A stretch of 64,000 bases of DNA from Treponema sp. CETP13 (GTDB taxonomy: Bacteria > Spirochaetota > Spirochaetia > Treponematales > Treponemataceae): assembly GCA_001885315.1 (NCBI GenBank), contig MLPZ01000004.1, forward strand, positions 62,001 to 126,000, read 5' to 3'. This document shows positions 1-64,000 of the stretch, in pieces. Position 1 is the stretch's first letter; each line of letters begins with the position of its first letter. A program made the translations under genes and the position numbers. The notes beneath the pieces were generated by a model. The model saw only the letters and a list, made by a program, of their open reading frames with translations, made no database searches and was not told where the DNA came from.

Positions 1-1436
1 GTAAAAAAGTACGTTTTATTTATTCTTGGGATGATTATGATGTATTTAGAAAAGTCCCTAAAAATATGCCAAAACAAGACTTATTAAAAAGTTATTTGCG
101 TTTTCCTATTACTATGGTTCCAGATGTTACAGACCGTGATAAGAGCTATGCGCGTCATAATGAAGTCGATGTTGAATCTACTTTGCCTGCAGTTGGTATT
201 TTCCCAGAATATCTGTATCAAGCAGATCGATATCGTAAAAATTTATATGCAGAAGGAATTAAAATTGCACTTGATAAACGTGAAAAAATAAAAGAATGTT
301 TAAATTACTATCGTGATGACAGTCATAAAATGAAAGCAGACGAAGAATATTGGCCAACGGCTGTTTTTTGTTCAAAGTGTCATAAAGATACAACTGAAAT
401 GGTAAGTTATGATGGTGAATATGGTCTTACATATAAATGTTCCGACTGTGGTAACGAAGAAACGATAGATATCCGTACAAGTCCTGATGTAAAACTTGGC
501 TGGCGTGTTGATTGGCCAATGAGATGGAAAGCAGAAAATACAATTTTTGAGCCAGCTGGTAAAGATCATCATTCACAAGGTGGTTCTTTTGATACAGCTA
601 AACTTGTTGCAAAAGATGTTTATGGTGTAGAGCCACCCGAAACTTTTCAATATGATTTTATTGGATTAAAGGGGCTTCCTGGAAAAATGTCTTCTTCTTC
701 TGGAAATGTTATCAATTTGGAGCAAGTATTAAAAGTATACCAACCAGAAGTAGTTCGTTATATGTTTGCTGGCACCAGACCAAATACAGAGTTCAATATA
801 AGTTTTGATCTCGATGTTATTAAAACATATGAAGATTATGATAAAATGGAAAGAATCGTTTTTGGTGAACAGAAAGCTAAGAATGAAAATGTTTTTGAAA
901 AACAAAAACGTATCTGGGAATTAAGTCAAGTTTCTGAAAACAAAGAAGAGATGCCCTCTGTAATTTCTTATCAGATTCCGTTTCGACACATGTGTAACCT
1001 TCTACAAGCAAACTCAGGTGATATAGAAGCGGTTATTGCTGAGTTAAAAGACATAAAACAAGAACAACTTGATCGTTTTAAGACCCGTTGCAAGTGCGCT
1101 TGGTATTGGATAACTGAATGCGCACCAGAAGAATTTAAATTTCAATTGCAAGATCCTAACTCTCCTGATTTTAAGAAAGCAGAAATTACAAATGAAGGAC
1201 TAGCTTGTATAAAAAAATTGTATACAGAGGTTATTCCTCACATGGATGAAGTCGATGAGAAGACTTTTAATACAAGTTTATATTCTGTTGCAGAAGATTG
1301 TGGCGTAGAATCTAAACAGTTATTTACAATGTGCTATCGTATTTTGGTTGCCAAAGAAAAAGGTCCCCGACTTGCAAACTTTATGAAACTAATAGGACGA
1401 CAAAAGTTATCTGCACTATTTGAAAAATATATTTGA
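1..1436 (+). CDS. lysS: Lysyl-tRNA synthetase, class I (5' end missing)
   Basis: Charges tRNA-Lys with lysine in the cytoplasm. The reading frame is open from base 3, upstream of the first ATG at 66, and encodes family-typical sequence (FIYSWDDYDVFRKVPKN), so the gene runs off the left edge and the HIGH-type motif is outside the window. Visible are two Cys pairs (CSKC and CSDC, about bases 369-450), probably a zinc knuckle, and the class I signature KMSSSSGN near base 688. The C-terminal half is the alpha-helical anticodon-binding region. Class I LysRS is otherwise mainly archaeal and is well known in spirochaetes. The chemoreceptor follows 17 bases downstream. Confidence 0.95.
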   Translation, partial: KKVRFIYSWDDYDVFRKVPKNMPKQDLLKSYLRFPITMVPDVTDRDKSYARHNEVDVESTLPAVGIFPEYLYQADRYRKNLYAEGIKIALDKREKIKECLNYYRDDSHKMKADEEYWPTAVFCSKCHKDTTEMVSYDGEYGLTYKCSDCGNEETIDIRTSPDVKLGWRVDWPMRWKAENTIFEPAGKDHHSQGGSFDTAKLVAKDVYGVEPPETFQYDFIGLKGLPGKMSSSSGNVINLEQVLKVYQPEVVRYMFAGTRPNTEFNISFDLDVIKTYEDYDKMERIVFGEQKAKNENVFEKQKRIWELSQVSENKEEMPSVISYQIPFRHMCNLLQANSGDIEAVIAELKDIKQEQLDRFKTRCKCAWYWITECAPEEFKFQLQDPNSPDFKKAEITNEGLACIKKLYTEVIPHMDEVDEKTFNTSLYSVAEDCGVESKQLFTMCYRILVAKEKGPRLANFMKLIGRQKLSALFEKYI

Positions 1437-1453
1437 TTTTAATAAGGTAAAAA

Positions 1454-3358
1454 ATGAAAATACGCAAGCGATTTAATAGTTTATTTTTAGCAATTGCATT
1501 AGTTTGCATCATTATCCCAATTATTCTTTTTGTAAGTTATAACAAATTAAATGAGTTGCAGAATCTGAGATCTCAGGTTCTAGAGACACAGATTAATTTT
1601 GACAGCTTAATTGCTTATCCTGGAAATGTGCTTGCGTATGGATTTGAAATCTCAAAATTGGCAAGCAATTGGGAATCTCATATTGACCGTTGCTCTAACA
1701 GTATAGAACAAATAGATAAAAAAAGTTCTTTGTATGGAGTTCCTAAATCTGTCAAAGACAATATTAATGGCATTGTTATTTTATGGAAAACACTATCTAT
1801 AAATATAGACCGCTTATCGCAAAGTTATGAAGACATACAAAATACCAAATATGACCGGTTAGTTGAATCGGCCATCAATTCTGGTGGGTTACAAAAAGGA
1901 TATGATATTTCTCTTAAGCAAAAAACAAATTTAAGCTTAACAATAAATGTAAACAATATTAATACCTATAGCGAAATGATATTGCATGACACCGATAAAT
2001 TTCAAAACTTTATTAATAATACGAATATCGAACTTTTAGATCGAATTGAAAAGTATTCTTCAATTGTTAAGTTATTTGGTTTTCTTATTGCTATTATAGC
2101 TTCTATAGTTGTTTTTGTACTTATTCTTGCCGGCACTAGAGGAATTATAGTTAAGATTAAAGACTTACAAAAATTTGCAAACGGCATTTTTAGTAAAGAC
2201 TTAACAGTAAGGGTAACTAGTACTTCAGATGATGAAATTGGTGCGTTGGCGAAAGACTTAAACGATACGGTAAAAGGTTTAGATAGTATTATTCATAACG
2301 TAAAATATGCAGGTGTATCTGCTCGATTGTCGAGTGAATCTATCCATAGAGCTGCTACAGAAACGGCTACCGCAACAAAGGAAATTGGTAAGAATATTGG
2401 GTCTCTTGATACAGAATTTTCGAAATTAATGGCCATTGTTGCAGAAGTAATGGAATCCTTAAATAGTATGTCAAAGAATATTGAATCTCTTTTACATGAA
2501 AATAAGGTACAAAGTGAAAATATTACTTTAAACACTGATGAAATTAAAGAAATGACGAAATTTATAGAAAGTATTCAACAGATGTCTGCAGAAAAAGCCC
2601 TAAGTGCTGAAGAAATTCAAAAATATGTAGCAGATGGGGATAATAAAATTACTAGCACAAATAATTTGTTGAGAGAGGTATCCTCTAGTTTAGAAGAAAT
2701 TCAAAATCTTGTGTCAGTTATTGGAGCAATTTCAGATCAGACCAATATTCTTTCTATGAATGCTGCAATTGAAAGTGCACATGCCGGAGAAGCAGGAAAG
2801 GGTTTTGCAGTCGTTGCAGAGGAAATTCGAACCCTTGCAGAAACAACAAGTGACAGCGCAAAGAAAATAAAGAAAACTGTAAACGAAATTACTAATAAAG
2901 TTACAGACGCAAATAGTACTAGTGATGAAGCTTCATCTACCTTTGATGAAGTAAGTACAAAAGTACATGATATGTTAGATGCTTTGCATGAAATTGCTGA
3001 AAAAATACGAGATGTTGAACAGAAAACGCAAAATGTAAATAAACGTACTAGTGAGATTGCTGCTTCTTCTTCAGGAATAAATGTACAATATAAAAGTTTA
3101 GCGACACAACAAACAAGTATTTCTACTGAAATGTCAAATATGCAAAATGTATTTAAGAATGCGATGGTTGGGTTAAAAGAAATTGACTCTGGATCGACTG
3201 GTATTATTTCACAGATGAATGCTGTAACTGGGTTAAGTGATGAGACTGCAACTAAAATGCAAAATTTAGATAAACTCCTTTCTGAATTTACTACAACCGA
3301 GGAAAATCAATCAAAAAGCCAAGAACAATCAACAGATTGTGAAGAATTAAACGATTGA
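1454..3358 (+). CDS. Methyl-accepting chemotaxis protein
   Basis: A membrane chemoreceptor that signals through CheW/CheA to the flagellar motors. TM1 is about residues 9-28, a periplasmic ligand region of about 175 residues follows, TM2 is about 205-227, and a HAMP linker covers about 226-280. The coiled-coil signalling domain has its highly conserved tip at about 422-462 ([20 protein letters not shown]). The C-terminus lacks a CheR-docking pentapeptide, so methylation would need help from another receptor. Ligand is unknown; the sensor domain is not one I recognise. A short AAGGT Shine-Dalgarno precedes the ATG. The gene may be co-transcribed with lysS. Its stop codon overlaps the -35 box of the next gene's promoter. 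Confidence 0.93.
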
Positions 3359-3398
3359 CGATTGTTGTAGAATAAATTATATTTAGTGCCATATGGCA
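3355..3398 (+). promoter_or_regulatory. rbr promoter with palindromic operator
   Basis: TTGACG (3355-3360), a 17-bp spacer and TATATT (3378-3383) form a good sigma-70-like promoter. The start point would fall near 3390, inside a perfect 12-bp palindrome TGCCATATGGCA (3387-3398). This is the position expected for a repressor operator. The -35 overlaps the stop codon of the upstream chemoreceptor. Regulator unknown. Confidence 0.55.
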
Positions 3399-3436
3399 AA
3401 GTTTTTTGTCGAAAAAAATTTAATAAGGCGGTATAT

Positions 3437-3982
3437 ATGGCAGAGTTAAAAGGGTCACAAACTGAAAAGAACTTAATGGCGGCGTTTGCGGGTGAAAGTC
3501 AAGCTCGTAATAAATACACATATTATGCTTCTAAAGCTAAAAAAGAAGGCTATAATCTTATTGCAGATTTTTTTGAAGAAACTGCAAATAACGAAAAAGA
3601 ACATGCTAAAATTTGGTTTAAAGAATTACATGGTGGTGATGTTCCTGAAACTTTAACAAATCTTGCTGATGCTGCTGCTGGCGAGCATTATGAATGGACA
3701 GATATGTATAAAGGATTTGCAGAGACTGCAGAAAAAGAAGGTTTTACAAGACTTGCATTTTTATTTAGATCTGTCGCTGCTATAGAAAAAGAACATGATC
3801 AAAGATATCAAGAATTAGCTTCAACTCTAAAAGGAGAGACTCTCTTTACAGATGGAGACGAGGTGTATTGGGTATGTTCAAATTGTGGTTATATTCATCA
3901 TGGTAAAACTGCTCCTAAAGTTTGTCCTGTTTGTAATCATCCACAAGCTTATTTTGAGAGACAGGTTAAAAACTGGAAATAG
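3437..3982 (+). CDS. rbr: Rubrerythrin
   Basis: A non-haem diiron peroxidase that reduces hydrogen peroxide in anaerobes. The ATG at 3437 is chosen over an in-frame ATG at 3386 because AAGGCGG lies just upstream and family homology starts at [12 protein letters not shown]. The product has 181 residues. The four-helix diiron domain carries Glu20 and the paired ligand motifs NEKEHAK and IEKEHDQ. The C-terminal rubredoxin-like domain has CSNC and CPVC for its Fe(Cys)4 site. The gene has its own promoter and terminator, so it is probably monocistronic. Confidence 0.96.
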
Positions 3983-4006
3983 TTCTTTTGTATACATAAT
4001 GTAGCT

Positions 4007-4034
4007 AAAAACACTCTTAGAAAAGAGTGTTTTT
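4007..4034 (+). terminator. Terminator between rbr and the nucleoside importer
   Basis: The perfect stem 4007-4018 / 4023-4034 has a 4-base loop and is followed by a T run on the plus strand. It ends rbr. The A run on the other side lets it also serve the converging importer operon. Confidence 0.8.
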
Positions 4035-4044
4035 TTTTGTACCT

Positions 4045-4893
4045 TTAGCTTAAAGTGTTGTTTTTAGGTTGAAAGATAAATAAAAGTAAAGCAACGAGAT
4101 ATGGAATAGAAAGTAGCAAGGTCGGTGATATATGCAGTATATTTGTTCCTTGAATAGCGGTTGTTCCATAGTCGACAATAGCAAATATTACCAAAACGAT
4201 AACAGTTCCCCATCCTTTTTTTCTACCTATAAAAATTGCAGCAAGCGCTATCCAACCTCTCCCAGAAGAAATGTTTGGTACAAAAGCAGATAAGCGAAAG
4301 GCGTATAAACAACCAGCAAATGCTGAAAAAATGGCTGCAATTGTCCATGTTGTTAATTTATATGTTGTTATATTTAGACCGCGAGCTTCTAGTAGTTCTG
4401 GATTGCTTCCGGTAATTCTAATATGTCTTCCCCATGTAGTTTTTTGTAAAAGAAAAAGAATTGTAATAGAAATAATCCATGCAAATAAAGAGAGAGGAAC
4501 TTTGCTTATCATTAGTGTGTTTGAAGTGAATATATCTTTTGCAGGTTCTGATATAACACTCGTAGTATTAAAAAATTGTTGTGAAAAGTAGGAGATTATA
4601 CCTGTAGTAAGAAAGTTAATTCCTAAACCTGTCAAAAATGGATTAGCATTAAAGTGAATGGTGAACAAGCAACACAAAAAAATGAATATCGCACAAATTG
4701 TTATAGATAAAAGTGTTCCTAAGAGTGTAGAGCCTGTTAAAATTGACAGTGTAATACATAAAAAAGCCCCTAAATTAATGATTCCATCAATAAATACAGC
4801 GAGTGTTCCTGTGTATTCAGTAATGAGTGCACTTGTTCCTAGAAGTATTAGAGGTGCGGCAGTAATAATAATCAAGTTGATAAATAGATTCAC
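4045..4893 (-). CDS. Nucleoside ABC transporter permease (BMP type), second subunit
   Basis: An inner-membrane permease of the BPD_transp_2/LivH-like family. It has 282 mostly hydrophobic residues with about eight predicted TM segments. The conserved stretches include GLGINFLTTG and the EARGLN loop near residue 170 (SNPELLEARGLN), thought to contact the ATPase. It starts with GTG, overlapping the upstream permease stop as GTGA, with GAGG about nine bases upstream. Translation is therefore coupled. Together with the paralogous permease, dual ATPase and BMP binding protein it forms a nucleoside importer like Pnr of T. pallidum or Nup of Gram-positives. Purine nucleoside specificity is inference. 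Confidence 0.88.
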   Translation of the reverse strand: MNLFINLIIITAAPLILLGTSALITEYTGTLAVFIDGIINLGAFLCITLSILTGSTLLGTLLSITICAIFIFLCCLFTIHFNANPFLTGLGINFLTTGIISYFSQQFFNTTSVISEPAKDIFTSNTLMISKVPLSLFAWIISITILFLLQKTTWGRHIRITGSNPELLEARGLNITTYKLTTWTIAAIFSAFAGCLYAFRLSAFVPNISSGRGWIALAAIFIGRKKGWGTVIVLVIFAIVDYGTTAIQGTNILHISPTLLLSIPYLVALLLFIFQPKNNTLS

Positions 4894-5831
4894 GTTTTAA
4901 TCCTCACTTGGCGTTTTACAATGTGCATGGACACTATAAACAAAATTATGCCTTGAATAAGTGCTTCAAAATTAAACGACATTCCAGTTGTAAGCATAAC
5001 AGCGTCAGAAGATGTGTAAATAAAAGCTAATAAAAGAGAAACTGGTATTGCAAGCAAAGGATTTGAATGAACTATAAGTGCTGCACTAAGAGCATTCCAT
5101 CCTAAACCAACATAGAAATCTTGATAACATGAGTAGTATGTTCCAATAACGGCTATAAAACCTGTAAAGGCATGTAGGGCTCCAGAAATTGCCATTCCTG
5201 TATATGAGGATGCTTTTACGTTCAGGCCTGCAGCAAACGCAAATTCAGGTGCACGTCCACAAATTCGAAATTGTAAGCCTTTCCTTGTTTTATATAAAAT
5301 AAATGCTATTAATATGGTAACTATAATGGATATATATAAACTGGTGTTTAAATCAGAAACAGAAAGTAAATGAGATAATTTTACTTTATCTGAAATTTCA
5401 GGAGTTGCAAGCAAATTTTGACTCGAATCACGAAAAGGCCCAGTAACAGCATAATTAAGAATGGGAATTATTGCGGCTGAAAATAAAAAGGTTGTAATCA
5501 TTTCATTTATATTATGCCATTGCTTAAGTATTGCAGCTAATAAAGGAACCAATGCCCCTACAAATAAAACAATAAATAAAACACATATCACAATTAATAA
5601 GATAATAAAGCTAGAAGATTGAGTAGATTGAGGATGTAAAAAATAATTAAAACTTATGGCTGTTATAAAACCTCCTAGATATATCTGACTTTCTCCTCCT
5701 AAGTTCATATTTCCAGATTGTAGTGCTATTGAGGCTCCCAATGTTGCGATGGTTATAAGTGTTGCTGTATTTAGCCATGAACCAAACCAATAGGTAGAAG
5801 AAAATACAGCTGTAAAAAAAGTAGCAATCAT
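4890..5831 (-). CDS. Nucleoside ABC transporter permease (BMP type), first subunit
   Basis: The 313-residue partner permease. TM segments cover most of the chain. An N-terminal NLGGESQIYLGG segment is typical of the YufP/NupP side of the family, and RAPEFAFAAGLN near residue 190 is the coupling loop. Its ATG overlaps the ATPase stop by four bases (ATGA), and its own stop overlaps the next GTG, so three proteins are made from one tightly coupled message. Substrate by analogy: nucleosides. Confidence 0.88.
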   Translation of the reverse strand: MIATFFTAVFSSTYWFGSWLNTATLITIATLGASIALQSGNMNLGGESQIYLGGFITAISFNYFLHPQSTQSSSFIILLIVICVLFIVLFVGALVPLLAAILKQWHNINEMITTFLFSAAIIPILNYAVTGPFRDSSQNLLATPEISDKVKLSHLLSVSDLNTSLYISIIVTILIAFILYKTRKGLQFRICGRAPEFAFAAGLNVKASSYTGMAISGALHAFTGFIAVIGTYYSCYQDFYVGLGWNALSAALIVHSNPLLAIPVSLLLAFIYTSSDAVMLTTGMSFNFEALIQGIILFIVSMHIVKRQVRIKT

Positions 5832-7189
5832 ATTAGCTTCTCTGTTTTATGAACGATATGCCCGCTGTTTAATATATAAGTGTTTGATGCAATATGTGAT
5901 AAAATTGAGTTGCTATTTGTGAGAACTAATACGGCAGTTCCTGAATTTGCAACGTTTTGTATAAGGAGAGTAAACTCTTTTGCAGATTTTGTATCCATTC
6001 CTCTAGTAGGGTTGCAAAGAATAAATAATCGAGGATGTGTTTCTAATTCTCTAAAAGCTATTAATCGTTGTAACATTCCACCAGAAAGATATGAAACCTT
6101 ATCGTCTAAATGTATCGAAATCCCAGCTTTTGCTACTATTGATTTGGCGTATTCTTTTTGCCGTTTAATACTACCTTTATAGTGAACAGTAAGCATTTCT
6201 TCAATTGTCAATGTTGGATGACTGCCTCGAAAATTACGATCAAATGGAATAATTGCTGTACCATTATCACGAAGCAAACGTGGTGAAATATGTTTTATTT
6301 TTGTTCCAAAAAGAAAAAAGCTTCCTGTGTCTATTTCTTTAGATGAAATACCTGTGATAATATCTTCGAGAGTTTCCAGCCCACTTTCTCTTTGTCCTGT
6401 AATTGCTGTAACCATACCTGTTTTTACGATAAATGAACTATCAAAAAGAGCAGGTCGGTCTATTGGACGAGCCGTTAAGTGTTCGACTCTAAACGCTTCG
6501 TTTTTGTCTATATCACTATTTGTATTTGCAGATAAGTGAACGCTATCAGTCTCTGGATATTCGATAAAATGAGTTACTTCGTGAATTTTACCATTTTGTA
6601 ATTCTATAACAATTTCTGCAATTCTTAAAGCTTCAAGACGGTCGTGAGAAATAATAAGAATCCCGATATTGCTTAAAAGAAGCTTATGCAAATACGAATA
6701 TAATTTATTTCGTTGTTTGATATCCAAAGACGATGCTGGCTCATCTAAAATAATGAATTGCGGATGTGTTATTAAACAAGCCGCAAACGCAGTAAAAAAA
6801 CGTTCAGAAGCGGTGAGCTTTGAAACTTTTTTATGCAATGGGATTGGATAAATTAAAAAATCTTGATGGAATTCTTCTTTTTCATGTCCAAGCATAATGT
6901 TTTCTTTAACTGTAAGTTCATTTGCTAAAAGAGGCCTTTGTTGCACTGTTTGAATTTGAAATTTTTGAGAATCAGCAGGTTTTTCAAAAAGGACGCGGTT
7001 TCCATTTATAAAAATAGTACCAGAAGAAGGTCTAATAAATCCACTTAAAATATTTGACAATGTAGATTTCCCTGCTCCATTCTCTCCAAGTAAAGCATAA
7101 AATTTTCCTGTTTGAAATGTATATGAAATATCATCGAGTACTTTTTTTTGAGGAAATTTTTTTACTATATGAGAAATATCGATTTTCAT
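5828..7189 (-). CDS. Dual-domain ABC ATPase of nucleoside importer, asymmetric sites
   Basis: Two nucleotide-binding domains in one 453-residue chain, shorter than the usual 500 or so of this family. Domain 1 has an intact Walker A (GENGAGKS, 35-42), Walker B (FIILDE, 145-150) and H-loop His182, but its signature loop is degenerate (LTASE, 125-129). Domain 2 is the reverse: signature LSGGM (368-372) is intact, while Walker A (GQRESGLE, 265-272) lacks the Lys, Walker B reads LFILCN and the H-loop has TNSN. In the closed dimer this leaves one complete site (Walker A/B of domain 1 with LSGGM of domain 2) and one dead site. It follows the BMP gene after 21 bases. Confidence 0.93.
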   Translation of the reverse strand: MKIDISHIVKKFPQKKVLDDISYTFQTGKFYALLGENGAGKSTLSNILSGFIRPSSGTIFINGNRVLFEKPADSQKFQIQTVQQRPLLANELTVKENIMLGHEKEEFHQDFLIYPIPLHKKVSKLTASERFFTAFAACLITHPQFIILDEPASSLDIKQRNKLYSYLHKLLLSNIGILIISHDRLEALRIAEIVIELQNGKIHEVTHFIEYPETDSVHLSANTNSDIDKNEAFRVEHLTARPIDRPALFDSSFIVKTGMVTAITGQRESGLETLEDIITGISSKEIDTGSFFLFGTKIKHISPRLLRDNGTAIIPFDRNFRGSHPTLTIEEMLTVHYKGSIKRQKEYAKSIVAKAGISIHLDDKVSYLSGGMLQRLIAFRELETHPRLFILCNPTRGMDTKSAKEFTLLIQNVANSGTAVLVLTNSNSILSHIASNTYILNSGHIVHKTEKLI

Positions 7190-7210
7190 ATTTGTAAAGA
7201 TATACTATGC

Positions 7211-8257
7211 TTAGTTTGTTTGTTCAAGGACAAGAGTACCAGATTTAATATTTTCATAAACATCTGTCATTTTTTTACGAATTGATTCTGGAACAGTTTT
7301 TATGAAAAGGGGATCATCTAATATAAATTGGACATATCCATCTTTAATTCCCACCGTTTTTGCGCTTCCAAATTTTGTTTTTCCTTCTAAAAAAAGCTTT
7401 GTTTGTTCATAAGCCATTTTTTCTTGAGACATTACAGAACTCGAAACTATGTATCCAGGAGCTTTATTAAAACCATTATCATCAAACCATGTAATATAAA
7501 AGCCATATTGTTTCGCCGCACTAATAATACCTTGAGAAGCTCCGCCAGCAATTGGTAAAATTACATCGACTCCACTGTCATATAACGATTTAGCGATTTC
7601 TGCTCCCTTTGTTGCATCGTACCAGTTTCCGACAATACGAAATTCAACAGAAATATCTGGATTTACGGCTTGAGCGCCTTCAATAAATCCTGGAAGAATA
7701 ATAGTATTCATTACTGGATATTCTTGAGCTGCAACAAGTGCAATTTTTAAATCTTTATTTGCATACAAAAGAGAAGAATCTGTGGTCACAAGCCCTGCAG
7801 AGTAACCTGCGAGATATGCTTGTTCACGCTGATTATATTGAATTGTTGCAATATTAGGATTCCCACTTTCGTAAGCATCTAAAAAAATAAACTTTTGGTC
7901 TGGAAAATCTTTTAAAATTGGTTTTGCAAAATCAGGCATAGATGGGTTTGAACTTATAATAACATCATATTTTTGTTGTGCTACTAAGGCAGTAAGTTTT
8001 TTGCCCCATTCAGCTTGATTTGATTGTGCTTCGAAAATTGAGAGATTAATTTTATTAGTTGTTTTTGGATTACTGTTGTATTCGTTTACTGCTTTTGTAA
8101 CTCCATCATTGAGCATCTGGTACACGGGGCTCCCAGATAATTCACCTGGTATAAATAAAGCAATATTTTTACCTGAATTTTCTTTTGAGCCATTTGAGAA
8201 AACTGTAAAAGTTATGGTGTAAAACACAATTAATAGTAAAATAAATTTTTTGTACAT
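7211..8257 (-). CDS. BMP-family nucleoside-binding protein (PnrA-like)
   Basis: The extracytoplasmic substrate-binding protein of the importer, 348 residues. An N-terminal signal segment of about 21 residues is followed by FSNGSKENSGK. The BMP fold is recognisable from the IALFIPGELSGSP start, the IISSNPSMPDFAKP region and VDVILPIAGGASQGI. Treponemal relatives are usually lipoproteins. Here no Cys follows the hydrophobic stretch, so the protein is more likely cleaved by signal peptidase I or held by an uncleaved anchor. A GAGG Shine-Dalgarno precedes the ATG. It is the first gene behind the promoter with two MarR-type operators. Confidence 0.9.
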   Translation of the reverse strand: MYKKFILLLIVFYTITFTVFSNGSKENSGKNIALFIPGELSGSPVYQMLNDGVTKAVNEYNSNPKTTNKINLSIFEAQSNQAEWGKKLTALVAQQKYDVIISSNPSMPDFAKPILKDFPDQKFIFLDAYESGNPNIATIQYNQREQAYLAGYSAGLVTTDSSLLYANKDLKIALVAAQEYPVMNTIILPGFIEGAQAVNPDISVEFRIVGNWYDATKGAEIAKSLYDSGVDVILPIAGGASQGIISAAKQYGFYITWFDDNGFNKAPGYIVSSSVMSQEKMAYEQTKLFLEGKTKFGSAKTVGIKDGYVQFILDDPLFIKTVPESIRKKMTDVYENIKSGTLVLEQTN

Positions 8258-8279
8258 AATAGTAACCTCGAATATAAAA

Positions 8280-8335
8280 GTTTGATATCAAACATTGATG
8301 TATATAAACATAGTTTGATATCAAACTTTTGTCAA
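8280..8335 (-). promoter_or_regulatory. Importer promoter with two identical MarR-type operators
   Basis: On the minus strand TTGACA (8335-8330), 17 bp and TATGTT (8312-8307) make a promoter for the BMP gene. A perfect 14-bp palindrome GTTTGATATCAAAC occupies 8313-8326, exactly within the spacer. A second identical copy lies at 8280-8293, just downstream of the expected start point. The copies are 33 bp apart, three helical turns. The adjacent MarR-family gene is the obvious regulator, and both positions predict repression. The linkage of protein to site is inference. Confidence 0.75.
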
Positions 8336-8362
8336 GTTTAATTATTTTTCATGGATATGAAT

Positions 8363-8800
8363 TTAGGAATTTTTGAAGTTTTCTTCTAATTTTAAGAGAA
8401 GGGTATATAATTCAGTTTTCTCTGAATCTGAAAAATTTTTATATGCTGTATTAATAAGCTCTTTTGAAATATCTGCTGTTGTCGCGGTCAGTTTTAATCC
8501 TGCGGGTGTAAGCATAATGTAACGCACTCGGCTATCACTTTTACATGTTACTTTTCGTAAAAAGCCTCCTTGTTCTAGTTTTTTGATAAGTGCAGTTGTA
8601 GTTGATTTGTCTCGATTTATGAGTTTTGAGATTTCTCCCATCGTTAATTTCTTATGTAGAGTAAGAAGATGCAAAATAAAGCCATGCGAAGAAACAATTC
8701 CGGAAATTCCTTGCTTTTCTAACTTATTTTTTAAATAGACAGAAGTTAATGAATCTATACGAGAGATGAGTGAAATTACCTGATTACGATTATCTGTCAT
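8363..8800 (-). CDS. MarR-family transcriptional regulator
   Basis: A 145-residue winged-helix regulator that probably represses the adjacent nucleoside importer. The HTH lies around LTMGEISKLINRDKSTTTAL, followed by the wing SDSRVRYIMLTPAGL; flanking helices form the dimer interface. The ATG at 8800 is preferred to an in-frame ATG at 8830 or GTG at 8836. Family homology starts about there, and an extended -10 (TGATATACT, 8816-8808) ends seven bases before it. There is no Shine-Dalgarno, so the mRNA may be leaderless. The stop is 105 bases from the BMP gene, and that gap holds the operator pair. Confidence 0.9.
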   Translation of the reverse strand: MTDNRNQVISLISRIDSLTSVYLKNKLEKQGISGIVSSHGFILHLLTLHKKLTMGEISKLINRDKSTTTALIKKLEQGGFLRKVTCKSDSRVRYIMLTPAGLKLTATTADISKELINTAYKNFSDSEKTELYTLLLKLEENFKNS

Positions 8801-8837
8801 ACTTGCAAGTATATCATTTTTTAGATACATTATCACT
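8801..8837. promoter_or_regulatory. Overlapping divergent promoters of marR and the YesL-like gene
   Basis: Rightward: TTGCAA (8803-8808), 17 bp, TACATT (8826-8831), then six bases to the ATG at 8838. Leftward: extended -10 TGATATACT (8816-8808), then seven bases to the ATG at 8800. The 10-bp palindrome ACTTGCAAGT (8801-8810) covers both the rightward -35 and the leftward start. Both mRNAs would lack a leader. Competition between the two polymerases is likely, as the elements overlap. Confidence 0.5.
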
Positions 8838-9626
8838 ATGATAGGTTTTTTCTTTAAAAAAAATTTTTATGATGGATGGGATAATCTTGTTTGGATCGTT
8901 GTGTTTAATTTAATTATTCTTGCAATAAGTGCTGCTGGTTTATACTTATTACAATCTGTTTTTACTACAATAACGATTATTGCGGTACCAATATTTATAC
9001 TTTTTGTTTGTTTAGATTTTATTATGCTCTTTGCTGTTAGTGAAGGATGCGCAAACTTAGTAGATTATAAATCGTCACCGTATAGAGAAACTTTTTCATA
9101 TATAAAGGATGTTTGGAAAATTGCAACTTTGTTTGGTTTGTTAATAAGTATTGTGATAATTTTAGTTGCATTGGGTATTCCTTTTTATCTTAGTTATGGG
9201 AATTTTGTAGGTCTTTCTTTAGCTTTTTTCATATTTTGGGCTGCATTAGTAATTGTGCTAGCTTTGCAATGGTTTTTGCCATTATATTCTCAACTTCACG
9301 GTGGTTTTCTAAAGACGCTAAAAAAATCATTTATCTTGCTCTTTGATAATACAGGCTTTTCACTTCTTCTTTTTTTCTATTCTATTTTTATGATGATTTT
9401 TTCAGTTATACTTATATTTGTAGTTCCTGGGACTGTAGGCATTTGCATGGCTCAAAACAACGCGTTAAAGTTGCGAATGAAAAAATATGATTGGTTAGAG
9501 GCTCATCCAGAAATAATACCAAGCACTGTTCGTAAACAAATTCCATGGGAAGAAATCCTTGACGAAGATAAAGAAATTGTCGGAAATCGTACATTAAAGA
9601 ATTTAATATTTCCTTGGAAAGATTAG
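8838..9626 (+). CDS. YesL/DUF624-like membrane protein
   Basis: An integral membrane protein of 262 residues with about five or six TM helices (around 18-38, 46-68, 92-115, 120-150 and 170-200). It has a short charged C-terminal tail ending in EEILDEDKEIVGNRTLKNL. The N-terminal FKKNFYDGWDNLVW motif resembles the YesL/DUF624 family, often found beside sugar transport genes; biochemical function is unknown. It is divergent from marR, with start codons 37 bases apart and no Shine-Dalgarno. A terminator follows directly, so it is a single-gene unit. Confidence 0.7.
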   Translation: MIGFFFKKNFYDGWDNLVWIVVFNLIILAISAAGLYLLQSVFTTITIIAVPIFILFVCLDFIMLFAVSEGCANLVDYKSSPYRETFSYIKDVWKIATLFGLLISIVIILVALGIPFYLSYGNFVGLSLAFFIFWAALVIVLALQWFLPLYSQLHGGFLKTLKKSFILLFDNTGFSLLLFFYSIFMMIFSVILIFVVPGTVGICMAQNNALKLRMKKYDWLEAHPEIIPSTVRKQIPWEEILDEDKEIVGNRTLKNLIFPWKD

Positions 9627-9637
9627 TTTTTCTAATA

Positions 9638-9686
9638 ATAAAAAGCTTTACTATTTGTATTCAAAAATAAGTAAAGCTTTTTATTG
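9638..9686. terminator. Bidirectional terminator between YesL-like gene and malQ
   Basis: A perfect 16-bp inverted repeat, 9638-9653 / 9671-9686, has a 17-base loop. AT-rich flanks lie on both sides, between two convergent genes. Confidence 0.7.
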
Positions 9687-9711
9687 TATTTTTTAGATGT
9701 TCTTACACAAC

Positions 9712-11280
9712 TTACGAATTTCTACCACTCAATGTACTTAATTCTTTAAGCCATTGAGATTTAGCATTGTCAAAATGTGAAGTTTCCATTCTCCATTGCC
9801 AGTTAATTCCACCTGTTGTCGAAGGTGTGTTCATACGACCTTCGTTTCCAATTGCGAAAATATCTTGTAACGGAATAACACAAAATTTTGCAGTTGACAT
9901 AAAAGCTTTACTAATTAAGGCAGGACAAATTTGATTGTCTGAAAATTCAATATCTGGAACACCACCTTTTAAGTAACGTTTCAATAATGAAATTTCTTCA
10001 GGAGAAGCATTATTTATCCATCCTTGTAATGTTTCATTATCATGTGTTCCGGTGTATACAACTGTATTCTGATTATACATATGAGGTAAAAAAGAGTTAA
10101 CAAACCCATTTGAACCAGCTTCGTTAGCATCAAAAGCAAATTGAAGAACTCTCATTCCAGGTAAATTAAAATCATCTCGTAGTTTTTCGACACCTTTGGT
10201 AATAAGTCCTAAATCTTCTGCTATAATTGGAATATCGCCAAGTTCTTTTTTTATAGTTTCAAATAGAGCATGATCAGGACCTGGTTTCCATTCTCCGTTT
10301 TCAGCAGTTTTTTCATTTGCAGGAACAGACCAATATGCTTCGAAGCCTCTAAAGTGATCAATACGAATATAATCGACAACAGAAAGCATAGACTTTATGC
10401 GGTTAATCCACCATTTGTAGTTATTTTTTTTCATGGTGTCCCAGTCATATAAAGGATTTCCCCATAATTGACCTGTTTTACTAAAATAATCTGGTGGAAC
10501 TCCAGCTACAGCGGTGGAATGTCCATCTTTATCAAGTTGAAAAAGTTGTTGGTTTGCCCATACATCTGCAGAATCTGCAGCAACAAAAATAGGTATATCT
10601 CCAATAATTGATATTCCTTTACTGTTTGCATATGATTTAAGTGCATGCCATTGCGTAAAAAAGAAATATTGAATTACTTTTACAATTTCAATTTCTTCAA
10701 CATGTTCTGCTTGCCATTGTGAAATTGCATTTGGTTCACGTGTTGCATATTTCTTTGGCCAATAATTACTCCACATTGCTCCAAATTTATTTTCATCTTT
10801 AGCTTTTTTATCATAAAAGTTTTTTATGCTGATAAAAACTGCATAATTATCAAGCCAGGACGCATTATCGTTTTTAAAAGACTCGTACGAATCACGGTCT
10901 TGCTTTTCTGCAATTTCTAAAAAATGTTTTGCAGCAACTTGAATTACTGGATTTTTCCACCATACTACTGCACCAAAATCGACATATCCTGTGTTTTTAA
11001 TGTAATCAGGTGCTAGAGCTTCTTCTTTTGAAAGATAGCCTTTTTCAATGAGCATTTCCAAATCAATCAGTAATGGGTTCCCTGCAAAAGTAGAAAAAGC
11101 AGCATAAGGAGAATCGCCATATCCAGTTGGTCCAATTGGTAATATCTGCCATAAATTTTGGCCAGATTTTTCCAGCCAGTCTACAAATTTATAGGCTTGT
11201 TTCCCTATTGTCCCAATACCTGGAGTCTCGGGTAAAGAAGTTGGATGTAAAAGAATCCCGCTTGAACGGTGATTTTTCAT
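9712..11280 (-). CDS. malQ: 4-alpha-glucanotransferase (amylomaltase)
   Basis: A GH77 enzyme that transfers alpha-1,4-glucan chains between maltodextrins in the cytoplasm, feeding glycogen and maltodextrin use. The N-terminal SSGILLHPTSLPETPGIGTIG and the catalytic YIRIDHFRGFEAYW (nucleophile Asp) are diagnostic, as are IIAEDLG (acid/base Glu) and TGTHDNETLQGW. Length is 522, normal for bacterial MalQ. AGGAG precedes the ATG. It stands alone between terminators. Upstream are three tandem 13-bp repeats that overlap the likely -35. With the debranching enzyme at 49.8 kb it suggests glycogen turnover. Confidence 0.96.
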   Translation of the reverse strand: MKNHRSSGILLHPTSLPETPGIGTIGKQAYKFVDWLEKSGQNLWQILPIGPTGYGDSPYAAFSTFAGNPLLIDLEMLIEKGYLSKEEALAPDYIKNTGYVDFGAVVWWKNPVIQVAAKHFLEIAEKQDRDSYESFKNDNASWLDNYAVFISIKNFYDKKAKDENKFGAMWSNYWPKKYATREPNAISQWQAEHVEEIEIVKVIQYFFFTQWHALKSYANSKGISIIGDIPIFVAADSADVWANQQLFQLDKDGHSTAVAGVPPDYFSKTGQLWGNPLYDWDTMKKNNYKWWINRIKSMLSVVDYIRIDHFRGFEAYWSVPANEKTAENGEWKPGPDHALFETIKKELGDIPIIAEDLGLITKGVEKLRDDFNLPGMRVLQFAFDANEAGSNGFVNSFLPHMYNQNTVVYTGTHDNETLQGWINNASPEEISLLKRYLKGGVPDIEFSDNQICPALISKAFMSTAKFCVIPLQDIFAIGNEGRMNTPSTTGGINWQWRMETSHFDNAKSQWLKELSTLSGRNS

Positions 11281-11314
11281 GTTAAATCTCCTAGTACGTA
11301 TAAAAATACGCTAT

Positions 11315-11378
11315 TTTATAAATAAGTCTTATTTGGTTTGTAAATCAAATTGGTAAATCGGATTAGTAAACCGCTTTA
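11315..11378 (-). promoter_or_regulatory. malQ promoter with three tandem 13-bp repeats
   Basis: Three adjacent 13-mers run at 11340-11352, 11353-11365 and 11366-11378, beginning GTAAATC, GTAAATC and GTAAACC on the plus strand. A promoter-like TTTACA (11344-11339), 18 bp and TATAAA (11320-11315) points to malQ, with its -35 inside the nearest repeat. This looks like an array for a regulator that binds direct repeats. A LacI-type reading centred on ATCGGAT is also possible. Confidence 0.45.
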
Positions 11379-11424
11379 CATAAAATGATAGCACTAGTCA
11401 AACGATTGTGCAAGAAAAAAATAA

Positions 11425-11461
11425 AAAAAAACAGTATTCGTTAATTGAATACTGTTTTTTT
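11425..11461 (-). terminator. Terminator of the fusA operon
   Basis: The perfect stem 11425-11439 / 11447-11461 has a 7-base loop. A T run follows on the minus strand. It lies 14 bases beyond the stop of the P-loop gene. Confidence 0.85.
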
Positions 11462-11474
11462 AAATTAGCACTAA

Positions 11475-12155
11475 TTATTTCTCAGAAATAAGAAGTGTTT
11501 TTGTGTCAAGTTTTAAGTCTGTATTAAAATCTGTTCTATCATGGAATTTAACAATTTGCATGTCTATACAACCAGGTACTTGTTTTAGATGAACAACTGC
11601 ATCAATTTGAGCACATTCATCTTTACCAAGAACTTTAGAAAGTTGTGTTTCTTCTGTATTGCAACTATACCACACAGAAAGTCCTGCTTCTTTAGCAAAA
11701 GCTTTCATTTTTACTAAATTATCTACAGGTACTTTTGGAAGGTCTATTCCATCAATAATTACACATGCAATAGAAATATGATTTGCTGAAAGTGCTTTTA
11801 ATGTATCAATAATCTGGGGTGTAACTTCAACTGTTTGACTTAAATTTAGAATAACACGATTATGCATTACTTCTTCTTTAATTTTTTCAACATCTGTAGT
11901 CTTCTTGTTTTTAGACATTTCCGAAAAAATATCTTCATACCAAGTCATTACATAGTTAGATTGCTGGTTAAAAGAAACATGAACAACATGTTTACCTTGA
12001 AGCAATTTATCAAGTCCCAATTGTACTAGAACAGATGTTTTTCCCAACCCTTTTTTAGAAGAAAGTACACCAAGTTCACCGGCCTTTAGGCCTCCCTCAG
12101 TAACTTTTTCTAAAAAACGTACGGGACTACGATCAACGAGTTCTTGTTTTATCAT
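11475..12155 (-). CDS. RecA/KaiC-like P-loop protein of unknown function
   Basis: A 226-residue protein with the layout of the RecA/DnaB/KaiC ATPases. GGLKAGELGVLSSKKGLGKTS (residues 21-41) contains a Walker A in which Ser33 replaces the usual first Gly. IACVIIDGIDL (129-139) is Walker B. The ATG at 12155 is chosen because AAGGGGG lies just upstream; a longer frame would run into fusA. It has no DNA-binding or lon-like domain. It sits 10 bases downstream of fusA, so it is probably co-translated and could have a translation-linked role, but this is inference only. I do not recognise a named family. Confidence 0.75.
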   Translation of the reverse strand: MIKQELVDRSPVRFLEKVTEGGLKAGELGVLSSKKGLGKTSVLVQLGLDKLLQGKHVVHVSFNQQSNYVMTWYEDIFSEMSKNKKTTDVEKIKEEVMHNRVILNLSQTVEVTPQIIDTLKALSANHISIACVIIDGIDLPKVPVDNLVKMKAFAKEAGLSVWYSCNTEETQLSKVLGKDECAQIDAVVHLKQVPGCIDMQIVKFHDRTDFNTDLKLDTKTLLISEK

Positions 12156-12165
12156 TATATCCCCC

Positions 12166-14265
12166 TTATTTAGCAGCTTGTTCAGCGCGTCGTTTTTCTT
12201 GATACTCAGCTTTGAGTTCTTCAGAAACGCTCTGAGGTACTTTTCCGTATTTTTCAAATTCCATTGAAAATTCAGCTTTTCCCTGAGTTAAGGATCTAAG
12301 TACTGTCGAGAAACCGAACATTTCACTTAATGGTACTTCTGCATCAACTCGGCAGTATGTTCCTTCTTCAGTTGAAGAAATAATTATACCTCGTCGTTGG
12401 TTGATAACACCAAAAATATTACCTTGAAATTCTGTAGGACCTTCAACTGATACTTTCATAATTGGCTCTAGAATAACCGGTTTTGCTTTCATATAAGCTT
12501 CTTTAAAACCATGACTTGCTGCTAATTGGAAAGCTACATCTGAAGAGTCAACCGGGTGTGACTGACCATCATTAATGGTTGCCTTAATGCCAACAATTGG
12601 AAATCCAATAAGCTGACCTTTTACCATTGCAGATCTAAAACCTTTATCACAAGAAGGAATATATTCATTAGGAATTGCTCCACCCTTAATAGAGTCAACA
12701 AATTCGTAATTTTTACCTTCTTCAGTTAATGGTTCAATAAAACCTGCAACACGACCATATTGTCCAGATCCACCAGACTGTTTTTTGTGTGTATAGTTAA
12801 ATTCAGCACGTTGTGTAATAGACTCACGGTAAGCAACTTGAGGAGCTCCTGTTTCTACTTCACATTTATATTCACGTTTCATACGTTCAATATAAACTTC
12901 GAGGTGAAGTTCACCCATACCCTTAATAATAGTTTCATTAGATTCTGGATCAACAAATGTTTGAAATGTTGGGTCTTCTTTACAAAAACGGTTAAGAGCT
13001 TTTCCCATTTGATCAGCAGAAGTTTTATCTTTAGGAGAAATCTTAAGTGATATAACAGGATTAGGTACAAACATAGAAGTCATAGCATAATTTAATTTTG
13101 GATCACAAAAAGTATCCCCAGAAGCACAATCTATACCAAATAATGCAACGATATCTCCAGGAACTCCTTCTGTAATGTCTTCCATCGAGTTTGAGTTCAT
13201 ACGTACAAGACGTCCAACCTTAAACTTCTTTTGGGCACGGGTATTAAAAAGCTCGCCACCTTTTTTAAGAGTTCCTTGATAGACACGAACATACGTTAAT
13301 TGGCCATATTGTCCATCTTCGAGTTTAAATCCAAGGGCGACAACAGGATCTGTATCGTTACAAGTTAATGTAACAGGAGCTTCGTTATTATCTATATCTA
13401 AAGCTGTGTTGGTTACTTCGCTAGGATTAGGAAGGTATTTAACGACAGCATCAAGAATAGGCTGAATACCTTTATTTTTATAAGCAGATCCTAAGAAAAC
13501 ACCAACAAATTGTTCTGCAATTGTAGCTTTTCGGATTGCTTTATTTAAAAGTTCTTCAGTTACATTATCATCCATCATTGCTTCCATAAGTTCGTCATCG
13601 AACATAGAAACAGCATCTAGTAATTCTTCTCGATATTGTTCAGCTTTTTCTTGTAAGTGAGAAGGAATTTCTGCATAGCGAATATTTTCACCATTGTCAC
13701 CATCAAAGTAAACAGCTTTCATTGTTACTAAGTCAACAACACCTTCTAGTTTGTCTTCTAAACCAATAGGTAATTGCATCATGTGTGCATTTAAGGCAAG
13801 TTTGTCACCTAACTGTTTACATACTTTTAATGGGTTAGCACCCATACGGTCACATTTGTTAATGAAAGCGATTCGTGGAACATGATATCGTTTTAACTGA
13901 CGGTCAACAGTAATTGACTGTGATTGAACACCAGCAACAGAATCTAAGATAAGAATTGCTCCATCAAGTACGCGAAGTGCTCTTTCTACCTCAACGGTAA
14001 AGTCTACGTGACCTGGAGTATCAATTACGTTAATTATTGTTCCTTGCCAGTTAATCTGGGTAGAAGCTGACTGGATAGTTATACCGCGTTCGCGTTCCAG
14101 TTCCATGTTATCCATTACAGCACCAACACCATCTTTACCACGTACTTCGTGGATTGCGTGAATTTTATCGCAATAAAAAAGAAGGCGTTCTGACAGGGTT
14201 GTTTTTCCCGAGTCAATGTGGGCACTGATACCGATATTCCTCATTTTGGAAATATCTGTACTCAT
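12166..14265 (-). CDS. fusA: Elongation factor G, spirochaete/mitochondrial EF-G1 type
   Basis: A ribosomal translocase GTPase of 699 residues, full length. G1 is AHIDSGKTT, the switch I region contains [14 protein letters not shown]3 is DTPGH, and G4 is NKCDRMG. Domains II-V are all present, ending at [11 protein letters not shown]. The [19 protein letters not shown] and GITIQSAST wording resembles the spd/mitochondrial EF-G1 branch rather than canonical EF-G. That branch occurs in spirochaetes as one of two EF-Gs, with a split between elongation and recycling. GAGAGGT gives a strong Shine-Dalgarno. Nested TGCAAA/TTTGCA palindromes lie 27-50 bases upstream. Confidence 0.96.
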
Positions 14266-14291
14266 ATTAGTTACCTCTCAACTATGAATTA

Positions 14292-14314
14292 TGCAAAATT
14301 TGCAAAGATTTGCA
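14292..14314. promoter_or_regulatory. Nested TGCAAA palindromes upstream of fusA
   Basis: TGCAAAATTTGCA (14292-14304) and TGCAAAGATTTGCA (14301-14314) are two perfect-armed palindromes sharing their middle TGCA. They lie in the short gap before fusA and could bind a regulator. No clear promoter geometry was resolved around them. Confidence 0.3.
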
Positions 14315-14322
14315 CTATATAA

Positions 14323-15738
14323 TCAATCAACGCATTTTACAGGAAAATTCGGTGCTGTGCAAGGGGTGTTCTTTTTTATTATTTGATATATGTATTTTAA
14401 TGAAATTTCTAATTTCTTTTTTTGATTTATTTGTGCACTCATTGTTAGTCCTAAGATATTCTTTACCTTTGTTGCTATTTCCCACCCTTTTAAAGTTTCA
14501 TCTGCTATAATACAGTTTGCATTTATTTCAAAAAAATCAGTCTGAAATTTAAGCGAATATTCTTGTCCAAGAATTGTAAAGATTGATGAAGATTCCACTT
14601 CTAAGGATGCACAAGGACTAAAAGTAAAATAAGCAAATTTAAACTCTGAACTTGAACTGAAAGATGTTGTTGTTTCGCTTATAAAGGTTGGTTTGTAGTC
14701 TGGAGCTAGTTTTAAATCCTTTATTTGTGCACTAAGTTTAAATGTTTGATCTTTTTTATTTAATATAATACCACCAGAAAATGATATAAATGAATTCATA
14801 GGCTCCATTCTCGAAGCAAGTATGGAATTTATATTGTTAAATGAATTTGTATAATATGTTTTAGGTTTTATACTAAGATTAGCAGTTGTATTTATAATAA
14901 TATATTCAAATCCTGTTTTATCTTGATGTAAAAGTGGTATCTGAATTTGTGGTTGTATTGAGCTATCAAGGGTTGTTGTTTGAGGTTTTGCATCTGATCC
15001 CATAAATCCATAATCGCAAGAAAATAAATGAGCCGAGATGCCTCCAAATGGGCTTTTAAATCTTGCCTCAACACGAAAAAGGCCTTTTGTTTTATAGTCA
15101 ATTTGTTCTGCAAGAGTTCCTCCTGCATAAAATTGAAAACAAGTTGGTTCGTATGCTGTTTTGCTATAAAACAGTTTTTTATATGATGTTTCAGCAGAAA
15201 TAGCTGTACATGATTCTTGTTTGACAATTGGAAAATCTGTATACCAACTTGTCTCTAGAGAGGAATCTATTTGATACTTTTGTATAGCTGTAACAAAAGA
15301 CAAGTCTTGTGAATGAAATCTTAGTGGTAATGAAAAGACAACGCTGCTAGCAGGAAATAATTCTGTAGACTTATTCTCTTGTAATTGAGTAAAAAAAATT
15401 AATGCAGAAGAGCCTATATTAAACTGTGTAGAAAAGGCAATATCTTGTTCTTCTGTATTCGCATCAGAAGGGTAGTTTAACTTATAAGATGCGGTGTAAG
15501 GTTCTCTAAAACATAATGGATCTGAAAAATTTCTGATAGAAGGTTTTGCACGTGATAAAATTTCACCTTGTGTAATTGTTCCACAATCAATTTGCAGCCA
15601 TTTAAATAAATTTTCGTTTATTGACCAGGTAATTGGAGGTCTAGACAGGCTTTCCCAGCTAGTATAAGTTCTAGTTTGAATTTTGGGTGCTGAGAAAAGA
15701 AAACCTGTCGTAATTAAAAAAGAAGGTATGAGTGTCAT
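14323..15738 (-). CDS. Exported protein of unknown function, beta-rich
   Basis: A 471-residue protein whose start is set by AAGAAG before the ATG at 15738 (an in-frame ATG at 15753 has nothing upstream). The N-terminus MTLIPSFLITTGFLFSAPK looks like a signal peptide. The rest shows alternating polar/hydrophobic strands rich in Ser, Thr and aromatic residues, for example FKFAYFTFSPCASLEVESSS and FEIDANC-like repeats. This would suit an outer-membrane beta-barrel or periplasmic beta-protein. It is followed by fusA after 57 bases and preceded by the SPOR gene. I do not recognise a family. Confidence 0.6.
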   Translation of the reverse strand: MTLIPSFLITTGFLFSAPKIQTRTYTSWESLSRPPITWSINENLFKWLQIDCGTITQGEILSRAKPSIRNFSDPLCFREPYTASYKLNYPSDANTEEQDIAFSTQFNIGSSALIFFTQLQENKSTELFPASSVVFSLPLRFHSQDLSFVTAIQKYQIDSSLETSWYTDFPIVKQESCTAISAETSYKKLFYSKTAYEPTCFQFYAGGTLAEQIDYKTKGLFRVEARFKSPFGGISAHLFSCDYGFMGSDAKPQTTTLDSSIQPQIQIPLLHQDKTGFEYIIINTTANLSIKPKTYYTNSFNNINSILASRMEPMNSFISFSGGIILNKKDQTFKLSAQIKDLKLAPDYKPTFISETTTSFSSSSEFKFAYFTFSPCASLEVESSSIFTILGQEYSLKFQTDFFEINANCIIADETLKGWEIATKVKNILGLTMSAQINQKKKLEISLKYIYQIIKKNTPCTAPNFPVKCVD

Positions 15739-15794
15739 ATCTTCTTTATGCATGTTTGGATGCTAAATTTTGTTTTTTTTATAGATTGTTTTTT

Positions 15795-16679
15795 TTAATT
15801 ACTAGAAGGAATTGCTGAATTTGTAACATAACTTTGTGTTTTTGCAAACTCATCAACAAGTTTAATCCTTTTATTCCAATACTCAGCTTCACTTTTAGTT
15901 GTGTATGGGCCGACACGCAATCGGTAATAGGTTGTTCCATCTTTACTAGAATAGGTAAAGACTTCACCAGGAATTTCTTCTGCTAAAAGTGTATCACGTG
16001 CTTTTTCTGCATTTATTTTATTTGTATACGAAGCAGCTTGAACCCAAAATGAGTTAACAACTTTTTTTACTGGTGTTTTAGTTTCTGCTTTTTTTGTAAC
16101 AGAACTTGAAGTAACTTGCGATTTTACAGTTGTTTGTTTGGGTTCTTCTTTTTTTACAACAACAATTTTCTTTGTGCTTGAGTTTTCTGTTTTTTGAGTA
16201 TCTTGTTCTTGTTTGTTCGAAAGATCTATGGTTGTAGAACCTGGTGTATTAGTTGTTTGTGTTACAGACGTTGCATTTTCTGTAACATTTTGTTTTGTTG
16301 TAGGTTCTTTTGTATTAAAGTTAGTTAAAGTTGTTCCGTCATTTGCAATAACAGTAGTATTTGATGAATATACAGTAAGGTCTTTTGTGTTTATAGGTTT
16401 AGACTCTGTATCTGTCTCGGATGCATTTTCTGTATCTATAGTTTTTGTTACTGAATTTGTTTGTTCGCTCAGTGATGGTTGTGATTTATTTAGATCCTGT
16501 AAACTTTCTACCGTATTTTGTGTATTTGTTTGTTCTTGATTCCATGTTTTTGGTTCGAGGGAAGATACAACAGATTTGTTCTCTTTTGCTGGTGAATAGA
16601 GTATTAGCGCACCGCCGAGAACCGCAAGCAAAAAAATTCCTACTGCTGCAACTATCCACAATATCCCTTTTTGTTCCAT
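15795..16679 (-). CDS. SPOR-domain membrane protein
   Basis: An envelope protein expected to bind denuded septal peptidoglycan. One TM helix lies near the N-terminus (GILWIVAAVGIFLLAVLGGA). A long Thr/Ser/Gln/Lys-rich low-complexity linker of about 165 residues follows. The C-terminal SPOR domain runs from FWVQAASYTNKINAEKA to YRLRVGPYTTKSEAEYW. The start at 16679 gives AAAGGATG correct spacing; the in-frame ATG at 16688 abuts the AGG. It begins 15 bases after the coaE stop, in one operon with polA and coaE. Confidence 0.88.
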   Translation of the reverse strand: MEQKGILWIVAAVGIFLLAVLGGALILYSPAKENKSVVSSLEPKTWNQEQTNTQNTVESLQDLNKSQPSLSEQTNSVTKTIDTENASETDTESKPINTKDLTVYSSNTTVIANDGTTLTNFNTKEPTTKQNVTENATSVTQTTNTPGSTTIDLSNKQEQDTQKTENSSTKKIVVVKKEEPKQTTVKSQVTSSSVTKKAETKTPVKKVVNSFWVQAASYTNKINAEKARDTLLAEEIPGEVFTYSSKDGTTYYRLRVGPYTTKSEAEYWNKRIKLVDEFAKTQSYVTNSAIPSSN

Positions 16680-16694
16680 ATTAAACATCCTTTA

Positions 16695-17276
16695 TTACAG
16701 TACTGAAAGAACTTTCTCAAGATTTTTTTCAAGTTCTTTTAATGAACCGTAGTTTCTTACCTTATAAGTATCGGAATTTTTAGTTACATATTTAGAAAAT
16801 AATTTTCGTTGTGATAAAAATCTTTTAGCAATATGAATAAGAGAAAAATTATCCCGTTTTCTAGCTCGTTTTAAACGAGTACAAAAAGGAGCTGTTATAA
16901 ATAAAATAGCTTTACACTGATTTATAGCAGAAACTTTATATAAAACAGTCGCGTTAATTATTATGTCTTGTGTTGAATGCTCAGTTATAAATTTATGAAT
17001 TAATGTGTCTACTATTGGGTGTATTATAGCTTCTTGAGCTGCTAAGTTTTTTTTGGTTTTAAACACGAGAGGGGCAAGTTTTTGTCGATTAATAGTTCCG
17101 TCATTATTTAGTATTTGTGATCCGAAATAATCGATAATTTGAGGTTTAGCAATTTCTATAGCTTCATGGGCTAAAACGTCGGCATCTACACATGCAAATC
17201 CTTTTGAAGAAAGAATATCACAAGCAGCATTTTTGCCTGCAGCCATTGGGCCGGTTAATCCAAAAATTGTTTGCAT
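16695..17276 (-). CDS. coaE: Dephospho-CoA kinase
   Basis: Catalyses the last step of coenzyme A synthesis, phosphorylating dephospho-CoA. The P-loop GLTGPMAAGKN opens the protein, DADVLAHEAI is the acceptor-site motif, and HPIVDTLI is the third family motif. The ATG overlaps the polA stop as TAATG with GGGGAGAG upstream, so this start (193 residues) is preferred over one six codons earlier. Translation is probably coupled to polA. The lid region (FCTRLKRARKRDN) is recognisable, though the C-terminal part is more diverged than usual. Confidence 0.9.
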   Translation of the reverse strand: MQTIFGLTGPMAAGKNAACDILSSKGFACVDADVLAHEAIEIAKPQIIDYFGSQILNNDGTINRQKLAPLVFKTKKNLAAQEAIIHPIVDTLIHKFITEHSTQDIIINATVLYKVSAINQCKAILFITAPFCTRLKRARKRDNFSLIHIAKRFLSQRKLFSKYVTKNSDTYKVRNYGSLKELEKNLEKVLSVL

Positions 17277-20137
17277 TAGTGGAACTCTCCCCATCGTTTA
17301 CCACTTTCGACAGAAACGCGTAATGGAACAATAAGTTTTATTACATTTTCCATTGTCTTTTTTAAAAGGGCAGAAACAGCAACTGCATCTTGTTGGTCAC
17401 ATTCTATGATAAGTTCATCGTGAACTTGTAAGAGTATTCGAGCTGAGGGGAAAGAGGTTAAAAGAGCAGCGTCAACATCAATCATTGATTGTTTTACAAT
17501 GTCGGCAGCAGATCCTTGAATTGGAGTGTTTATTGCAACTCTCTCTGCTCCTGCTTGAACCATTTTATTTTTACTATTTATACCTGTAATAATTCTTTTA
17601 CGTCCCATAATGGTAGAAACAAAACCTGTGTTTCGAGCCGATTCTGCTATTTCGTTCATAAATTGGCGCACACCAGAATATGTTGAAAAATATTGGTTAA
17701 TAAATTCTTGAGCTTGGGTACGAGGAATTCCGAGAGAGTTCGAAAGTCTAAATGCACTCATTCCGTACATTACACCAAAATTTATTGTTTTTGCTGCTCG
17801 TCTTTCATCAGCGGTAACCTCATCAAGATTCTCATGTTCGAAAATTAGTGCAGCTGTAGATTTGTGGACGTCTGTTCCTGTATTAAAGGCATTGCATAAG
17901 TTTTTATCTTTTGATAAATGTGCAAGAAGTACTAATTCGATTTGCGAGTAATCTGCCGAAACAAGAAAGCGACCTTCTGGAGCGACAAAAGCTTTTCTAA
18001 TACGTCTTCCTGATTCTTCTCTTACAGGAATATTTTGCAAGTTAGGATCGCGACTAGAAAGGCGGCCTGTAGCAGCTCCAGTCTGAACAAAACTAGTATG
18101 TATTCGACCTTTTCTGTCAGCTAAGAGTGGTAGAGTGTCTACATAGGTGCTTTTTAATTTAGCTTTACCACGATAAGAAAGTATCATTTGAGGAACAACG
18201 TCGTATAAAGCTAAATTTTCGAGAACACTTGTGTCTGTCGAATAGCCAGTTTTTGTTTTTTTGCCTGTTTTTAATCCACGTTCTTCAAACAATACTGTTT
18301 GAAGCTGTTTTGGGGAGGAAATGTTAAATTCGTGACCAACTTCTTTATAGATTTTCTTTTCGAGGTTGTCTAGTTCTTCTGCTAATTCGTCTGAATACTC
18401 ATCGAGTTCTTTAGAAAGAATCTGAATCCCTTCGATTTCCATTTTAGTAAGAATGGGCAATACTGGCATTTCGAGATTGTAAAATAATTTTTCAAGTTTT
18501 GCGGTTTTTAAGATTGGTTCATAATATTCCCATAGTTGAAAAGTAAAATCTGCGTCTTCTGCTGCATATTTAAAAGCTGTATCGAGAGGAACGTCCATAA
18601 AGGTTCCTTTTTTGGGAACAATATCAGAAAACTCTGTTCCTTTTAATCCTATTTTTGATTCGCATAATGATTCGAGTGAAAATTTATTGCGATCTGGTTG
18701 TATAAGCCATGCGGCAACCATTGTGTCAATAATTTGTGCAGGAACAAAAAAAGTAGAGTTAGTATTTAATTCTGATTGTTTGTTTTTTTGTATGTTAACA
18801 ATATGATTCCAAAGGCCATTAGCGTATAAGACTTTTAGATCATATTTACCGTTATGCATAATAATACGCATGTTAGGATTGCCAAAAATTCGTGCCAATT
18901 GCGTAAAAGCATCATCCTTTTTGATAAGGGTGTCTGCTAAAAGCGTATCTGTTACTTGGAGAGGTATGTAAATACCTGTTCCTGCTTGCATGCTCAGTGA
19001 AAATCCTGCTATGTGTGAATTAAGCGCTGTAAGACTATCTGTTTCTGTATCGAAGGCACAAATGCCATTATCTAGAACTTTTGTAATATACGAAGAAAGT
19101 TCATCGATTGTTGTGATTAGTTGATAATTTTGTAAAGAGGGATTTGCAATAACTTTTTGAGAAGTAGAATCTGTTGCCCAATCTGGAATATCTTTTGTTT
19201 CTGCTTTTAAAGAAGGGGTTGTATTGTCTTTAGTTGTCGTATTATTAACAGTGTAGCTTGCATATTGTTTTGCAACTGCTGGAACACCGGCTTCTTTGAG
19301 TAATTCAGAAGCTTTTTTGTAATTTGGAGTAATATAAAAATTAGTGCAGTCTGTTTCTACTGGAACGTCATGTCGTAATTGTACTAGACTTCGTGAGAAA
19401 TAGGCATTTTCTTTGTCGTTTCTAATTTTATTACCCATTGCTCCCTTTATCTCATCAGCATGTGCGTAAATGCCGTCTAAATCACCATATTGTGTTATTA
19501 ATTTTTGTGCAGTTTTTTTACCACAGCCTTTTACACCGGGAATATTGTCTGCAGAGTCTCCTTGAAGTGCTAGCATATCTAACATTTTGAGTGGTTCAAC
19601 ACCCCATTCTTCTATAACGCTATTGTAGTCAATTGCAGTCCATCCAGCAGTTTTATCTGGTTTAAGCATTATAGTGGTCTCGTTTACCAATTGCATAAGG
19701 TCTTTATCCCCGGACAGAATTCGAACAGGTCTACCTTCGTTATGTGCGCGTTCAGCTATAGTTGCAATAACGTCATCGGCTTCAAATCCGTCTTTTCGTA
19801 TTACCGGAATGCCAAGCGTAGAGAGAATTTTTTCGATAATTGGGACTTGTTCATGTAAGTCTTCTGGTGTTTTTGCACGGTTTGCTTTATATTCTTTATA
19901 CATTTCGTGTCTAAAGGTTGGGGTGCGAGAATCAAAGGCAGCTACAATACATTGAGGGTTATAGTCTCTTAATATATTATAAAAGTTGCGAAAAAAACCA
20001 AAAATGGCAGAAACGTTTTCGCCTTTATCGTTTATGAGTGGTCGGTTTATAAATGCAAAATATGCACGGTAAATGAGCCCGTAAGAATCGAGTATATAAA
20101 GTGTGTTATCAGTTTTTTTTTCATTAGAATTGGTCAT
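17276..20137 (-). CDS. polA: DNA polymerase I
   Basis: Replicative gap filling, primer removal and repair. All three domains are present in 953 residues. The 5'-3' exonuclease starts at LYILDSYGLIYRAYFAF. The 3'-5' exonuclease keeps its metal ligands (FDTETDSL and YAAEDADF), so proofreading should be active. The polymerase has motif A SADYSQIELVLLAH, motif B RRAAKTINFGVMYGMS and motif C LLQVHDELIIEC. No Shine-Dalgarno precedes the ATG. An extended -10, TGGTACAAT (20152-20144), ends six bases before it, which suggests a leaderless mRNA. It heads the polA-coaE-SPOR unit. Confidence 0.97.
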   Translation of the reverse strand: MTNSNEKKTDNTLYILDSYGLIYRAYFAFINRPLINDKGENVSAIFGFFRNFYNILRDYNPQCIVAAFDSRTPTFRHEMYKEYKANRAKTPEDLHEQVPIIEKILSTLGIPVIRKDGFEADDVIATIAERAHNEGRPVRILSGDKDLMQLVNETTIMLKPDKTAGWTAIDYNSVIEEWGVEPLKMLDMLALQGDSADNIPGVKGCGKKTAQKLITQYGDLDGIYAHADEIKGAMGNKIRNDKENAYFSRSLVQLRHDVPVETDCTNFYITPNYKKASELLKEAGVPAVAKQYASYTVNNTTTKDNTTPSLKAETKDIPDWATDSTSQKVIANPSLQNYQLITTIDELSSYITKVLDNGICAFDTETDSLTALNSHIAGFSLSMQAGTGIYIPLQVTDTLLADTLIKKDDAFTQLARIFGNPNMRIIMHNGKYDLKVLYANGLWNHIVNIQKNKQSELNTNSTFFVPAQIIDTMVAAWLIQPDRNKFSLESLCESKIGLKGTEFSDIVPKKGTFMDVPLDTAFKYAAEDADFTFQLWEYYEPILKTAKLEKLFYNLEMPVLPILTKMEIEGIQILSKELDEYSDELAEELDNLEKKIYKEVGHEFNISSPKQLQTVLFEERGLKTGKKTKTGYSTDTSVLENLALYDVVPQMILSYRGKAKLKSTYVDTLPLLADRKGRIHTSFVQTGAATGRLSSRDPNLQNIPVREESGRRIRKAFVAPEGRFLVSADYSQIELVLLAHLSKDKNLCNAFNTGTDVHKSTAALIFEHENLDEVTADERRAAKTINFGVMYGMSAFRLSNSLGIPRTQAQEFINQYFSTYSGVRQFMNEIAESARNTGFVSTIMGRKRIITGINSKNKMVQAGAERVAINTPIQGSAADIVKQSMIDVDAALLTSFPSARILLQVHDELIIECDQQDAVAVSALLKKTMENVIKLIVPLRVSVESGKRWGEFH

Positions 20138-20143
20138 TCACTG

Positions 20144-20152
20144 ATTGTACCA
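20144..20152 (-). promoter_or_regulatory. Extended -10 element of polA
   Basis: TGGTACAAT on the minus strand carries the TGN extension. The -35 is poor, as is common with extended -10 promoters. Only six bases separate it from the polA ATG. Confidence 0.5.
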
Positions 20153-20166
20153 TAAAATTAAGGAGT

Positions 20167-20197
20167 TTGGGAAATGTAATTAAAAAACATTTCCCAA
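20167..20197 (-). terminator. Hairpin between flagellar chaperone genes and polA
   Basis: The perfect 11-bp stem 20167-20177 / 20187-20197 has a 9-base loop. It lies five bases past the FlgN-like stop codon. The T run after the stem is weak, so termination may be partial and may allow read-through into polA. Confidence 0.5.
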
Positions 20198-20201
20198 TAA
20201 T

Positions 20202-20675
20202 TTAACACTCCACGCTAATACGTTTTGCAGTTTGCTCTGATTTTGAATAGACTGATTTTTTGTTCTTGTATGGATTTTTAAAACCTTTTATTTGGGTTCT
20301 TATTGTAACAATATGACTTTTTAATAATTCACGGTTTTTATTGTTCTGTTCAAGTACTTGATTTTGCAATTTTGTAAGGTCTGCTTTGAGCTCAGGGATA
20401 TCTGTGCTATTTGTTTCGTGGCTCATTGCTTCAATTGGTGTTATGACTTTTTGTAAATTCTTAATATTTCCAACAATCTCTTGTTCCAACTGACTATGGG
20501 CAAGAAGTTCTTCTGAATTTGGAGCTTCTTTTTGCTCAAGAGTATCAGCTTGTTTTTCAAGCACTTCTAAATAGTCTCTAAATTTTTGTCTTTGCTGAAC
20601 AAGCAATGTTCGCAGCCGAGTGAGAATAGCAATTCTTTCAGTAAGTTCTTCTTCGCTTAACTCTTTTTTCCCCAT
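20202..20675 (-). CDS. FlgN-like flagellar export chaperone
   Basis: A 157-residue, almost wholly alpha-helical protein rich in Glu, Lys and Gln with coiled-coil heptads, ending in a basic tail (YKNKKSVYSKSEQTAKRIS). Size, helical content, basic C-terminus and position directly after fliS fit a FlgN/FliT-type chaperone for hook-filament or cap proteins. Sequence alone does not prove it. GAGGAG gives a good start. It is separated from fliS by 11 bases. Confidence 0.6.
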   Translation of the reverse strand: MGKKELSEEELTERIAILTRLRTLLVQQRQKFRDYLEVLEKQADTLEQKEAPNSEELLAHSQLEQEIVGNIKNLQKVITPIEAMSHETNSTDIPELKADLTKLQNQVLEQNNKNRELLKSHIVTIRTQIKGFKNPYKNKKSVYSKSEQTAKRISVEC

Positions 20676-20686
20676 AAATAGCTCCT

Positions 20687-21124
20687 CTATCCGTTAATAT
20701 CGATGTTTGGATGAGTGTTCGGAGCAGGGACATTTGTTTGAGTAGAAATAGTTACCCATGTTTCTCGTAAACTATCCATCATAGTGCGTATATCGTTTAT
20801 TTTTTTGCTATCTTTATTTATACTTGCTGACATGAGTGTTTGATTAAAAAAAACATATAAGTTCATAAGGTTTTTTGCAATTTCACCACCTCTTTCCATA
20901 TCAAGTGAAACCATGAGTTCGGTTAAAATTTCTTGTGTTTTTGTAAGATGTTTATGCATCTTTTCTATAGATGAGATTGGAAGTTTTCCATCAGCTTCGA
21001 ATAAATCTAGTGCGTTATCAAGTTGTCTTACCGCTTCTGTATAAAGCATAACAACTAATTTCCCTTGACTTGCTGTTTTAACACCTGTTTCTTTGTACGC
21101 ATTAAATGATTGTGTGTATGTCAT
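20687..21124 (-). CDS. fliS: Flagellin export chaperone
   Basis: Binds the flagellin C-terminus and delivers it to the flagellar type III exporter; in spirochaetes the filament is periplasmic. The 145 residues show the FliS pattern: FNAYKETGVKTASQGKLVVMLYTEAVRQLDNA, then LMVSLDMERGGEIAKNLMNLYVFFNQTL. A GGGAG Shine-Dalgarno precedes the ATG. It is first in a two-gene unit with the FlgN-like gene. Confidence 0.93.
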   Translation of the reverse strand: MTYTQSFNAYKETGVKTASQGKLVVMLYTEAVRQLDNALDLFEADGKLPISSIEKMHKHLTKTQEILTELMVSLDMERGGEIAKNLMNLYVFFNQTLMSASINKDSKKINDIRTMMDSLRETWVTISTQTNVPAPNTHPNIDING

Positions 21125-21362
21125 TTGTTATCTCCCTAAAAAATATTGCTATTTAGTTTACCTATCGGAACCTAAAAAATAAATATAAGTGTTTTTTTGT
21201 TAGTTGGCTGTATAATAAAGTAGTTTTACATTATATAATATACCGTAAAGTTTTATATAAAAAGATGTTTATATTTAAAATATTCTTTTTTCTCGACTAA
21301 TTTAATGATTTTTACTATATTAATAAGAACTAGTATTATTCACGATTTGCGGAGGTTAGCTA
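21125..21362. other. Intergenic region between fliS and ftsH
   Basis: This AT-rich 238-bp divergent region holds a consensus TATAAT at 21211-21216 pointing to ftsH, with no clear -35, and GGAGG at 21351-21355. I see no small gene or structured RNA here. Confidence 0.4.
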
Positions 21363-23414
21363 TTGAGCGTTCAAAACGATAATAACGATAATAACGACAA
21401 AAACAATAACAACGACAAAAAAGACAATGATCCATTCAATTTCTTTAAATTATCGAACGAGCCTGGAAATAATAAAGGTTCAGGAAATTTTAAAAAACCA
21501 AATATTCCTTTTTGGGTAATTTTACTTGTTTTACTTGTTGTAACTGCTGCTGTTAATTGGTTTGTAATGGCAAAGCCAAATAATTCTATTGAATTTTCAC
21601 AATTTAAAGAACTCATAAAAAGTGGTGACATAGTAAGTGTTGAGCTTGGTTCGGATTATTTTACAGGGTATGGACCATCAACGGGAGCTGTAAGCTCTAA
21701 TACAAATTCAAATTATTTATTTTCATCATCAGCAACAAATTCACGATTGGAATATAAAACTGTAGCAATATTAACAGAAGATTTTTTGAAGTTTTTAGAT
21801 GAAAATGAAGTTTCATATACGGCTATTGCTAAGCGTAATAATTATTTTTTAGACTTTTTGCTAACATGGATATTACCTTTTGCTTTACTTTTTCTCCTCT
21901 GGCGTTGGATGTTTAAGAAAATGGGCAGTGGCGGCATGGGCGGCATGGGTGGAAGCATCTTTGGTGCAGGAAGCAATAAAAATGTTGCTGTAGAAGAAGG
22001 TAAAGTAACCACCCGATTTAAAGATGTTGCAGGTGTCGATGAAGCAAAAGAAGAGCTTGAGGAAGTCGTCGACTTTTTAAAATTTCCTAAAAAATATACC
22101 GATATTGGTGGTAAAATTCCAAAAGGTGTTCTTTTAGTTGGTCCTCCTGGAACAGGTAAAACATTACTTGCACGAGCAGTTGCTGGTGAAGCTGGAGTTC
22201 CTTTCTTTAGGATTTCTGGTTCTGACTTTGTAGAGATGTTCGTTGGTGTAGGTGCTTCTCGGGTAAGGGATTTATTTAAACAAGCTCGAGCAAAAGCTCC
22301 GTGTATTGTATTTATTGATGAGTTAGATGCAATCGGTAAGTCACGAATGAACTCTGTTGGTGGGGGTGGAAATGATGAGCGTGAGCAAACCCTTAATCAG
22401 TTACTTGTAGAAATGGATGGATTTGATGGACAGTCTGGACTTATCTTATTGGCTGCTACAAATAGACCTGATGTTTTAGATCCAGCGTTGTTAAGACCTG
22501 GACGTTTTGATCGCCAAGTTTCTGTTGATAGACCTGATGTAAAAGGTCGAGAAGAAATCTTAAAAATCCATTCTGAAAATGTTAAAATGGGTAGTGATGT
22601 AGATATAAGCGCTATTGCAAAAACAACAGTTGGGTTTTCTGGTGCCGATTTAGCAAATATTGTAAACGAAGCTGCTTTATTAGCGGTTCGTGCGGGACGC
22701 CAATTGGTAAGTATGGCAGATTTTGATGAAGCTGTAGAAAAAACTATTGCGGGGCTCCAGAAGAAAAGTCGTGTAATTAGAGAGGACGAGAGAAAAACTG
22801 TTGCGTATCATGAGACAGGGCATGCTCTTACTGCTGCTTTTACAAAAGGTGCTGATCCTGTACATAAAATATCGATTATTCCTCGAGGTATAGGTGCTTT
22901 AGGGTATACCCTTCAGATGCCTGAAGACGATAAATTCCTTCGGACAAAAACTGAACTTTTAGGTGAAATTGATGTGTTACTTGGTGGTCGAGCTGCTGAA
23001 GAGCTTACTTTTAAAGAAGTTTCAACTGGAGCGTCAAATGACTTACAACGAGCAACAGATATAGCACGAAAAATTCTTACAGATTATGGTATGAGCGAAA
23101 AATTTGAAAATGTAGTGCTTTCGAAGCGAGGAAGTGGTTATGGTAGCGAGGAACCTAATCTTGTACGTGAATATGCAGAATCTACGCAAGAATATATTGA
23201 TGGTCAATTAGCTTCTATCATAGCTAAAAGATATGTAGAAGTAAAAAAACTGTTAACAGAGAAACACTCATTATTGGAATATATTGCAAATCGATTATTG
23301 AGTAAAGAAATTATTGATCAAAAAGAATTTGAAGAAATAATTAAAGCTCAAGGTCATTTAGCTGTAATTGCTGAATCAAAAGTAGCAACTGATGGATTGA
23401 ACCTTCCAGAATAA
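21363..23414 (+). CDS. ftsH: ATP-dependent membrane zinc metalloprotease
   Basis: Degrades misfolded membrane proteins and regulatory substrates. The start is TTG, supported by GGAGG seven bases upstream. An unusual N-terminal tail of about 20 residues is made almost only of Asn, Asp and Lys. TM1 is about residues 49-67 and TM2 about 157-180, separated by a periplasmic domain. The AAA module has Walker A GPPGTGKT (260-267) and the second region of homology [11 protein letters not shown]. The zinc site is HETGH (His483, Glu484, His487). A Gly/Met run ([11 protein letters not shown]) links TM2 to the AAA domain. Length is normal at 683. Confidence 0.97.
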
Positions 23415-23437
23415 AAAAAAGCTATCTTGACCCATAG

Positions 23438-23472
23438 ACCTCATTTACTTTATGATAGTGAATGAGGTTTTT
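23438..23472 (+). terminator. ftsH terminator whose right arm carries the next gene's Shine-Dalgarno
   Basis: An 11-bp stem with one T-G pair, 23438-23448 / 23458-23468, is followed by TTTTT. The right arm contains GAGG (23464-23467), spaced seven bases from the ATG at 23475. The same hairpin can end ftsH mRNA and hide the ribosome site of the next gene on read-through transcripts. Confidence 0.65.
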
Positions 23473-23474
23473 AT

Positions 23475-24155
23475 ATGAAAAAATGTTTGCTTTGTATTTT
23501 CCTAGCTTGTTTTACTTTAGTGATGGGTACCGCACAGAGTACTATATTAACAGCGAGTGCTTTTTTTAGAGAAATTTCTGATAATTATCAAACAATAAAT
23601 GATTATGAAGCTTTAATTAAAATAACTGCAAATGATGAAAATATGGAAGGCTCCGTTTCTTTTAAACGGCCTAATCTTCTTAGGATAGATTTTACTAATC
23701 CAGATACTCAAGTAATATGTTATAATGGAGATTTGCTTACTATCTATTTACCGGGGGCTCACGCAATTTTGAACCAAACTGTTCAATCTGATGATAGTAC
23801 TAGTAATGGGACAAGCCTAGCTACTCCAAATGGACTTACGCTTATGAGTCGCTATTACTCTGTAGCGTATGAAACAGGACAAGATGCGGTTCCATTAGAA
23901 GACGGGTCTGACGAAAAAGTTATTAAACTGGTTCTTTCTAGAAAATCTTCGTCAGAAGGGTTTAGAATTATTCGCTTGTCGATAAATCCGGAAACAAAAT
24001 TGATTCGTCGTGTTGAAGCTACAACAACAAAAAATGAAATATTTATTTTTGATTTTACAGAATATGCACTAAATCAAGACATCCCGGATACTCGGTTTGT
24101 ATATGATGCGCCGTCTTCTGCAAACAATTATAATAATTTTCTCTATTCAGAATAG
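23475..24155 (+). CDS. LolA-like outer-membrane lipoprotein carrier
   Basis: A periplasmic protein of 226 residues. A signal peptide (MKKCLLCIFLACFTLVMGTAQS, cleavage near 20) precedes a LolA/LolB-type fold. It opens with FFREISDNYQTINDYEALI, then GSVSFKRPNLLRIDFTNPDTQVICYNGDLLTIYLP. LolA proteins ferry lipoproteins from the inner to the outer membrane, which suits the lipoprotein-rich spirochaete envelope. It is followed after 10 bases by the RodZ-like gene. Confidence 0.8.
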   Translation: MKKCLLCIFLACFTLVMGTAQSTILTASAFFREISDNYQTINDYEALIKITANDENMEGSVSFKRPNLLRIDFTNPDTQVICYNGDLLTIYLPGAHAILNQTVQSDDSTSNGTSLATPNGLTLMSRYYSVAYETGQDAVPLEDGSDEKVIKLVLSRKSSSEGFRIIRLSINPETKLIRRVEATTTKNEIFIFDFTEYALNQDIPDTRFVYDAPSSANNYNNFLYSE

Positions 24156-24165
24156 GACATAAATA

Positions 24166-25272
24166 ATGGAAAGTTTTGGCAATATTTTAAAAGAAGCTCG
24201 GGAATCAAAAAATCTTAGTATAGAAACGGTTGTTAGGGAAACATCAATCTCAAAGCAATACATAGAAGCACTTGAAAATGAAGATATTGATATTTTTCCA
24301 GGACACACGTATGTAATAGGGTTTATTAGAACTTATGGGGATTATTTAGACATAGATTCTTCTCATTTAATTCGTTTGTTTCAAGCAAAAATAATCCAAG
24401 AAGCTCCTATTCCAGAAAAACTTATTGTCAAAAAACGTCAAATAAGCATAAAAGAAATTCTTTTAATTATTTTAGGTGGGCTAGCAATACTTGCTGGAAT
24501 AATATGTTTATTTGTTTTTGTAATTTTTGCAACCCCAAAAGACGATGGTATAACTACTGTTGATATTACAAATAAAGATCCTTTAGCTATAGAACTTTCT
24601 TCTACTCCATTAGAAACCAGATTGTATAAAGGTGATATTATTAGAGTTCCATTGCTTTCTGAAACTATCGATTTAACTGTTAGTGGCACACTTTCTGTTC
24701 TTTCTTTAGATACTCCAATTGGTGTACAGTTTATTGAATTGGGAGAAGAACTTGAATTGGATATCGATGGTAAAAAAGGGACAGATATTGTTGTGTTCCT
24801 TTCAGATATTTCAAAAACAGATGCAGATCGGGGTGTTGAAGTTAGAATGTGGATTGCAAATAAAATTACAGAGGCTAATCCTTCTAGTGAGGTTGACGAG
24901 ACAGAAATACTCTCAGAAACTGAAGCTGCAAAATTGACAAAATCTGACCAATTTGTAATTTTTACTGATGACAGAGCTTATCCATTTTCTCTTAAAATTA
25001 TATTCCGTGGGCCATGTTTATTCCGTTCTAAAGTGGATAGAGATGATGCAGTCGAAAATTATTTTACAAGTGGATCTTCCAAGACAATTACTGCCAATAA
25101 TGGTGTAAAATTATGGATGTCAAATTCTAATGCTGTTACTATTCAAGTTATTGCAGATGGAAAATATGTGGATCTTGATATTGGACGTCCTGGACAAGTA
25201 AGTGTTAAGGAAATTTCTTGGATAAAGGATTCTGCTGCAGTTTATAAGTTAGTAGAATATGAAGTTGACTAA
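24166..25272 (+). CDS. RodZ-like HTH membrane protein
   Basis: A 368-residue bitopic protein. The N-terminal HTH_25/Xre-like domain (MESFGNILKEARESKNLSIE to about residue 75) is cytoplasmic. A basic stretch and TM helix lie at about 97-122, and a C-terminal extracytoplasmic region of about 245 residues follows. The layout matches RodZ, which links MreB to the wall-synthesis machinery. The C-terminal part resembles DUF4115 only loosely and holds two similar beta segments. AGGAC precedes the ATG. Co-transcribed with the LolA-like gene upstream. Confidence 0.8.
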   Translation: MESFGNILKEARESKNLSIETVVRETSISKQYIEALENEDIDIFPGHTYVIGFIRTYGDYLDIDSSHLIRLFQAKIIQEAPIPEKLIVKKRQISIKEILLIILGGLAILAGIICLFVFVIFATPKDDGITTVDITNKDPLAIELSSTPLETRLYKGDIIRVPLLSETIDLTVSGTLSVLSLDTPIGVQFIELGEELELDIDGKKGTDIVVFLSDISKTDADRGVEVRMWIANKITEANPSSEVDETEILSETEAAKLTKSDQFVIFTDDRAYPFSLKIIFRGPCLFRSKVDRDDAVENYFTSGSSKTITANNGVKLWMSNSNAVTIQVIADGKYVDLDIGRPGQVSVKEISWIKDSAAVYKLVEYEVD

Positions 25273-25343
25273 ACAAAAGTTTTGTGCGTTCGTGGTTATT
25301 ATTAAAAGTGTTGTAATTAATTTTATAACCAGAGAGGTTTGAA

Positions 25344-26816
25344 GTGAAGACGTTTTTTTTAGATGAGCATGGGTGTTCAAAAAATCAAGTAGATGCAGAA
25401 ATACTTATTTCGCGGCTTCAAAAACTCGGGATGAAAAAAGTCTTACAACCAGAAGATGCAGAATTAATAGTTATTAATACGTGTGGTTTTATTGAAAGTG
25501 CAAAAAAAGAAAGCTTAGATGCTCTTATGGATGCACGAGCAGCTTATCCCAATTCAAAAATTTTATTTTCTGGATGTCTGGCAGAACGTTACGCTGAAAT
25601 GTTTGCAACTGATTTACCTGAAGCTGATGCTATTTTTGGTAATGGTGATTTAACAAAAATAGATGATGTAATTCATGCTTTAAATAATGGTGAGCGGCCT
25701 ATAATAAAAACTCCTCAAGAAGGAGTCTGTTGTGGTGAACGCAATGAATTACTTAATTTTCCTGGTTCTGCTTATATTAAAATTACAGAAGGATGTAACA
25801 ATTGTTGTAGTTTTTGTGCAATCCCTGTAATTCGAGGAGAATTACGTAGCCGACCTGTAAATGAAATAGTTGATGAGATAAAAGGTTTATTAAAACGTGG
25901 TGTATTTGAATTTAATCTAATTGGCCAGGATTTAGCTGCGTATGGGCGCGATGGTGTAAAACGTGGCGCAACAGGTGATTCTATTTTTTTAGAGGAACCT
26001 AGCCCTTTAAAACTTCTGCTCAAAAACATCTCTGCTATTGAGGGGGATTTTTGGGTACGGTTGCTTTATATTCATCCTGATCATTTTCCTAAAGATATAC
26101 TTCCAGTAATAAAAGCTGATCATCGCATACTTCATTATTTTGATATACCTTTTCAAAGTGGTGATAACGATGTAATAAGATCTATGAATCGGGTTGGAAC
26201 AGCAAAAGGATATAGCAATCTTGTAAAATTGTTGCGATCAGAATTAGCAGAACCGACTTCTCTATGTGTTCGACCAAAACTAGGGGCTGCAATACGGACT
26301 ACTTTTTTATGTGGCTTTCCAGGAGAAACCGAAGAAGCTGCCAAAAACACTCAAGCTTTTTTGCAAGAAATAGAGCCAGATTGGTCAGGGTGTTTTACGT
26401 ATAGTCTAGAAGAAGATACTGTAGCTTATACAATGCCAAATCCTGTTCCTGAAGCAATTGCAAATGAACGAGCAGAGAAATTACGCGAGTTACAAACTAA
26501 AATTACAACTGATAGACTTAAACGACATATTGGTAAGGAATACCGTGTGTTGATTGAAGAAATTATATTAGCACATTCAAAAGACGCAATAGATGATGAT
26601 GGGAACGAATTAAAAGTGCCAGACGATAAGCAATCTGAAGAAGGTTTAGCGATTGGCAGAGCTTGGTTTCAAGCTCCTGATGTTGATGGAGCGTGTGTCG
26701 TTCGCTATGCGTTAGAAAATCCTAAAGAGGTTGCTGCCATAGTACCAGGTAAAACTGTTACGGTTAGAGTTGTAGCTGTCAGTGGTGTTGATTTAGATAC
26801 TATTTTACTGGCATAA
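25344..26816 (+). CDS. rimO: Ribosomal protein S12 methylthiotransferase
   Basis: A radical-SAM enzyme that methylthiolates an aspartate of ribosomal protein S12. It starts with GTG behind AGAGAGG. The N-terminal UPF0004 domain has FFLDEHGCSKNQVDAEI, typical of RimO rather than MiaB, with further cluster Cys in NTCGF and SGCLAER. The radical-SAM motif is CNNCCSFC (CxxxCxxC). The C-terminal region contains a TRAM domain for substrate binding. At 490 residues it is about 50 longer than E. coli RimO, owing to insertions around residues 290-315 and near 400. Confidence 0.95.
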   Translation: MKTFFLDEHGCSKNQVDAEILISRLQKLGMKKVLQPEDAELIVINTCGFIESAKKESLDALMDARAAYPNSKILFSGCLAERYAEMFATDLPEADAIFGNGDLTKIDDVIHALNNGERPIIKTPQEGVCCGERNELLNFPGSAYIKITEGCNNCCSFCAIPVIRGELRSRPVNEIVDEIKGLLKRGVFEFNLIGQDLAAYGRDGVKRGATGDSIFLEEPSPLKLLLKNISAIEGDFWVRLLYIHPDHFPKDILPVIKADHRILHYFDIPFQSGDNDVIRSMNRVGTAKGYSNLVKLLRSELAEPTSLCVRPKLGAAIRTTFLCGFPGETEEAAKNTQAFLQEIEPDWSGCFTYSLEEDTVAYTMPNPVPEAIANERAEKLRELQTKITTDRLKRHIGKEYRVLIEEIILAHSKDAIDDDGNELKVPDDKQSEEGLAIGRAWFQAPDVDGACVVRYALENPKEVAAIVPGKTVTVRVVAVSGVDLDTILLA

Positions 26817-26824
26817 TAATACAA

Positions 26825-29140
26825 ATGGAATTAGAAAACTACCTTTCTGTCTTAAATTCACAACAACTTGAAGCCGTCAAACACGAAGGATCTCCGTTGC
26901 TTATTCTAGCAGGAGCTGGGTCTGGAAAAACAAGGGTAATTACTACAAAAATAGCTTATCTTATAAGTAAAAAAAACATTGATCCATATCGTATTTTGGC
27001 ACTTACTTTTACTAAAAAAGCTGCAAATGAAATGGCTGAGCGGGCTCGTGATTTAGAGCCGCTTGCCGTAAAAACTCCTATAAGAACTTTTCATTCTTTT
27101 GGTGCTTGGTTTTTACGAAATCATTATGAAGAAGCTCAAATAGATAAAAATTTTACTGTTTATGATGATGACGACATGGTAACTCTTTTAACAAAAGCAA
27201 TTCCTAGTATGGCAAAAAAACAAGCATCTTTAATAGCTCATCAAATTTCACTTTGTAAAGATTATTGTTTAACACCCGAATCTCCTGATTTGGTTAAATT
27301 GGTAAGTGATCCAGATTTTCCTAATTTGTATAAAGCGTATCAAAAGCGACTTCGAGAGACTGGTAATGTCGATTTTGGTGATTTAATTATGTTGCCTGTG
27401 TTAATTTTACAAAAAAATGAAGATGTAAGGCATCATATGTACAATCGTTTTCATGTTATCATGGTTGACGAATATCAAGATTCAAATGTTGCACAATTTC
27501 AATTAGTACAGCAACTTTGCGGACCTGATACATATGTAGGAGTTGTAGGAGATGATGACCAATCAATCTACAAATTTAGAGGTGCCGAAGTTCAGAATAT
27601 TTTGACTTTTCAGGATCATTTTCCTGGTACAAAAATCATTAAACTTGAGAGTAATTATCGATCGACTTCACAAATATTAAAAATAGCAGACGATGTGGTT
27701 TCTCATAATAAGTCGAGATTAGGTAAAACTCTTGTTGCCGAAAGAGGTAATGGTAAAAGAGCAAAGCTTGTTTTTTTACCTAATCAAGACGATGAAACTG
27801 ATTTTTGTGCCGAACTAATAGAGCAATCTCATAAAAAAGGCTGTCCATATTCAGATTGGGCAATTTTATACCGAACAAATGCGCAATCATTGGGATTTGA
27901 AACAGATTTCCTGCATCGGAAAATACCTTATACCGTTGTTGGATCGTTAAAATTTTATCAGCGAGAAGAGATTAAAGATGCTCTAGCCTGGTTATCTTTT
28001 ATTGCAAATCCACGTGATGAAATTGCGTTTAGACGTATTATTAATAAGCCGGCTCGTGGTATAGGTGGAGTAACACAAGACAAAATTGTTGCTGTGTTGC
28101 GGAAAAAATTATTAATAGAAGAAGCTTCGGCTGAGTCAGAAACAACAAATGCAAATGCATATAATTTAATTGATAGTTGTTACGATGCACTAAACACCTT
28201 GTCTAAACGAGCTAATAAAAGTGTTCTTTTTTTTGTTGAGTTAGTTACAAATCTTGCAAAAAATCTTGATGAAAACTTAGCAAGTGCAAAAAATGTTCCA
28301 AATGCAGCTTTTGCTAAGACTGCTGGTGAAACATTGTTTGATGGAATGGATTTAAATGCGTCTCAAGCAGTGGGAAACGACGGAGAAAAACTATCTGGAT
28401 TTATCGAAACTCTAGTAGAAAAAAGTGGTCTGGGAGAATATCATGCTTCACAAGATGAAATCTCTGGTACTCAACGAGTAGGTAACTTACAAGAGCTTTG
28501 TAACGCTGCTTCTTTGTATCCTTGTAATCGTGATGGACTCATTAGTTTTTTAGAACATATAGAATTGGATAGAACTCTAGAACTTGATGATGACGAAGTT
28601 TACGATGCTGTAACCTTAATTACTCTTCATAATACAAAAGGGCTTGAGTTCCCACGTGTTATTATTACAGGAATGGAAAAAGGAATTTTTCCTCGTAAAG
28701 ACAAGACAGAGGATGAGCTGGAAGAGGAGCGACGTTTGTGTTATGTTGGAATTACTAGGGCTCGTGATGAATTGTACTTAACTTGTTGTGATAAACGGCG
28801 TATGTATGGTCGGACAGAGTCTATGGAACCAAGCCCTTTTTTACTCGAGATTGCTCCTGAATCCATTGATGTAATAGGGAATCAACCTAATTCTTTTAAA
28901 CGATATAGGAAGGCATTAGCAAATAATAATACTCAGATTTTAAATTCACAAAATGCAGAGTTAGCAGAAAAATGGCACAAAAGTGTTCGTGTTTACCATG
29001 ACGATTATGGATATGGTGCAATATTAAATGCAAAAGAAACTGAAGGAGAATTTGTTATAACTGTTCAGTTTGAAACAGGGGCAGTCAAACACTTTATGCC
29101 TGAATATCAAGCTCATAGTCTAATGATTTGTAAGGAATAA
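26825..29140 (+). CDS. pcrA: UvrD/PcrA-type DNA helicase
   Basis: An SF1A 3'-5' helicase for repair and replication restart. Walker A is AGAGSGKT (29-36). DEYQDSN is the Walker B/motif II region, VGDDDQSIYKFRGA is motif III, and VTLITLHNTKGLEFPRVI is motif V. The final 60 residues (KSVRVYHDDYGYGAIL to the end) match the C-terminal Tudor-like segment of PcrA/UvrD that contacts RNA polymerase. Length is 771. It begins eight bases after rimO with no good Shine-Dalgarno, so it may rely on re-initiation. Naming as pcrA or uvrD is a matter of convention here. Confidence 0.93.
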   Translation: MELENYLSVLNSQQLEAVKHEGSPLLILAGAGSGKTRVITTKIAYLISKKNIDPYRILALTFTKKAANEMAERARDLEPLAVKTPIRTFHSFGAWFLRNHYEEAQIDKNFTVYDDDDMVTLLTKAIPSMAKKQASLIAHQISLCKDYCLTPESPDLVKLVSDPDFPNLYKAYQKRLRETGNVDFGDLIMLPVLILQKNEDVRHHMYNRFHVIMVDEYQDSNVAQFQLVQQLCGPDTYVGVVGDDDQSIYKFRGAEVQNILTFQDHFPGTKIIKLESNYRSTSQILKIADDVVSHNKSRLGKTLVAERGNGKRAKLVFLPNQDDETDFCAELIEQSHKKGCPYSDWAILYRTNAQSLGFETDFLHRKIPYTVVGSLKFYQREEIKDALAWLSFIANPRDEIAFRRIINKPARGIGGVTQDKIVAVLRKKLLIEEASAESETTNANAYNLIDSCYDALNTLSKRANKSVLFFVELVTNLAKNLDENLASAKNVPNAAFAKTAGETLFDGMDLNASQAVGNDGEKLSGFIETLVEKSGLGEYHASQDEISGTQRVGNLQELCNAASLYPCNRDGLISFLEHIELDRTLELDDDEVYDAVTLITLHNTKGLEFPRVIITGMEKGIFPRKDKTEDELEEERRLCYVGITRARDELYLTCCDKRRMYGRTESMEPSPFLLEIAPESIDVIGNQPNSFKRYRKALANNNTQILNSQNAELAEKWHKSVRVYHDDYGYGAILNAKETEGEFVITVQFETGAVKHFMPEYQAHSLMICKE

Positions 29141-29143
29141 TGT

Positions 29144-29184
29144 AAAAAAAATACTGCAGTTAGTAAAACTGCAGTATTTTTTTT
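29144..29184 (+). terminator. Terminator after pcrA
   Basis: The stem 29144-29160 / 29168-29184 has a 7-base loop and a GC-containing core CTGCAG. The T run is included in the right arm. It lies between pcrA and the convergent peroxiredoxin gene. Confidence 0.85.
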
Positions 29185-29247
29185 CAGCGAGTTTGAAAGC
29201 CGAAAAGGTAATCAAACTCGTTGCGAATAAAACTTATGTACTAAGTT

Positions 29248-29925
29248 TTATAGTTCGCGATAGCAAAGCCACCAATCTTTCATTTTGTATTCGCCCTTTG
29301 CAACGGCTGCTTTTCGCTCTTCTACTTGAGCTTCGCTAGCTGCTGGTGGAATAATTACCATGTTTTTCCCTAAATACTCGTTGTTAGGGAAGTTTTCAGG
29401 AGCGGCTACTTTGTTTTTATCAGAAACTTGAAGTGCATATAAAGCTCTAAGTACTTCATCAACATTTCTACCAACTTCTTGTGGATAATAAAGCATTATT
29501 CTAAGTAGACCTTTAGGATCAACAATAAAAACGGCTCTAACAGTGTTAGTTCCTTTGCTTTCATGTAGCATACCAAGTTTTTTTGCTAAAATTCCTAATT
29601 CATCAGCAATAATAGGAAAAGGAACTTTTACTCCTGCATTATCATTAATCCATTCTGCCCATTTAAGATGTGATTGGACTTGATCAACTGAAAGTCCTAC
29701 AAGTTCAGCATTTAAGGCTTTAAATTTTTCTGCTTTTTTACTAAAAGCAATAAATTCAGTTGTACATACAGGAGTAAAATCTCCTGGATGACTAAAAAGT
29801 ACAAACCATTTACCGTTGTAATCATCTGGTAAGTGAATTTTCCCATGTGTTGTATTTACTGTGATGTCTGGGAATCTGTCTCCTAAACCCGGTACAACGA
29901 CCCCTTTTGTTGTTTCTTCTTGCAT
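29248..29925 (-). CDS. Peroxiredoxin (AhpC/Prx6-like)
   Basis: A thiol peroxidase that reduces hydrogen peroxide and organic peroxides. The peroxidatic Cys54 lies in [16 protein letters not shown] second Cys221 sits in the C-terminal DWWLCYREL, as in archaeal and Thermotoga-type long Prx, and could resolve the sulfenate. Length is 225, as in that subfamily. AAAGGAGG precedes the ATG. It is single-gene and divergent from gatC. With rubrerythrin it makes up the window's peroxide defence; the reductant partner is not nearby. Confidence 0.93.
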
Positions 29926-29948
29926 ATAATGCCTCCTTTTCTAGCATT

Positions 29949-29974
29949 TTATAATTTTTATTAGTTTTAACTAA
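29949..29974 (-). promoter_or_regulatory. Possible operator upstream of peroxiredoxin
   Basis: An inverted repeat TTAGTT-TT-AACTAA (29961-29974) adjoins a stretch similar to a PerR box (29949-29963, about 12 of 14 consensus bases). The region is AT-rich, so chance is a real alternative. No clean -35/-10 pair was found. Confidence 0.25.
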
Positions 29975-30081
29975 CTCTATAATTGAGTATATCACAGCTT
30001 TTGATATTTTTAAGTGATAATGTTACATAAAAGAGAGTATATAAAAAGTCATTCAAAAAAAGCTTTCTGTATGTTCTATCA

Positions 30082-30110
30082 TTGCATAAACCCTCTCAAT
30101 TCGCTAAAAT
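30082..30110 (+). promoter_or_regulatory. gatCAB promoter, leaderless geometry
   Basis: TTGCAT (30082-30087), 17 bp and TAAAAT (30105-30110) are followed by eight bases and the gatC ATG. There is no Shine-Dalgarno. Confidence 0.55.
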
Positions 30111-30118
30111 GATTCACT

Positions 30119-30430
30119 ATGAATAGTAAAAAACGAACAATAGATGATAATACGTTAAGCCAGCTTTTAGAGTTGTCGCGCCTTTCTTCTGATGCTACCG
30201 ATCAGAAGACACTTAAAAGTCAAGTTGATCAGATTGTAGAGTATTTTGGAATCCTTTCAGAATTTGATGACAGTGAAAATCCCTATGATGCGTATCCTTC
30301 TACAGCGGTAGAAAATCTTCGTAATGACGAAGTAGTGAAAGGACTTGATATTCCGGATGTTAAAAAAGTAACGCCTGAGTTTATGGACGGATATTTCCGT
30401 GTACCAAAAGTTCTTGGAGAAGGGGCATAG
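30119..30430 (+). CDS. gatC: Asp/Glu-tRNA amidotransferase subunit C
   Basis: The small GatCAB subunit of 103 residues that wraps around GatA and stabilises the complex. The N-terminal DDNTLSQLLELSRLSSDA and C-terminal YFRVPKVLGEG are typical. The complex amidates mischarged Glu-tRNA-Gln (and often Asp-tRNA-Asn). It is first in gatCAB. No ribosome site precedes its ATG, while a promoter lies immediately upstream, so it is probably leaderless. Confidence 0.92.
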   Translation: MNSKKRTIDDNTLSQLLELSRLSSDATDQKTLKSQVDQIVEYFGILSEFDDSENPYDAYPSTAVENLRNDEVVKGLDIPDVKKVTPEFMDGYFRVPKVLGEGA

Positions 30431-30435
30431 TTTAC

Positions 30436-31995
30436 ATGATACAATATACAATTTCAGAATGTCAAAAAGCTCTTAAAAATGGAGAGGTATCTTCTGTTCA
30501 GCTTGTTGAAAGTACAAAAGCATGGTTTGTTTCTGATAAAGATAAAAAAATTCCATTAAATGGTTTTTTAGAAGTGTATGAAGATGCATTAGAAAGTGCC
30601 AAAAAGGCTGATGAAGAGTTTTCAGCTGCTAAAGCTAAAGGTGCTGGTGAACTTGCTACCTTATTAGAAAAAAAACCGTTATTGGGTATCCCGTTTGCGG
30701 TAAAAGATAATATGTCTGTTAAAGGCGAAAAACTTACTTGTGCAAGTAAAATCTTACAAGGGTATGTAGCTCCTTATAATGCAACTGTTGTGCAACGTTT
30801 GTGTGATGCAGGTGCTATTCCTGTTGGTCGTTGTAATCAAGATGAATTTGCAATGGGATCGTCTACAGAGTATTCTGCTTACGGAGCAACCCGAAATCCG
30901 GTAAATCGTGAATGTGTTTCAGGTGGTTCGTCAGGTGGTTCTGCTGCTGTTGTTGCCTCAAATCTTGTTCCATTTGCACTTGGTACTGAAACTGGTGGTT
31001 CTGTTCGTTTACCAGCTTCATACTGTGGTTTATATGGCTTAAAGCCAAGTTATGGTATCTTAAGCCGTTGGGGTATAGTTGCTTTTGGATCTTCTTTAGA
31101 TCAAGTTGGTATTTTAGCTCACTCTCCAAAAGATATTGCTCTTCCTTTAGGTATTATGAGTGGTGAAGATTTTTACGATGATACTTCAGTAGAAAATCCT
31201 TCTAAAGAAGATTTACTACAAACAGCTCAAAAAGGTCTAGAAGCATATACTGATACAGATTTTTCAAAATTAAAAGTAGCAATTCCACGTCAGTTTCTCG
31301 AAGCAAAAGGGTTAGATGACGATGTTGCGGCAGTTTTTCAGAATGTTCAAGACTGGCTTAAAGCCAAAGGTGCTACAATAGAAATTGTGGATCTTCCTAT
31401 TTTAGATGCTTCTATTGCTTGTTATTATGTAATTGCGTTATCGGAAGCTGCAAGTAATTTAAGTCGCTTTGATGGTATTAGATATGGAAAAAGAGTCGAT
31501 CCAGAAGATGGGTATGACGCTTTATACGTAGCTACTCGAAGTGATGGCTTTGGTCCAGAAGTAAAACGAAGAATTGTTATTGGTAATTATGTTTTATCAG
31601 AACAATTTTCGGGTAATACATACAAAAAGGCAATGAGTGTTAGAGCTCGTATGCAACGCGAAGTTGCAGCTTTATATAAAAAATACGATATAGTTGTTTG
31701 TCCAACTTGCCCAACACCAGCTTTTAAGCTTGGTCAAAAGGTAGATGATCCTATGGCTATGTATTTGTCAGATATTTATACGATTTTTGTAAATTTAAGT
31801 CGAACAACTTCATTAAGTATTCCAGCAGGAGTAACAAAAGACGGTCTACCTGTTGGTATTCAATTTGCAGGGCCTATGTTTGGAGAAAAAAAATTGCTCT
31901 CGCTTGCACAAGCTTGGGACGAAGCTCATCCAAATTGCGGTATTCCGCTTGAGAATGAAAAAAGCATTCTTACATCTGCAAAGGAAGGCAACTAG
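30436..31995 (+). CDS. gatA: Asp/Glu-tRNA amidotransferase subunit A
   Basis: The glutaminase subunit, which releases ammonia for the transamidation carried out by GatB. The amidase-signature triad is visible: Lys90 (GIPFAVKDN), the Ser165/166 pair in SGGSSGGSAA, and nucleophile Ser189 in ETGGSVRLPAS. Length is 519, slightly above average because of an Ala/Lys-rich helix near residues 55-80. It starts five bases after gatC with GAAGGGG upstream. Confidence 0.96.
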   Translation: MIQYTISECQKALKNGEVSSVQLVESTKAWFVSDKDKKIPLNGFLEVYEDALESAKKADEEFSAAKAKGAGELATLLEKKPLLGIPFAVKDNMSVKGEKLTCASKILQGYVAPYNATVVQRLCDAGAIPVGRCNQDEFAMGSSTEYSAYGATRNPVNRECVSGGSSGGSAAVVASNLVPFALGTETGGSVRLPASYCGLYGLKPSYGILSRWGIVAFGSSLDQVGILAHSPKDIALPLGIMSGEDFYDDTSVENPSKEDLLQTAQKGLEAYTDTDFSKLKVAIPRQFLEAKGLDDDVAAVFQNVQDWLKAKGATIEIVDLPILDASIACYYVIALSEAASNLSRFDGIRYGKRVDPEDGYDALYVATRSDGFGPEVKRRIVIGNYVLSEQFSGNTYKKAMSVRARMQREVAALYKKYDIVVCPTCPTPAFKLGQKVDDPMAMYLSDIYTIFVNLSRTTSLSIPAGVTKDGLPVGIQFAGPMFGEKKLLSLAQAWDEAHPNCGIPLENEKSILTSAKEGN

Positions 31996-31996
31996 T

Positions 31997-33532
31997 ATGG
32001 CAATCGAAAAATTTAGAGTAGTTATTGGATGCGAAATACACTGTCAATTAACAACAAAAACTAAGGCTTTTTGTGCTTGCGAAAATCGCTATGGTGGAAT
32101 ACCAAATACGAGGGTTTGTCCGGTTTGTTTAGGACTCCCTGGTGCTATGCCTCGGGTAAGTAAAGGGTATGTTGAAATGGGCGCAATTGCTGGAAAAGCC
32201 TTGCATTGTGATATTGCTCATTTTACTAAATTTGACCGAAAACATTATTTTTATCCCGATTTAGCTAAAGGGTATCAAATTACCCAATACGATATTCCTC
32301 TTTGTACAAACGGTTATATTGATATTCCTTACAGACATTTATCAGAAGAATCTCTTAAGGGTGGAAAGTATTATTATGATAAAACATTTGAGGGAAAAAA
32401 TAGCGTTATAGACAATAAATATAAACGTATTCGTGTTGAGCGTATCCACCTCGAAGAAGATGTAGGTAAAAGTTTACATTTAGAGGGTAAGCATTCTTAT
32501 ATAGATTATAATCGTTGTGGAACTCCGCTTATAGAGATTGTAACTAAGCCAGATATGAACTCTCCTGAAGAGGCTGCACTTTTTATGCAATCTGCGCAAG
32601 AAATATTGCGATATGTAAATGTTACTAATGGTAATCTCGAAGAAGGAAATATGCGCTGTGATGCAAATATTAACCTTACTGTTTGGGAAGATGGAAAAGA
32701 GTATCATACTCCAATAAGTGAAATTAAAAATCTTAACTCTTTTAGAGCAATAAAAGATGCTTGTAGCTACGAAATTACTCGTCAATTAAAAGAGTTTGAA
32801 GAAGACAGACAAGAGTTTAGCCCTTATTTTAAAAACACCATGAATTGGGACGAAGTTTCTGGTACTACAAATATTATGCGTACAAAAGATTCTCTTCTTG
32901 ATTATAGATTTGTTGTAGAACCTGATATTAAACCGTTTACTGTTTCTGATGAGTTTATACAAAAAGCGGCAGATCAAGTTGGTGAGTTGCCTGAACCTAA
33001 AAGAGAGCGCTTTAAAAAAGAATATAATCTTTCTGACTTTGATGCAGAAACCTTAACGTCAACTCGTGCTTTAGCCTTGTGGTTTGAGCAAACAGCAGCA
33101 AAATCTAAAAATGTTAAGAAAGCTGCTAACTGGATTTTAGCTGAACTTTTGGGTGTCTTAAATGCTAAAAATCAGACAATCGAAGAAATTGACCTGACTC
33201 CTGATCATATTGCAGAATTAGTTAATGCTGTTGAAGATGGCACTATTTCTGGTAAACAGGCAAAAGAAGTTTTTGCTCAAATGGTAGAAACAAATGAAAT
33301 GCCTTCTGTGATTATTAAAGAAAAAGGGATGGAGCAAGTAACAGATACCGGTGCAATTGAATCTGTTGTAAATGAAGTTATAACAGAAAATCCACAAGCT
33401 GTTAAAGATTTTAAAGGTGGTAAAACACACGTAGTTGGCTGGATGATGGGCCAAGTTATGAAAAAATCTCATGGTAAAGCAAACCCTAAACTTGCAACAG
33501 AACTAATACAAAAAAAACTTAAAGAATTATAG
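31997..33532 (+). CDS. gatB: Asp/Glu-tRNA amidotransferase subunit B
   Basis: The kinase/amidotransferase subunit that phosphorylates the misacylated amino acid and adds ammonia. The ATG at 31997, behind AAGGAAGG and two bases after the gatA stop, gives 511 residues. Homology starts at once with FRVVIGCEIHCQL. CACENRYGGIPNTRVCPVCLG holds the zinc Cys ligands, and the C-terminal YqeY-like helical tail is complete. It closes the operon. Confidence 0.97.
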   Translation: MAIEKFRVVIGCEIHCQLTTKTKAFCACENRYGGIPNTRVCPVCLGLPGAMPRVSKGYVEMGAIAGKALHCDIAHFTKFDRKHYFYPDLAKGYQITQYDIPLCTNGYIDIPYRHLSEESLKGGKYYYDKTFEGKNSVIDNKYKRIRVERIHLEEDVGKSLHLEGKHSYIDYNRCGTPLIEIVTKPDMNSPEEAALFMQSAQEILRYVNVTNGNLEEGNMRCDANINLTVWEDGKEYHTPISEIKNLNSFRAIKDACSYEITRQLKEFEEDRQEFSPYFKNTMNWDEVSGTTNIMRTKDSLLDYRFVVEPDIKPFTVSDEFIQKAADQVGELPEPKRERFKKEYNLSDFDAETLTSTRALALWFEQTAAKSKNVKKAANWILAELLGVLNAKNQTIEEIDLTPDHIAELVNAVEDGTISGKQAKEVFAQMVETNEMPSVIIKEKGMEQVTDTGAIESVVNEVITENPQAVKDFKGGKTHVVGWMMGQVMKKSHGKANPKLATELIQKKLKEL

Positions 33533-33540
33533 AGCATTAC

Positions 33541-33574
33541 GAGCAATCAAGGTTTTTAGAATTTTTGATTGCTC
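33541..33574 (+). terminator. Hairpin after gatB
   Basis: The perfect 10-bp stem 33541-33550 / 33565-33574 has a 14-base loop. There is no T run after it. It lies between gatB and the next gene's GGAG, so it may attenuate rather than terminate. Confidence 0.4.
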
Positions 33575-33589
33575 TTGATACGGAGTAGT

Positions 33590-34399
33590 ATGAATAATAT
33601 AGATTGGTTTAATACAGAATTTGTAAAACGCTATGGCTCTGTAAAAAGAGCACGAGGTTGCTACTGGTACACAGAAAAAGGGGTGCGGCTTGTCGATTTA
33701 TGGCAAGAAGATGGGCGCGCTATTTTAGGCTGGGGAGCGTGTAATTCTAAAGCTTTTGAAGTATTAAAAAATACTATTTCGCGAGGTCAAACGGGCAGTT
33801 TTCCAACTGATTATTCTAAACGATTTTCAAAAGCTGTATTACAACTTGTAAATACAAACTGTACTAATGAAATTTTGGCTTCTAATTATCAATATGTTAG
33901 CCTTACAACAGATTATTCATCGCTAAAAGATTTACCTGTGTGGCGCCCATGGTTAGGAGTATCTGTTCATGATTGTAGTAATCTTAGTGCGTTTAATATG
34001 ATTGCACTTACAAATGCTTCTGAAATTGTTGTTCAAATTCCTTTTGCATGGACTGAAAATGTGTATGTTATTGCAAGTGTAAAAAAAATTGAAAGGGACT
34101 CTTTCCCTGTATCTGGGGCATATCTAGCAGCTGCCACGAGGGCTATTTATTCATTAATTGCAGAACAAAAAAAACGCAAAGAAAATGATTTTAAACGATT
34201 TGACAGTTCTTTAAAAAAGTATTTTTCTCGAAAAGGGCCATATCTGGTGCCCTGCATAAAAGAATACAAAGATTTTGTATTGCATTGCCTTGATTGTGGA
34301 ATTGTAATAAATCCAAATAAGTCAAACTTTTCTATCGTTCCGTTTGGAGCTAATCCTGGGGATTTTAGAAAACTGGATAAGACTCCTTTTTGCAAATAG
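33590..34399 (+). CDS. Unknown protein with aminotransferase-like start
   Basis: A 269-residue soluble protein; the ATG at 33590 has GGAG seven bases upstream. The N-terminal part (GCYWYTEKGVRLVDLWQEDG, then RAILGWG) resembles the opening of class III PLP aminotransferases. The C-terminal GIVINPNKSNFSIVPFGANPG resembles their ending. The central PLP-binding core with its lysine is not evident and the chain is about 150 residues short. It may be a shrunken, catalytically dead relative. Function unknown. It lies downstream of gatCAB. Confidence 0.55.
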   Translation: MNNIDWFNTEFVKRYGSVKRARGCYWYTEKGVRLVDLWQEDGRAILGWGACNSKAFEVLKNTISRGQTGSFPTDYSKRFSKAVLQLVNTNCTNEILASNYQYVSLTTDYSSLKDLPVWRPWLGVSVHDCSNLSAFNMIALTNASEIVVQIPFAWTENVYVIASVKKIERDSFPVSGAYLAAATRAIYSLIAEQKKRKENDFKRFDSSLKKYFSRKGPYLVPCIKEYKDFVLHCLDCGIVINPNKSNFSIVPFGANPGDFRKLDKTPFCK

Positions 34400-34453
34400 T
34401 AAGAAATTTATATAAAGTGGCGATATAATAAATGATATAAGGAAAAGTGCTGT

Positions 34454-34750
34454 ATGCAAAATAGTGAACTCATATTATTTATAATAAAACTCGTTTTAGG
34501 TGGAATAGCTGCATTTTTAGCTATTTTATTGTGGTCAAAAACAAGAGACCCTGCTTGGATGTGTATAATAGGTGGAACTGTTATAGCTTATGCTGGAATA
34601 GTTGTTGATATGATGACAAGTTTGGGAATGATTTCTATTTATGGTATTCTTTTGGGAGGAATACCATTGTTAACTTTAGTTTTTTCTGTTGTGCCAACGA
34701 TTTTTTATATTATAGGATTTATATTAATAATACTCCGTTCTAATAAATAG
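34454..34750 (+). CDS. Small membrane protein, unknown
   Basis: 98 residues with three predicted TM helices (about 6-26, 34-56 and 62-94) and hardly any soluble part. AAGGAAAAG gives a good start. No recognised family. It lies 54 bases after the aminotransferase-like gene and just before the convergent terminator. Confidence 0.6.
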   Translation: MQNSELILFIIKLVLGGIAAFLAILLWSKTRDPAWMCIIGGTVIAYAGIVVDMMTSLGMISIYGILLGGIPLLTLVFSVVPTIFYIIGFILIILRSNK

Positions 34751-34762
34751 TTTATTAAAAAA

Positions 34763-34796
34763 AATTAAGAGTCAATTAAATACTTGACTCTTAATT
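34763..34796. terminator. Terminator between the small membrane gene and oppF
   Basis: The perfect 13-bp stem 34763-34775 / 34784-34796 has an 8-base loop. Flanking A and T runs allow use from both sides. Confidence 0.8.
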
Positions 34797-34815
34797 CTTT
34801 TACTTAACTTTTAAC

Positions 34816-35817
34816 TTATTTTTCATAGAGCCAACAAGCAATCTGATGATCTATTCCATTTTTGCCAACTTGTTTTAGTTGTGGTTGTTCCTTTTTACAA
34901 CGATCAAAACGGTTAGGGCAACGATCATAAAAATAACAGCCTTTTCTTTGTTTTGTTGGAGAAGGTACATCTCCTTCTAAAATAATTCTTTGCCGTTTTT
35001 CTTCTATTTCTGGATCAGGAATTGGGGCTGCTGATAAGAGAGCCTTTGTATAGGGATGTAATGGATTTGCATATAGATCTTTATAATCACTTATCTCCAT
35101 AATTTTTCCAAGGTACATAACAACAATCCTATCAGAAATGTATTTGATTACAGCTAAATCGTGTGCTATAAAGAGATACGTAAGACCCATTTCTTTTTGA
35201 ACTTCTTTAAAAAGATTAAGAATTTGTGATTGAATTGAAACATCCAGTGCTGAAACAGGTTCGTCCGCAAGAATTAATTTAGGTTTAAGTGCAAGCGCAC
35301 GAGCTATACCTATTCGCTGTCTTTGACCGCCAGAAAATTCATGAGGATATCGATTCTTAAAAAACTTAGATAGTCCAACACGTTCCATTAGATATTCTAT
35401 GCGCTCATCAATTTCTGCTTCTGACATCGAAATTATTCCGCGTTGTTTATAGATTCTTAAAGGTTCTGAAATGATATTTCCTGTTGTCATTCGTGGATTT
35501 AGAGATGCATAAGGATCTTGAAAAACCATCTGCATATCTTTACGAGCTTTGAGTAAGTCATTTTTATTCATTTGGCAAAGGTCTTTGCCATCGAATATAA
35601 CTTCTCCGTTAGTAGGTTTGTATAGTTGAGCTACTGCACGGGCAACTGTCGATTTACCACATCCTGACTCTCCTACGAGTCCGAGAGTTTCACCTGGTTT
35701 TATAGTAAAATTTACTCCATCTACTGCATAAACATAATTTTTAGTTTTATGAATTATACCAGAATTACCGGTATGAAAATGCATTTGTAAGTTTTTAACT
35801 TCAAGAAGATTTTCCAT
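34816..35817 (-). CDS. oppF: Oligopeptide ABC transporter ATP-binding protein F
   Basis: One of two ATPases powering peptide import. Walker A is GESGCGKST, the signature is [15 protein letters not shown] and Walker B is LILADEP. The C-terminal oligo_HPY extension has the Cys cluster ([14 protein letters not shown]) that binds an iron-sulfur cluster in Opp/Dpp ATPases. Length is 333. It lies one base after oppD and is last in oppBCDF. Confidence 0.95.
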
Positions 35818-35818
35818 A

Positions 35819-36919
35819 TTAGCTGTTCTCCTTAGAGGTATTCAAATTGGTTGGGATATTTCTTTCTGCAAGAGAACCGGCTTCTTCGGCTACAGATTTT
35901 AATTTCATAGCTTCATCAATATCAGATTTTTTTGCATAAAGCCAGCAACTGGCCGAGTGACCATTTTCAAATGTTGCTAGAGGTGGATATAATTTTTTAC
36001 ATACGGCCTTTGCATGTTCACACCGTGGAAAGAAAGGACAACAAGAAGGTAAGTCAATAACGTTAGGTGGTTGTCCAGGAATTGAGTAAAGTTCACCTTT
36101 ATGTTCTTTATCTAAACGAGGAACTGATTTAATAAGACCTGTTGTGTATGGATGTTTTGAATCTGCAAAAATATCTTCTGTTCGACCTCGTTCTACAATT
36201 CTTCCCGCATACATAACGTTTATGTTATCACACATCCCTGCTACAACACCAAGAGAGTGAGTAATTAAAATTATAGAAGTTCCTAAACGTTTTGATAAAT
36301 CTTGCATGAGTTCTAGGATTTGGGCTTGAATGGTAACATCGAGAGCTGAAGTAGGTTCATCGGCGATTAATATTTCTGGGTTACAAGAGAGTCCCATTGC
36401 AATCATTACACGTTGTCTCATTCCTCCTGAAAATTGGTGAGGGTAAGAATCAATGCGCTCTTCTGGAGCAGGTATACCTGCTAAACGTAACATATCAATT
36501 GCTTTTGCTCGAGCATCTTTTTTATTAAGCCCTTGATGCAATTGAATTGTTTCTATCATCTGTTTTGAGATGCGTAAAAATGGATTTAAACTAGTCATAG
36601 GATCTTGAAAAATCATTGAGATTTTGTTTCCACGCAATTCAGCAAGTTCTCGTTCGTTCATATCCAAAATACTTTTGTCATGAAATGTTATAGTGCCATT
36701 TTCTATTTTACCCGGTGGATTGGGAATAAGGTTCATGATAGACATATTGCTAACACTTTTACCAGACCCAGATTCTCCTACAACTCCAAGAATTTCGCCT
36801 GAATGAAGCTTGTATGAGACCCCATCAACAGCTTTTACGATTCCTTCGTCTGTATGAAAATATGTTTTAAGGTCTTTAACCTCTAAGATAACTTCATCGG
36901 TCATATTTGAATTTTGCAT
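35819..36919 (-). CDS. oppD: Oligopeptide ABC transporter ATP-binding protein D
   Basis: The partner ATPase of OppF. Walker A is GESGSGKSV, the signature [15 protein letters not shown] and Walker B ILIADEP. The oligo_HPY tail has [15 protein letters not shown]. The 366 residues include a C-terminal extension of about 35 residues ([16 protein letters not shown] onward) beyond the usual end. AAGGAG precedes the start; it follows oppC after 12 bases. Confidence 0.95.
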
Positions 36920-36931
36920 AAAAAACTCCTT

Positions 36932-37996
36932 TTAAGCTTGGTTTTTAGATTCTGGATCGAAAGCGTCTCGCAAACCATCACCTAAAAAGTTCATGGCAAA
37001 CAAGAAAATAGTCATTGTAATCGCTGGTACTAATAGTAACCAAGGATACAATCCCATGCCGTTAACTCCGTCTGAAACTAAAGATCCCCAAGAGGCCAGA
37101 GGTGCCGAAACTCCAAGTCCTAAAAATGATAAGAAACTTTCACTCATAATAAAAGAAGGTAATGAAAGTGTTGCATATACGATTATAATACTTATTGTGT
37201 TTGGAAGTAGATGCCTAAAAATAATCCGTCCGGAACTTGCTCCAGAAGAGCGAGCGGCTTCAACAAATTCGGAGTTTTTAAGACTAATTATTTGCCCACG
37301 CACAACTCGCGCAATTGTAAGCCAAGAAACAAGGGCTATAGCAACAAAAAGAATAAAAATATTTCTGCCTAATATTGCCATCATAATAATTACAATAAGC
37401 ATGTAGGGTAAGCCATACATAATATCTACAATACGCATTATTATGCTGTCTACCCAGCCTCCCATATAGCCCGCTAAGGCACCAAATATAATACCTATTA
37501 GTAATGCGGTAATTGTACCAACAAGGCCGATAGACATCGAAATACGGCCTCCATAGATGGTTCTAGAAAGAATATCACGACCAAGGCTGTCTGTTCCTAA
37601 AATATAATGCCGTTGGTGAATAGGATTTGTTGCAATATCTTCTAACATATCATCATATTTAGCCTGTTCCGCTTCGGTATATTCTGTTCGACCTTCTTTC
37701 TTCATTATTTTTTTTGTATGATTTTCCCATTGCTTTAACATAACTTCACCAGCCGGCTTAAATGATGGTGGAAGATATATATGATCAAGGACTTGCTGTT
37801 CGTAAGGGTGAATAGGAATTATAGGGGCAAAAAGTGCAATTGCAAAGTAAATAATTACAATCCATAAACCTATAATTGCCATTTTATTTTTTCGAAGTCT
37901 TTTCCATGCATCGTCCCATAAAGAAACTGGTTTCATGCTTTGGTTAAATTCGTTTACAGCCTCTTCGGCTTTTTTATTGCTTAAAAATGAAAACAT
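36932..37996 (-). CDS. oppC: Oligopeptide ABC transporter permease C
   Basis: An inner-membrane permease of 354 residues. TM1 (about 40-60) is followed by a periplasmic insertion of about 75 residues, then the BPD_transp_1 core with five TM helices. The EAA loop is EAARSSGASSGRIIFRHLLPN. The large loop after TM1 is normal for OppC/DppC. GGAG precedes the ATG. Confidence 0.95.
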   Translation of the reverse strand: MFSFLSNKKAEEAVNEFNQSMKPVSLWDDAWKRLRKNKMAIIGLWIVIIYFAIALFAPIIPIHPYEQQVLDHIYLPPSFKPAGEVMLKQWENHTKKIMKKEGRTEYTEAEQAKYDDMLEDIATNPIHQRHYILGTDSLGRDILSRTIYGGRISMSIGLVGTITALLIGIIFGALAGYMGGWVDSIIMRIVDIMYGLPYMLIVIIMMAILGRNIFILFVAIALVSWLTIARVVRGQIISLKNSEFVEAARSSGASSGRIIFRHLLPNTISIIIVYATLSLPSFIMSESFLSFLGLGVSAPLASWGSLVSDGVNGMGLYPWLLLVPAITMTIFLFAMNFLGDGLRDAFDPESKNQA

Positions 37997-38008
37997 GATA
38001 CAAGCTCC

Positions 38009-38938
38009 TTATTTATACGAAATACGTGGATCAAGAAAACTATAAATAATGTCTACAACAAGATTCATAATGACTAAGATAAGTGAATAGACGATAACAG
38101 TTCCCATAATAAGAGTATAATCACGGTTAAGTGCTGATTTTACAAAGAAGTTTCCAAGTCCTGGAACTAAAAAGATTTGTTCAACAACAACAGACCCTGT
38201 AACAATACCTGCAAAGGCTGGTCCTAAATAACTTACAACAGGTAACATTGCTCCTTTTAGTACATGGCGTCTAATAACAACAGAATTTTTAAGTCCTTTA
38301 GCACGTGCTGTTCTAATATAATCAGATCTAAGGACTTCTAAAATGCTTGCTCGGCTTAAACGAGCTATATAAGCAAAATAAGAAAGGGAAAGTGTGATTG
38401 CAGGCATAATAATAGTAATCCAACCATTTCGGCCTGTAATCCAGCCAGAAGTTGGCAACCATTTTAACCACACTGCAAAAATTAACATTAGTATAGGCCC
38501 TATGACAAAATTGGGTATGGAGATGCCGACTATAGCAAATGACATAGAAGAATAATCAACCCAGGAGTTCTTTTTTAAAGCAGAAAGAATTCCAATTAGT
38601 ACGCCAAATATAACTGCAAGTAAGAGGGAAACTATCCCTAAAATCAGAGAATTTGGTAAACTAGAATTAATTAGTTCGTTTACTGTATAGTCTTTATTTT
38701 TGTAAGAAGGACCTAAATCGCCACGGCATACATTACCAATATAACGTAAATATTGTTTTGTTATTGGCTCATCCATGTGATATTTTCTTAATAAATTCTG
38801 CATAACTTCATCAGAAACTTTTTTTTCACTAGAAAAAGGTCCTCCTGGAGCTAGCCGAATCATAAAAAAACTGATTGTAATAATAATAAACATAGTCGGT
38901 ATAAGACCGAGGATGCGCTTAAAGATATATTTACCCAT
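38009..38938 (-). CDS. oppB: Oligopeptide ABC transporter permease B
   Basis: The first gene of the oppBCDF unit, 309 residues. The N-terminal signature YIFKRILGLIPTMFIIITI and FFMIRLAPGGPF are typical of OppB, as is the coupling loop RTARAKGLKNSVVIRRHVLK. AGAGGAAG precedes the ATG. The 182-bp gap upstream contains a 13-bp inverted repeat. Confidence 0.95.
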   Translation of the reverse strand: MGKYIFKRILGLIPTMFIIITISFFMIRLAPGGPFSSEKKVSDEVMQNLLRKYHMDEPITKQYLRYIGNVCRGDLGPSYKNKDYTVNELINSSLPNSLILGIVSLLLAVIFGVLIGILSALKKNSWVDYSSMSFAIVGISIPNFVIGPILMLIFAVWLKWLPTSGWITGRNGWITIIMPAITLSLSYFAYIARLSRASILEVLRSDYIRTARAKGLKNSVVIRRHVLKGAMLPVVSYLGPAFAGIVTGSVVVEQIFLVPGLGNFFVKSALNRDYTLIMGTVIVYSLILVIMNLVVDIIYSFLDPRISYK

Positions 38939-39023
38939 AACTTCCTCTAGTGATTAGTTTTTATAGTATTTTATAGAACTGTAATACACTTTTCAAGGGA
39001 AAGATGAATAAAAATTACAATAT

Positions 39024-39093
39024 AATGCATAAATATATTACTATACTATACTGTAGGTGTATAATATGAAGTATAATTAAATATTTATGCATT
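39024..39093. repeat. 13-bp inverted repeat upstream of oppB
   Basis: AATGCATAAATAT (39024-39036) is repeated inverted at 39081-39093, with 44 bp between. A related ATGCATA-based repeat stands upstream of the decayed oppA. Possible regulatory site for the transporter genes. Confidence 0.4.
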
Positions 39094-39880
39094 TTTGACT
39101 AAATAAAATATATTATTGGTTTAGTTCTCTCTAAGTTTTATACCAACAAAAGGGTGTACATCCATTGTATTTGTGTACCAACCTTCCCATTTATCTAAAT
39201 TAATCATATTTTTTGATGTATAGTAATAAAAAGGAATAATGGCTTGATCTTGTTTGCATAAAATATCTTCTGCTTTTGAAAGAAGTGAGTTACGCTCTTA
39301 GCTGACAGGTAATCGAGCGGCATCGTGGAGTAATGCGTCAAATTCTGGATTGTTGTAAGATCCATCATTATTTCCACCTGTAGAAAGAAACATTTCCAAA
39401 AAGTTTGAAGGGTCTTGATAGTCTCCTACCCAGCCATTACGTGCAATTTGAAATTCATGTCCTTGTCGTGTGTCGATAAAAGTTGCCCATTCCATGTTTG
39501 TCAATTCAATATCTATACCAAGGTTTTCTTTCCATTGTTGTTGAACAAATTCAGCAATTTTTTTGTGATTTTCGCTTGTATTATACAGAATTTGAATTGT
39601 TCCAATCCCCTTTCCATTAGGGTACCCTGCATCTGCTAATAATTGTTGAGCAGCTTTTATGTTGTAAGGATTCCCTTTTGAAGGTGTAAAACCTGGCATA
39701 GGAGGGGTTAATGAGTCTGTTGGAATTTTTCCTGCTTTTGTAACTTTTTCAACTAATGTTTTACGATCGATTGCCATAGTTAATGCTTTTCTAACTCGAA
39801 CATCAGAGAGAACAGGATTATTCATATTTAATGAATAAAAATAAGAAGCATTCATTGCAGCTATTTGACTATCATCACGA

Positions 39881-39934
39881 AGCATTGCTTCGTCAAGCAT
39901 TGCTTCGTCAAGCATTGCTTCGTCAAGCATTGCT
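39881..39934 (-). repeat. 15-bp tandem repeat inside the decayed oppA
   Basis: AGCATTGCTTCGTCA occurs three times head to tail (39881-39925), plus nine bases of a fourth. It encodes MLDEA repeats where the intact oppA has one copy (MLEEA). In-frame slippage expansion. Confidence 0.9.
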
Positions 39935-40624
39935 GTTGGAATATCATTTGCCCAATCTATTTCGCCTTGTTTGTATTTTTGATATGCAGTGTTAGAGTTT
40001 TCGATAGGTAAAAATGTAACAGAAGAAAGAAATACATTGTCTTTATTCCAAAAGCTTTCATTTTTAACGACAGTAATGTGATCTTGTGGAACCCATTCAC
40101 TTAGTACAAAAGGTCCATTCCCGACAAATTTTCCTGGTTTTATCCAATCTTCCCCAAATTCTTTAATAGTATGCATTGGTAAAATAGGAAATGCAAAGTG
40201 TGCGAGCATATCAATTCCATAGGCACATGGTCCTAGAAATGTAACTTGAAATGTTTTATCATCTATAGCTTTGATTGCAACAGAATCTGCAGTTGTTTTA
40301 CCTGCGTTATAATCGGCAGCTCCTTTTATAACCATACAAGGCATGTATGCGTAGGTTGCTGCTACTTCTGGAGAAAGATAATATAACCAAGAGTCCAAAA
40401 CTGTTTTTGCAGTTATTGGTGTTCCGTCACTAAAAGTGCATTCGCGTAGATGGAAAGTAACAGTTTCGCCTGTATCGTTTCTTTCCCAACTTTCTGCAAC
40501 GCCAGGGATAGCTGTACACGTTTTTGGATCATAAGCAACTAATCCTTCAAAAAGTGCAACATAAATATTTTCTTCAGTCATCCCTTCAATTTGTGTAGGG
40601 TCTAATGATTGAGGTTCAGCATTA

Positions 40625-40658
40625 TTCGACATAATGAAATTGATTCCATTATGTCGAA
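40625..40658. repeat. Perfect 12-bp inverted repeat at the oppA frameshift
   Basis: TTCGACATAATG (40625-40636) and CATTATGTCGAA (40647-40658) flank a 10-base loop. The reading frame of the decayed gene changes at this point. Confidence 0.85.
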
Positions 40659-40815
40659 GTTGCTGTATCTTTGCACGCAGTGAATGAGAGTACAAGAGCG
40701 CAAGTTGCTACTAGTGCAAAAATTTTAAGTATTGACTTATTCATTTAAGTCCTCCAAATTTTATAGTGCTCGTATACTAAAGCGTTTATATCTAGGAATT
40801 CAAGCCTTTTTAGAA

Positions 40816-40869
40816 AAAAATGCATAAAAATATATTTTCAATGTATATTTTGTATAAATATGCATTTTT
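40816..40869. repeat. 11-bp inverted repeat upstream of the decayed oppA
   Basis: AAAAATGCATA (40816-40826) and TATGCATTTTT (40859-40869) are 32 bp apart, in the region that would hold the promoter of the decayed gene. They share the ATGCATA core with the repeat before oppB. Confidence 0.4.
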
Positions 40870-40947
40870 ATAGAAGAAATATACTTAAGTTCCTCTTTAT
40901 ACTTAAGGAGCTACAGTATAGTTAAAGCTAGTAGCCACTTTAAAAAT

Positions 40948-40981
40948 AAAAAAGCTGTTGTATTTTCACAACAGCTTTTTT
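40948..40981 (-). terminator. Terminator of the intact oppA
   Basis: The perfect 14-bp stem 40948-40961 / 40968-40981 has a 6-base loop, followed by T residues on the minus strand. It separates oppA transcription from the decayed copy and oppBCDF. Confidence 0.85.
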
Positions 40982-40998
40982 TATGATTACGTAAATAC

Positions 40999-42588
40999 TT
41001 AATCAGCTAGTTTAATTCCAACCCATGGATGCATATCCATAGTATTTGGATACCAACCTTCCCATTTATCTAGATCTATCATGTTTTTGCTTGTGTAGTA
41101 ATAAAATGGAATAATTGCTTGATCTTGACGACAAAGAATATCTTCTGCTTCGATAAGTTTTTCGTTTCGTTCGTCACTGGCACCCATTGTAGAAGCTTCT
41201 TGAAGAAGCTGGTCAAATTTTGGGTTATTATAAGCACCATCGTTGTTTCCGCCATATGACAAGAACATTTCTAAGAAGTTTGATGGATCTTGATAATCAC
41301 CAACCCATCCTGCACGACCAATTTCAAAGTTGTGACTTTGTCGAGTGTCTAAAAATGTTGCCCATTCCATGTTAGCTAATTCAATATCGATACCAAGGTT
41401 TTCTTTCCATTGCTGTTGTACAAACTCAGCAATTTTTTTATGACCTTCATTTGTATTGTATAGAACGGTAAGAGTTGGGAAACCTTCGCCATTTGGATAT
41501 CCAGCATCAGCAAGCAATTTTTTTGCAGCTTCTACATCATAAGGATTTCCCTCTGATGGTGTAAAGCCAGGCATTGGAGGGGTTAGTGAATTTGCAGGAA
41601 TTTCGCCAGCTTTTGTTACTTTTTCTACAAGTGTTTCGCGATCAAGTGCCATAGTAAGAGCTTTTCTGATTCGAATATCTTTAAGAATAGGATCGTTTAC
41701 ATTTAAATAGTAAAAATATGAAGCAAGTTGAGGTGAAATCTGAGCATCATTACGTAGGGTTGCTTCTTCAAGCATTTCTGAAGGAATATCTGTATTCCAA
41801 TCTACTTCACCTTGTTTATATTTTTGGTAGGCAGTGTTAGAGTTTTCGATAGGTAAGAATGTAACAGAGGAAAGAAATACATTATCTTTATTCCAATAGT
41901 TTTCATTCTTAACTACAGTGATGTGATCTTGTGGAACCCATTCACTTAGTACGAAAGGTCCGTTTCCTACAAAATTACCAGGTTTTATCCAATCAGCTCC
42001 AAATTCTTTAATTGTTTGCATTGGAAGAATTGGGAAAGAGTAGTGAGCGAGCATATCAATACCATATGCACAAGAACCGACAAATGTAAGTTGAAAAGTT
42101 TTATCGTCTATTGCTTTAATTGCTACTGTGTCTGCAGATGTTTTTCCAGCATTGTAATCGGCAGCCCCTTTTATAACCATACAAGGCATATAAGCATACG
42201 TTGCTGCAACTTCTGGTGAAAGATAATACAACCAAGAATCTACAACAGTTTGTGCTGTTATGGGAGTACCATCGCTGAATGAACAATCGCGTAAATGGAA
42301 AGTTACTTGTTCTCCTGTAGCGTTTCGTTCCCAACTTTTTGCAACCGCTGGAACAGCTTCACTTGTTTTAGGATCATATCCAACTAAACCTTCAAAAAGT
42401 GCCAAGTAGATACGATTTTCTGGAACTCCTTCGATTTGAGTAGGATCTAAAGATTGAGGTTCTGCACTGTTTGCGATTACAAAACTAGCATTACTTGCTG
42501 AGTCTTTGTCGTTTCCGCAAGAAACTACTGTAAACAAAAGTGCACATGCAGTTAATACGGTGGCAATTACGAGAATTGTTTTTTTCAT
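40999..42588 (-). CDS. oppA: Oligopeptide-binding lipoprotein
   Basis: The extracytoplasmic peptide-binding subunit of the Opp importer, SBP family 5. Of its 529 residues, a lipoprotein signal ends at Cys24 (LLFTVVSC). The FVIANSAEPQSLDPTQIEG start and the RIRKALTMALDRETLV signature are typical of the family. GGAGG precedes the ATG. A promoter TTGCGT-18-TAAAAT lies about 35-65 bases upstream. It has its own terminator, so the binding protein can be expressed far above oppBCDF. Confidence 0.96.
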   Translation of the reverse strand: MKKTILVIATVLTACALLFTVVSCGNDKDSASNASFVIANSAEPQSLDPTQIEGVPENRIYLALFEGLVGYDPKTSEAVPAVAKSWERNATGEQVTFHLRDCSFSDGTPITAQTVVDSWLYYLSPEVAATYAYMPCMVIKGAADYNAGKTSADTVAIKAIDDKTFQLTFVGSCAYGIDMLAHYSFPILPMQTIKEFGADWIKPGNFVGNGPFVLSEWVPQDHITVVKNENYWNKDNVFLSSVTFLPIENSNTAYQKYKQGEVDWNTDIPSEMLEEATLRNDAQISPQLASYFYYLNVNDPILKDIRIRKALTMALDRETLVEKVTKAGEIPANSLTPPMPGFTPSEGNPYDVEAAKKLLADAGYPNGEGFPTLTVLYNTNEGHKKIAEFVQQQWKENLGIDIELANMEWATFLDTRQSHNFEIGRAGWVGDYQDPSNFLEMFLSYGGNNDGAYNNPKFDQLLQEASTMGASDERNEKLIEAEDILCRQDQAIIPFYYYTSKNMIDLDKWEGWYPNTMDMHPWVGIKLAD

Positions 42589-42863
42589 TGAAATTCCTCC
42601 ATAAGAAATTTGTTACATTATTTTAATCCTGTTATTAGATATAACGCAAGTGTATTATCATATTGTTTGTATAAATTTGCAATATTAATGTATATAGATT
42701 ATAAAATATGAATATATACTGTATTAAATGTAGTCTTAATGAATAAGTGTACTACATAAAAATTAGGTATGATACATTTTTTTTGCTCATTGCAAAAAAA
42801 TGCACTATTTTGTAAACTAAGAGACACTATTCTACTATAAATGACTATATCAAGGAGTCTAAC
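42589..42863. promoter_or_regulatory. Divergent oppA/pfp regulatory region
   Basis: Leftward, TTGCGT-18-TAAAAT serves oppA. Rightward, TTGCAA (42790-42795), 17 bp and TAAACT (42813-42818) serve pfp, giving a leader of about 35 bases with AAGGAG. A short T8GC/GCA7 inverted repeat (about 42778-42800) overlaps the pfp -35. The rest of this 275-bp region is AT-rich without visible genes. Confidence 0.5.
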
Positions 42864-44522
42864 ATGACTGAAGTCTCAGCTTTACAAAAAGCACGTTATG
42901 CTTATCAGCCAAAATTGCCGGCTGTTCTAAAAAATGATTTGGACAAAATCGCTATTAAATTTGGAAAAGCAACAGAATCTGTTGCAGACCAAGCAGAACT
43001 CAAAAAGATTTTTGCAAATACCTATGGTAAACCTTTTGCTACTTTTGAAAAAGGTGATAATGCTGAAGTAAGTAAAAAAATGAATATTGGAGTTATTCTT
43101 TCTGGTGGACAAGCACCAGGAGGACACAATGTAATTTCGGGTCTTTATGACGGGATAAAAAAAGCAAATCCTGAATCGACATTGTATGGTTTTAAAGGTG
43201 GTCCCTCTGGTCTTATAGATTGCGATTATGTAACTTTTGATGATGCATTTATTGATGAGTATCGCAATACAGGTGGATTTGATATTATTGGATCTGGACG
43301 TACAAAAATAGAAACTCCAGAGCAGTATCAGGCATCTGTAGATGCAGCAAAAAAATTGAATCTTGATGCTATTGTAATTATTGGTGGTGACGATTCAAAT
43401 ACAAATGCTGCTTTACTCGCTGAATATTTTAAAGCTAATGACGTAGCAACTCGTGTTATAGGATGTCCAAAAACGATTGATGGAGATCTTAAAAATGATC
43501 TTATCGAAACTTCTTTTGGTTTTGATACTGCGTGTAAAACATATTCTGAGCTTATTGGTAATATAGAAAGAGATGCTAATTCTGCAAAAAAATACTGGCA
43601 TTTTATAAAAGTAATGGGGCGCTCAGCAAGTCATATTGCTCTTGAATGTGAGCTTCAGACTCAGGCAAATATTTGTCTAATTTCTGAAGAAGTTGAAGCT
43701 AAAAAAATGACATTACGTCAGATTACAGAAACTATTACAAAAGCAGTTGTAAAACGCTCAGAAACAGAAGGAAACTTTGGAGTTGTAATAATTCCAGAGG
43801 GACTTGTCGAGTTTATTCCAGAAATGAAAGCTCTTATTGCTGAATTAAACGATAAGATGTCTCTTAAAGCTGATGAATTTAATGCTCTTGCAGATTTTGC
43901 TGCAAAAAAAGAATGGTTGCAATCAAATCTTTCTGCTACAGCATTTGAAACATTTAATTCTCTTCCTGAGGCAATTGCTATTCAATTTTTGGCAGACCGT
44001 GATCCACACGGAAATGTACAAGTTTCACGCATCGATACAGAAAAGCTTCTTGCGCTTTCTGTAGAAGATCGACTTGCAGAACTTAAAGCAGCTGGTAAAT
44101 ATAATGGAAAGTTTAGTTCTTACTGTCATTTCTTTGGATATGAAGGTCGGTGTGCATTCCCTACAAATTTTGATGCAGATTACTGTTATTCATTAGGTTT
44201 TAATGCCTTCTTACTTATCGCTTCTGGAGTAACTGGATATCTGTCAAGTATTCGAAATTTGACAGAACCTGCTGACAAATGGGTTGCCGGCGGTATTCCA
44301 TTAACAATGATGATGAATATGGAGCAAAGAAACGGTGAAATGAAACCTGTTATTCGTAAGGCTCTTGTTGAACTTGATGGAAAACCATTTAAAACATACG
44401 CTAAAAATAGAGATAAATGGGCAGTTGAAACTTGCTATACTTTCCCTGGTGCTATTCAATACTATGGTCCAGAAGAAGTTTGTGATCAGCCTACAAAAAC
44501 ATTAAAGTTGGAACGACAATAG
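42864..44522 (+). CDS. pfp: Pyrophosphate-dependent 6-phosphofructokinase, long form
   Basis: Phosphorylates fructose 6-phosphate with PPi, reversibly, saving ATP in glycolysis. The 552 residues match the long PFP type of spirochaetes and plants. Motifs are [29 protein letters not shown] (Asp where ATP enzymes have Gly), PKTIDGDL and [25 protein letters not shown] precedes the ATG. A single-gene unit with its own promoter and terminator. Confidence 0.96.
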
Positions 44523-44550
44523 GTTGCTATAACTAAAGAAATACTAGTGT

Positions 44551-44588
44551 AAAAGGATTAATTAAATCTAGGTTTAATTAATCCTTTT
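44551..44588 (+). terminator. pfp terminator
   Basis: The perfect 16-bp stem 44551-44566 / 44573-44588 has a TCTAGG loop and a T run. Confidence 0.88.
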
Positions 44589-44643
44589 TTTTGCAAAACT
44601 CAATAATCATAAGGACGCAATTAGAATTCTATATTAAAAAAAA

Positions 44644-44673
44644 GCCCTTATGTAAGGACTTTTACATAAGGGC
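44644..44673 (-). terminator. Terminator of the cellobiose phosphorylase gene
   Basis: The perfect 12-bp stem 44644-44655 / 44662-44673 has a 6-base loop. A run of nine T residues follows on the minus strand. Confidence 0.88.
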
Positions 44674-44701
44674 ACAAAAGAGAGAGCTTTAACTTTATTA
44701 A

Positions 44702-47143
44702 CTAGACTTCAACTTCAACTGTACAAGTTTTTTTAGTAGTACTACAAGGAATAAGAGTTCCTTTTACACTTTTCCCATCAACTTTTAATTGAGGTTGAGA
44801 AGGTTCATTAGTATTTTGGGTCTTATTTACAACATGTATATTATAAATACTTCCACGATATTCACGAATAATTGAGAATTGTTTTAATGTTGGAGGAATA
44901 CATGGTTCAATTCTTAATCCGTCAAAATCTGGTTTTATTCCCAAAATAGCTTGTGAAATATTTACAAATGTCCACGCTGCTGTTCCTGTAAGCCAACTAT
45001 TTTTAGCACTTCCGTTTGCAAAACTAGATCGTGCTGCAATCGTTTGACTGTACACATAAGGTTCTGTCTGATGTATTTCACTTTGATCTTCAAGATAGGC
45101 TGGACAGATCCGCTTATAAATATCCCAAGCGTTGGCACCTCTTCCGATAACAGTTTCTCCTATACTAATCCAAGGATTATTGTGACAAAAAATAGATCCG
45201 TTTTCTTTATATCCAGGAGGATAGGAAGAAATCTCACCTAGTTCTTTGTGATAGGTTGTGTAACATGGACTGAGCAATTCAACACCATATTCGCCGAGAA
45301 GATGTTTTCGCACAGAGTCCATAGATTTTTCTATAAAACCTTCATCTTTTCCAATCCCTGCTAAAGAACAAAAACCCTGAGGTTCAATGTATATTTTACC
45401 TTCTGAACATTCGTTAGAGCCGACTTTATGTTCAAATGCATCGTATGCGCGTAAAAACCATTCTCCATCCCAACCAGCTGTCATAGTAGCTTTTGTGATT
45501 TCAGAAACAGCTTGTTCAACTTTTGTGGCTTCTTCTTGTTCACCGCGACGTCGAGCAATTTCTGCATATTCTTTACCATATTTTACAAACATACCAGCAA
45601 TGAATACACTTTCTGCTTTCCCACTATCGTAGTTTTGTACGGTTTGGAAACTTTCTCCTGGCGTTTCACTAAAACAATTAAGATTTAGGCAATCGTTCCA
45701 GTCTGCGCGTCCAATGAGAGGTAATCCGTGAGGGCCTCTATTTTTCATGGTAAAATGGATTGAAGCTCGTAAATGTTCAAATAATGGTTTTTCTGAGCCT
45801 TTTTCATTTTTAAATGGAGTAGGTTCGTCCAAAATCGAATAATCACCTGTTTCTCGAATATATGCTCCAACAGCGGCAATTAACCAAAGGGGATCATCAT
45901 TAAATCCAGATCCGATTTCATCATTTCCGCGTTTTGTAAGAGGTTGATATTGATGAGAAGTACTACCATCTTCGTTTTGTATAGAAGCAATATCGATAAT
46001 GCGTTCACGAGCTCTTGTAGGAATAAGATGCACAAACCCCAATATATCTTGACAACTATCGCGGAATCCCATTCCTCGTCCTGTTCCTGTTTCAAAATAA
46101 CTAGCAGAACGGCTCATGTTAAATGTAACCATACATTGATATTGATTCCAAATGTTTACCATACGGTTCATTTTTTCATCATCGCTGGAAACTTGATATT
46201 TTGAAAGCAATGATTCCCAGTGGAGGGCTATTTTTTTTAATTCATTTGAGACTGCTTTTTCAGTTTTAAACTTATCCATAATACGAATTGCTGTATCTTT
46301 TCGTATTATTCCAGGCTTAATAAATTTTTTTTCTACAGGATTTTGACCATATCCTATAACAAAAATTATTGTTCGAGACTCTTCTGGCTTTAATGTAATA
46401 TCAAAACGTTGGCAAGCAATAGGGTACCATCCGTGAGCCTCGCTATTACCACTTTTTCTTTGCGTTACTAGAGAAGGATTTTCCCAAGTATTAAATTGGC
46501 CTATAAAAGTATTCCTGTCTGTATCATATCCATCAGCTTTTACATTAGATCCAAAAAAAGCATAATGGTCTCGGCGTTCTCGGTATTCAGTTTTATGATA
46601 TATAACATTATCTTCAATTTCGACTTCTGCAATATTTAGATTGCGCTGAAAATTGGTCGAATCATCGACTGCATTCCATAAGCACCATTCAACTGCACCA
46701 TAAAGAGAGAGTTCTTTAGTTTCGTTTGAGTTATTTGTAAGGGTTATACGCTGAATTTCACAGTTTTCACCCATCGGAACAAAGTGAGTGCTTGTAGCTG
46801 AAATCTTATTTTTTGAGCTTTCAAAAACTGTATAGCCAAGTCCGTGATGACATTTATATGAGTCAAGTTCAGTTTTACAAGGAAGAAATGCGGGAGACCA
46901 GGCTTTTTCTCCTTTTTCTTTTATGTAAGTAAAACGCCCACCAATATCACCACCTACTTCGTTGTATCTAAAACGAAGTAACCGCTGAAGTTTCGCATCC
47001 CGATAAAAAGAATATCCGCCTCCTGTGTTAGAAATGAGACCAAAGAAGTTTTCACTTCCTAAATAATTAATCCATGGTAGCGGGGTATGAGGTGTAGTTA
47101 TAACATATTCTTTTGCCTGATCATCAAAATGTCCAAATTTCAT
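44702..47143 (-). CDS. Cellobiose phosphorylase (GH94)
   Basis: Splits cellobiose with phosphate into glucose 1-phosphate and glucose, saving one ATP per disaccharide. The start at 47143 has AAGGA upstream; 813 residues, as in clostridial enzymes. The opening MKFGHFDDQAKEYVIT and TPLPWINYLGSENFFGLIS are characteristic. GRADWNDCLN contains the general acid (Asp484). No signal peptide, so it acts in the cytoplasm after import of cellobiose by a transporter not seen here. Controlled by a consensus promoter with a LacI-type operator. Confidence 0.95.
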   Translation of the reverse strand: MKFGHFDDQAKEYVITTPHTPLPWINYLGSENFFGLISNTGGGYSFYRDAKLQRLLRFRYNEVGGDIGGRFTYIKEKGEKAWSPAFLPCKTELDSYKCHHGLGYTVFESSKNKISATSTHFVPMGENCEIQRITLTNNSNETKELSLYGAVEWCLWNAVDDSTNFQRNLNIAEVEIEDNVIYHKTEYRERRDHYAFFGSNVKADGYDTDRNTFIGQFNTWENPSLVTQRKSGNSEAHGWYPIACQRFDITLKPEESRTIIFVIGYGQNPVEKKFIKPGIIRKDTAIRIMDKFKTEKAVSNELKKIALHWESLLSKYQVSSDDEKMNRMVNIWNQYQCMVTFNMSRSASYFETGTGRGMGFRDSCQDILGFVHLIPTRARERIIDIASIQNEDGSTSHQYQPLTKRGNDEIGSGFNDDPLWLIAAVGAYIRETGDYSILDEPTPFKNEKGSEKPLFEHLRASIHFTMKNRGPHGLPLIGRADWNDCLNLNCFSETPGESFQTVQNYDSGKAESVFIAGMFVKYGKEYAEIARRRGEQEEATKVEQAVSEITKATMTAGWDGEWFLRAYDAFEHKVGSNECSEGKIYIEPQGFCSLAGIGKDEGFIEKSMDSVRKHLLGEYGVELLSPCYTTYHKELGEISSYPPGYKENGSIFCHNNPWISIGETVIGRGANAWDIYKRICPAYLEDQSEIHQTEPYVYSQTIAARSSFANGSAKNSWLTGTAAWTFVNISQAILGIKPDFDGLRIEPCIPPTLKQFSIIREYRGSIYNIHVVNKTQNTNEPSQPQLKVDGKSVKGTLIPCSTTKKTCTVEVEV

Positions 47144-47232
47144 AAGTATTCCTTTTTGCATTTTGGAAATCCAAAATACGTGTTGCTAATAATAGCAATT
47201 ATTTTATTTAAAAGCTGTTTTCAGTTGATAAA

Positions 47233-47286
47233 GCAACCGGTTGCCTTGTTAAATTGTAATATATCAGAGGTTGGTTGATTTGTCAA
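47233..47286 (-). promoter_or_regulatory. Cellobiose phosphorylase promoter with LacI-type operator
   Basis: On the minus strand TTGACA (47286-47281), 17 bp and TATATT (47263-47258) are near-consensus. A perfect 12-bp palindrome GCAACCGGTTGC (47233-47244) lies about 8-19 bases past the expected start point. The central CG and symmetry are typical of LacI/GalR operators. Repression lifted by a cellodextrin signal is the expected mode; the regulator is not in the window. Confidence 0.7.
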
Positions 47287-47367
47287 ACTAATTTAAAAGA
47301 ATACTAACTAGTAAAAAACTGATAAATTGTTCATCTCCAATAGCTCTACAATAATAAATATTCAGGG

Positions 47368-47402
47368 GTAACCATGGTTACTTTTGAGGTAACCATGGTT
47401 AC
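47368..47402. promoter_or_regulatory. Tandem identical 14-bp palindromes
   Basis: GTAACCATGGTTAC occurs at 47368-47381 and 47389-47402. The period is 21 bp, two helical turns, so two dimers would bind on one face. They stand 82 bp upstream of the cellobiose phosphorylase -35 and just before a rightward promoter-like pair. Confidence 0.6.
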
Positions 47403-47453
47403 TTCGTTCAATTTTGGCTTGTTTTTTTTTCGTGTAGGTAGCACAATAGAGTT

Positions 47454-47597
47454 AGTTAATAAATAAAGAAAAGTCATATTTTTTTATGACGAGAATAAGA
47501 AAGAGGAAAAAGCAACAGGGGAGATAAAATGAGGTAAACTTATTTTATTAGCGTCTTTTTTAACAAATAACATTTGTTAAAAAAGACGTTTTTTTTA
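47454..47597 (+). ncRNA. Candidate small RNA unit
   Basis: A possible rightward promoter (TTGTTT 47419-47424, 17 bp, CACAAT 47442-47447) follows the tandem palindromes. The transcript would hold a small hairpin (47473-47478 / 47485-47490) and a purine-rich stretch. It would end in a perfect 17-bp stem (47552-47568 / 47572-47588) with T8 on the plus strand. The only coding potential is GGGGAG followed by a two-codon ORF. The terminator faces away from trkA, which is why a plus-strand RNA is proposed. Boundaries are approximate. Confidence 0.35.
47552..47597 (+). terminator. Strong rightward terminator with no annotated gene before it
   Basis: The 17-bp perfect stem 47552-47568 / 47572-47588 has a 3-base loop, then TTTTTTTTA. 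On the minus strand (trkA direction) no T run follows the stem. Confidence 0.8.
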
Positions 47598-48314
47598 TTT
47601 TTTTAGTAATTTCTCTAAAAAATTTTTTTGAACTTTTGTTTGTTGACTATCAATAAGAGGTTTTACTCCTGAATATTGCATTAGATTTTCTTCTGTTCCA
47701 GCTGCAAGCAGTGTCATGTTTTCTTGAAAATAAAATGAACCAGGTTGCATAAAAGAGAGTGGGGCGTCTGGTGTTACTCGGTATGCAACAATGTTTAAGC
47801 CGTGTTTTTTTCTGATATCAGCTTCTAATATGCTTTTGCCATAAAGTTCTGGTCGAACTTTCACTTCTGCTAATGAAAGTTCGGGTGAAATATGTAAATA
47901 ATTAAAAAGTACTTTTGACGCGAGTCGGGGCACGAGTTTTTGTGCAGCATCTAAATCAGGAAATATAACTTGACTTGCACCAATTGTTTTTAAAACTTCT
48001 CCTTGCTCTTCGCTCTGTGCTTTTGCATAAATCTGTTTAATACCAAGTCTTTTTAGGTGTGCTACAGCCATAATAGTTGCTTCAATTTTACCACCCATAT
48101 CAACTACAACAGCATCTATGTCATTTGGAATAATCTTTTGAAGTGTGATGTAATTTATAGCATCGGTGATATATGCTGCTCGTGCATAGCTTTTGTTTTG
48201 TTCAATTATTTCTGTATCTTTGTCAACAATAATAACTTCTGCATCAATTTTGTTCAGTTCTTCAAGCATACGAAGTCCAAAAGAACCTAGACCTATAATA
48301 GCTACTTGAACCAT
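47595..48314 (-). CDS. trkA: Potassium channel regulatory subunit, RCK domain
   Basis: The cytoplasmic gating ring of a Trk/Ktr potassium uptake system; 239 residues. A Rossmann RCK_N domain (GLGSFGLRMLEEL, acidic EVIIVDKD) binds nucleotide, and an RCK_C domain starts near residue 140. A single RCK unit makes it KtrA-like rather than the tandem E. coli TrkA. AAGGAG precedes the start. It follows trkH after 24 bases in one operon. Confidence 0.92.
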   Translation of the reverse strand: MVQVAIIGLGSFGLRMLEELNKIDAEVIIVDKDTEIIEQNKSYARAAYITDAINYITLQKIIPNDIDAVVVDMGGKIEATIMAVAHLKRLGIKQIYAKAQSEEQGEVLKTIGASQVIFPDLDAAQKLVPRLASKVLFNYLHISPELSLAEVKVRPELYGKSILEADIRKKHGLNIVAYRVTPDAPLSFMQPGSFYFQENMTLLAAGTEENLMQYSGVKPLIDSQQTKVQKNFLEKLLKK

Positions 48315-48338
48315 AGTTTATCTCCTTATTTCCTTATT

Positions 48339-49679
48339 TTAGCCCGTTAGTATATCTGACCTTGGGTAGCGTATAATTTCTTTTGATGAATCTTGTCCAG
48401 GAAACAGTATTGTCATTGTTACAAAGGCTGTTCGTCCGGCAAACATAACAAAAATTATGATAATTTTACTTGCAGTTGTTAAAGCCCCGGTAATTCCCAT
48501 GCTTAAACCAACCGTTCCAAATGCGGAAACTGTTTCAAACATAAGTTCAAAGATAGTCATATCCCCATTTATTAATGATTGGATTTGTGTAAAACAGAGC
48601 AAAAAAATACCAACGGTAATTACAGCTATGCTTTTTATCACAATACTTGTTGCTTTTAGTATGATTTGTGCAGGAATTGTACGTTTATTAAATATAACAG
48701 ACCCTGTGTTTTGATCTCCACGAAATGCAAAGAGTAAAAGCACAAAGAGTGTAGTTGTTTTGATTCCTCCTGCAATAGAACCAGGGGATCCTCCTACGAA
48801 CATTAAGAAGATAGTAAAAGTCCATGAAAAATGGGAAAACGATTGTTGTGGAATAGTTTCAAAGCCACATGTTCTCGTTGTAATAGATTCAAATAAAGCG
48901 GCAGAAAGAGATTCTTTAAATGGCAATTTCGTAAGCGCTGCATCGTAATCTGATCCCATATAGACAACTGCCCCTACGACTATCAAAATGAGTGTCGAAA
49001 GTAAAACAAGTCTTGTATGTGTAGTTAAGTGCTTTTTTTTATGAATTGCTGACTGAAAACAGTTTTGTAGAACAACAAAACCAATTCCACCAAGAACAAT
49101 TAATATACTTATAATCATATTAATAGGAATTGCATTATTAAATCGTGCTAGACTATCATAATATACAGAAAATCCGGCGTTACAAAATGCTGAAATAGAA
49201 AGGAAGCAAGAATCAAATATCCAACTCTCTATTCCATAAGAACGTAGAAAGGGCATAAGACATACTGCACCGATTAGTTGTATTGTGAGAGTATAAATAA
49301 GAATAATACGGATAATAGAGGTCGGATTATTATTTACATTATCAATAAAAAAATCCTTTACAAGTCTGCGATTTACAAGTGAAATTTTTTGAGAAGGAAT
49401 AATCATAAAAAGAGAAATGTATGTTAATAATCCCAACCCACCAAATTCTATAAGAAGAGCTATAAAAACAAAACCTACTTTTGTGTATACTCTCATATCT
49501 ATAGTAGATAACCCAGTTACACAAACAGCAGAGACCCCGGTGAAAAATGAGTCAAGCCAAGGGACAGGCGTTCCGGAAACATAAGCTTGTGGCAATTGTA
49601 AAAGAAAGGAACCTAAAAGTGATAAAATAAGAAAATAAGAAAATAATTGCATATTCCCGGTTGAAAATCTATTTTTCAT
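48339..49679 (-). CDS. trkH: Potassium transporter membrane subunit (TrkH/KtrB family)
   Basis: A K+-translocating subunit of 446 residues with the four M1-P-M2 repeats of the family. The selectivity-filter regions include GVSAVCVTGLS, SISAFCNAGFS, ITTRTCGFET and TVSAFGTVGLS. It is KtrB-sized. There is no Shine-Dalgarno. TTGATT-17-TACACT ends seven bases before the ATG, so the mRNA is probably leaderless. It is divergent from the debranching enzyme, 74 bp away. Confidence 0.94.
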   Translation of the reverse strand: MKNRFSTGNMQLFSYFLILSLLGSFLLQLPQAYVSGTPVPWLDSFFTGVSAVCVTGLSTIDMRVYTKVGFVFIALLIEFGGLGLLTYISLFMIIPSQKISLVNRRLVKDFFIDNVNNNPTSIIRIILIYTLTIQLIGAVCLMPFLRSYGIESWIFDSCFLSISAFCNAGFSVYYDSLARFNNAIPINMIISILIVLGGIGFVVLQNCFQSAIHKKKHLTTHTRLVLLSTLILIVVGAVVYMGSDYDAALTKLPFKESLSAALFESITTRTCGFETIPQQSFSHFSWTFTIFLMFVGGSPGSIAGGIKTTTLFVLLLFAFRGDQNTGSVIFNKRTIPAQIILKATSIVIKSIAVITVGIFLLCFTQIQSLINGDMTIFELMFETVSAFGTVGLSMGITGALTTASKIIIIFVMFAGRTAFVTMTILFPGQDSSKEIIRYPRSDILTG

Positions 49680-49753
49680 ATTTGCGAGTGTATGCTAGCT
49701 ATAGCAAAAAATCAACTCTTTTCAAAGTTTTTTTAATTAGTTATTATGAAATC
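49680..49753. promoter_or_regulatory. Back-to-back leaderless promoters of trkH and the debranching enzyme
   Basis: Leftward: TTGATT (49715-49710), 17 bp, TACACT (49692-49687), seven bases to ATG. Rightward: TTTTCA (49719-49724), 17 bp, TATTAT (49742-49747), six bases to ATG. The two -35 boxes are three bases apart. Confidence 0.5.
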
Positions 49754-52006
49754 ATGAAAAATGGTTTACAACTAGAGCACGGGAAAGACCTCTGTTTTGC
49801 TTTTACTGACAGAAATAGTACCTATATGATGTTGAACGCTGATTCTGCCCTTTTAAGCGATGGCGTTATTCGAGGAAATGATATTATTTTTTATGATGTT
49901 TGTTTTATTCTTAATGGTGTTGTCTATACACGATTTGATAAAAATGCAATCACAATTCTACAACATTCATATTACACTGTTGATTTTGAAGAAGCAGGGG
50001 TTAGACTTATTGTTTCTCTTTTATCAGATGCTTTATATGTGGAAGTTACCGGCATTGATGATAGAGTAGAAATTCCAATCAGTGAAGATTCTGATTTTCA
50101 CGATATTCAAATTGTTTTTTTGTGCTCTAAATCTTTAGATTTACGTTGTAAATCGGCTGGATATACAAGACCTAAAAAAAATAGTGAATCACAAATTACA
50201 AAAATATATGGTAAAAAAGCTAGATATCTTCGGGTTTTAAAATCTAGTTGTTGTATATTTGATTTTGATAAAAATGTTTCGTATGAAGATTTTGCACGTA
50301 CTCGTTTTAAAGAGCATTGTCAAGAAACAGAAGCGTTTTTATGTAAATCTATGCTTCATAGTGGAGATCAAAATTTTGATATAGCATTTCGCTGTGCACA
50401 ACTTTCGGGGAGATCTCTTGTAACTGGTAGCAAAAAACGTGGAATTTGGGCTGGTTTGCCATGGTTTAGGGATAACTGGGGCAGAGATACGTTTATTGCA
50501 TTACCGGGAATCTTACTTGTTTCTGGTGAATTTGAAGAAGCACGTAGGGTTATAGAAGGATTTGCTGAGTATCAAGACAAAGATAAAAATAGTAAAACGT
50601 ATGGTCGCATTCCAAACAGATATATAGAAGGTGGAGAAACTATATACAATACGGTAGATGGTAATCTTTGGTTTGTTAGAGAGGTTTTGGAATATGCCCA
50701 ATATACGGGTGATGTTTCATTCATACAAAAAATGTTTTCTACAATAGAACTAGCTATAGAAACAGATCGTTTGGGACGTACTGATGAGATGGGTTTTTTG
50801 TGCCATGGGGATGCCGATACGTGGATGGATGCACGATATAAAGGAAATCTTCCTTTTTCTCCTCGTGGAAATAGAGCAATAGATATTCAAGTTTTATGGT
50901 ATACCGCATTATTATGTGGTGTATACATGGCAAATATCATGGAGCAAAATGATTTAGCCTTAAAATGGCAAACATCTGCAAATCTTGTTCATGAAAATTT
51001 TATACGTTATTTTTGGAATAAGGATAGAACTCATTTTGCAGATTGTCTTCTATCAGATGGAACAGCCGATTTTAGGTTTCGTCCAAATCAACTAATGACC
51101 CTGACGGTTCCTTTTAACTATTTATGCAAAGAACCTTTTATCTCTCAATCCATTGCCAATAATGTAGTACGTATCTGCACTCAAAATTTAGTGTTCCCAT
51201 ACGGAGTTTGCTCGCTCGAACAACATGATGCATTTTTTCATCCACTTCATGAAGGCTGTAGAAAATATCATAAAGATGCTGCATATCATAATGGTACCAT
51301 CTGGGGATGGAATGCTGGATTTACTATTGGAGCTTTATGTCGGTATGGTTATGCAGACACTGCATGGAAATTAAGTAAAAATCTTGCACATCAAATATTA
51401 GAAATTGGTTGTGTCGGAAGCATGAGTGAAAATCTAAATGCTTGGAATGGAAATCCGACTGGTACGTGGAGCCAAGCGTGGAGTGTGAGTGAATTTACTC
51501 GTAATGCTTTTCAGGATTATCTTGGAATAGAACCTCAGATGCTTTGCAATAAAGTTACAATTTGTCCCCATCTGCCAACTCAGTGGCTTGAAGAAGGAGG
51601 AGAAGCTTTTATTTCACTGGGTAAACAAAAAGAAGATAATCCTATAGATACGATTAGAATGGAAGCTCCTTTATTGGGGGGTCTTTCATTTTCTTGGAAA
51701 ATAGATGGGAAAAAAAGATGTATGTTAGAAATACTTTCTCGTATGTATGAAACGATACAACTTGAAGTTAAATTTGTAGAAGGTGTTCAAACAATTGACT
51801 TAGCCCCAACTAAAACTCACAAATTTATAGGTACTTGCGTTGGTCAATTAGATGAAAATGGCAATGAAATTGTAGAGTTGAATTTTGCAACTCCAGACAC
51901 AACTATACAAGTTCCGTCCGTTAAGAAAAAAAATTATTTACGCACAATTATTAGACGCGGGCAATTTAATGGGGGACATAAACCGAGCCCTTCGTCTGTT
52001 CATTAG
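49754..52006 (+). CDS. Glycogen debranching enzyme (amylo-alpha-1,6-glucosidase)
   Basis: A GH133-type enzyme removing alpha-1,6 branches from glycogen or imported glucans. The ATG at 49754 gives 750 residues; an upstream in-frame ATG at 49661 lies inside trkH on the other strand and adds unrelated sequence. The N-terminal glycogen-binding beta domain is followed by an (alpha/alpha)6 barrel with WAGLPWFRDNWGRDTFIALPG, GETIYNTVDGNLWF and HNGTIWGWNAGF. No signal peptide. It works with malQ in glucan turnover. Confidence 0.9.
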   Translation: MKNGLQLEHGKDLCFAFTDRNSTYMMLNADSALLSDGVIRGNDIIFYDVCFILNGVVYTRFDKNAITILQHSYYTVDFEEAGVRLIVSLLSDALYVEVTGIDDRVEIPISEDSDFHDIQIVFLCSKSLDLRCKSAGYTRPKKNSESQITKIYGKKARYLRVLKSSCCIFDFDKNVSYEDFARTRFKEHCQETEAFLCKSMLHSGDQNFDIAFRCAQLSGRSLVTGSKKRGIWAGLPWFRDNWGRDTFIALPGILLVSGEFEEARRVIEGFAEYQDKDKNSKTYGRIPNRYIEGGETIYNTVDGNLWFVREVLEYAQYTGDVSFIQKMFSTIELAIETDRLGRTDEMGFLCHGDADTWMDARYKGNLPFSPRGNRAIDIQVLWYTALLCGVYMANIMEQNDLALKWQTSANLVHENFIRYFWNKDRTHFADCLLSDGTADFRFRPNQLMTLTVPFNYLCKEPFISQSIANNVVRICTQNLVFPYGVCSLEQHDAFFHPLHEGCRKYHKDAAYHNGTIWGWNAGFTIGALCRYGYADTAWKLSKNLAHQILEIGCVGSMSENLNAWNGNPTGTWSQAWSVSEFTRNAFQDYLGIEPQMLCNKVTICPHLPTQWLEEGGEAFISLGKQKEDNPIDTIRMEAPLLGGLSFSWKIDGKKRCMLEILSRMYETIQLEVKFVEGVQTIDLAPTKTHKFIGTCVGQLDENGNEIVELNFATPDTTIQVPSVKKKNYLRTIIRRGQFNGGHKPSPSSVH

Positions 52007-52010
52007 CCTG

Positions 52011-52039
52011 TTCAATAAAAGAAATCAATATGGTATACT
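52011..52039 (+). promoter_or_regulatory. Promoter of the coiled-coil gene
   Basis: TTCAAT (52011-52016), 17 bp and TATACT (52034-52039) with a TGG extension. The leader would be about 45 bases and holds AAGGAAGGGG. Confidence 0.55.
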
Positions 52040-52091
52040 TAGGCCAGTAGTTATTCATTGATGGGTAATAAAATGCAAAGGAAGGGGAATA

Positions 52092-53273
52092 ATGCGTGAA
52101 TCGAGAGCTGTTCTTGCACTGCAAAAAGAAAAGGAAACAATTGAAAAAAACATACAATTAGTTAAACAAGATTGTGGGCATCAGTTACTTTCAAACACTT
52201 CTACTACAATTACTTCAAAATCTGAACGTGCAACGTATTTTGGTTTTAAAGAAGAAAATATAAAGATTCGCACTGATATAGAATCTATTCGAAATTTGCA
52301 AGTTCTTATAAATGAAGCCGATAGTTCTGTAAATAAAGCACGTGAAAATGAAAATTCACTTAGCAAACAATGGAGTTTTTGGTTTAAAACACTTGGCCAG
52401 ATGATGTATCAACATTATACACCTGTCTTTGAATCAATTTTTGGCGAATACTATACAAAAGCACAGATTCAAAAAAACAAACTTCTTGAAGCCGAGAAGA
52501 ATGTTACAGATGTAAAGAAGAGCATGAGTACACAAGGTTTTTTTGCTAAATTGTTTTCACATGTAAAATATGTTTCTACAAACAATATAGCTATCACTTA
52601 CGAAAATCGATTTAACACCCTATTAGAGAAGGGGGGGGAAGCTGCTTTTGAGGATGAAAAATTTCCATCAATTTTAGAACATGATGAAATTGAAGAAGTT
52701 GTTCGGCGTTCCTATAAATCTTGTCTAAAACTAAAAGAAGATATTAGTGTTCAGCACGAGGAAGTCGAAAAATTATTAGAAAAAAAAGAGTCTTTAGAAG
52801 CTCAATTGCAAGATTATGATGTTGCAAGTCATACCGAAAAACGATTACAAGAACTTCGTAGAAAAATTGACACAAATGTAAAATCTCAAAATGAATATGC
52901 AGCAAAGATAGCCGAAAAATTTATAGACGAATATGTTGATGAAAACGGAACTGTTCTAAAAGATTTTCCTCAAGAATTTGGTTCTACATTGAATGAATTA
53001 GCTGATTTACGAATGACTTTTGTGTCATTAGAAAGAAGAATAAAAATCCAGGAGCTTTTAGCTAATATTACTTCTGCAGAGCGTGAGTTGATATCAAATA
53101 AAAAGAAGATTAATTCTAATACAAAAAAAATACAATCACTTTCCAAACAAAATGCTGAACTAAGTCAAAGAGATACATTATTGTCGGCTCAAAAAGAAGA
53201 GTGGAGCAATCTAAAGGTCTCTCTTGAATTGGCAGAAGCTACAAATGTAAAGCATTTGCGTGAAAATTCTTAG
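52092..53273 (+). CDS. Coiled-coil protein, unknown
   Basis: 393 residues, very rich in Glu, Lys, Ser and Asn, with long heptad stretches at about 1-95, 200-270 and 310-393. A more ordered segment lies around 95-200 (WFKTLGQMMYQHYTPVFESI). No signal peptide or TM helix, so probably cytoplasmic. AAGGAAGGGG gives a strong start. No recognised family. Located just before parE but with its own promoter. Confidence 0.7.
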   Translation: MRESRAVLALQKEKETIEKNIQLVKQDCGHQLLSNTSTTITSKSERATYFGFKEENIKIRTDIESIRNLQVLINEADSSVNKARENENSLSKQWSFWFKTLGQMMYQHYTPVFESIFGEYYTKAQIQKNKLLEAEKNVTDVKKSMSTQGFFAKLFSHVKYVSTNNIAITYENRFNTLLEKGGEAAFEDEKFPSILEHDEIEEVVRRSYKSCLKLKEDISVQHEEVEKLLEKKESLEAQLQDYDVASHTEKRLQELRRKIDTNVKSQNEYAAKIAEKFIDEYVDENGTVLKDFPQEFGSTLNELADLRMTFVSLERRIKIQELLANITSAERELISNKKKINSNTKKIQSLSKQNAELSQRDTLLSAQKEEWSNLKVSLELAEATNVKHLRENS

Positions 53274-53322
53274 AATTTTATATACACATATTCTTAATAT
53301 GTAATCTTACTATTCAAAATGA

Positions 53323-53351
53323 TTGTAGTTCAAAGTCTTTTCTGGTAACAT
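53323..53351 (+). promoter_or_regulatory. parE-parC-yigZ promoter, leaderless geometry
   Basis: TTGTAG (53323-53328), 17 bp and TAACAT (53346-53351) are followed by seven bases and the parE ATG. No Shine-Dalgarno. Confidence 0.5.
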
Positions 53352-53358
53352 AGTTATC

Positions 53359-55200
53359 ATGGGTGGAAAAGCAACAGATAACAAAAAAACTGCAATATAC
53401 GATGAGTCAAAGATTCAAACATTAAGTGCGCTTGAACATATTAGATTAAGAACTGGTATGTACATTGGGCGTGTCGGGAACGGTTCAAATCAAAATGATG
53501 GTATTTATGTTCTCGTAAAAGAAGTTATTGATAATGCAGTCGATGAGTTCATTATGGGTAATGGGTCCCGTGTTGAAGTTAAAATAGAAGAAAACAAGGT
53601 AAGTGTCCGTGATTATGGACGTGGGATTCCTCTTGGAAAATTGGTTGAATGTGTTTCAATTATTAATACAGGTGCTAAATACAATGATGATGTTTTCCAA
53701 TTTTCTGTTGGATTAAACGGTGTTGGTACTAAAGCTGTTAATGCACTTTCTAAATTTTTTAGGGTTGTTAGTATTCGGGATGGCCATGCTGCAGAAGCAG
53801 TTTTTGAGCGAGGGACACTTAAAAAATCAGTTAAGAATGGCAAAGCTCCAACAAATGCTAAAAATGGAACATATGTAGAATTTATTCCAGATGACGAGAT
53901 CTTTGGTAAATATGCATTTAATATGGAATTTGTTGAACGTCGGATTATGAATTATGCCTATTTAAATACGGGATTAACCCTCTTTTTTAATGGACAAAAA
54001 TTTATAAGCGAAAACGGCTTACTTGATCTTCTACACGACGAAGTACAAGATACTGCTTTGTATAATGTAGGGTACTATCGTGGTAAAAAACTTGAATTTT
54101 CGTTTACACATTCAAATGCATACGGTGAAAATTATTTTTCATTTGTAAATGGTCAGTATACTTCAGATGGAGGAACGCATTTATCAGCGTTTAAAGAAGG
54201 TTTTCTAAAAGGTGTTAACGCATTTTTTAAAAAATCATATAAAAGTGAAGACGTAAGAGAAGGTTTGACTGCTGCTATTGCGGTGAAAGTCCAATCACCG
54301 GTTTTTGAGAGTCAAACAAAAAATAAACTTGGTAACACTGATTTAAAAGGCTGGATAGTTTCAGAAACAAAAGTTGCCATCGAAGACTTTTTGCATAAAC
54401 ATTCTGATGAAGCAAAAGCTTTAGAGGAAAAAATTACTTCAAATGAAAAATTGCGTACCGAGCTTAATACTGTAAAAAAAGAAGCAAAGGAAAATGCGCG
54501 TAAAATTAGCTTAAAAATACCAAAATTAAAAGATTGCAAATATCATTTAGGCGATTCTAAGGTTAATAGTGAAGAGACAATGATTTTTCTTACAGAAGGA
54601 GACTCTGCTTCTGGATCAATGGTTGGAAGTAGAGATTCAAGAGTGCAAGCAATTTTTAGTTTGCGTGGTAAATGTGAAAATATGTGTGGGAAAAAAAAGA
54701 CCGACATTTATAAAAATGCTGAATTGTATAATCTTATGATGGCTCTCGGAATTGAAAACGATATTTCTGGTTTGCGATATTCCAAAATTATTATTGCAAC
54801 AGATGCTGATAATGATGGTTTTCATATACGCAATCTATTGCTCACTTTCTTTTTAAGTTTTTTTGAAGAACTTCTAATAGCAGGAAGAGTTTATATTTTA
54901 GAAACTCCTCTTTTTAGAGTTAGAAACAAAAATAAAACAATTTACTGTTATTCAGAAGAAGAACGAGATGCTGCTGGTAAAAAATTAGGACGAGGGGTCG
55001 AAATGACTCGATTTAAAGGGCTTGGAGAGATTAGTCCAAAAGAGTTTGGGCAATTTATAGGTGAAAATATACGTCTAGTTCCAGTTGAGATTAACTCTGT
55101 AAGCGCTGTTCCAACAATGATTAATTTTTATATGGGTAAAAATACTCCTGAACGCCGTGAATTTATTATGAATAACTTGCTAGAGGAGGTTGATGTCTAA
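53359..55200 (+). CDS. parE: Type IIA topoisomerase ATPase subunit (topoisomerase IV B)
   Basis: The GHKL ATPase and TOPRIM subunit of a DNA topoisomerase that separates daughter chromosomes. Of 613 residues, EVIDNAVDEFIMGNG holds the catalytic Glu/Asn and RDYGRGIPLG the ATP lid start. The TOPRIM motifs are FLTEGDSASGS and ATDADNDGFH. The length and pairing with a short ParC-like gene favour topo IV over gyrase. Assignment as ParE rather than GyrB is by context. The stop overlaps parC as TAATG. Confidence 0.88.
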   Translation: MGGKATDNKKTAIYDESKIQTLSALEHIRLRTGMYIGRVGNGSNQNDGIYVLVKEVIDNAVDEFIMGNGSRVEVKIEENKVSVRDYGRGIPLGKLVECVSIINTGAKYNDDVFQFSVGLNGVGTKAVNALSKFFRVVSIRDGHAAEAVFERGTLKKSVKNGKAPTNAKNGTYVEFIPDDEIFGKYAFNMEFVERRIMNYAYLNTGLTLFFNGQKFISENGLLDLLHDEVQDTALYNVGYYRGKKLEFSFTHSNAYGENYFSFVNGQYTSDGGTHLSAFKEGFLKGVNAFFKKSYKSEDVREGLTAAIAVKVQSPVFESQTKNKLGNTDLKGWIVSETKVAIEDFLHKHSDEAKALEEKITSNEKLRTELNTVKKEAKENARKISLKIPKLKDCKYHLGDSKVNSEETMIFLTEGDSASGSMVGSRDSRVQAIFSLRGKCENMCGKKKTDIYKNAELYNLMMALGIENDISGLRYSKIIIATDADNDGFHIRNLLLTFFLSFFEELLIAGRVYILETPLFRVRNKNKTIYCYSEEERDAAGKKLGRGVEMTRFKGLGEISPKEFGQFIGENIRLVPVEINSVSAVPTMINFYMGKNTPERREFIMNNLLEEVDV

Positions 55201-57155
55201 TGGCTTATGTAAAAAAAATATTTGATAAAAACTTTTTGGAATATGCAAGTTATGTTATTAGAGATCGTGCAATTCCTGATATAGATGATGGTTTAAAACC
55301 TGTACAAAGACGCATTTTGCATACTCTTTTTAATATAGATGATGGTAAGTTTCACAAGGTTGCGAATGTTGTTGGTGAATGTATGAAATACCATCCTCAT
55401 GGTGATGCATCTATCTATTCTGCGCTTGTCGTGCTTGCAAATAAAGAGATCTTTATAGATAAACAAGGAAACTTCGGTAATATGTTTACAGGAGATTCTG
55501 CTTCTGCTTCTAGATATATAGAGTGTCGTTGTACCCAAATTGGCAAAGATATACTTTATAATCCAGAAATTACAAAGTATGTCGATTCTTATGATGGTCG
55601 AAATAAAGAGCCAGTTTCTTTTAGAGCAAAATTACCGCTTGTTCCAATTTTGGGAGCAGAGGGAATTGCTGTTGGTATGAGTACGAAAATTTTACCACAT
55701 AATATTCTTGAAGTTATTGATGCAGAGCGAAAATGTTTAAAAGGAGAAGATTTTCAACTATTTCCAGATTTTCAAACTGGTGGCCTAATAGATGTTTCAG
55801 ATTATCAAGACGGAAACGGAAGAATAATTACTAGAGCTAAATTAGATACTAGCGATCCTAAAAAAATAGTAATTACAGAAATCCCTGCAGGGGACAATAC
55901 AGAAAATCTTATGCAAAATATCGAAACAGCAGCAAAACGTGGAAAAGTAAAGATTTCTTCTATAAATGATTATACAACCGATAAAGTTGAAATTGAAATA
56001 AGGTTACCTCGTTCTGTTCATTCAAAAGATGTAGAAGATGCTTTGTATGCATTTACAAATTGTGAACAGTCAATTTCTTGTAATTTACTTGTGATAAAAG
56101 ATAATATGCCACAAGTTATGACAATAACAGAAATTATAAAATATCATGCACAGCAATTACAAAATATTTTAAAAGATGAATTAATTCTTGAGCGAGGTCA
56201 ACTACAAGAAAAATTACATTTACGGACTCTTGAACGTATTTTTATAGAAGAGCGAATTTATAAACTTATAGAGACAATGAAAACTGCAGAAACAGTAAAT
56301 AAGGCAGTTAAAGATGGATTTGAGCCATATAAAAAAGAGTTAGTAAAAGCTATTTCTAATGAAGATGTCGATCATTTGTTAAAAATTCCTATTCGGCGAA
56401 TTTCTTTATATGATATACAAAAAAACCGTGATGAAGTTAAATTGATAAACAATCGGTTAAAAGAAATTGAACGGTTACTTAAAAATTTAACAGGGTATGC
56501 AATTGCTTGGCTTGATTCTATTCAAAATAAGATTGATAAAACAACTTTTAAGCGACATACAAAAATAACCAGTTTTTCTCAAACTGATATACGAGAGGCT
56601 GTATCTGCAGACTTATCTCTTCGATATGATGCTAGCACAGGCTATCTTGGAACAAATGTAAAAACAGGAATTGAACAATTTAAAGTTTCTCCGTATGATC
56701 GTATTTTATGTATGCGTGAAAATGGTGATTACTCGGTGTTTGATGTGCCTGAAAAAACCTTTGTTGGTAAAAAAATGATTTATTGCGGGATGAGTGATAA
56801 AGAAAGTTTAAACTCTGTGCTGTTTACTGTTTTTTATCGAGATCCAAAAACAAAATTTGCTTATATAAAACGTTGTCGAATTAAGCAATTTATTTTAAAT
56901 CGCGATTATACAATACTTCCAGATGGAATGGAACTATTGCATGTCGATACACGTGATGAGTTCTTTTTTACTGTGCATTACACAAAAAAACCAAGGCTAA
57001 AGATTCTACAAGAAGAAATGTTATCTGGGGATTTTTTAGAAAAAGGCATAAAGGCTGGGGGCGTTAGACTTGCTCCAAAAGAAGTAAGTAAGATTACATT
57101 TCGTCGTTCTAAAAATCAGAGTGCAAGTACAGAGCAACCTGAGCTAGGGTTGTAA
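55200..57155 (+). CDS. parC: Type IIA topoisomerase cleavage subunit (topoisomerase IV A)
   Basis: The DNA-cleaving subunit of 651 residues. The N-terminal winged helix and the active-site Tyr106 (SASASRYIECR) are clear. MKYHPHGDASIY is the quinolone-pocket region, although the usual Ser is Ala70. The C-terminal domain is short and lacks a GyrA box, as expected for topo IV. ATG and parE stop share one base, and the gene's own stop shares one base with yigZ, so all three are coupled. Confidence 0.9.
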   Translation: MAYVKKIFDKNFLEYASYVIRDRAIPDIDDGLKPVQRRILHTLFNIDDGKFHKVANVVGECMKYHPHGDASIYSALVVLANKEIFIDKQGNFGNMFTGDSASASRYIECRCTQIGKDILYNPEITKYVDSYDGRNKEPVSFRAKLPLVPILGAEGIAVGMSTKILPHNILEVIDAERKCLKGEDFQLFPDFQTGGLIDVSDYQDGNGRIITRAKLDTSDPKKIVITEIPAGDNTENLMQNIETAAKRGKVKISSINDYTTDKVEIEIRLPRSVHSKDVEDALYAFTNCEQSISCNLLVIKDNMPQVMTITEIIKYHAQQLQNILKDELILERGQLQEKLHLRTLERIFIEERIYKLIETMKTAETVNKAVKDGFEPYKKELVKAISNEDVDHLLKIPIRRISLYDIQKNRDEVKLINNRLKEIERLLKNLTGYAIAWLDSIQNKIDKTTFKRHTKITSFSQTDIREAVSADLSLRYDASTGYLGTNVKTGIEQFKVSPYDRILCMRENGDYSVFDVPEKTFVGKKMIYCGMSDKESLNSVLFTVFYRDPKTKFAYIKRCRIKQFILNRDYTILPDGMELLHVDTRDEFFFTVHYTKKPRLKILQEEMLSGDFLEKGIKAGGVRLAPKEVSKITFRRSKNQSASTEQPELGL

Positions 57156-57772
57156 TGAAACGCTTAAAAGAGATTCATGACCGAGAGGTTGCACTAGCAG
57201 TTTCTGAAATTACTGTAAAAAACTCTCGGTTTATAGCAGAGGTATTTACAGTATCTAGTCAGAGTGAAGCACGTGATAAATTAAAAAAACAAAAAGAAAA
57301 ATACGAAGATGCTCGTCATGTTGTGCATGCTTTTGTAATCGGAAAGAATGCTGAAATACTTGGTATGAGTGATGACGGAGAGCCATCAGGTACTGCTGGG
57401 CATCCAATTCTAGATGTGCTAAAAGGCAGTGAGATTACGAATGTTTTATTAACGGTGACCCGTTATTTTGGAGGGACACTCCTAGGAACGGGAGGGCTTG
57501 TAAAAGCCTATAGTGGTGCAGCAAAATCTGTTTTAGAAATTGCACAAACAGAACCATTAATAGAGAAAATCAAGTTCAATTTTTCTGTGTCTTATACCGT
57601 TTATGAGAAAGTAAAACGTCTTTTAGAAACGTTGAATGCAAGTGATATAACAGAAACATTTGAAACAGATATAGCTATTTCAGGTCTTATACCTGCCAAT
57701 GTTAGTAACGAATTATCTAATCAAATTTTTGATATAACAAAAGGATCTGTTTCTGTCCGTTTAACGCAATAG
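57155..57772 (+). CDS. yigZ: YigZ/IMPACT family protein
   Basis: A conserved 205-residue protein of the UPF0029 family, related to the eukaryotic translation regulator IMPACT. The signature is HVVHAFVIG, then DDGEPSGTAGHPILDVL and RYFGGTLLGTGGL; the C-terminal DUF1949 ferredoxin-like domain is present. The biochemical role is unsettled. It starts on the parC stop (TAATG), an unexpected link to a topoisomerase. It ends eight bases from the convergent PilZ gene with no visible terminator between. Confidence 0.9.
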   Translation: MKRLKEIHDREVALAVSEITVKNSRFIAEVFTVSSQSEARDKLKKQKEKYEDARHVVHAFVIGKNAEILGMSDDGEPSGTAGHPILDVLKGSEITNVLLTVTRYFGGTLLGTGGLVKAYSGAAKSVLEIAQTEPLIEKIKFNFSVSYTVYEKVKRLLETLNASDITETFETDIAISGLIPANVSNELSNQIFDITKGSVSVRLTQ

Positions 57773-57780
57773 TGTTTTGT

Positions 57781-58884
57781 TTAAAATAAATCAGTAGTTT
57801 GTATATCATCTTTGTCAAAAAAAGTTTGGGTATATTCTTCTTTTAAGGGGTCGTGTGAAGACTGTGAATCTTTTTCAGTTCCTTCTATTGGGTGTAATTC
57901 GGTTATTTCATCCATGGTTTTAAAAGCTTCCCATTCTTGCTGATAGTTTAAGAATTCTTCTTCTTGTTTTTGAGTAGTTATTCTTTGTGAATAAAGAGCA
58001 CTTGCTTTTATACTCTTAATTATATCATATTCCTCTTTTAGAAGGACTGAATAATCTTGAGTGTCGAGAGGCAAATTTGTTTGAATTAAATGAATTGTGT
58101 GCTGTAAATAATTAGTAATGTAATCTCTAATTATTGTTTTTGAGGTATAAGAAAAACCTTGCAAAAAAAGAAACACCAAAAGGAGTTTTTTTGTTCCTTT
58201 CTTTTTGATTATAACAGCTGTATTACATATAATTTCTTTATTATTAATAACTAGTGATAGCTTTCGAACAACAGAGTTGACCTGAAACAAATATTGTCCC
58301 GAAAGAGGGGCTGTACAACAAAAGCCAACTGTACTTATGTTTTCTACATGCATTTGCACAGTAATACCTTTTACAACACAGCTAGCAAAAATGTTTGAAT
58401 CGTTTTTACAGTCTGCGCGTACGAACTTTCGTTTTCCTTTAGCGCCATTTATATCTAACAGAGCAGTAAAATTTTCTTTAAGCTCTTCTATGTTTTTGTT
58501 AAGAGGGTTGTATCCACATGGCAACTGTGTATGCAATAAAAAAAGCTCCTTAATCCAACTTATCGATTCAGAAGTAACAACCCCTAAATGAGTTTCTTTT
58601 AGCGTAGGATCTTCGGAAAAGAATCGAATAAATTTAAACCATTGCAAGCTGTCTAAACTCTTATCGTTAATGTTAATAAAACAAATTGAAGTTGGAAAAA
58701 TACGCAATAGATTTTTAATATAGTGATAATCTTTTATAATATAGATTTCATATTCTTCTGTTCGCAATTCTGGAATTATGCGTGATTCTAGCTTAACAGG
58801 AGGATTTAAAAAAAATACTTTTCGACCTAAATCTGGATTTTCACGTAATTTTATCTTATTTCTCTCTTTCTTATAGTTTAACAT
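57781..58884 (-). CDS. PilZ-domain protein
   Basis: Probably a cyclic-di-GMP receptor linked to motility or envelope control. The PilZ domain starts near residue 150 with RKFVRADC (RxxxR) and has VENISTVGF (N-x-S-x-x-G) about 35 residues later. The first 140 residues could be a degenerate receiver-like domain (IYIIKDYHYIKNLLRIF, ICFININDKSL). The C-terminal 70 residues are charged and acidic. No Shine-Dalgarno precedes the ATG and the promoter is unclear. Transcribed away from htrA. Confidence 0.75.
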   Translation of the reverse strand: MLNYKKERNKIKLRENPDLGRKVFFLNPPVKLESRIIPELRTEEYEIYIIKDYHYIKNLLRIFPTSICFININDKSLDSLQWFKFIRFFSEDPTLKETHLGVVTSESISWIKELFLLHTQLPCGYNPLNKNIEELKENFTALLDINGAKGKRKFVRADCKNDSNIFASCVVKGITVQMHVENISTVGFCCTAPLSGQYLFQVNSVVRKLSLVINNKEIICNTAVIIKKKGTKKLLLVFLFLQGFSYTSKTIIRDYITNYLQHTIHLIQTNLPLDTQDYSVLLKEEYDIIKSIKASALYSQRITTQKQEEEFLNYQQEWEAFKTMDEITELHPIEGTEKDSQSSHDPLKEEYTQTFFDKDDIQTTDLF

Positions 58885-58916
58885 ACTATAAAAGGAGTGA
58901 CAACTTTAGATATAAT

Positions 58917-60179
58917 TTATTTTTTTGAGGTTAATGTAAGTTTTATGTCGAGTGTTTTTTTGCCTCTCAAGATGGTGAGTGTGATTGTATCTCCAGGTAA
59001 TTTGTCTTCCATTAAAGAATTAAACAAGGCAAGTGATGTAATGTTTTTACCATCCAGACCAATAATTACGTCTCCACCAATATAAAATATTATGTTAGAT
59101 CGTGCTGAACCATAGCGAACTGCTTTATTTCCTGCTTTTAAACCTGCTTTTTCTGCGGTACCATTGTTTGCAAGTTTAGAAACGAGTAGACCCGTATCTT
59201 GAGGTATATTTGCGTATTTTGCAATAGAAGAATTTACTTGAATAAGACTTGCTTCTTCATCTATAACTCCTCGATTTACTTTACCATTTTTTATAATAGC
59301 AGAAACAACTCTTTTTGCTGTGTTTGTCGGAATTGCAAATCCTACACCTGCTGAACTTCCTGATGTTGAATAAATCATAGTATTTATACCAATCATACGA
59401 CCGGAAGTATCTAAAAGAGGTCCTCCAGAATTACCTGGATTTATAGATGTATCTGTTTGAATCATATTTTGAATAATGACATCATCGGAGTTTTTAAGGG
59501 GGCGTTGCAAACTAGAAACAATTCCTGTTGTCATTGTCCTATCGAATCCAAATGGATTTCCAATAGCAATTACCTTTTGTCCAACACGTAAATTTGAAGA
59601 ATCAGCGAATGGAATAGTTGTAAGTTCCATTCCCGCTGGAGGTTCAAATTTAAGAACAGCTAAATCAGTTTGTGTATCTTCACCAATAATTTCAGCTTCA
59701 TATTGTGTACCATCAGCTAAAGAAATATATATTTTATAGGCTCCATCTATTACGTGCCGATTTGTAACAACATATCCTCGCGAATCGATAATAGATCCTG
59801 ATCCAGTACTTCCATCTTGAGGTATTGCTTCTAAAAACCAATTGTAGCCAATGACTTCTGTGCTAATGTTTACAACAGCGGCACTACGGGTATCATATAC
59901 GTTTATATTTTGTAATTCATCTTGTGTGTATTGATTTGTAACATCGATATTTAAGGATTTTGTTGATCCTGTTGAATTAGTTAAAATTACAGAATTATCA
60001 TCTAACGATTGATTTGCTATATTAGTTTCATTTGTTACGGTTGATCTGTCAGTTTCTACTATCTTTTTATTGTTAGCAGAACTTTGTTTGCCAAGCGAAA
60101 AAGCAACAAAAAAAACTGTACAAAAGAGTATGGTAATGAGAATTGAAATAATTAAATGTCGTCTAGTATAAACTTTCAT
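58917..60179 (-). CDS. HtrA/Deg-type periplasmic serine protease
   Basis: Envelope quality control. An N-terminal membrane anchor (about residues 9-29) is followed by a Ser/Thr/Asn-rich linker. The trypsin-like domain has triad His142 (VVTNRHVID), Asp172 (QTDLAVLKF) and Ser251 (NPGNSGGPLL). One C-terminal PDZ domain runs from about 325. 420 residues, DegS-like layout with one PDZ. No Shine-Dalgarno; TATACT ends 11 bases before the ATG, giving a leader of about four bases. Transcribed in the same direction as hisHF upstream. Confidence 0.95.
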   Translation of the reverse strand: MKVYTRRHLIISILITILFCTVFFVAFSLGKQSSANNKKIVETDRSTVTNETNIANQSLDDNSVILTNSTGSTKSLNIDVTNQYTQDELQNINVYDTRSAAVVNISTEVIGYNWFLEAIPQDGSTGSGSIIDSRGYVVTNRHVIDGAYKIYISLADGTQYEAEIIGEDTQTDLAVLKFEPPAGMELTTIPFADSSNLRVGQKVIAIGNPFGFDRTMTTGIVSSLQRPLKNSDDVIIQNMIQTDTSINPGNSGGPLLDTSGRMIGINTMIYSTSGSSAGVGFAIPTNTAKRVVSAIIKNGKVNRGVIDEEASLIQVNSSIAKYANIPQDTGLLVSKLANNGTAEKAGLKAGNKAVRYGSARSNIIFYIGGDVIIGLDGKNITSLALFNSLMEDKLPGDTITLTILRGKKTLDIKLTLTSKK

Positions 60180-60232
60180 GTTTTAAATATAGTATAAAAC
60201 TCTTAAAAAAACATTAAAAAAATCACTAAATT

Positions 60233-61015
60233 TTATAAAATTCTTACTGGAATATCCATTTTTGCAAGATCTTGCTTAATTTGTGGAATTGTAAAACCTT
60301 CAGAATGTACCATACTTGCAATTAGAGCTGCATCTGCTGCTCCTCCAGAGGCTGTGTCTGATTTTAGTACATCGGCCAAATGTTTGACTGTACCACCTCC
60401 ACCAGAAGCAATAACGGGGACACTCACAGCATCTGAAATAATTCGGGTAAAGTTAAGTTCATAACCGGCTTTTGTTCCGTCTGCATCTATAGAATTAAGA
60501 ACAATTTCTCCAGCTCCAAGTGCTACAGCTTCTTTTGCCCATTCTCTTGCATCGCGACCAGTTGCAGTTCTTCCACCATTTATGTAGACCTGATACCCAG
60601 ATGGCATTCTAGAATCTCTTGCTGCATCCATTCCAAGAACAATGCATTGATTGCCAAAAATTCGAGCTCCATCCCTGATAAGTAAGGGGTTTTTTATTGC
60701 TTGTGAGTTTAAGCTTACTTTTTCTGCCCCTGCATTAATAGTTGATCGAATATCTTCTATACTTCCAATTCCACCACCAACGCAAAAAGGTATAAAAACT
60801 TTTGCAGCAACTTTATTTATTAAATCAAGTATAGGGCCTCGGCCTCGTGCAGAAGCCATAATGTCATAAAAGACAAGCTCGTCTACCCCTTGTTTGTAGT
60901 ATTCTTCTGCCATTGTGACGGGATCACCAATATCAATATTATTTTTAAATTTTATACCTTTTGTTGTTCGTCCATCTTTTACATCGAGACAAACTATAAT
61001 TCGTTTTTTTAACAT
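60233..61015 (-). CDS. hisF: Imidazole glycerol phosphate synthase subunit HisF
   Basis: The cyclase subunit: uses ammonia from HisH to close the imidazole ring and release AICAR. The (beta/alpha)8 barrel of 260 residues has [16 protein letters not shown] with the catalytic Asp, [19 protein letters not shown] and [13 protein letters not shown]. It follows hisH with the hisH stop abutting its ATG and GGAGAA upstream. No other histidine gene is in the window; the pair could serve as an AICAR source or be part of a scattered pathway. Confidence 0.92.
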
Positions 61016-61690
61016 TTATTTCTCCAATTCTGCAAAGTTCTTCAGAATTTGTAATCCAGGCTTTCCTGATTTTTCAGGGTGAAATTGACACGCATATATT
61101 GAATCTTTGTGAATGCATGCTGGAACAGGTACTCCATAATCTGCCCAAGCTGCAACAATTTCATCGTTTTTGGGTTGAATAAGGTATGAGTGCACGAAAT
61201 AAAAATCGTTATGCAAATCTATTCCTTTTAGGATAGGGCATCCAGCTTCGCCATCGAGGGAGGCCTTATTGATTCGTAAATTATTCCAACCCATGTGAGG
61301 AATTTTTAAATGCGCATAATCTTTTGCTTCGAGAAGTCCTTTCTTTTCATTGTCAGCAAAAACAGAACTAAAATGGCGAATACGGCCTTCTAATAAACCT
61401 AAACAGTTCGAATTACCTTCTTCGGTAAATTCAAATAAGATTTGAGAACCTACACAAATACCTAAAATAAAAGTACCTTTTGCTACGGCCTCTTTAATAA
61501 ATGTATCGTAACCAGATTTTGCTAATTCTTGCATTGCGTAGCTATCGTCACCATCGCCTGGGAAAATTAACTTATCTGCAGAAGCTAAATCTGTCGGATT
61601 TTTTGACATTATGTACTCAAGATTAAGTTCTTCGAGTGCGCGTTGAACGCTTCTAATATTTCCTGCGTTGTAATCAATTATACCAATCAT
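61016..61690 (-). CDS. hisH: Imidazole glycerol phosphate synthase subunit HisH
   Basis: The class I glutamine amidotransferase that feeds ammonia to HisF. The start at 61690 (MIGIIDYNAGNIRSV) matches the family. The nucleophile Cys79 is in LGICVGSQ, and FHPEKSG has the His-x-Glu pair. 224 residues. No Shine-Dalgarno. TTGCAA (61726-61721), 18 bp and TACCAT (61702-61697) with a TGT extension end six bases before the ATG, so the message is probably leaderless. Confidence 0.92.
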   Translation of the reverse strand: MIGIIDYNAGNIRSVQRALEELNLEYIMSKNPTDLASADKLIFPGDGDDSYAMQELAKSGYDTFIKEAVAKGTFILGICVGSQILFEFTEEGNSNCLGLLEGRIRHFSSVFADNEKKGLLEAKDYAHLKIPHMGWNNLRINKASLDGEAGCPILKGIDLHNDFYFVHSYLIQPKNDEIVAAWADYGVPVPACIHKDSIYACQFHPEKSGKPGLQILKNFAELEK

Positions 61691-61770
61691 AGTTGTATGG
61701 TAACATAGCCAGATAAACAGTTGCAAGTGTTTATGTCACCAAAAACAAAGCAAAAATAGAATAAAACAGA

Positions 61771-61799
61771 TTGACATAATTACTTTTTTGACCGATAAA
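61771..61799 (+). promoter_or_regulatory. Promoter of the small membrane gene
   Basis: A consensus TTGACA (61771-61776), 17 bp and GATAAA (61794-61799) are followed by six bases and the ATG at 61806. No Shine-Dalgarno. Confidence 0.5.
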
Positions 61800-61805
61800 A
61801 GTAAT

Positions 61806-62063
61806 ATGACTCTTGTTGAAATTCTTGAAATTATAAAAAGTGTTCTAAAAGATCCAAAAGTAATTACTATTTTTGTAGTGATTTTCTTATATCTTGATTT
61901 TGCTTTTTATGTTGCTCGATATAAGAAGACTCCCCGCAAACGGATAAAAGTTTCACCAGCTGTTTCTTCAGAAAAGAAAGAAAAGGAAGGTGAGCAGAAA
62001 GAAAATGCGGAAGAGAAAGAGGATGAGAAAAAAACTTCAAATCTCGGTGATAAAAAAATGTAG
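61806..62063 (+). CDS. Small membrane protein with Glu/Lys-rich tail
   Basis: 85 residues: a short amphipathic N-terminus, one TM helix (about KVITIFVVIFLYLDFAFYVA), a basic patch (RYKKTPRKRIK), then a highly charged Glu/Lys tail. The ATG at 61806 is chosen over a TTG at 61788 because a consensus-like promoter ends six bases before it. No recognised family. Its last 197 bases lie antisense to the 3' end of recQ, and the reading here looks the more natural of the two. Confidence 0.6.
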   Translation: MTLVEILEIIKSVLKDPKVITIFVVIFLYLDFAFYVARYKKTPRKRIKVSPAVSSEKKEKEGEQKENAEEKEDEKKTSNLGDKKM

Positions 62064-63582
62064 AAAAAAGTATTTGAAGAGGAATATCTAGTTTATTTGC
62101 CCACAAATAATGGCGTCTGACGATTTTGTTTTCTGTCTCGAGAACTGTAAGAATTTCACATACATCTTTTTTTTCCATTATTGGCATACCAAAGGAAATT
62201 ATGTCTTGTCGATTTTCTTTTTTTAAAAACTGTAGAATTAGTTCTGTTTGAGTGTACTGCCGTCTATGATATATAATAAAATTGAATAAATGTTGTTCAT
62301 CTTTTGCATAATTGCACGCAGTTCCTTCGCAAACATCACAGCCAGCACAGGCTACTTGTTCTCCGCCGAGGGCATCGAGTAGTACTTGTCGCCTACAGGT
62401 TGTACTTTCTGCAAAATCAGCAAGTACACGTTCTCTCGATCCTTTTGTGAATTGTTGAGCTTTTTTTGAATCGAGTGGTGACCAAAGTAAAATTGCTCGA
62501 GCTACGGAACGATCTCTTCCTCCTCGTCCTGCTTCTTGAATGTATGCTTCAGCTGTTGTTGGAGGGTCGTAATGTATAACGGTATGAATATCTTTTTTAT
62601 CAACTCCCATACCAAAGGCACACGTGCAAACCAAAATACCTTCTTTTTTGGGATAAAACCATTTTTCTGTAGTTGCTTTTTCTTCTTTAGAAAGCCCGGC
62701 ATGATACCAACGAACAAAATCTTTTTTACCGATCATCTCAAAGTATTCACGCAAAAAAGTAGCAATACCCTGTACTCGTTTTCTACTTGAGCAAAAGACA
62801 AGTAGGGGTGTTTTTTCTTGTAAAACTGTCTCTAGTAAAGCATATTGTTTTGCACAAGCATATTTTACGTAATAGCGTATATTTGGTCTGTCTGATTCGC
62901 TTCGAACAATATGGGCAGACCCATCAAAAAGAACTTTACTTATTCTATTTAAAACAGATGGAGATGCGGTTGCTGTAAAGGCAGTTACAACTGGGACTTT
63001 TAGTTTTTTTATGATAGCGCCTAATGTGAGATAGGCAGGTCTAAACGTGTCTCCCCATTCAGAAACACAATGGGCTTCGTCAATTGCAATATGTGAAATG
63101 TTGCAATCTTTAAGTCTGTTTAGCAACTCTTCTGATTGGAGCACTTCTGGATTTGCTAAAATATATTTTGCACCCTCTTTAATTCGTTCAAAATTATTTT
63201 CTCGCTCTGCTTTTGTTTGTTGCCCCTTAAAAACAACGGGAGGTGTACCACCTTCTTTCATTCGTCTTTCTTGATCACTCATTAATGCTAATAGCGGATA
63301 CAAAATTAAGGTAGGCCCTGGCAAGAGTAATGCGGGGACCATAAAACAAAGTGATTTTCCTGCTCCAGTGGGTAACAATACAATTTGATTATGAATGCAA
63401 TCCTTTGTTGGGACGCCATTTGAAGCTTGCATATCGTTATATGAATCTAGAACATTTGCAATGACAAGACGTTGCCATGGAAACAAACTTGAAATTCCAA
63501 AAGTATTGAGTGCAACTGTTTCCATTGGATTGGCTACAGTTTCTCCAAGAGGTTCTTCTAGTGTGTCTATTAGAGATTTCAT
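61867..63582 (-). CDS. RecQ-family DNA helicase
   Basis: A 3'-5' helicase for recombination and repair. Walker A is PTGAGKSL (71-78), motif II IAIDEAHCVSEWGDTFRP, motif VI YIQEAGRGGRDR. The RecQ zinc-binding segment follows (CRRQVLLDALGGEQVACAG, then CDVC). No HRDC domain. The last 65 or so residues (507-571) are antisense to the small membrane gene and have the Phe/Leu/Ser/His-rich look of a shadow translation. The original stop may have been near 62064-62070 and lost. ATG chosen by homology; no good Shine-Dalgarno. Confidence 0.9.
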   Translation of the reverse strand: MKSLIDTLEEPLGETVANPMETVALNTFGISSLFPWQRLVIANVLDSYNDMQASNGVPTKDCIHNQIVLLPTGAGKSLCFMVPALLLPGPTLILYPLLALMSDQERRMKEGGTPPVVFKGQQTKAERENNFERIKEGAKYILANPEVLQSEELLNRLKDCNISHIAIDEAHCVSEWGDTFRPAYLTLGAIIKKLKVPVVTAFTATASPSVLNRISKVLFDGSAHIVRSESDRPNIRYYVKYACAKQYALLETVLQEKTPLLVFCSSRKRVQGIATFLREYFEMIGKKDFVRWYHAGLSKEEKATTEKWFYPKKEGILVCTCAFGMGVDKKDIHTVIHYDPPTTAEAYIQEAGRGGRDRSVARAILLWSPLDSKKAQQFTKGSRERVLADFAESTTCRRQVLLDALGGEQVACAGCDVCEGTACNYAKDEQHLFNFIIYHRRQYTQTELILQFLKKENRQDIISFGMPIMEKKDVCEILTVLETENKIVRRHYLWANKLDIPLQILFSTFFYHRDLKFFSHPLSLPHFLSAHLPFLSFLKKQLVKLLSVCGESSYIEQHKKQNQDIRKSLQK

Positions 63583-63623
63583 ACTTACAATATGTTTGTT
63601 ATATAAGCAAAAATCGTAATAAA

Positions 63624-64000
63624 TCAGTTATCTAAGATAGTAATTTCTACACGGCGATTACGGGCCATATTCTCTTCACTATCGTTTGGAGCGACGGGTT
63701 GTGTAGAACCATATCCTTTTGTAAATATTTGAGAAGCGGTTTTTGCTCCAATCGATAGTAAGTAATTTGCAACGGACATGGCACGTTCTTCTGAAAGAGA
63801 AAGTTGTGATTCTTCAGATCCCCATTTAGCACAATGTCCACCTATAAGTAAATCATTTGGCATATCAGCTAAAATACTGCTTATTTTTTGTAGTTTAATT
63901 TTTTCACTGTCTGCTAATTCAGAACTTTCGGCTTTAAATTGTATTTTTTCTAGGCTAATTTTTATTCCCCTGTCAGTAAGTTCTGTACTCGTATTGTCAA
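63624..64000 (-). CDS. OmpA-like C-terminal domain protein (5' end missing)
   Basis: The peptidoglycan-binding OmpA/MotB domain of an envelope protein. The frame stays open to the right edge (codons from base 63998), so the start lies outside. Visible: ISLEKIQFKAESSELADSEK, ILADMPNDLLIGGHCAKWG, LSEERAMSVANYLLSIGA and the final NRRVEITIL. The conserved Asp is within GHCAKWGSEES-type sequence only loosely, but Arg in ARNRRVE is kept. It precedes recQ in the same direction, with 41 bases between. Confidence 0.88.
   Translation of the reverse strand, partial: DNTSTELTDRGIKISLEKIQFKAESSELADSEKIKLQKISSILADMPNDLLIGGHCAKWGSEESQLSLSEERAMSVANYLLSIGAKTASQIFTKGYGSTQPVAPNDSEENMARNRRVEITILDN

Follow-up and report, generated by a model that had tools for sequence, protein, structure and literature searches.

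Bacterial riboflavin genes are known mainly as targets of the FMN riboswitch. Among the archaea, the transcription factor RbkR, which reportedly goes back to work by Rodionova in 2017, is said to be dedicated to riboflavin supply and to be fused to riboflavin kinase. Within the MarR family, most characterised proteins release DNA upon ligand binding, and the co-repressor mode, for which AdcR and FabT provide precedents, is less common. The RfuABCD operon for riboflavin uptake has been described in T. denticola and S. smaragdinae, and riboflavin binding has been demonstrated for T. pallidum RfuA (PMC4418817). The rfu operon of S. smaragdinae sits behind an FMN riboswitch (PMC4418817), and both RfuABCD and this riboswitch have been described before (PMC4418817, PMC3766115). 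A survey based on known vitamin regulons lists the riboswitch alone for vitamin B2 (PMC6593275). No description of a MarR-type riboflavin repressor was found in a search of mostly open-access literature. Here we analyse a locus of Treponema sp. CETP13 in a window of 64,000 nucleotides (the whole stretch of DNA under study, to which the coordinates below refer) where a MarR-type repressor very likely binds a pair of palindromes and so turns off a riboflavin importer.

The importer operon

The operon lies on the reverse strand and begins with rfuA (7211..8257, -), encoding the riboflavin-binding protein of an ABC importer from the Bmp/PnrA superfamily (Pfam Bmp; match to PDB 4iil), followed by rfuB (5828..7189, -), a duplicated ABC ATPase with two stretches matching Pfam ABC_tran, and by the permease genes rfuC (4890..5831, -) and rfuD (4045..4893, -), both matching Pfam BPD_transp_2. 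The order of binding protein, ATPase and two permeases is that of RfuABCD and is kept in relatives. The initial annotation had taken the operon for a BMP/Pnr-type nucleoside importer and had suggested a nucleoside or nucleobase as the possible ligand of the circuit, an assignment that had to be given up. The closest solved relative of the protein encoded at 7211-8257 is not PnrA/TmpC (2fqw), as expected for a PnrABCDE system, but T. pallidum RfuA/TpN38b (4iil), to which it is clearly orthologous; the E-values are 3.8e-103 for RfuA and 1.1e-18 for PnrA, the next best match, a gap of about 84 orders of magnitude. A separate Bmp protein, closest to PnrA, is encoded elsewhere in the same genome (G000:C2). 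Because of the RfuA match, the RfuABCD gene order and this second, PnrA-like protein, the nucleoside importer was rejected, and the operon is, as judged by homology, an RfuABCD transporter that would bind and take up riboflavin.

Paired palindromes in the rfuA promoter

Ahead of rfuA, the palindrome GTTTGATATCAAAC occurs exactly at 8280-8293 and at 8313-8326, with the two centres 33 bp apart. The outer copy forms the centre of a longer perfect palindrome of 16 bp, AGTTTGATATCAAACT, which is conserved in relatives and constitutes the predicted operator O1 (8312..8327); its 14-bp core lies inside the 17-bp promoter spacer between a -35 element, TTGACA (8330..8335, -), and a -10 element, TATGTT (8307..8312, -), in a register that recurs in 31 sites of the family. 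The identical 14-bp palindrome at 8280..8293, predicted operator O2, is located downstream of the predicted start point, at about +7 to +20, and ahead of the rfuA ATG at 8257. A MarR-family gene, which we name rfuR, lies immediately upstream of rfuA in the same direction (8363..8800, -). The initial annotation had proposed this layout, with two identical 14-bp palindromes, one filling the spacer and the other 33 bp downstream past the start point, and an adjacent MarR gene, and the layout is borne out in each of these elements.

Neither the RF00050 aptamer nor any other Rfam riboswitch was found in the window, the rfuA leader included, and a riboswitch in that leader was therefore rejected. 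Whereas the S. smaragdinae rfu operon stands behind an FMN riboswitch, a predicted MarR operator takes that place here.

When the 2.54-Mb genome of Treponema sp. CETP13 (21 contigs) was searched, GTTTGATATCAAAC was found in two exact copies, both at the rfuA promoter, and the reversed control pattern in none. When one mismatch to the site consensus of the relatives, AGTTTKATATMAAACT, was allowed, five places were retrieved, compared to zero for the control: three are intergenic and all on riboflavin supply genes (two at rfuA and one beside the FMN riboswitch of ribDEBAH), and two are within coding sequences. The scattering of many copies through coding regions, which the initial annotation had named as evidence against its proposal, was thus not encountered. 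Matches with three mismatches occur in the window at about chance level. The start region of the MarR gene itself carries no site in the genome scan (at most one mismatch to AGTTTKATATMAAACT), and autoregulation in Treponema sp. CETP13 was rejected on that ground; a wider regulon in this organism was likewise rejected, as the remaining one-mismatch sites are all inside coding sequences.

The MarR-family regulator

RfuR comprises 145 amino acids, counted from the ATG at 8800, and matches the Pfam MarR domain (PF01047, 2.4e-10). Its AlphaFold model (pLDDT 88.6) resembles MexR, MepR and FabT with Z-scores of about 17 (17.4 for MexR/MepR; 16.8 for the FabT-DNA complex, 6jbx), and both the Pfam match and the fold match indicate a MarR winged-helix domain. 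Within the protein, conservation is highest in the recognition helix (0.78 versus 0.58 overall), and the locus has an arrangement typical of MarR repressors, with a palindrome that overlaps the promoter of the target and lies beside the gene for the regulator. Compared with named NCBIfam regulators, RfuR falls under the cut-off for every one: the closest curated model is that of the bilirubin regulator BilQ (48.8 bits, cut-off 125), and the scores are 25.5 bits for the FabT equivalog (cut-off 200) and 25 bits for AdcR (cut-off 175). FabT and AdcR/ZitR, local MarR repressors with co-repressor logic, have in common with RfuR the winged-helix fold and a palindromic operator that overlaps the promoter, and the half-site TTTGA is one that we take to resemble the FabT site; however, their targets are fatty acid or zinc genes, and those predicted for RfuR are riboflavin genes. 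With RbkR, RfuR would share the dedication to riboflavin supply but not the architecture, one being a fusion and the other a single-domain MarR protein.

A -10-like box, TATACT (8808..8813, -), is located 7 bp before the MarR ATG, leaving no room for a ribosome-binding site between the two (8798-8813, -), and similar boxes stand just ahead of the ATG in orthologs, which suggests that the MarR mRNA is leaderless and that this feature is conserved across the family. Divergently oriented from the MarR gene is a gene for a 262-residue membrane protein (8838-9626, +) without a Pfam or NCBIfam match, which adjoins RfuR-type MarR genes in most relatives, in a strictly divergent position in 51 of 80 loci, and stays beside the MarR gene even where rfuA is elsewhere.

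Conservation of the site and of its association with MarR

A MarR gene directly ahead of rfuA, with a palindrome of the same type between them, is found in relatives from several genera. Eighty named loci with the MarR gene were collected, all titled as Treponema or another spirochaete (among them T. lecithinolyticum, T. bryantii, T. socranskii and many metagenome genomes); rfuA is adjacent to the MarR gene in 54 of the 80, and 42 of these 54 gaps contain the site. Thirty-one sites occupy an identical register in promoters of the TTGACA-17-TATAWT type, and in some relatives there is another site at a distance of 21-35 bp. The commonest form is the asymmetric AGTTTGATATAAAACT type (30 of 64 sites), for which reason the two half-site variants are taken as interchangeable; an early impression of strict compensatory change within the palindrome was dropped, and true covariation is not claimed. 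The site is present in 112 of 245 genomes of the family, in most of them once, and the control in few.

Co-occurrence was assessed in the upstream regions of 88 family genomes with a completeness of 90% or more, a site being called at 15 or 16 matches of 16 and the reversed motif serving as control. The site precedes rfuA in 37 of 46 genomes with MarR versus 1 of 19 without it (Fisher 1.5e-8), and ribD in 15 of 23 versus 0 of 15 (Fisher 3e-5), values that ignore phylogeny and overstate independence because the genomes are related; at the same threshold the control motif was found zero times in all four groups. Sites and MarR occur together in genera g1, g2, g4, g5, g9, g10, g12 and g14, and both are absent from g15 and g20. 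A few genomes (G030, G063, G073 and G094) have the MarR gene without a clear site; in G073, the promoter of the MarR ortholog itself, which is 33% identical, contains the perfect 16-mer (L054).

In one genome, G003 (99% complete), the rfuA promoter contains the site AGTTTGATATAAAACT (G003:C16:117996-118011) and no MarR ortholog was found. In genus g3, palindromes of the same type (GTTTTATATAAAAC; L021:2361-2394 and L126:3809) have only distantly related MarR genes nearby, so that the motif is not unique to the RfuR subfamily, and this operator type may be common to related MarR groups that have other targets.

Riboflavin synthesis genes and the FMN riboswitch

The same site precedes ribD or ribE in many relatives, the gene families having been confirmed, and FMN riboswitches were detected in 47 of the 245 family genomes. 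Among 38 ribD operons, 14 adjoin an FMN riboswitch and only one of these has the site, compared to 14 of the 24 operons that have no adjoining riboswitch (Fisher 0.002); on ribD, site and riboswitch thus largely replace each other in the relatives. The single operon of this set with both is ribDEBAH of Treponema sp. CETP13, which has an FMN riboswitch (RF00050, 110.5 bits; G000:C10:71806-71980, equivalent to L124:7807-7981) as well as a site with one mismatch, AATTTGATATAAAACT, located 43 bp upstream of the aptamer. This weaker site, whose placement relative to the local promoter is uncertain, may provide a further level of control.

The genes covered by the MarR-type site, those of riboflavin import and synthesis, are the ones that make up the FMN riboswitch regulon (RF00050), but the riboswitch is RNA control and the RfuR system is, by prediction, a protein acting on DNA; in many relatives the MarR site lies on ribD or rfuA where an FMN riboswitch was not found. 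In G005, G024 and G118, FMN riboswitches lie on a different contig from ribD, and their targets may be further riboflavin genes or transporters not yet known. In G019, a reduced genome of 1.1 Mb, rfuA is present and neither MarR, site nor riboswitch was detected, which suggests that riboflavin uptake is unregulated there.

Proposed mechanism and alternative explanations

The circuit of repressor, site and importer that the initial annotation had predicted is strongly supported by gene order, the site, its register and the co-occurrence with MarR in relatives. In its most plausible form, a dimer of RfuR would bind within the promoter spacer of rfuABCD at AGTTTGATATCAAACT, as well as at the second copy just past the start point, and would block RNA polymerase and thereby turn the riboflavin importer off. 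A 17-bp spacer is optimal for sigma-70, and a protein bound within it should therefore repress. With about three helical turns between them, the two operators could each accommodate a dimer on the same face of the DNA. The expected ligand is a flavin (FMN, FAD or riboflavin), given the orthology to RfuA, the separate PnrA-like protein and the same site on riboflavin synthesis genes; since uptake and synthesis of a vitamin should be repressed when its supply is ample, the flavin is expected to raise operator binding, which would make it, most probably, a co-repressor, with the importer produced only under flavin shortage. In relatives that lack an FMN riboswitch on those genes, the same repressor would control ribD or ribE directly. 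We regard this account, with import repressed by RfuR, flavin as the probable co-repressor, and ribD or ribE as further targets in relatives, as likely. Its observed parts are the sites, the promoter register, their conservation, the identity of the target by homology and the co-occurrence with MarR; DNA binding, repression and the ligand are inferred from them. The need for a co-repressor counts against it, given the ligand-release mode usual among MarR proteins.

In one alternative, the repressor of the rfu and rib genes would respond not to a flavin but to some different signal, for instance redox state, heme, a quinone or an intermediate of the pathway that acts as inducer. Sensing of redox state or of aromatic ligands is common among MarR proteins, and the curated model closest to RfuR, even if far under its cut-off, is BilQ; however, the intergenic sites of Treponema sp. 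CETP13 are all on riboflavin supply genes, and the extent to which site and FMN riboswitch substitute for one another on ribD argues for a flavin, so that we consider a different signal rather unlikely. It is still less probable that the palindromes are operators of another transcription factor and the MarR gene a bystander: although G003 has the site without a detected MarR ortholog and palindromes of this type are found near other MarR genes, the site tracks this MarR across genera, the MarR gene is often adjacent, and a distant ortholog has a perfect site in its own promoter.

It is highly improbable that the MarR protein represses nucleoside import, with nucleosides or bases as inducers. 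RfuA and PnrA do both belong to the Bmp family, but the E-value gap in favour of RfuA and the PnrA relative elsewhere in the genome speak against this explanation, as does the occurrence of the site at ribD and ribE of relatives. Chance palindromes in AT-rich DNA, to which the frequency of three-mismatch matches in the window might point, can be practically dismissed: conservation already refutes them, the exact sites number two against zero for the control, the site recurs across the family genomes where the control is rare, and in the upstream regions of the relatives the site is seen and the control is not.

Implications

For the family as a whole, we lean slightly toward a scenario in which control of rfuABCD and ribDEBAH passed, across much of the Treponemataceae, to a flavin-sensing MarR repressor with flavin as co-repressor, which either replaced the FMN riboswitch or works alongside it. 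If RfuR acts as proposed, riboflavin supply would have its own dedicated transcription factor in bacteria, a MarR repressor whose site is clear, whose regulon is small and whose target is a transporter of an experimentally known class; within a single family, a protein would then have taken the place of a riboswitch as regulator. Riboflavin genes in treponemes can also be found directly by means of the site.
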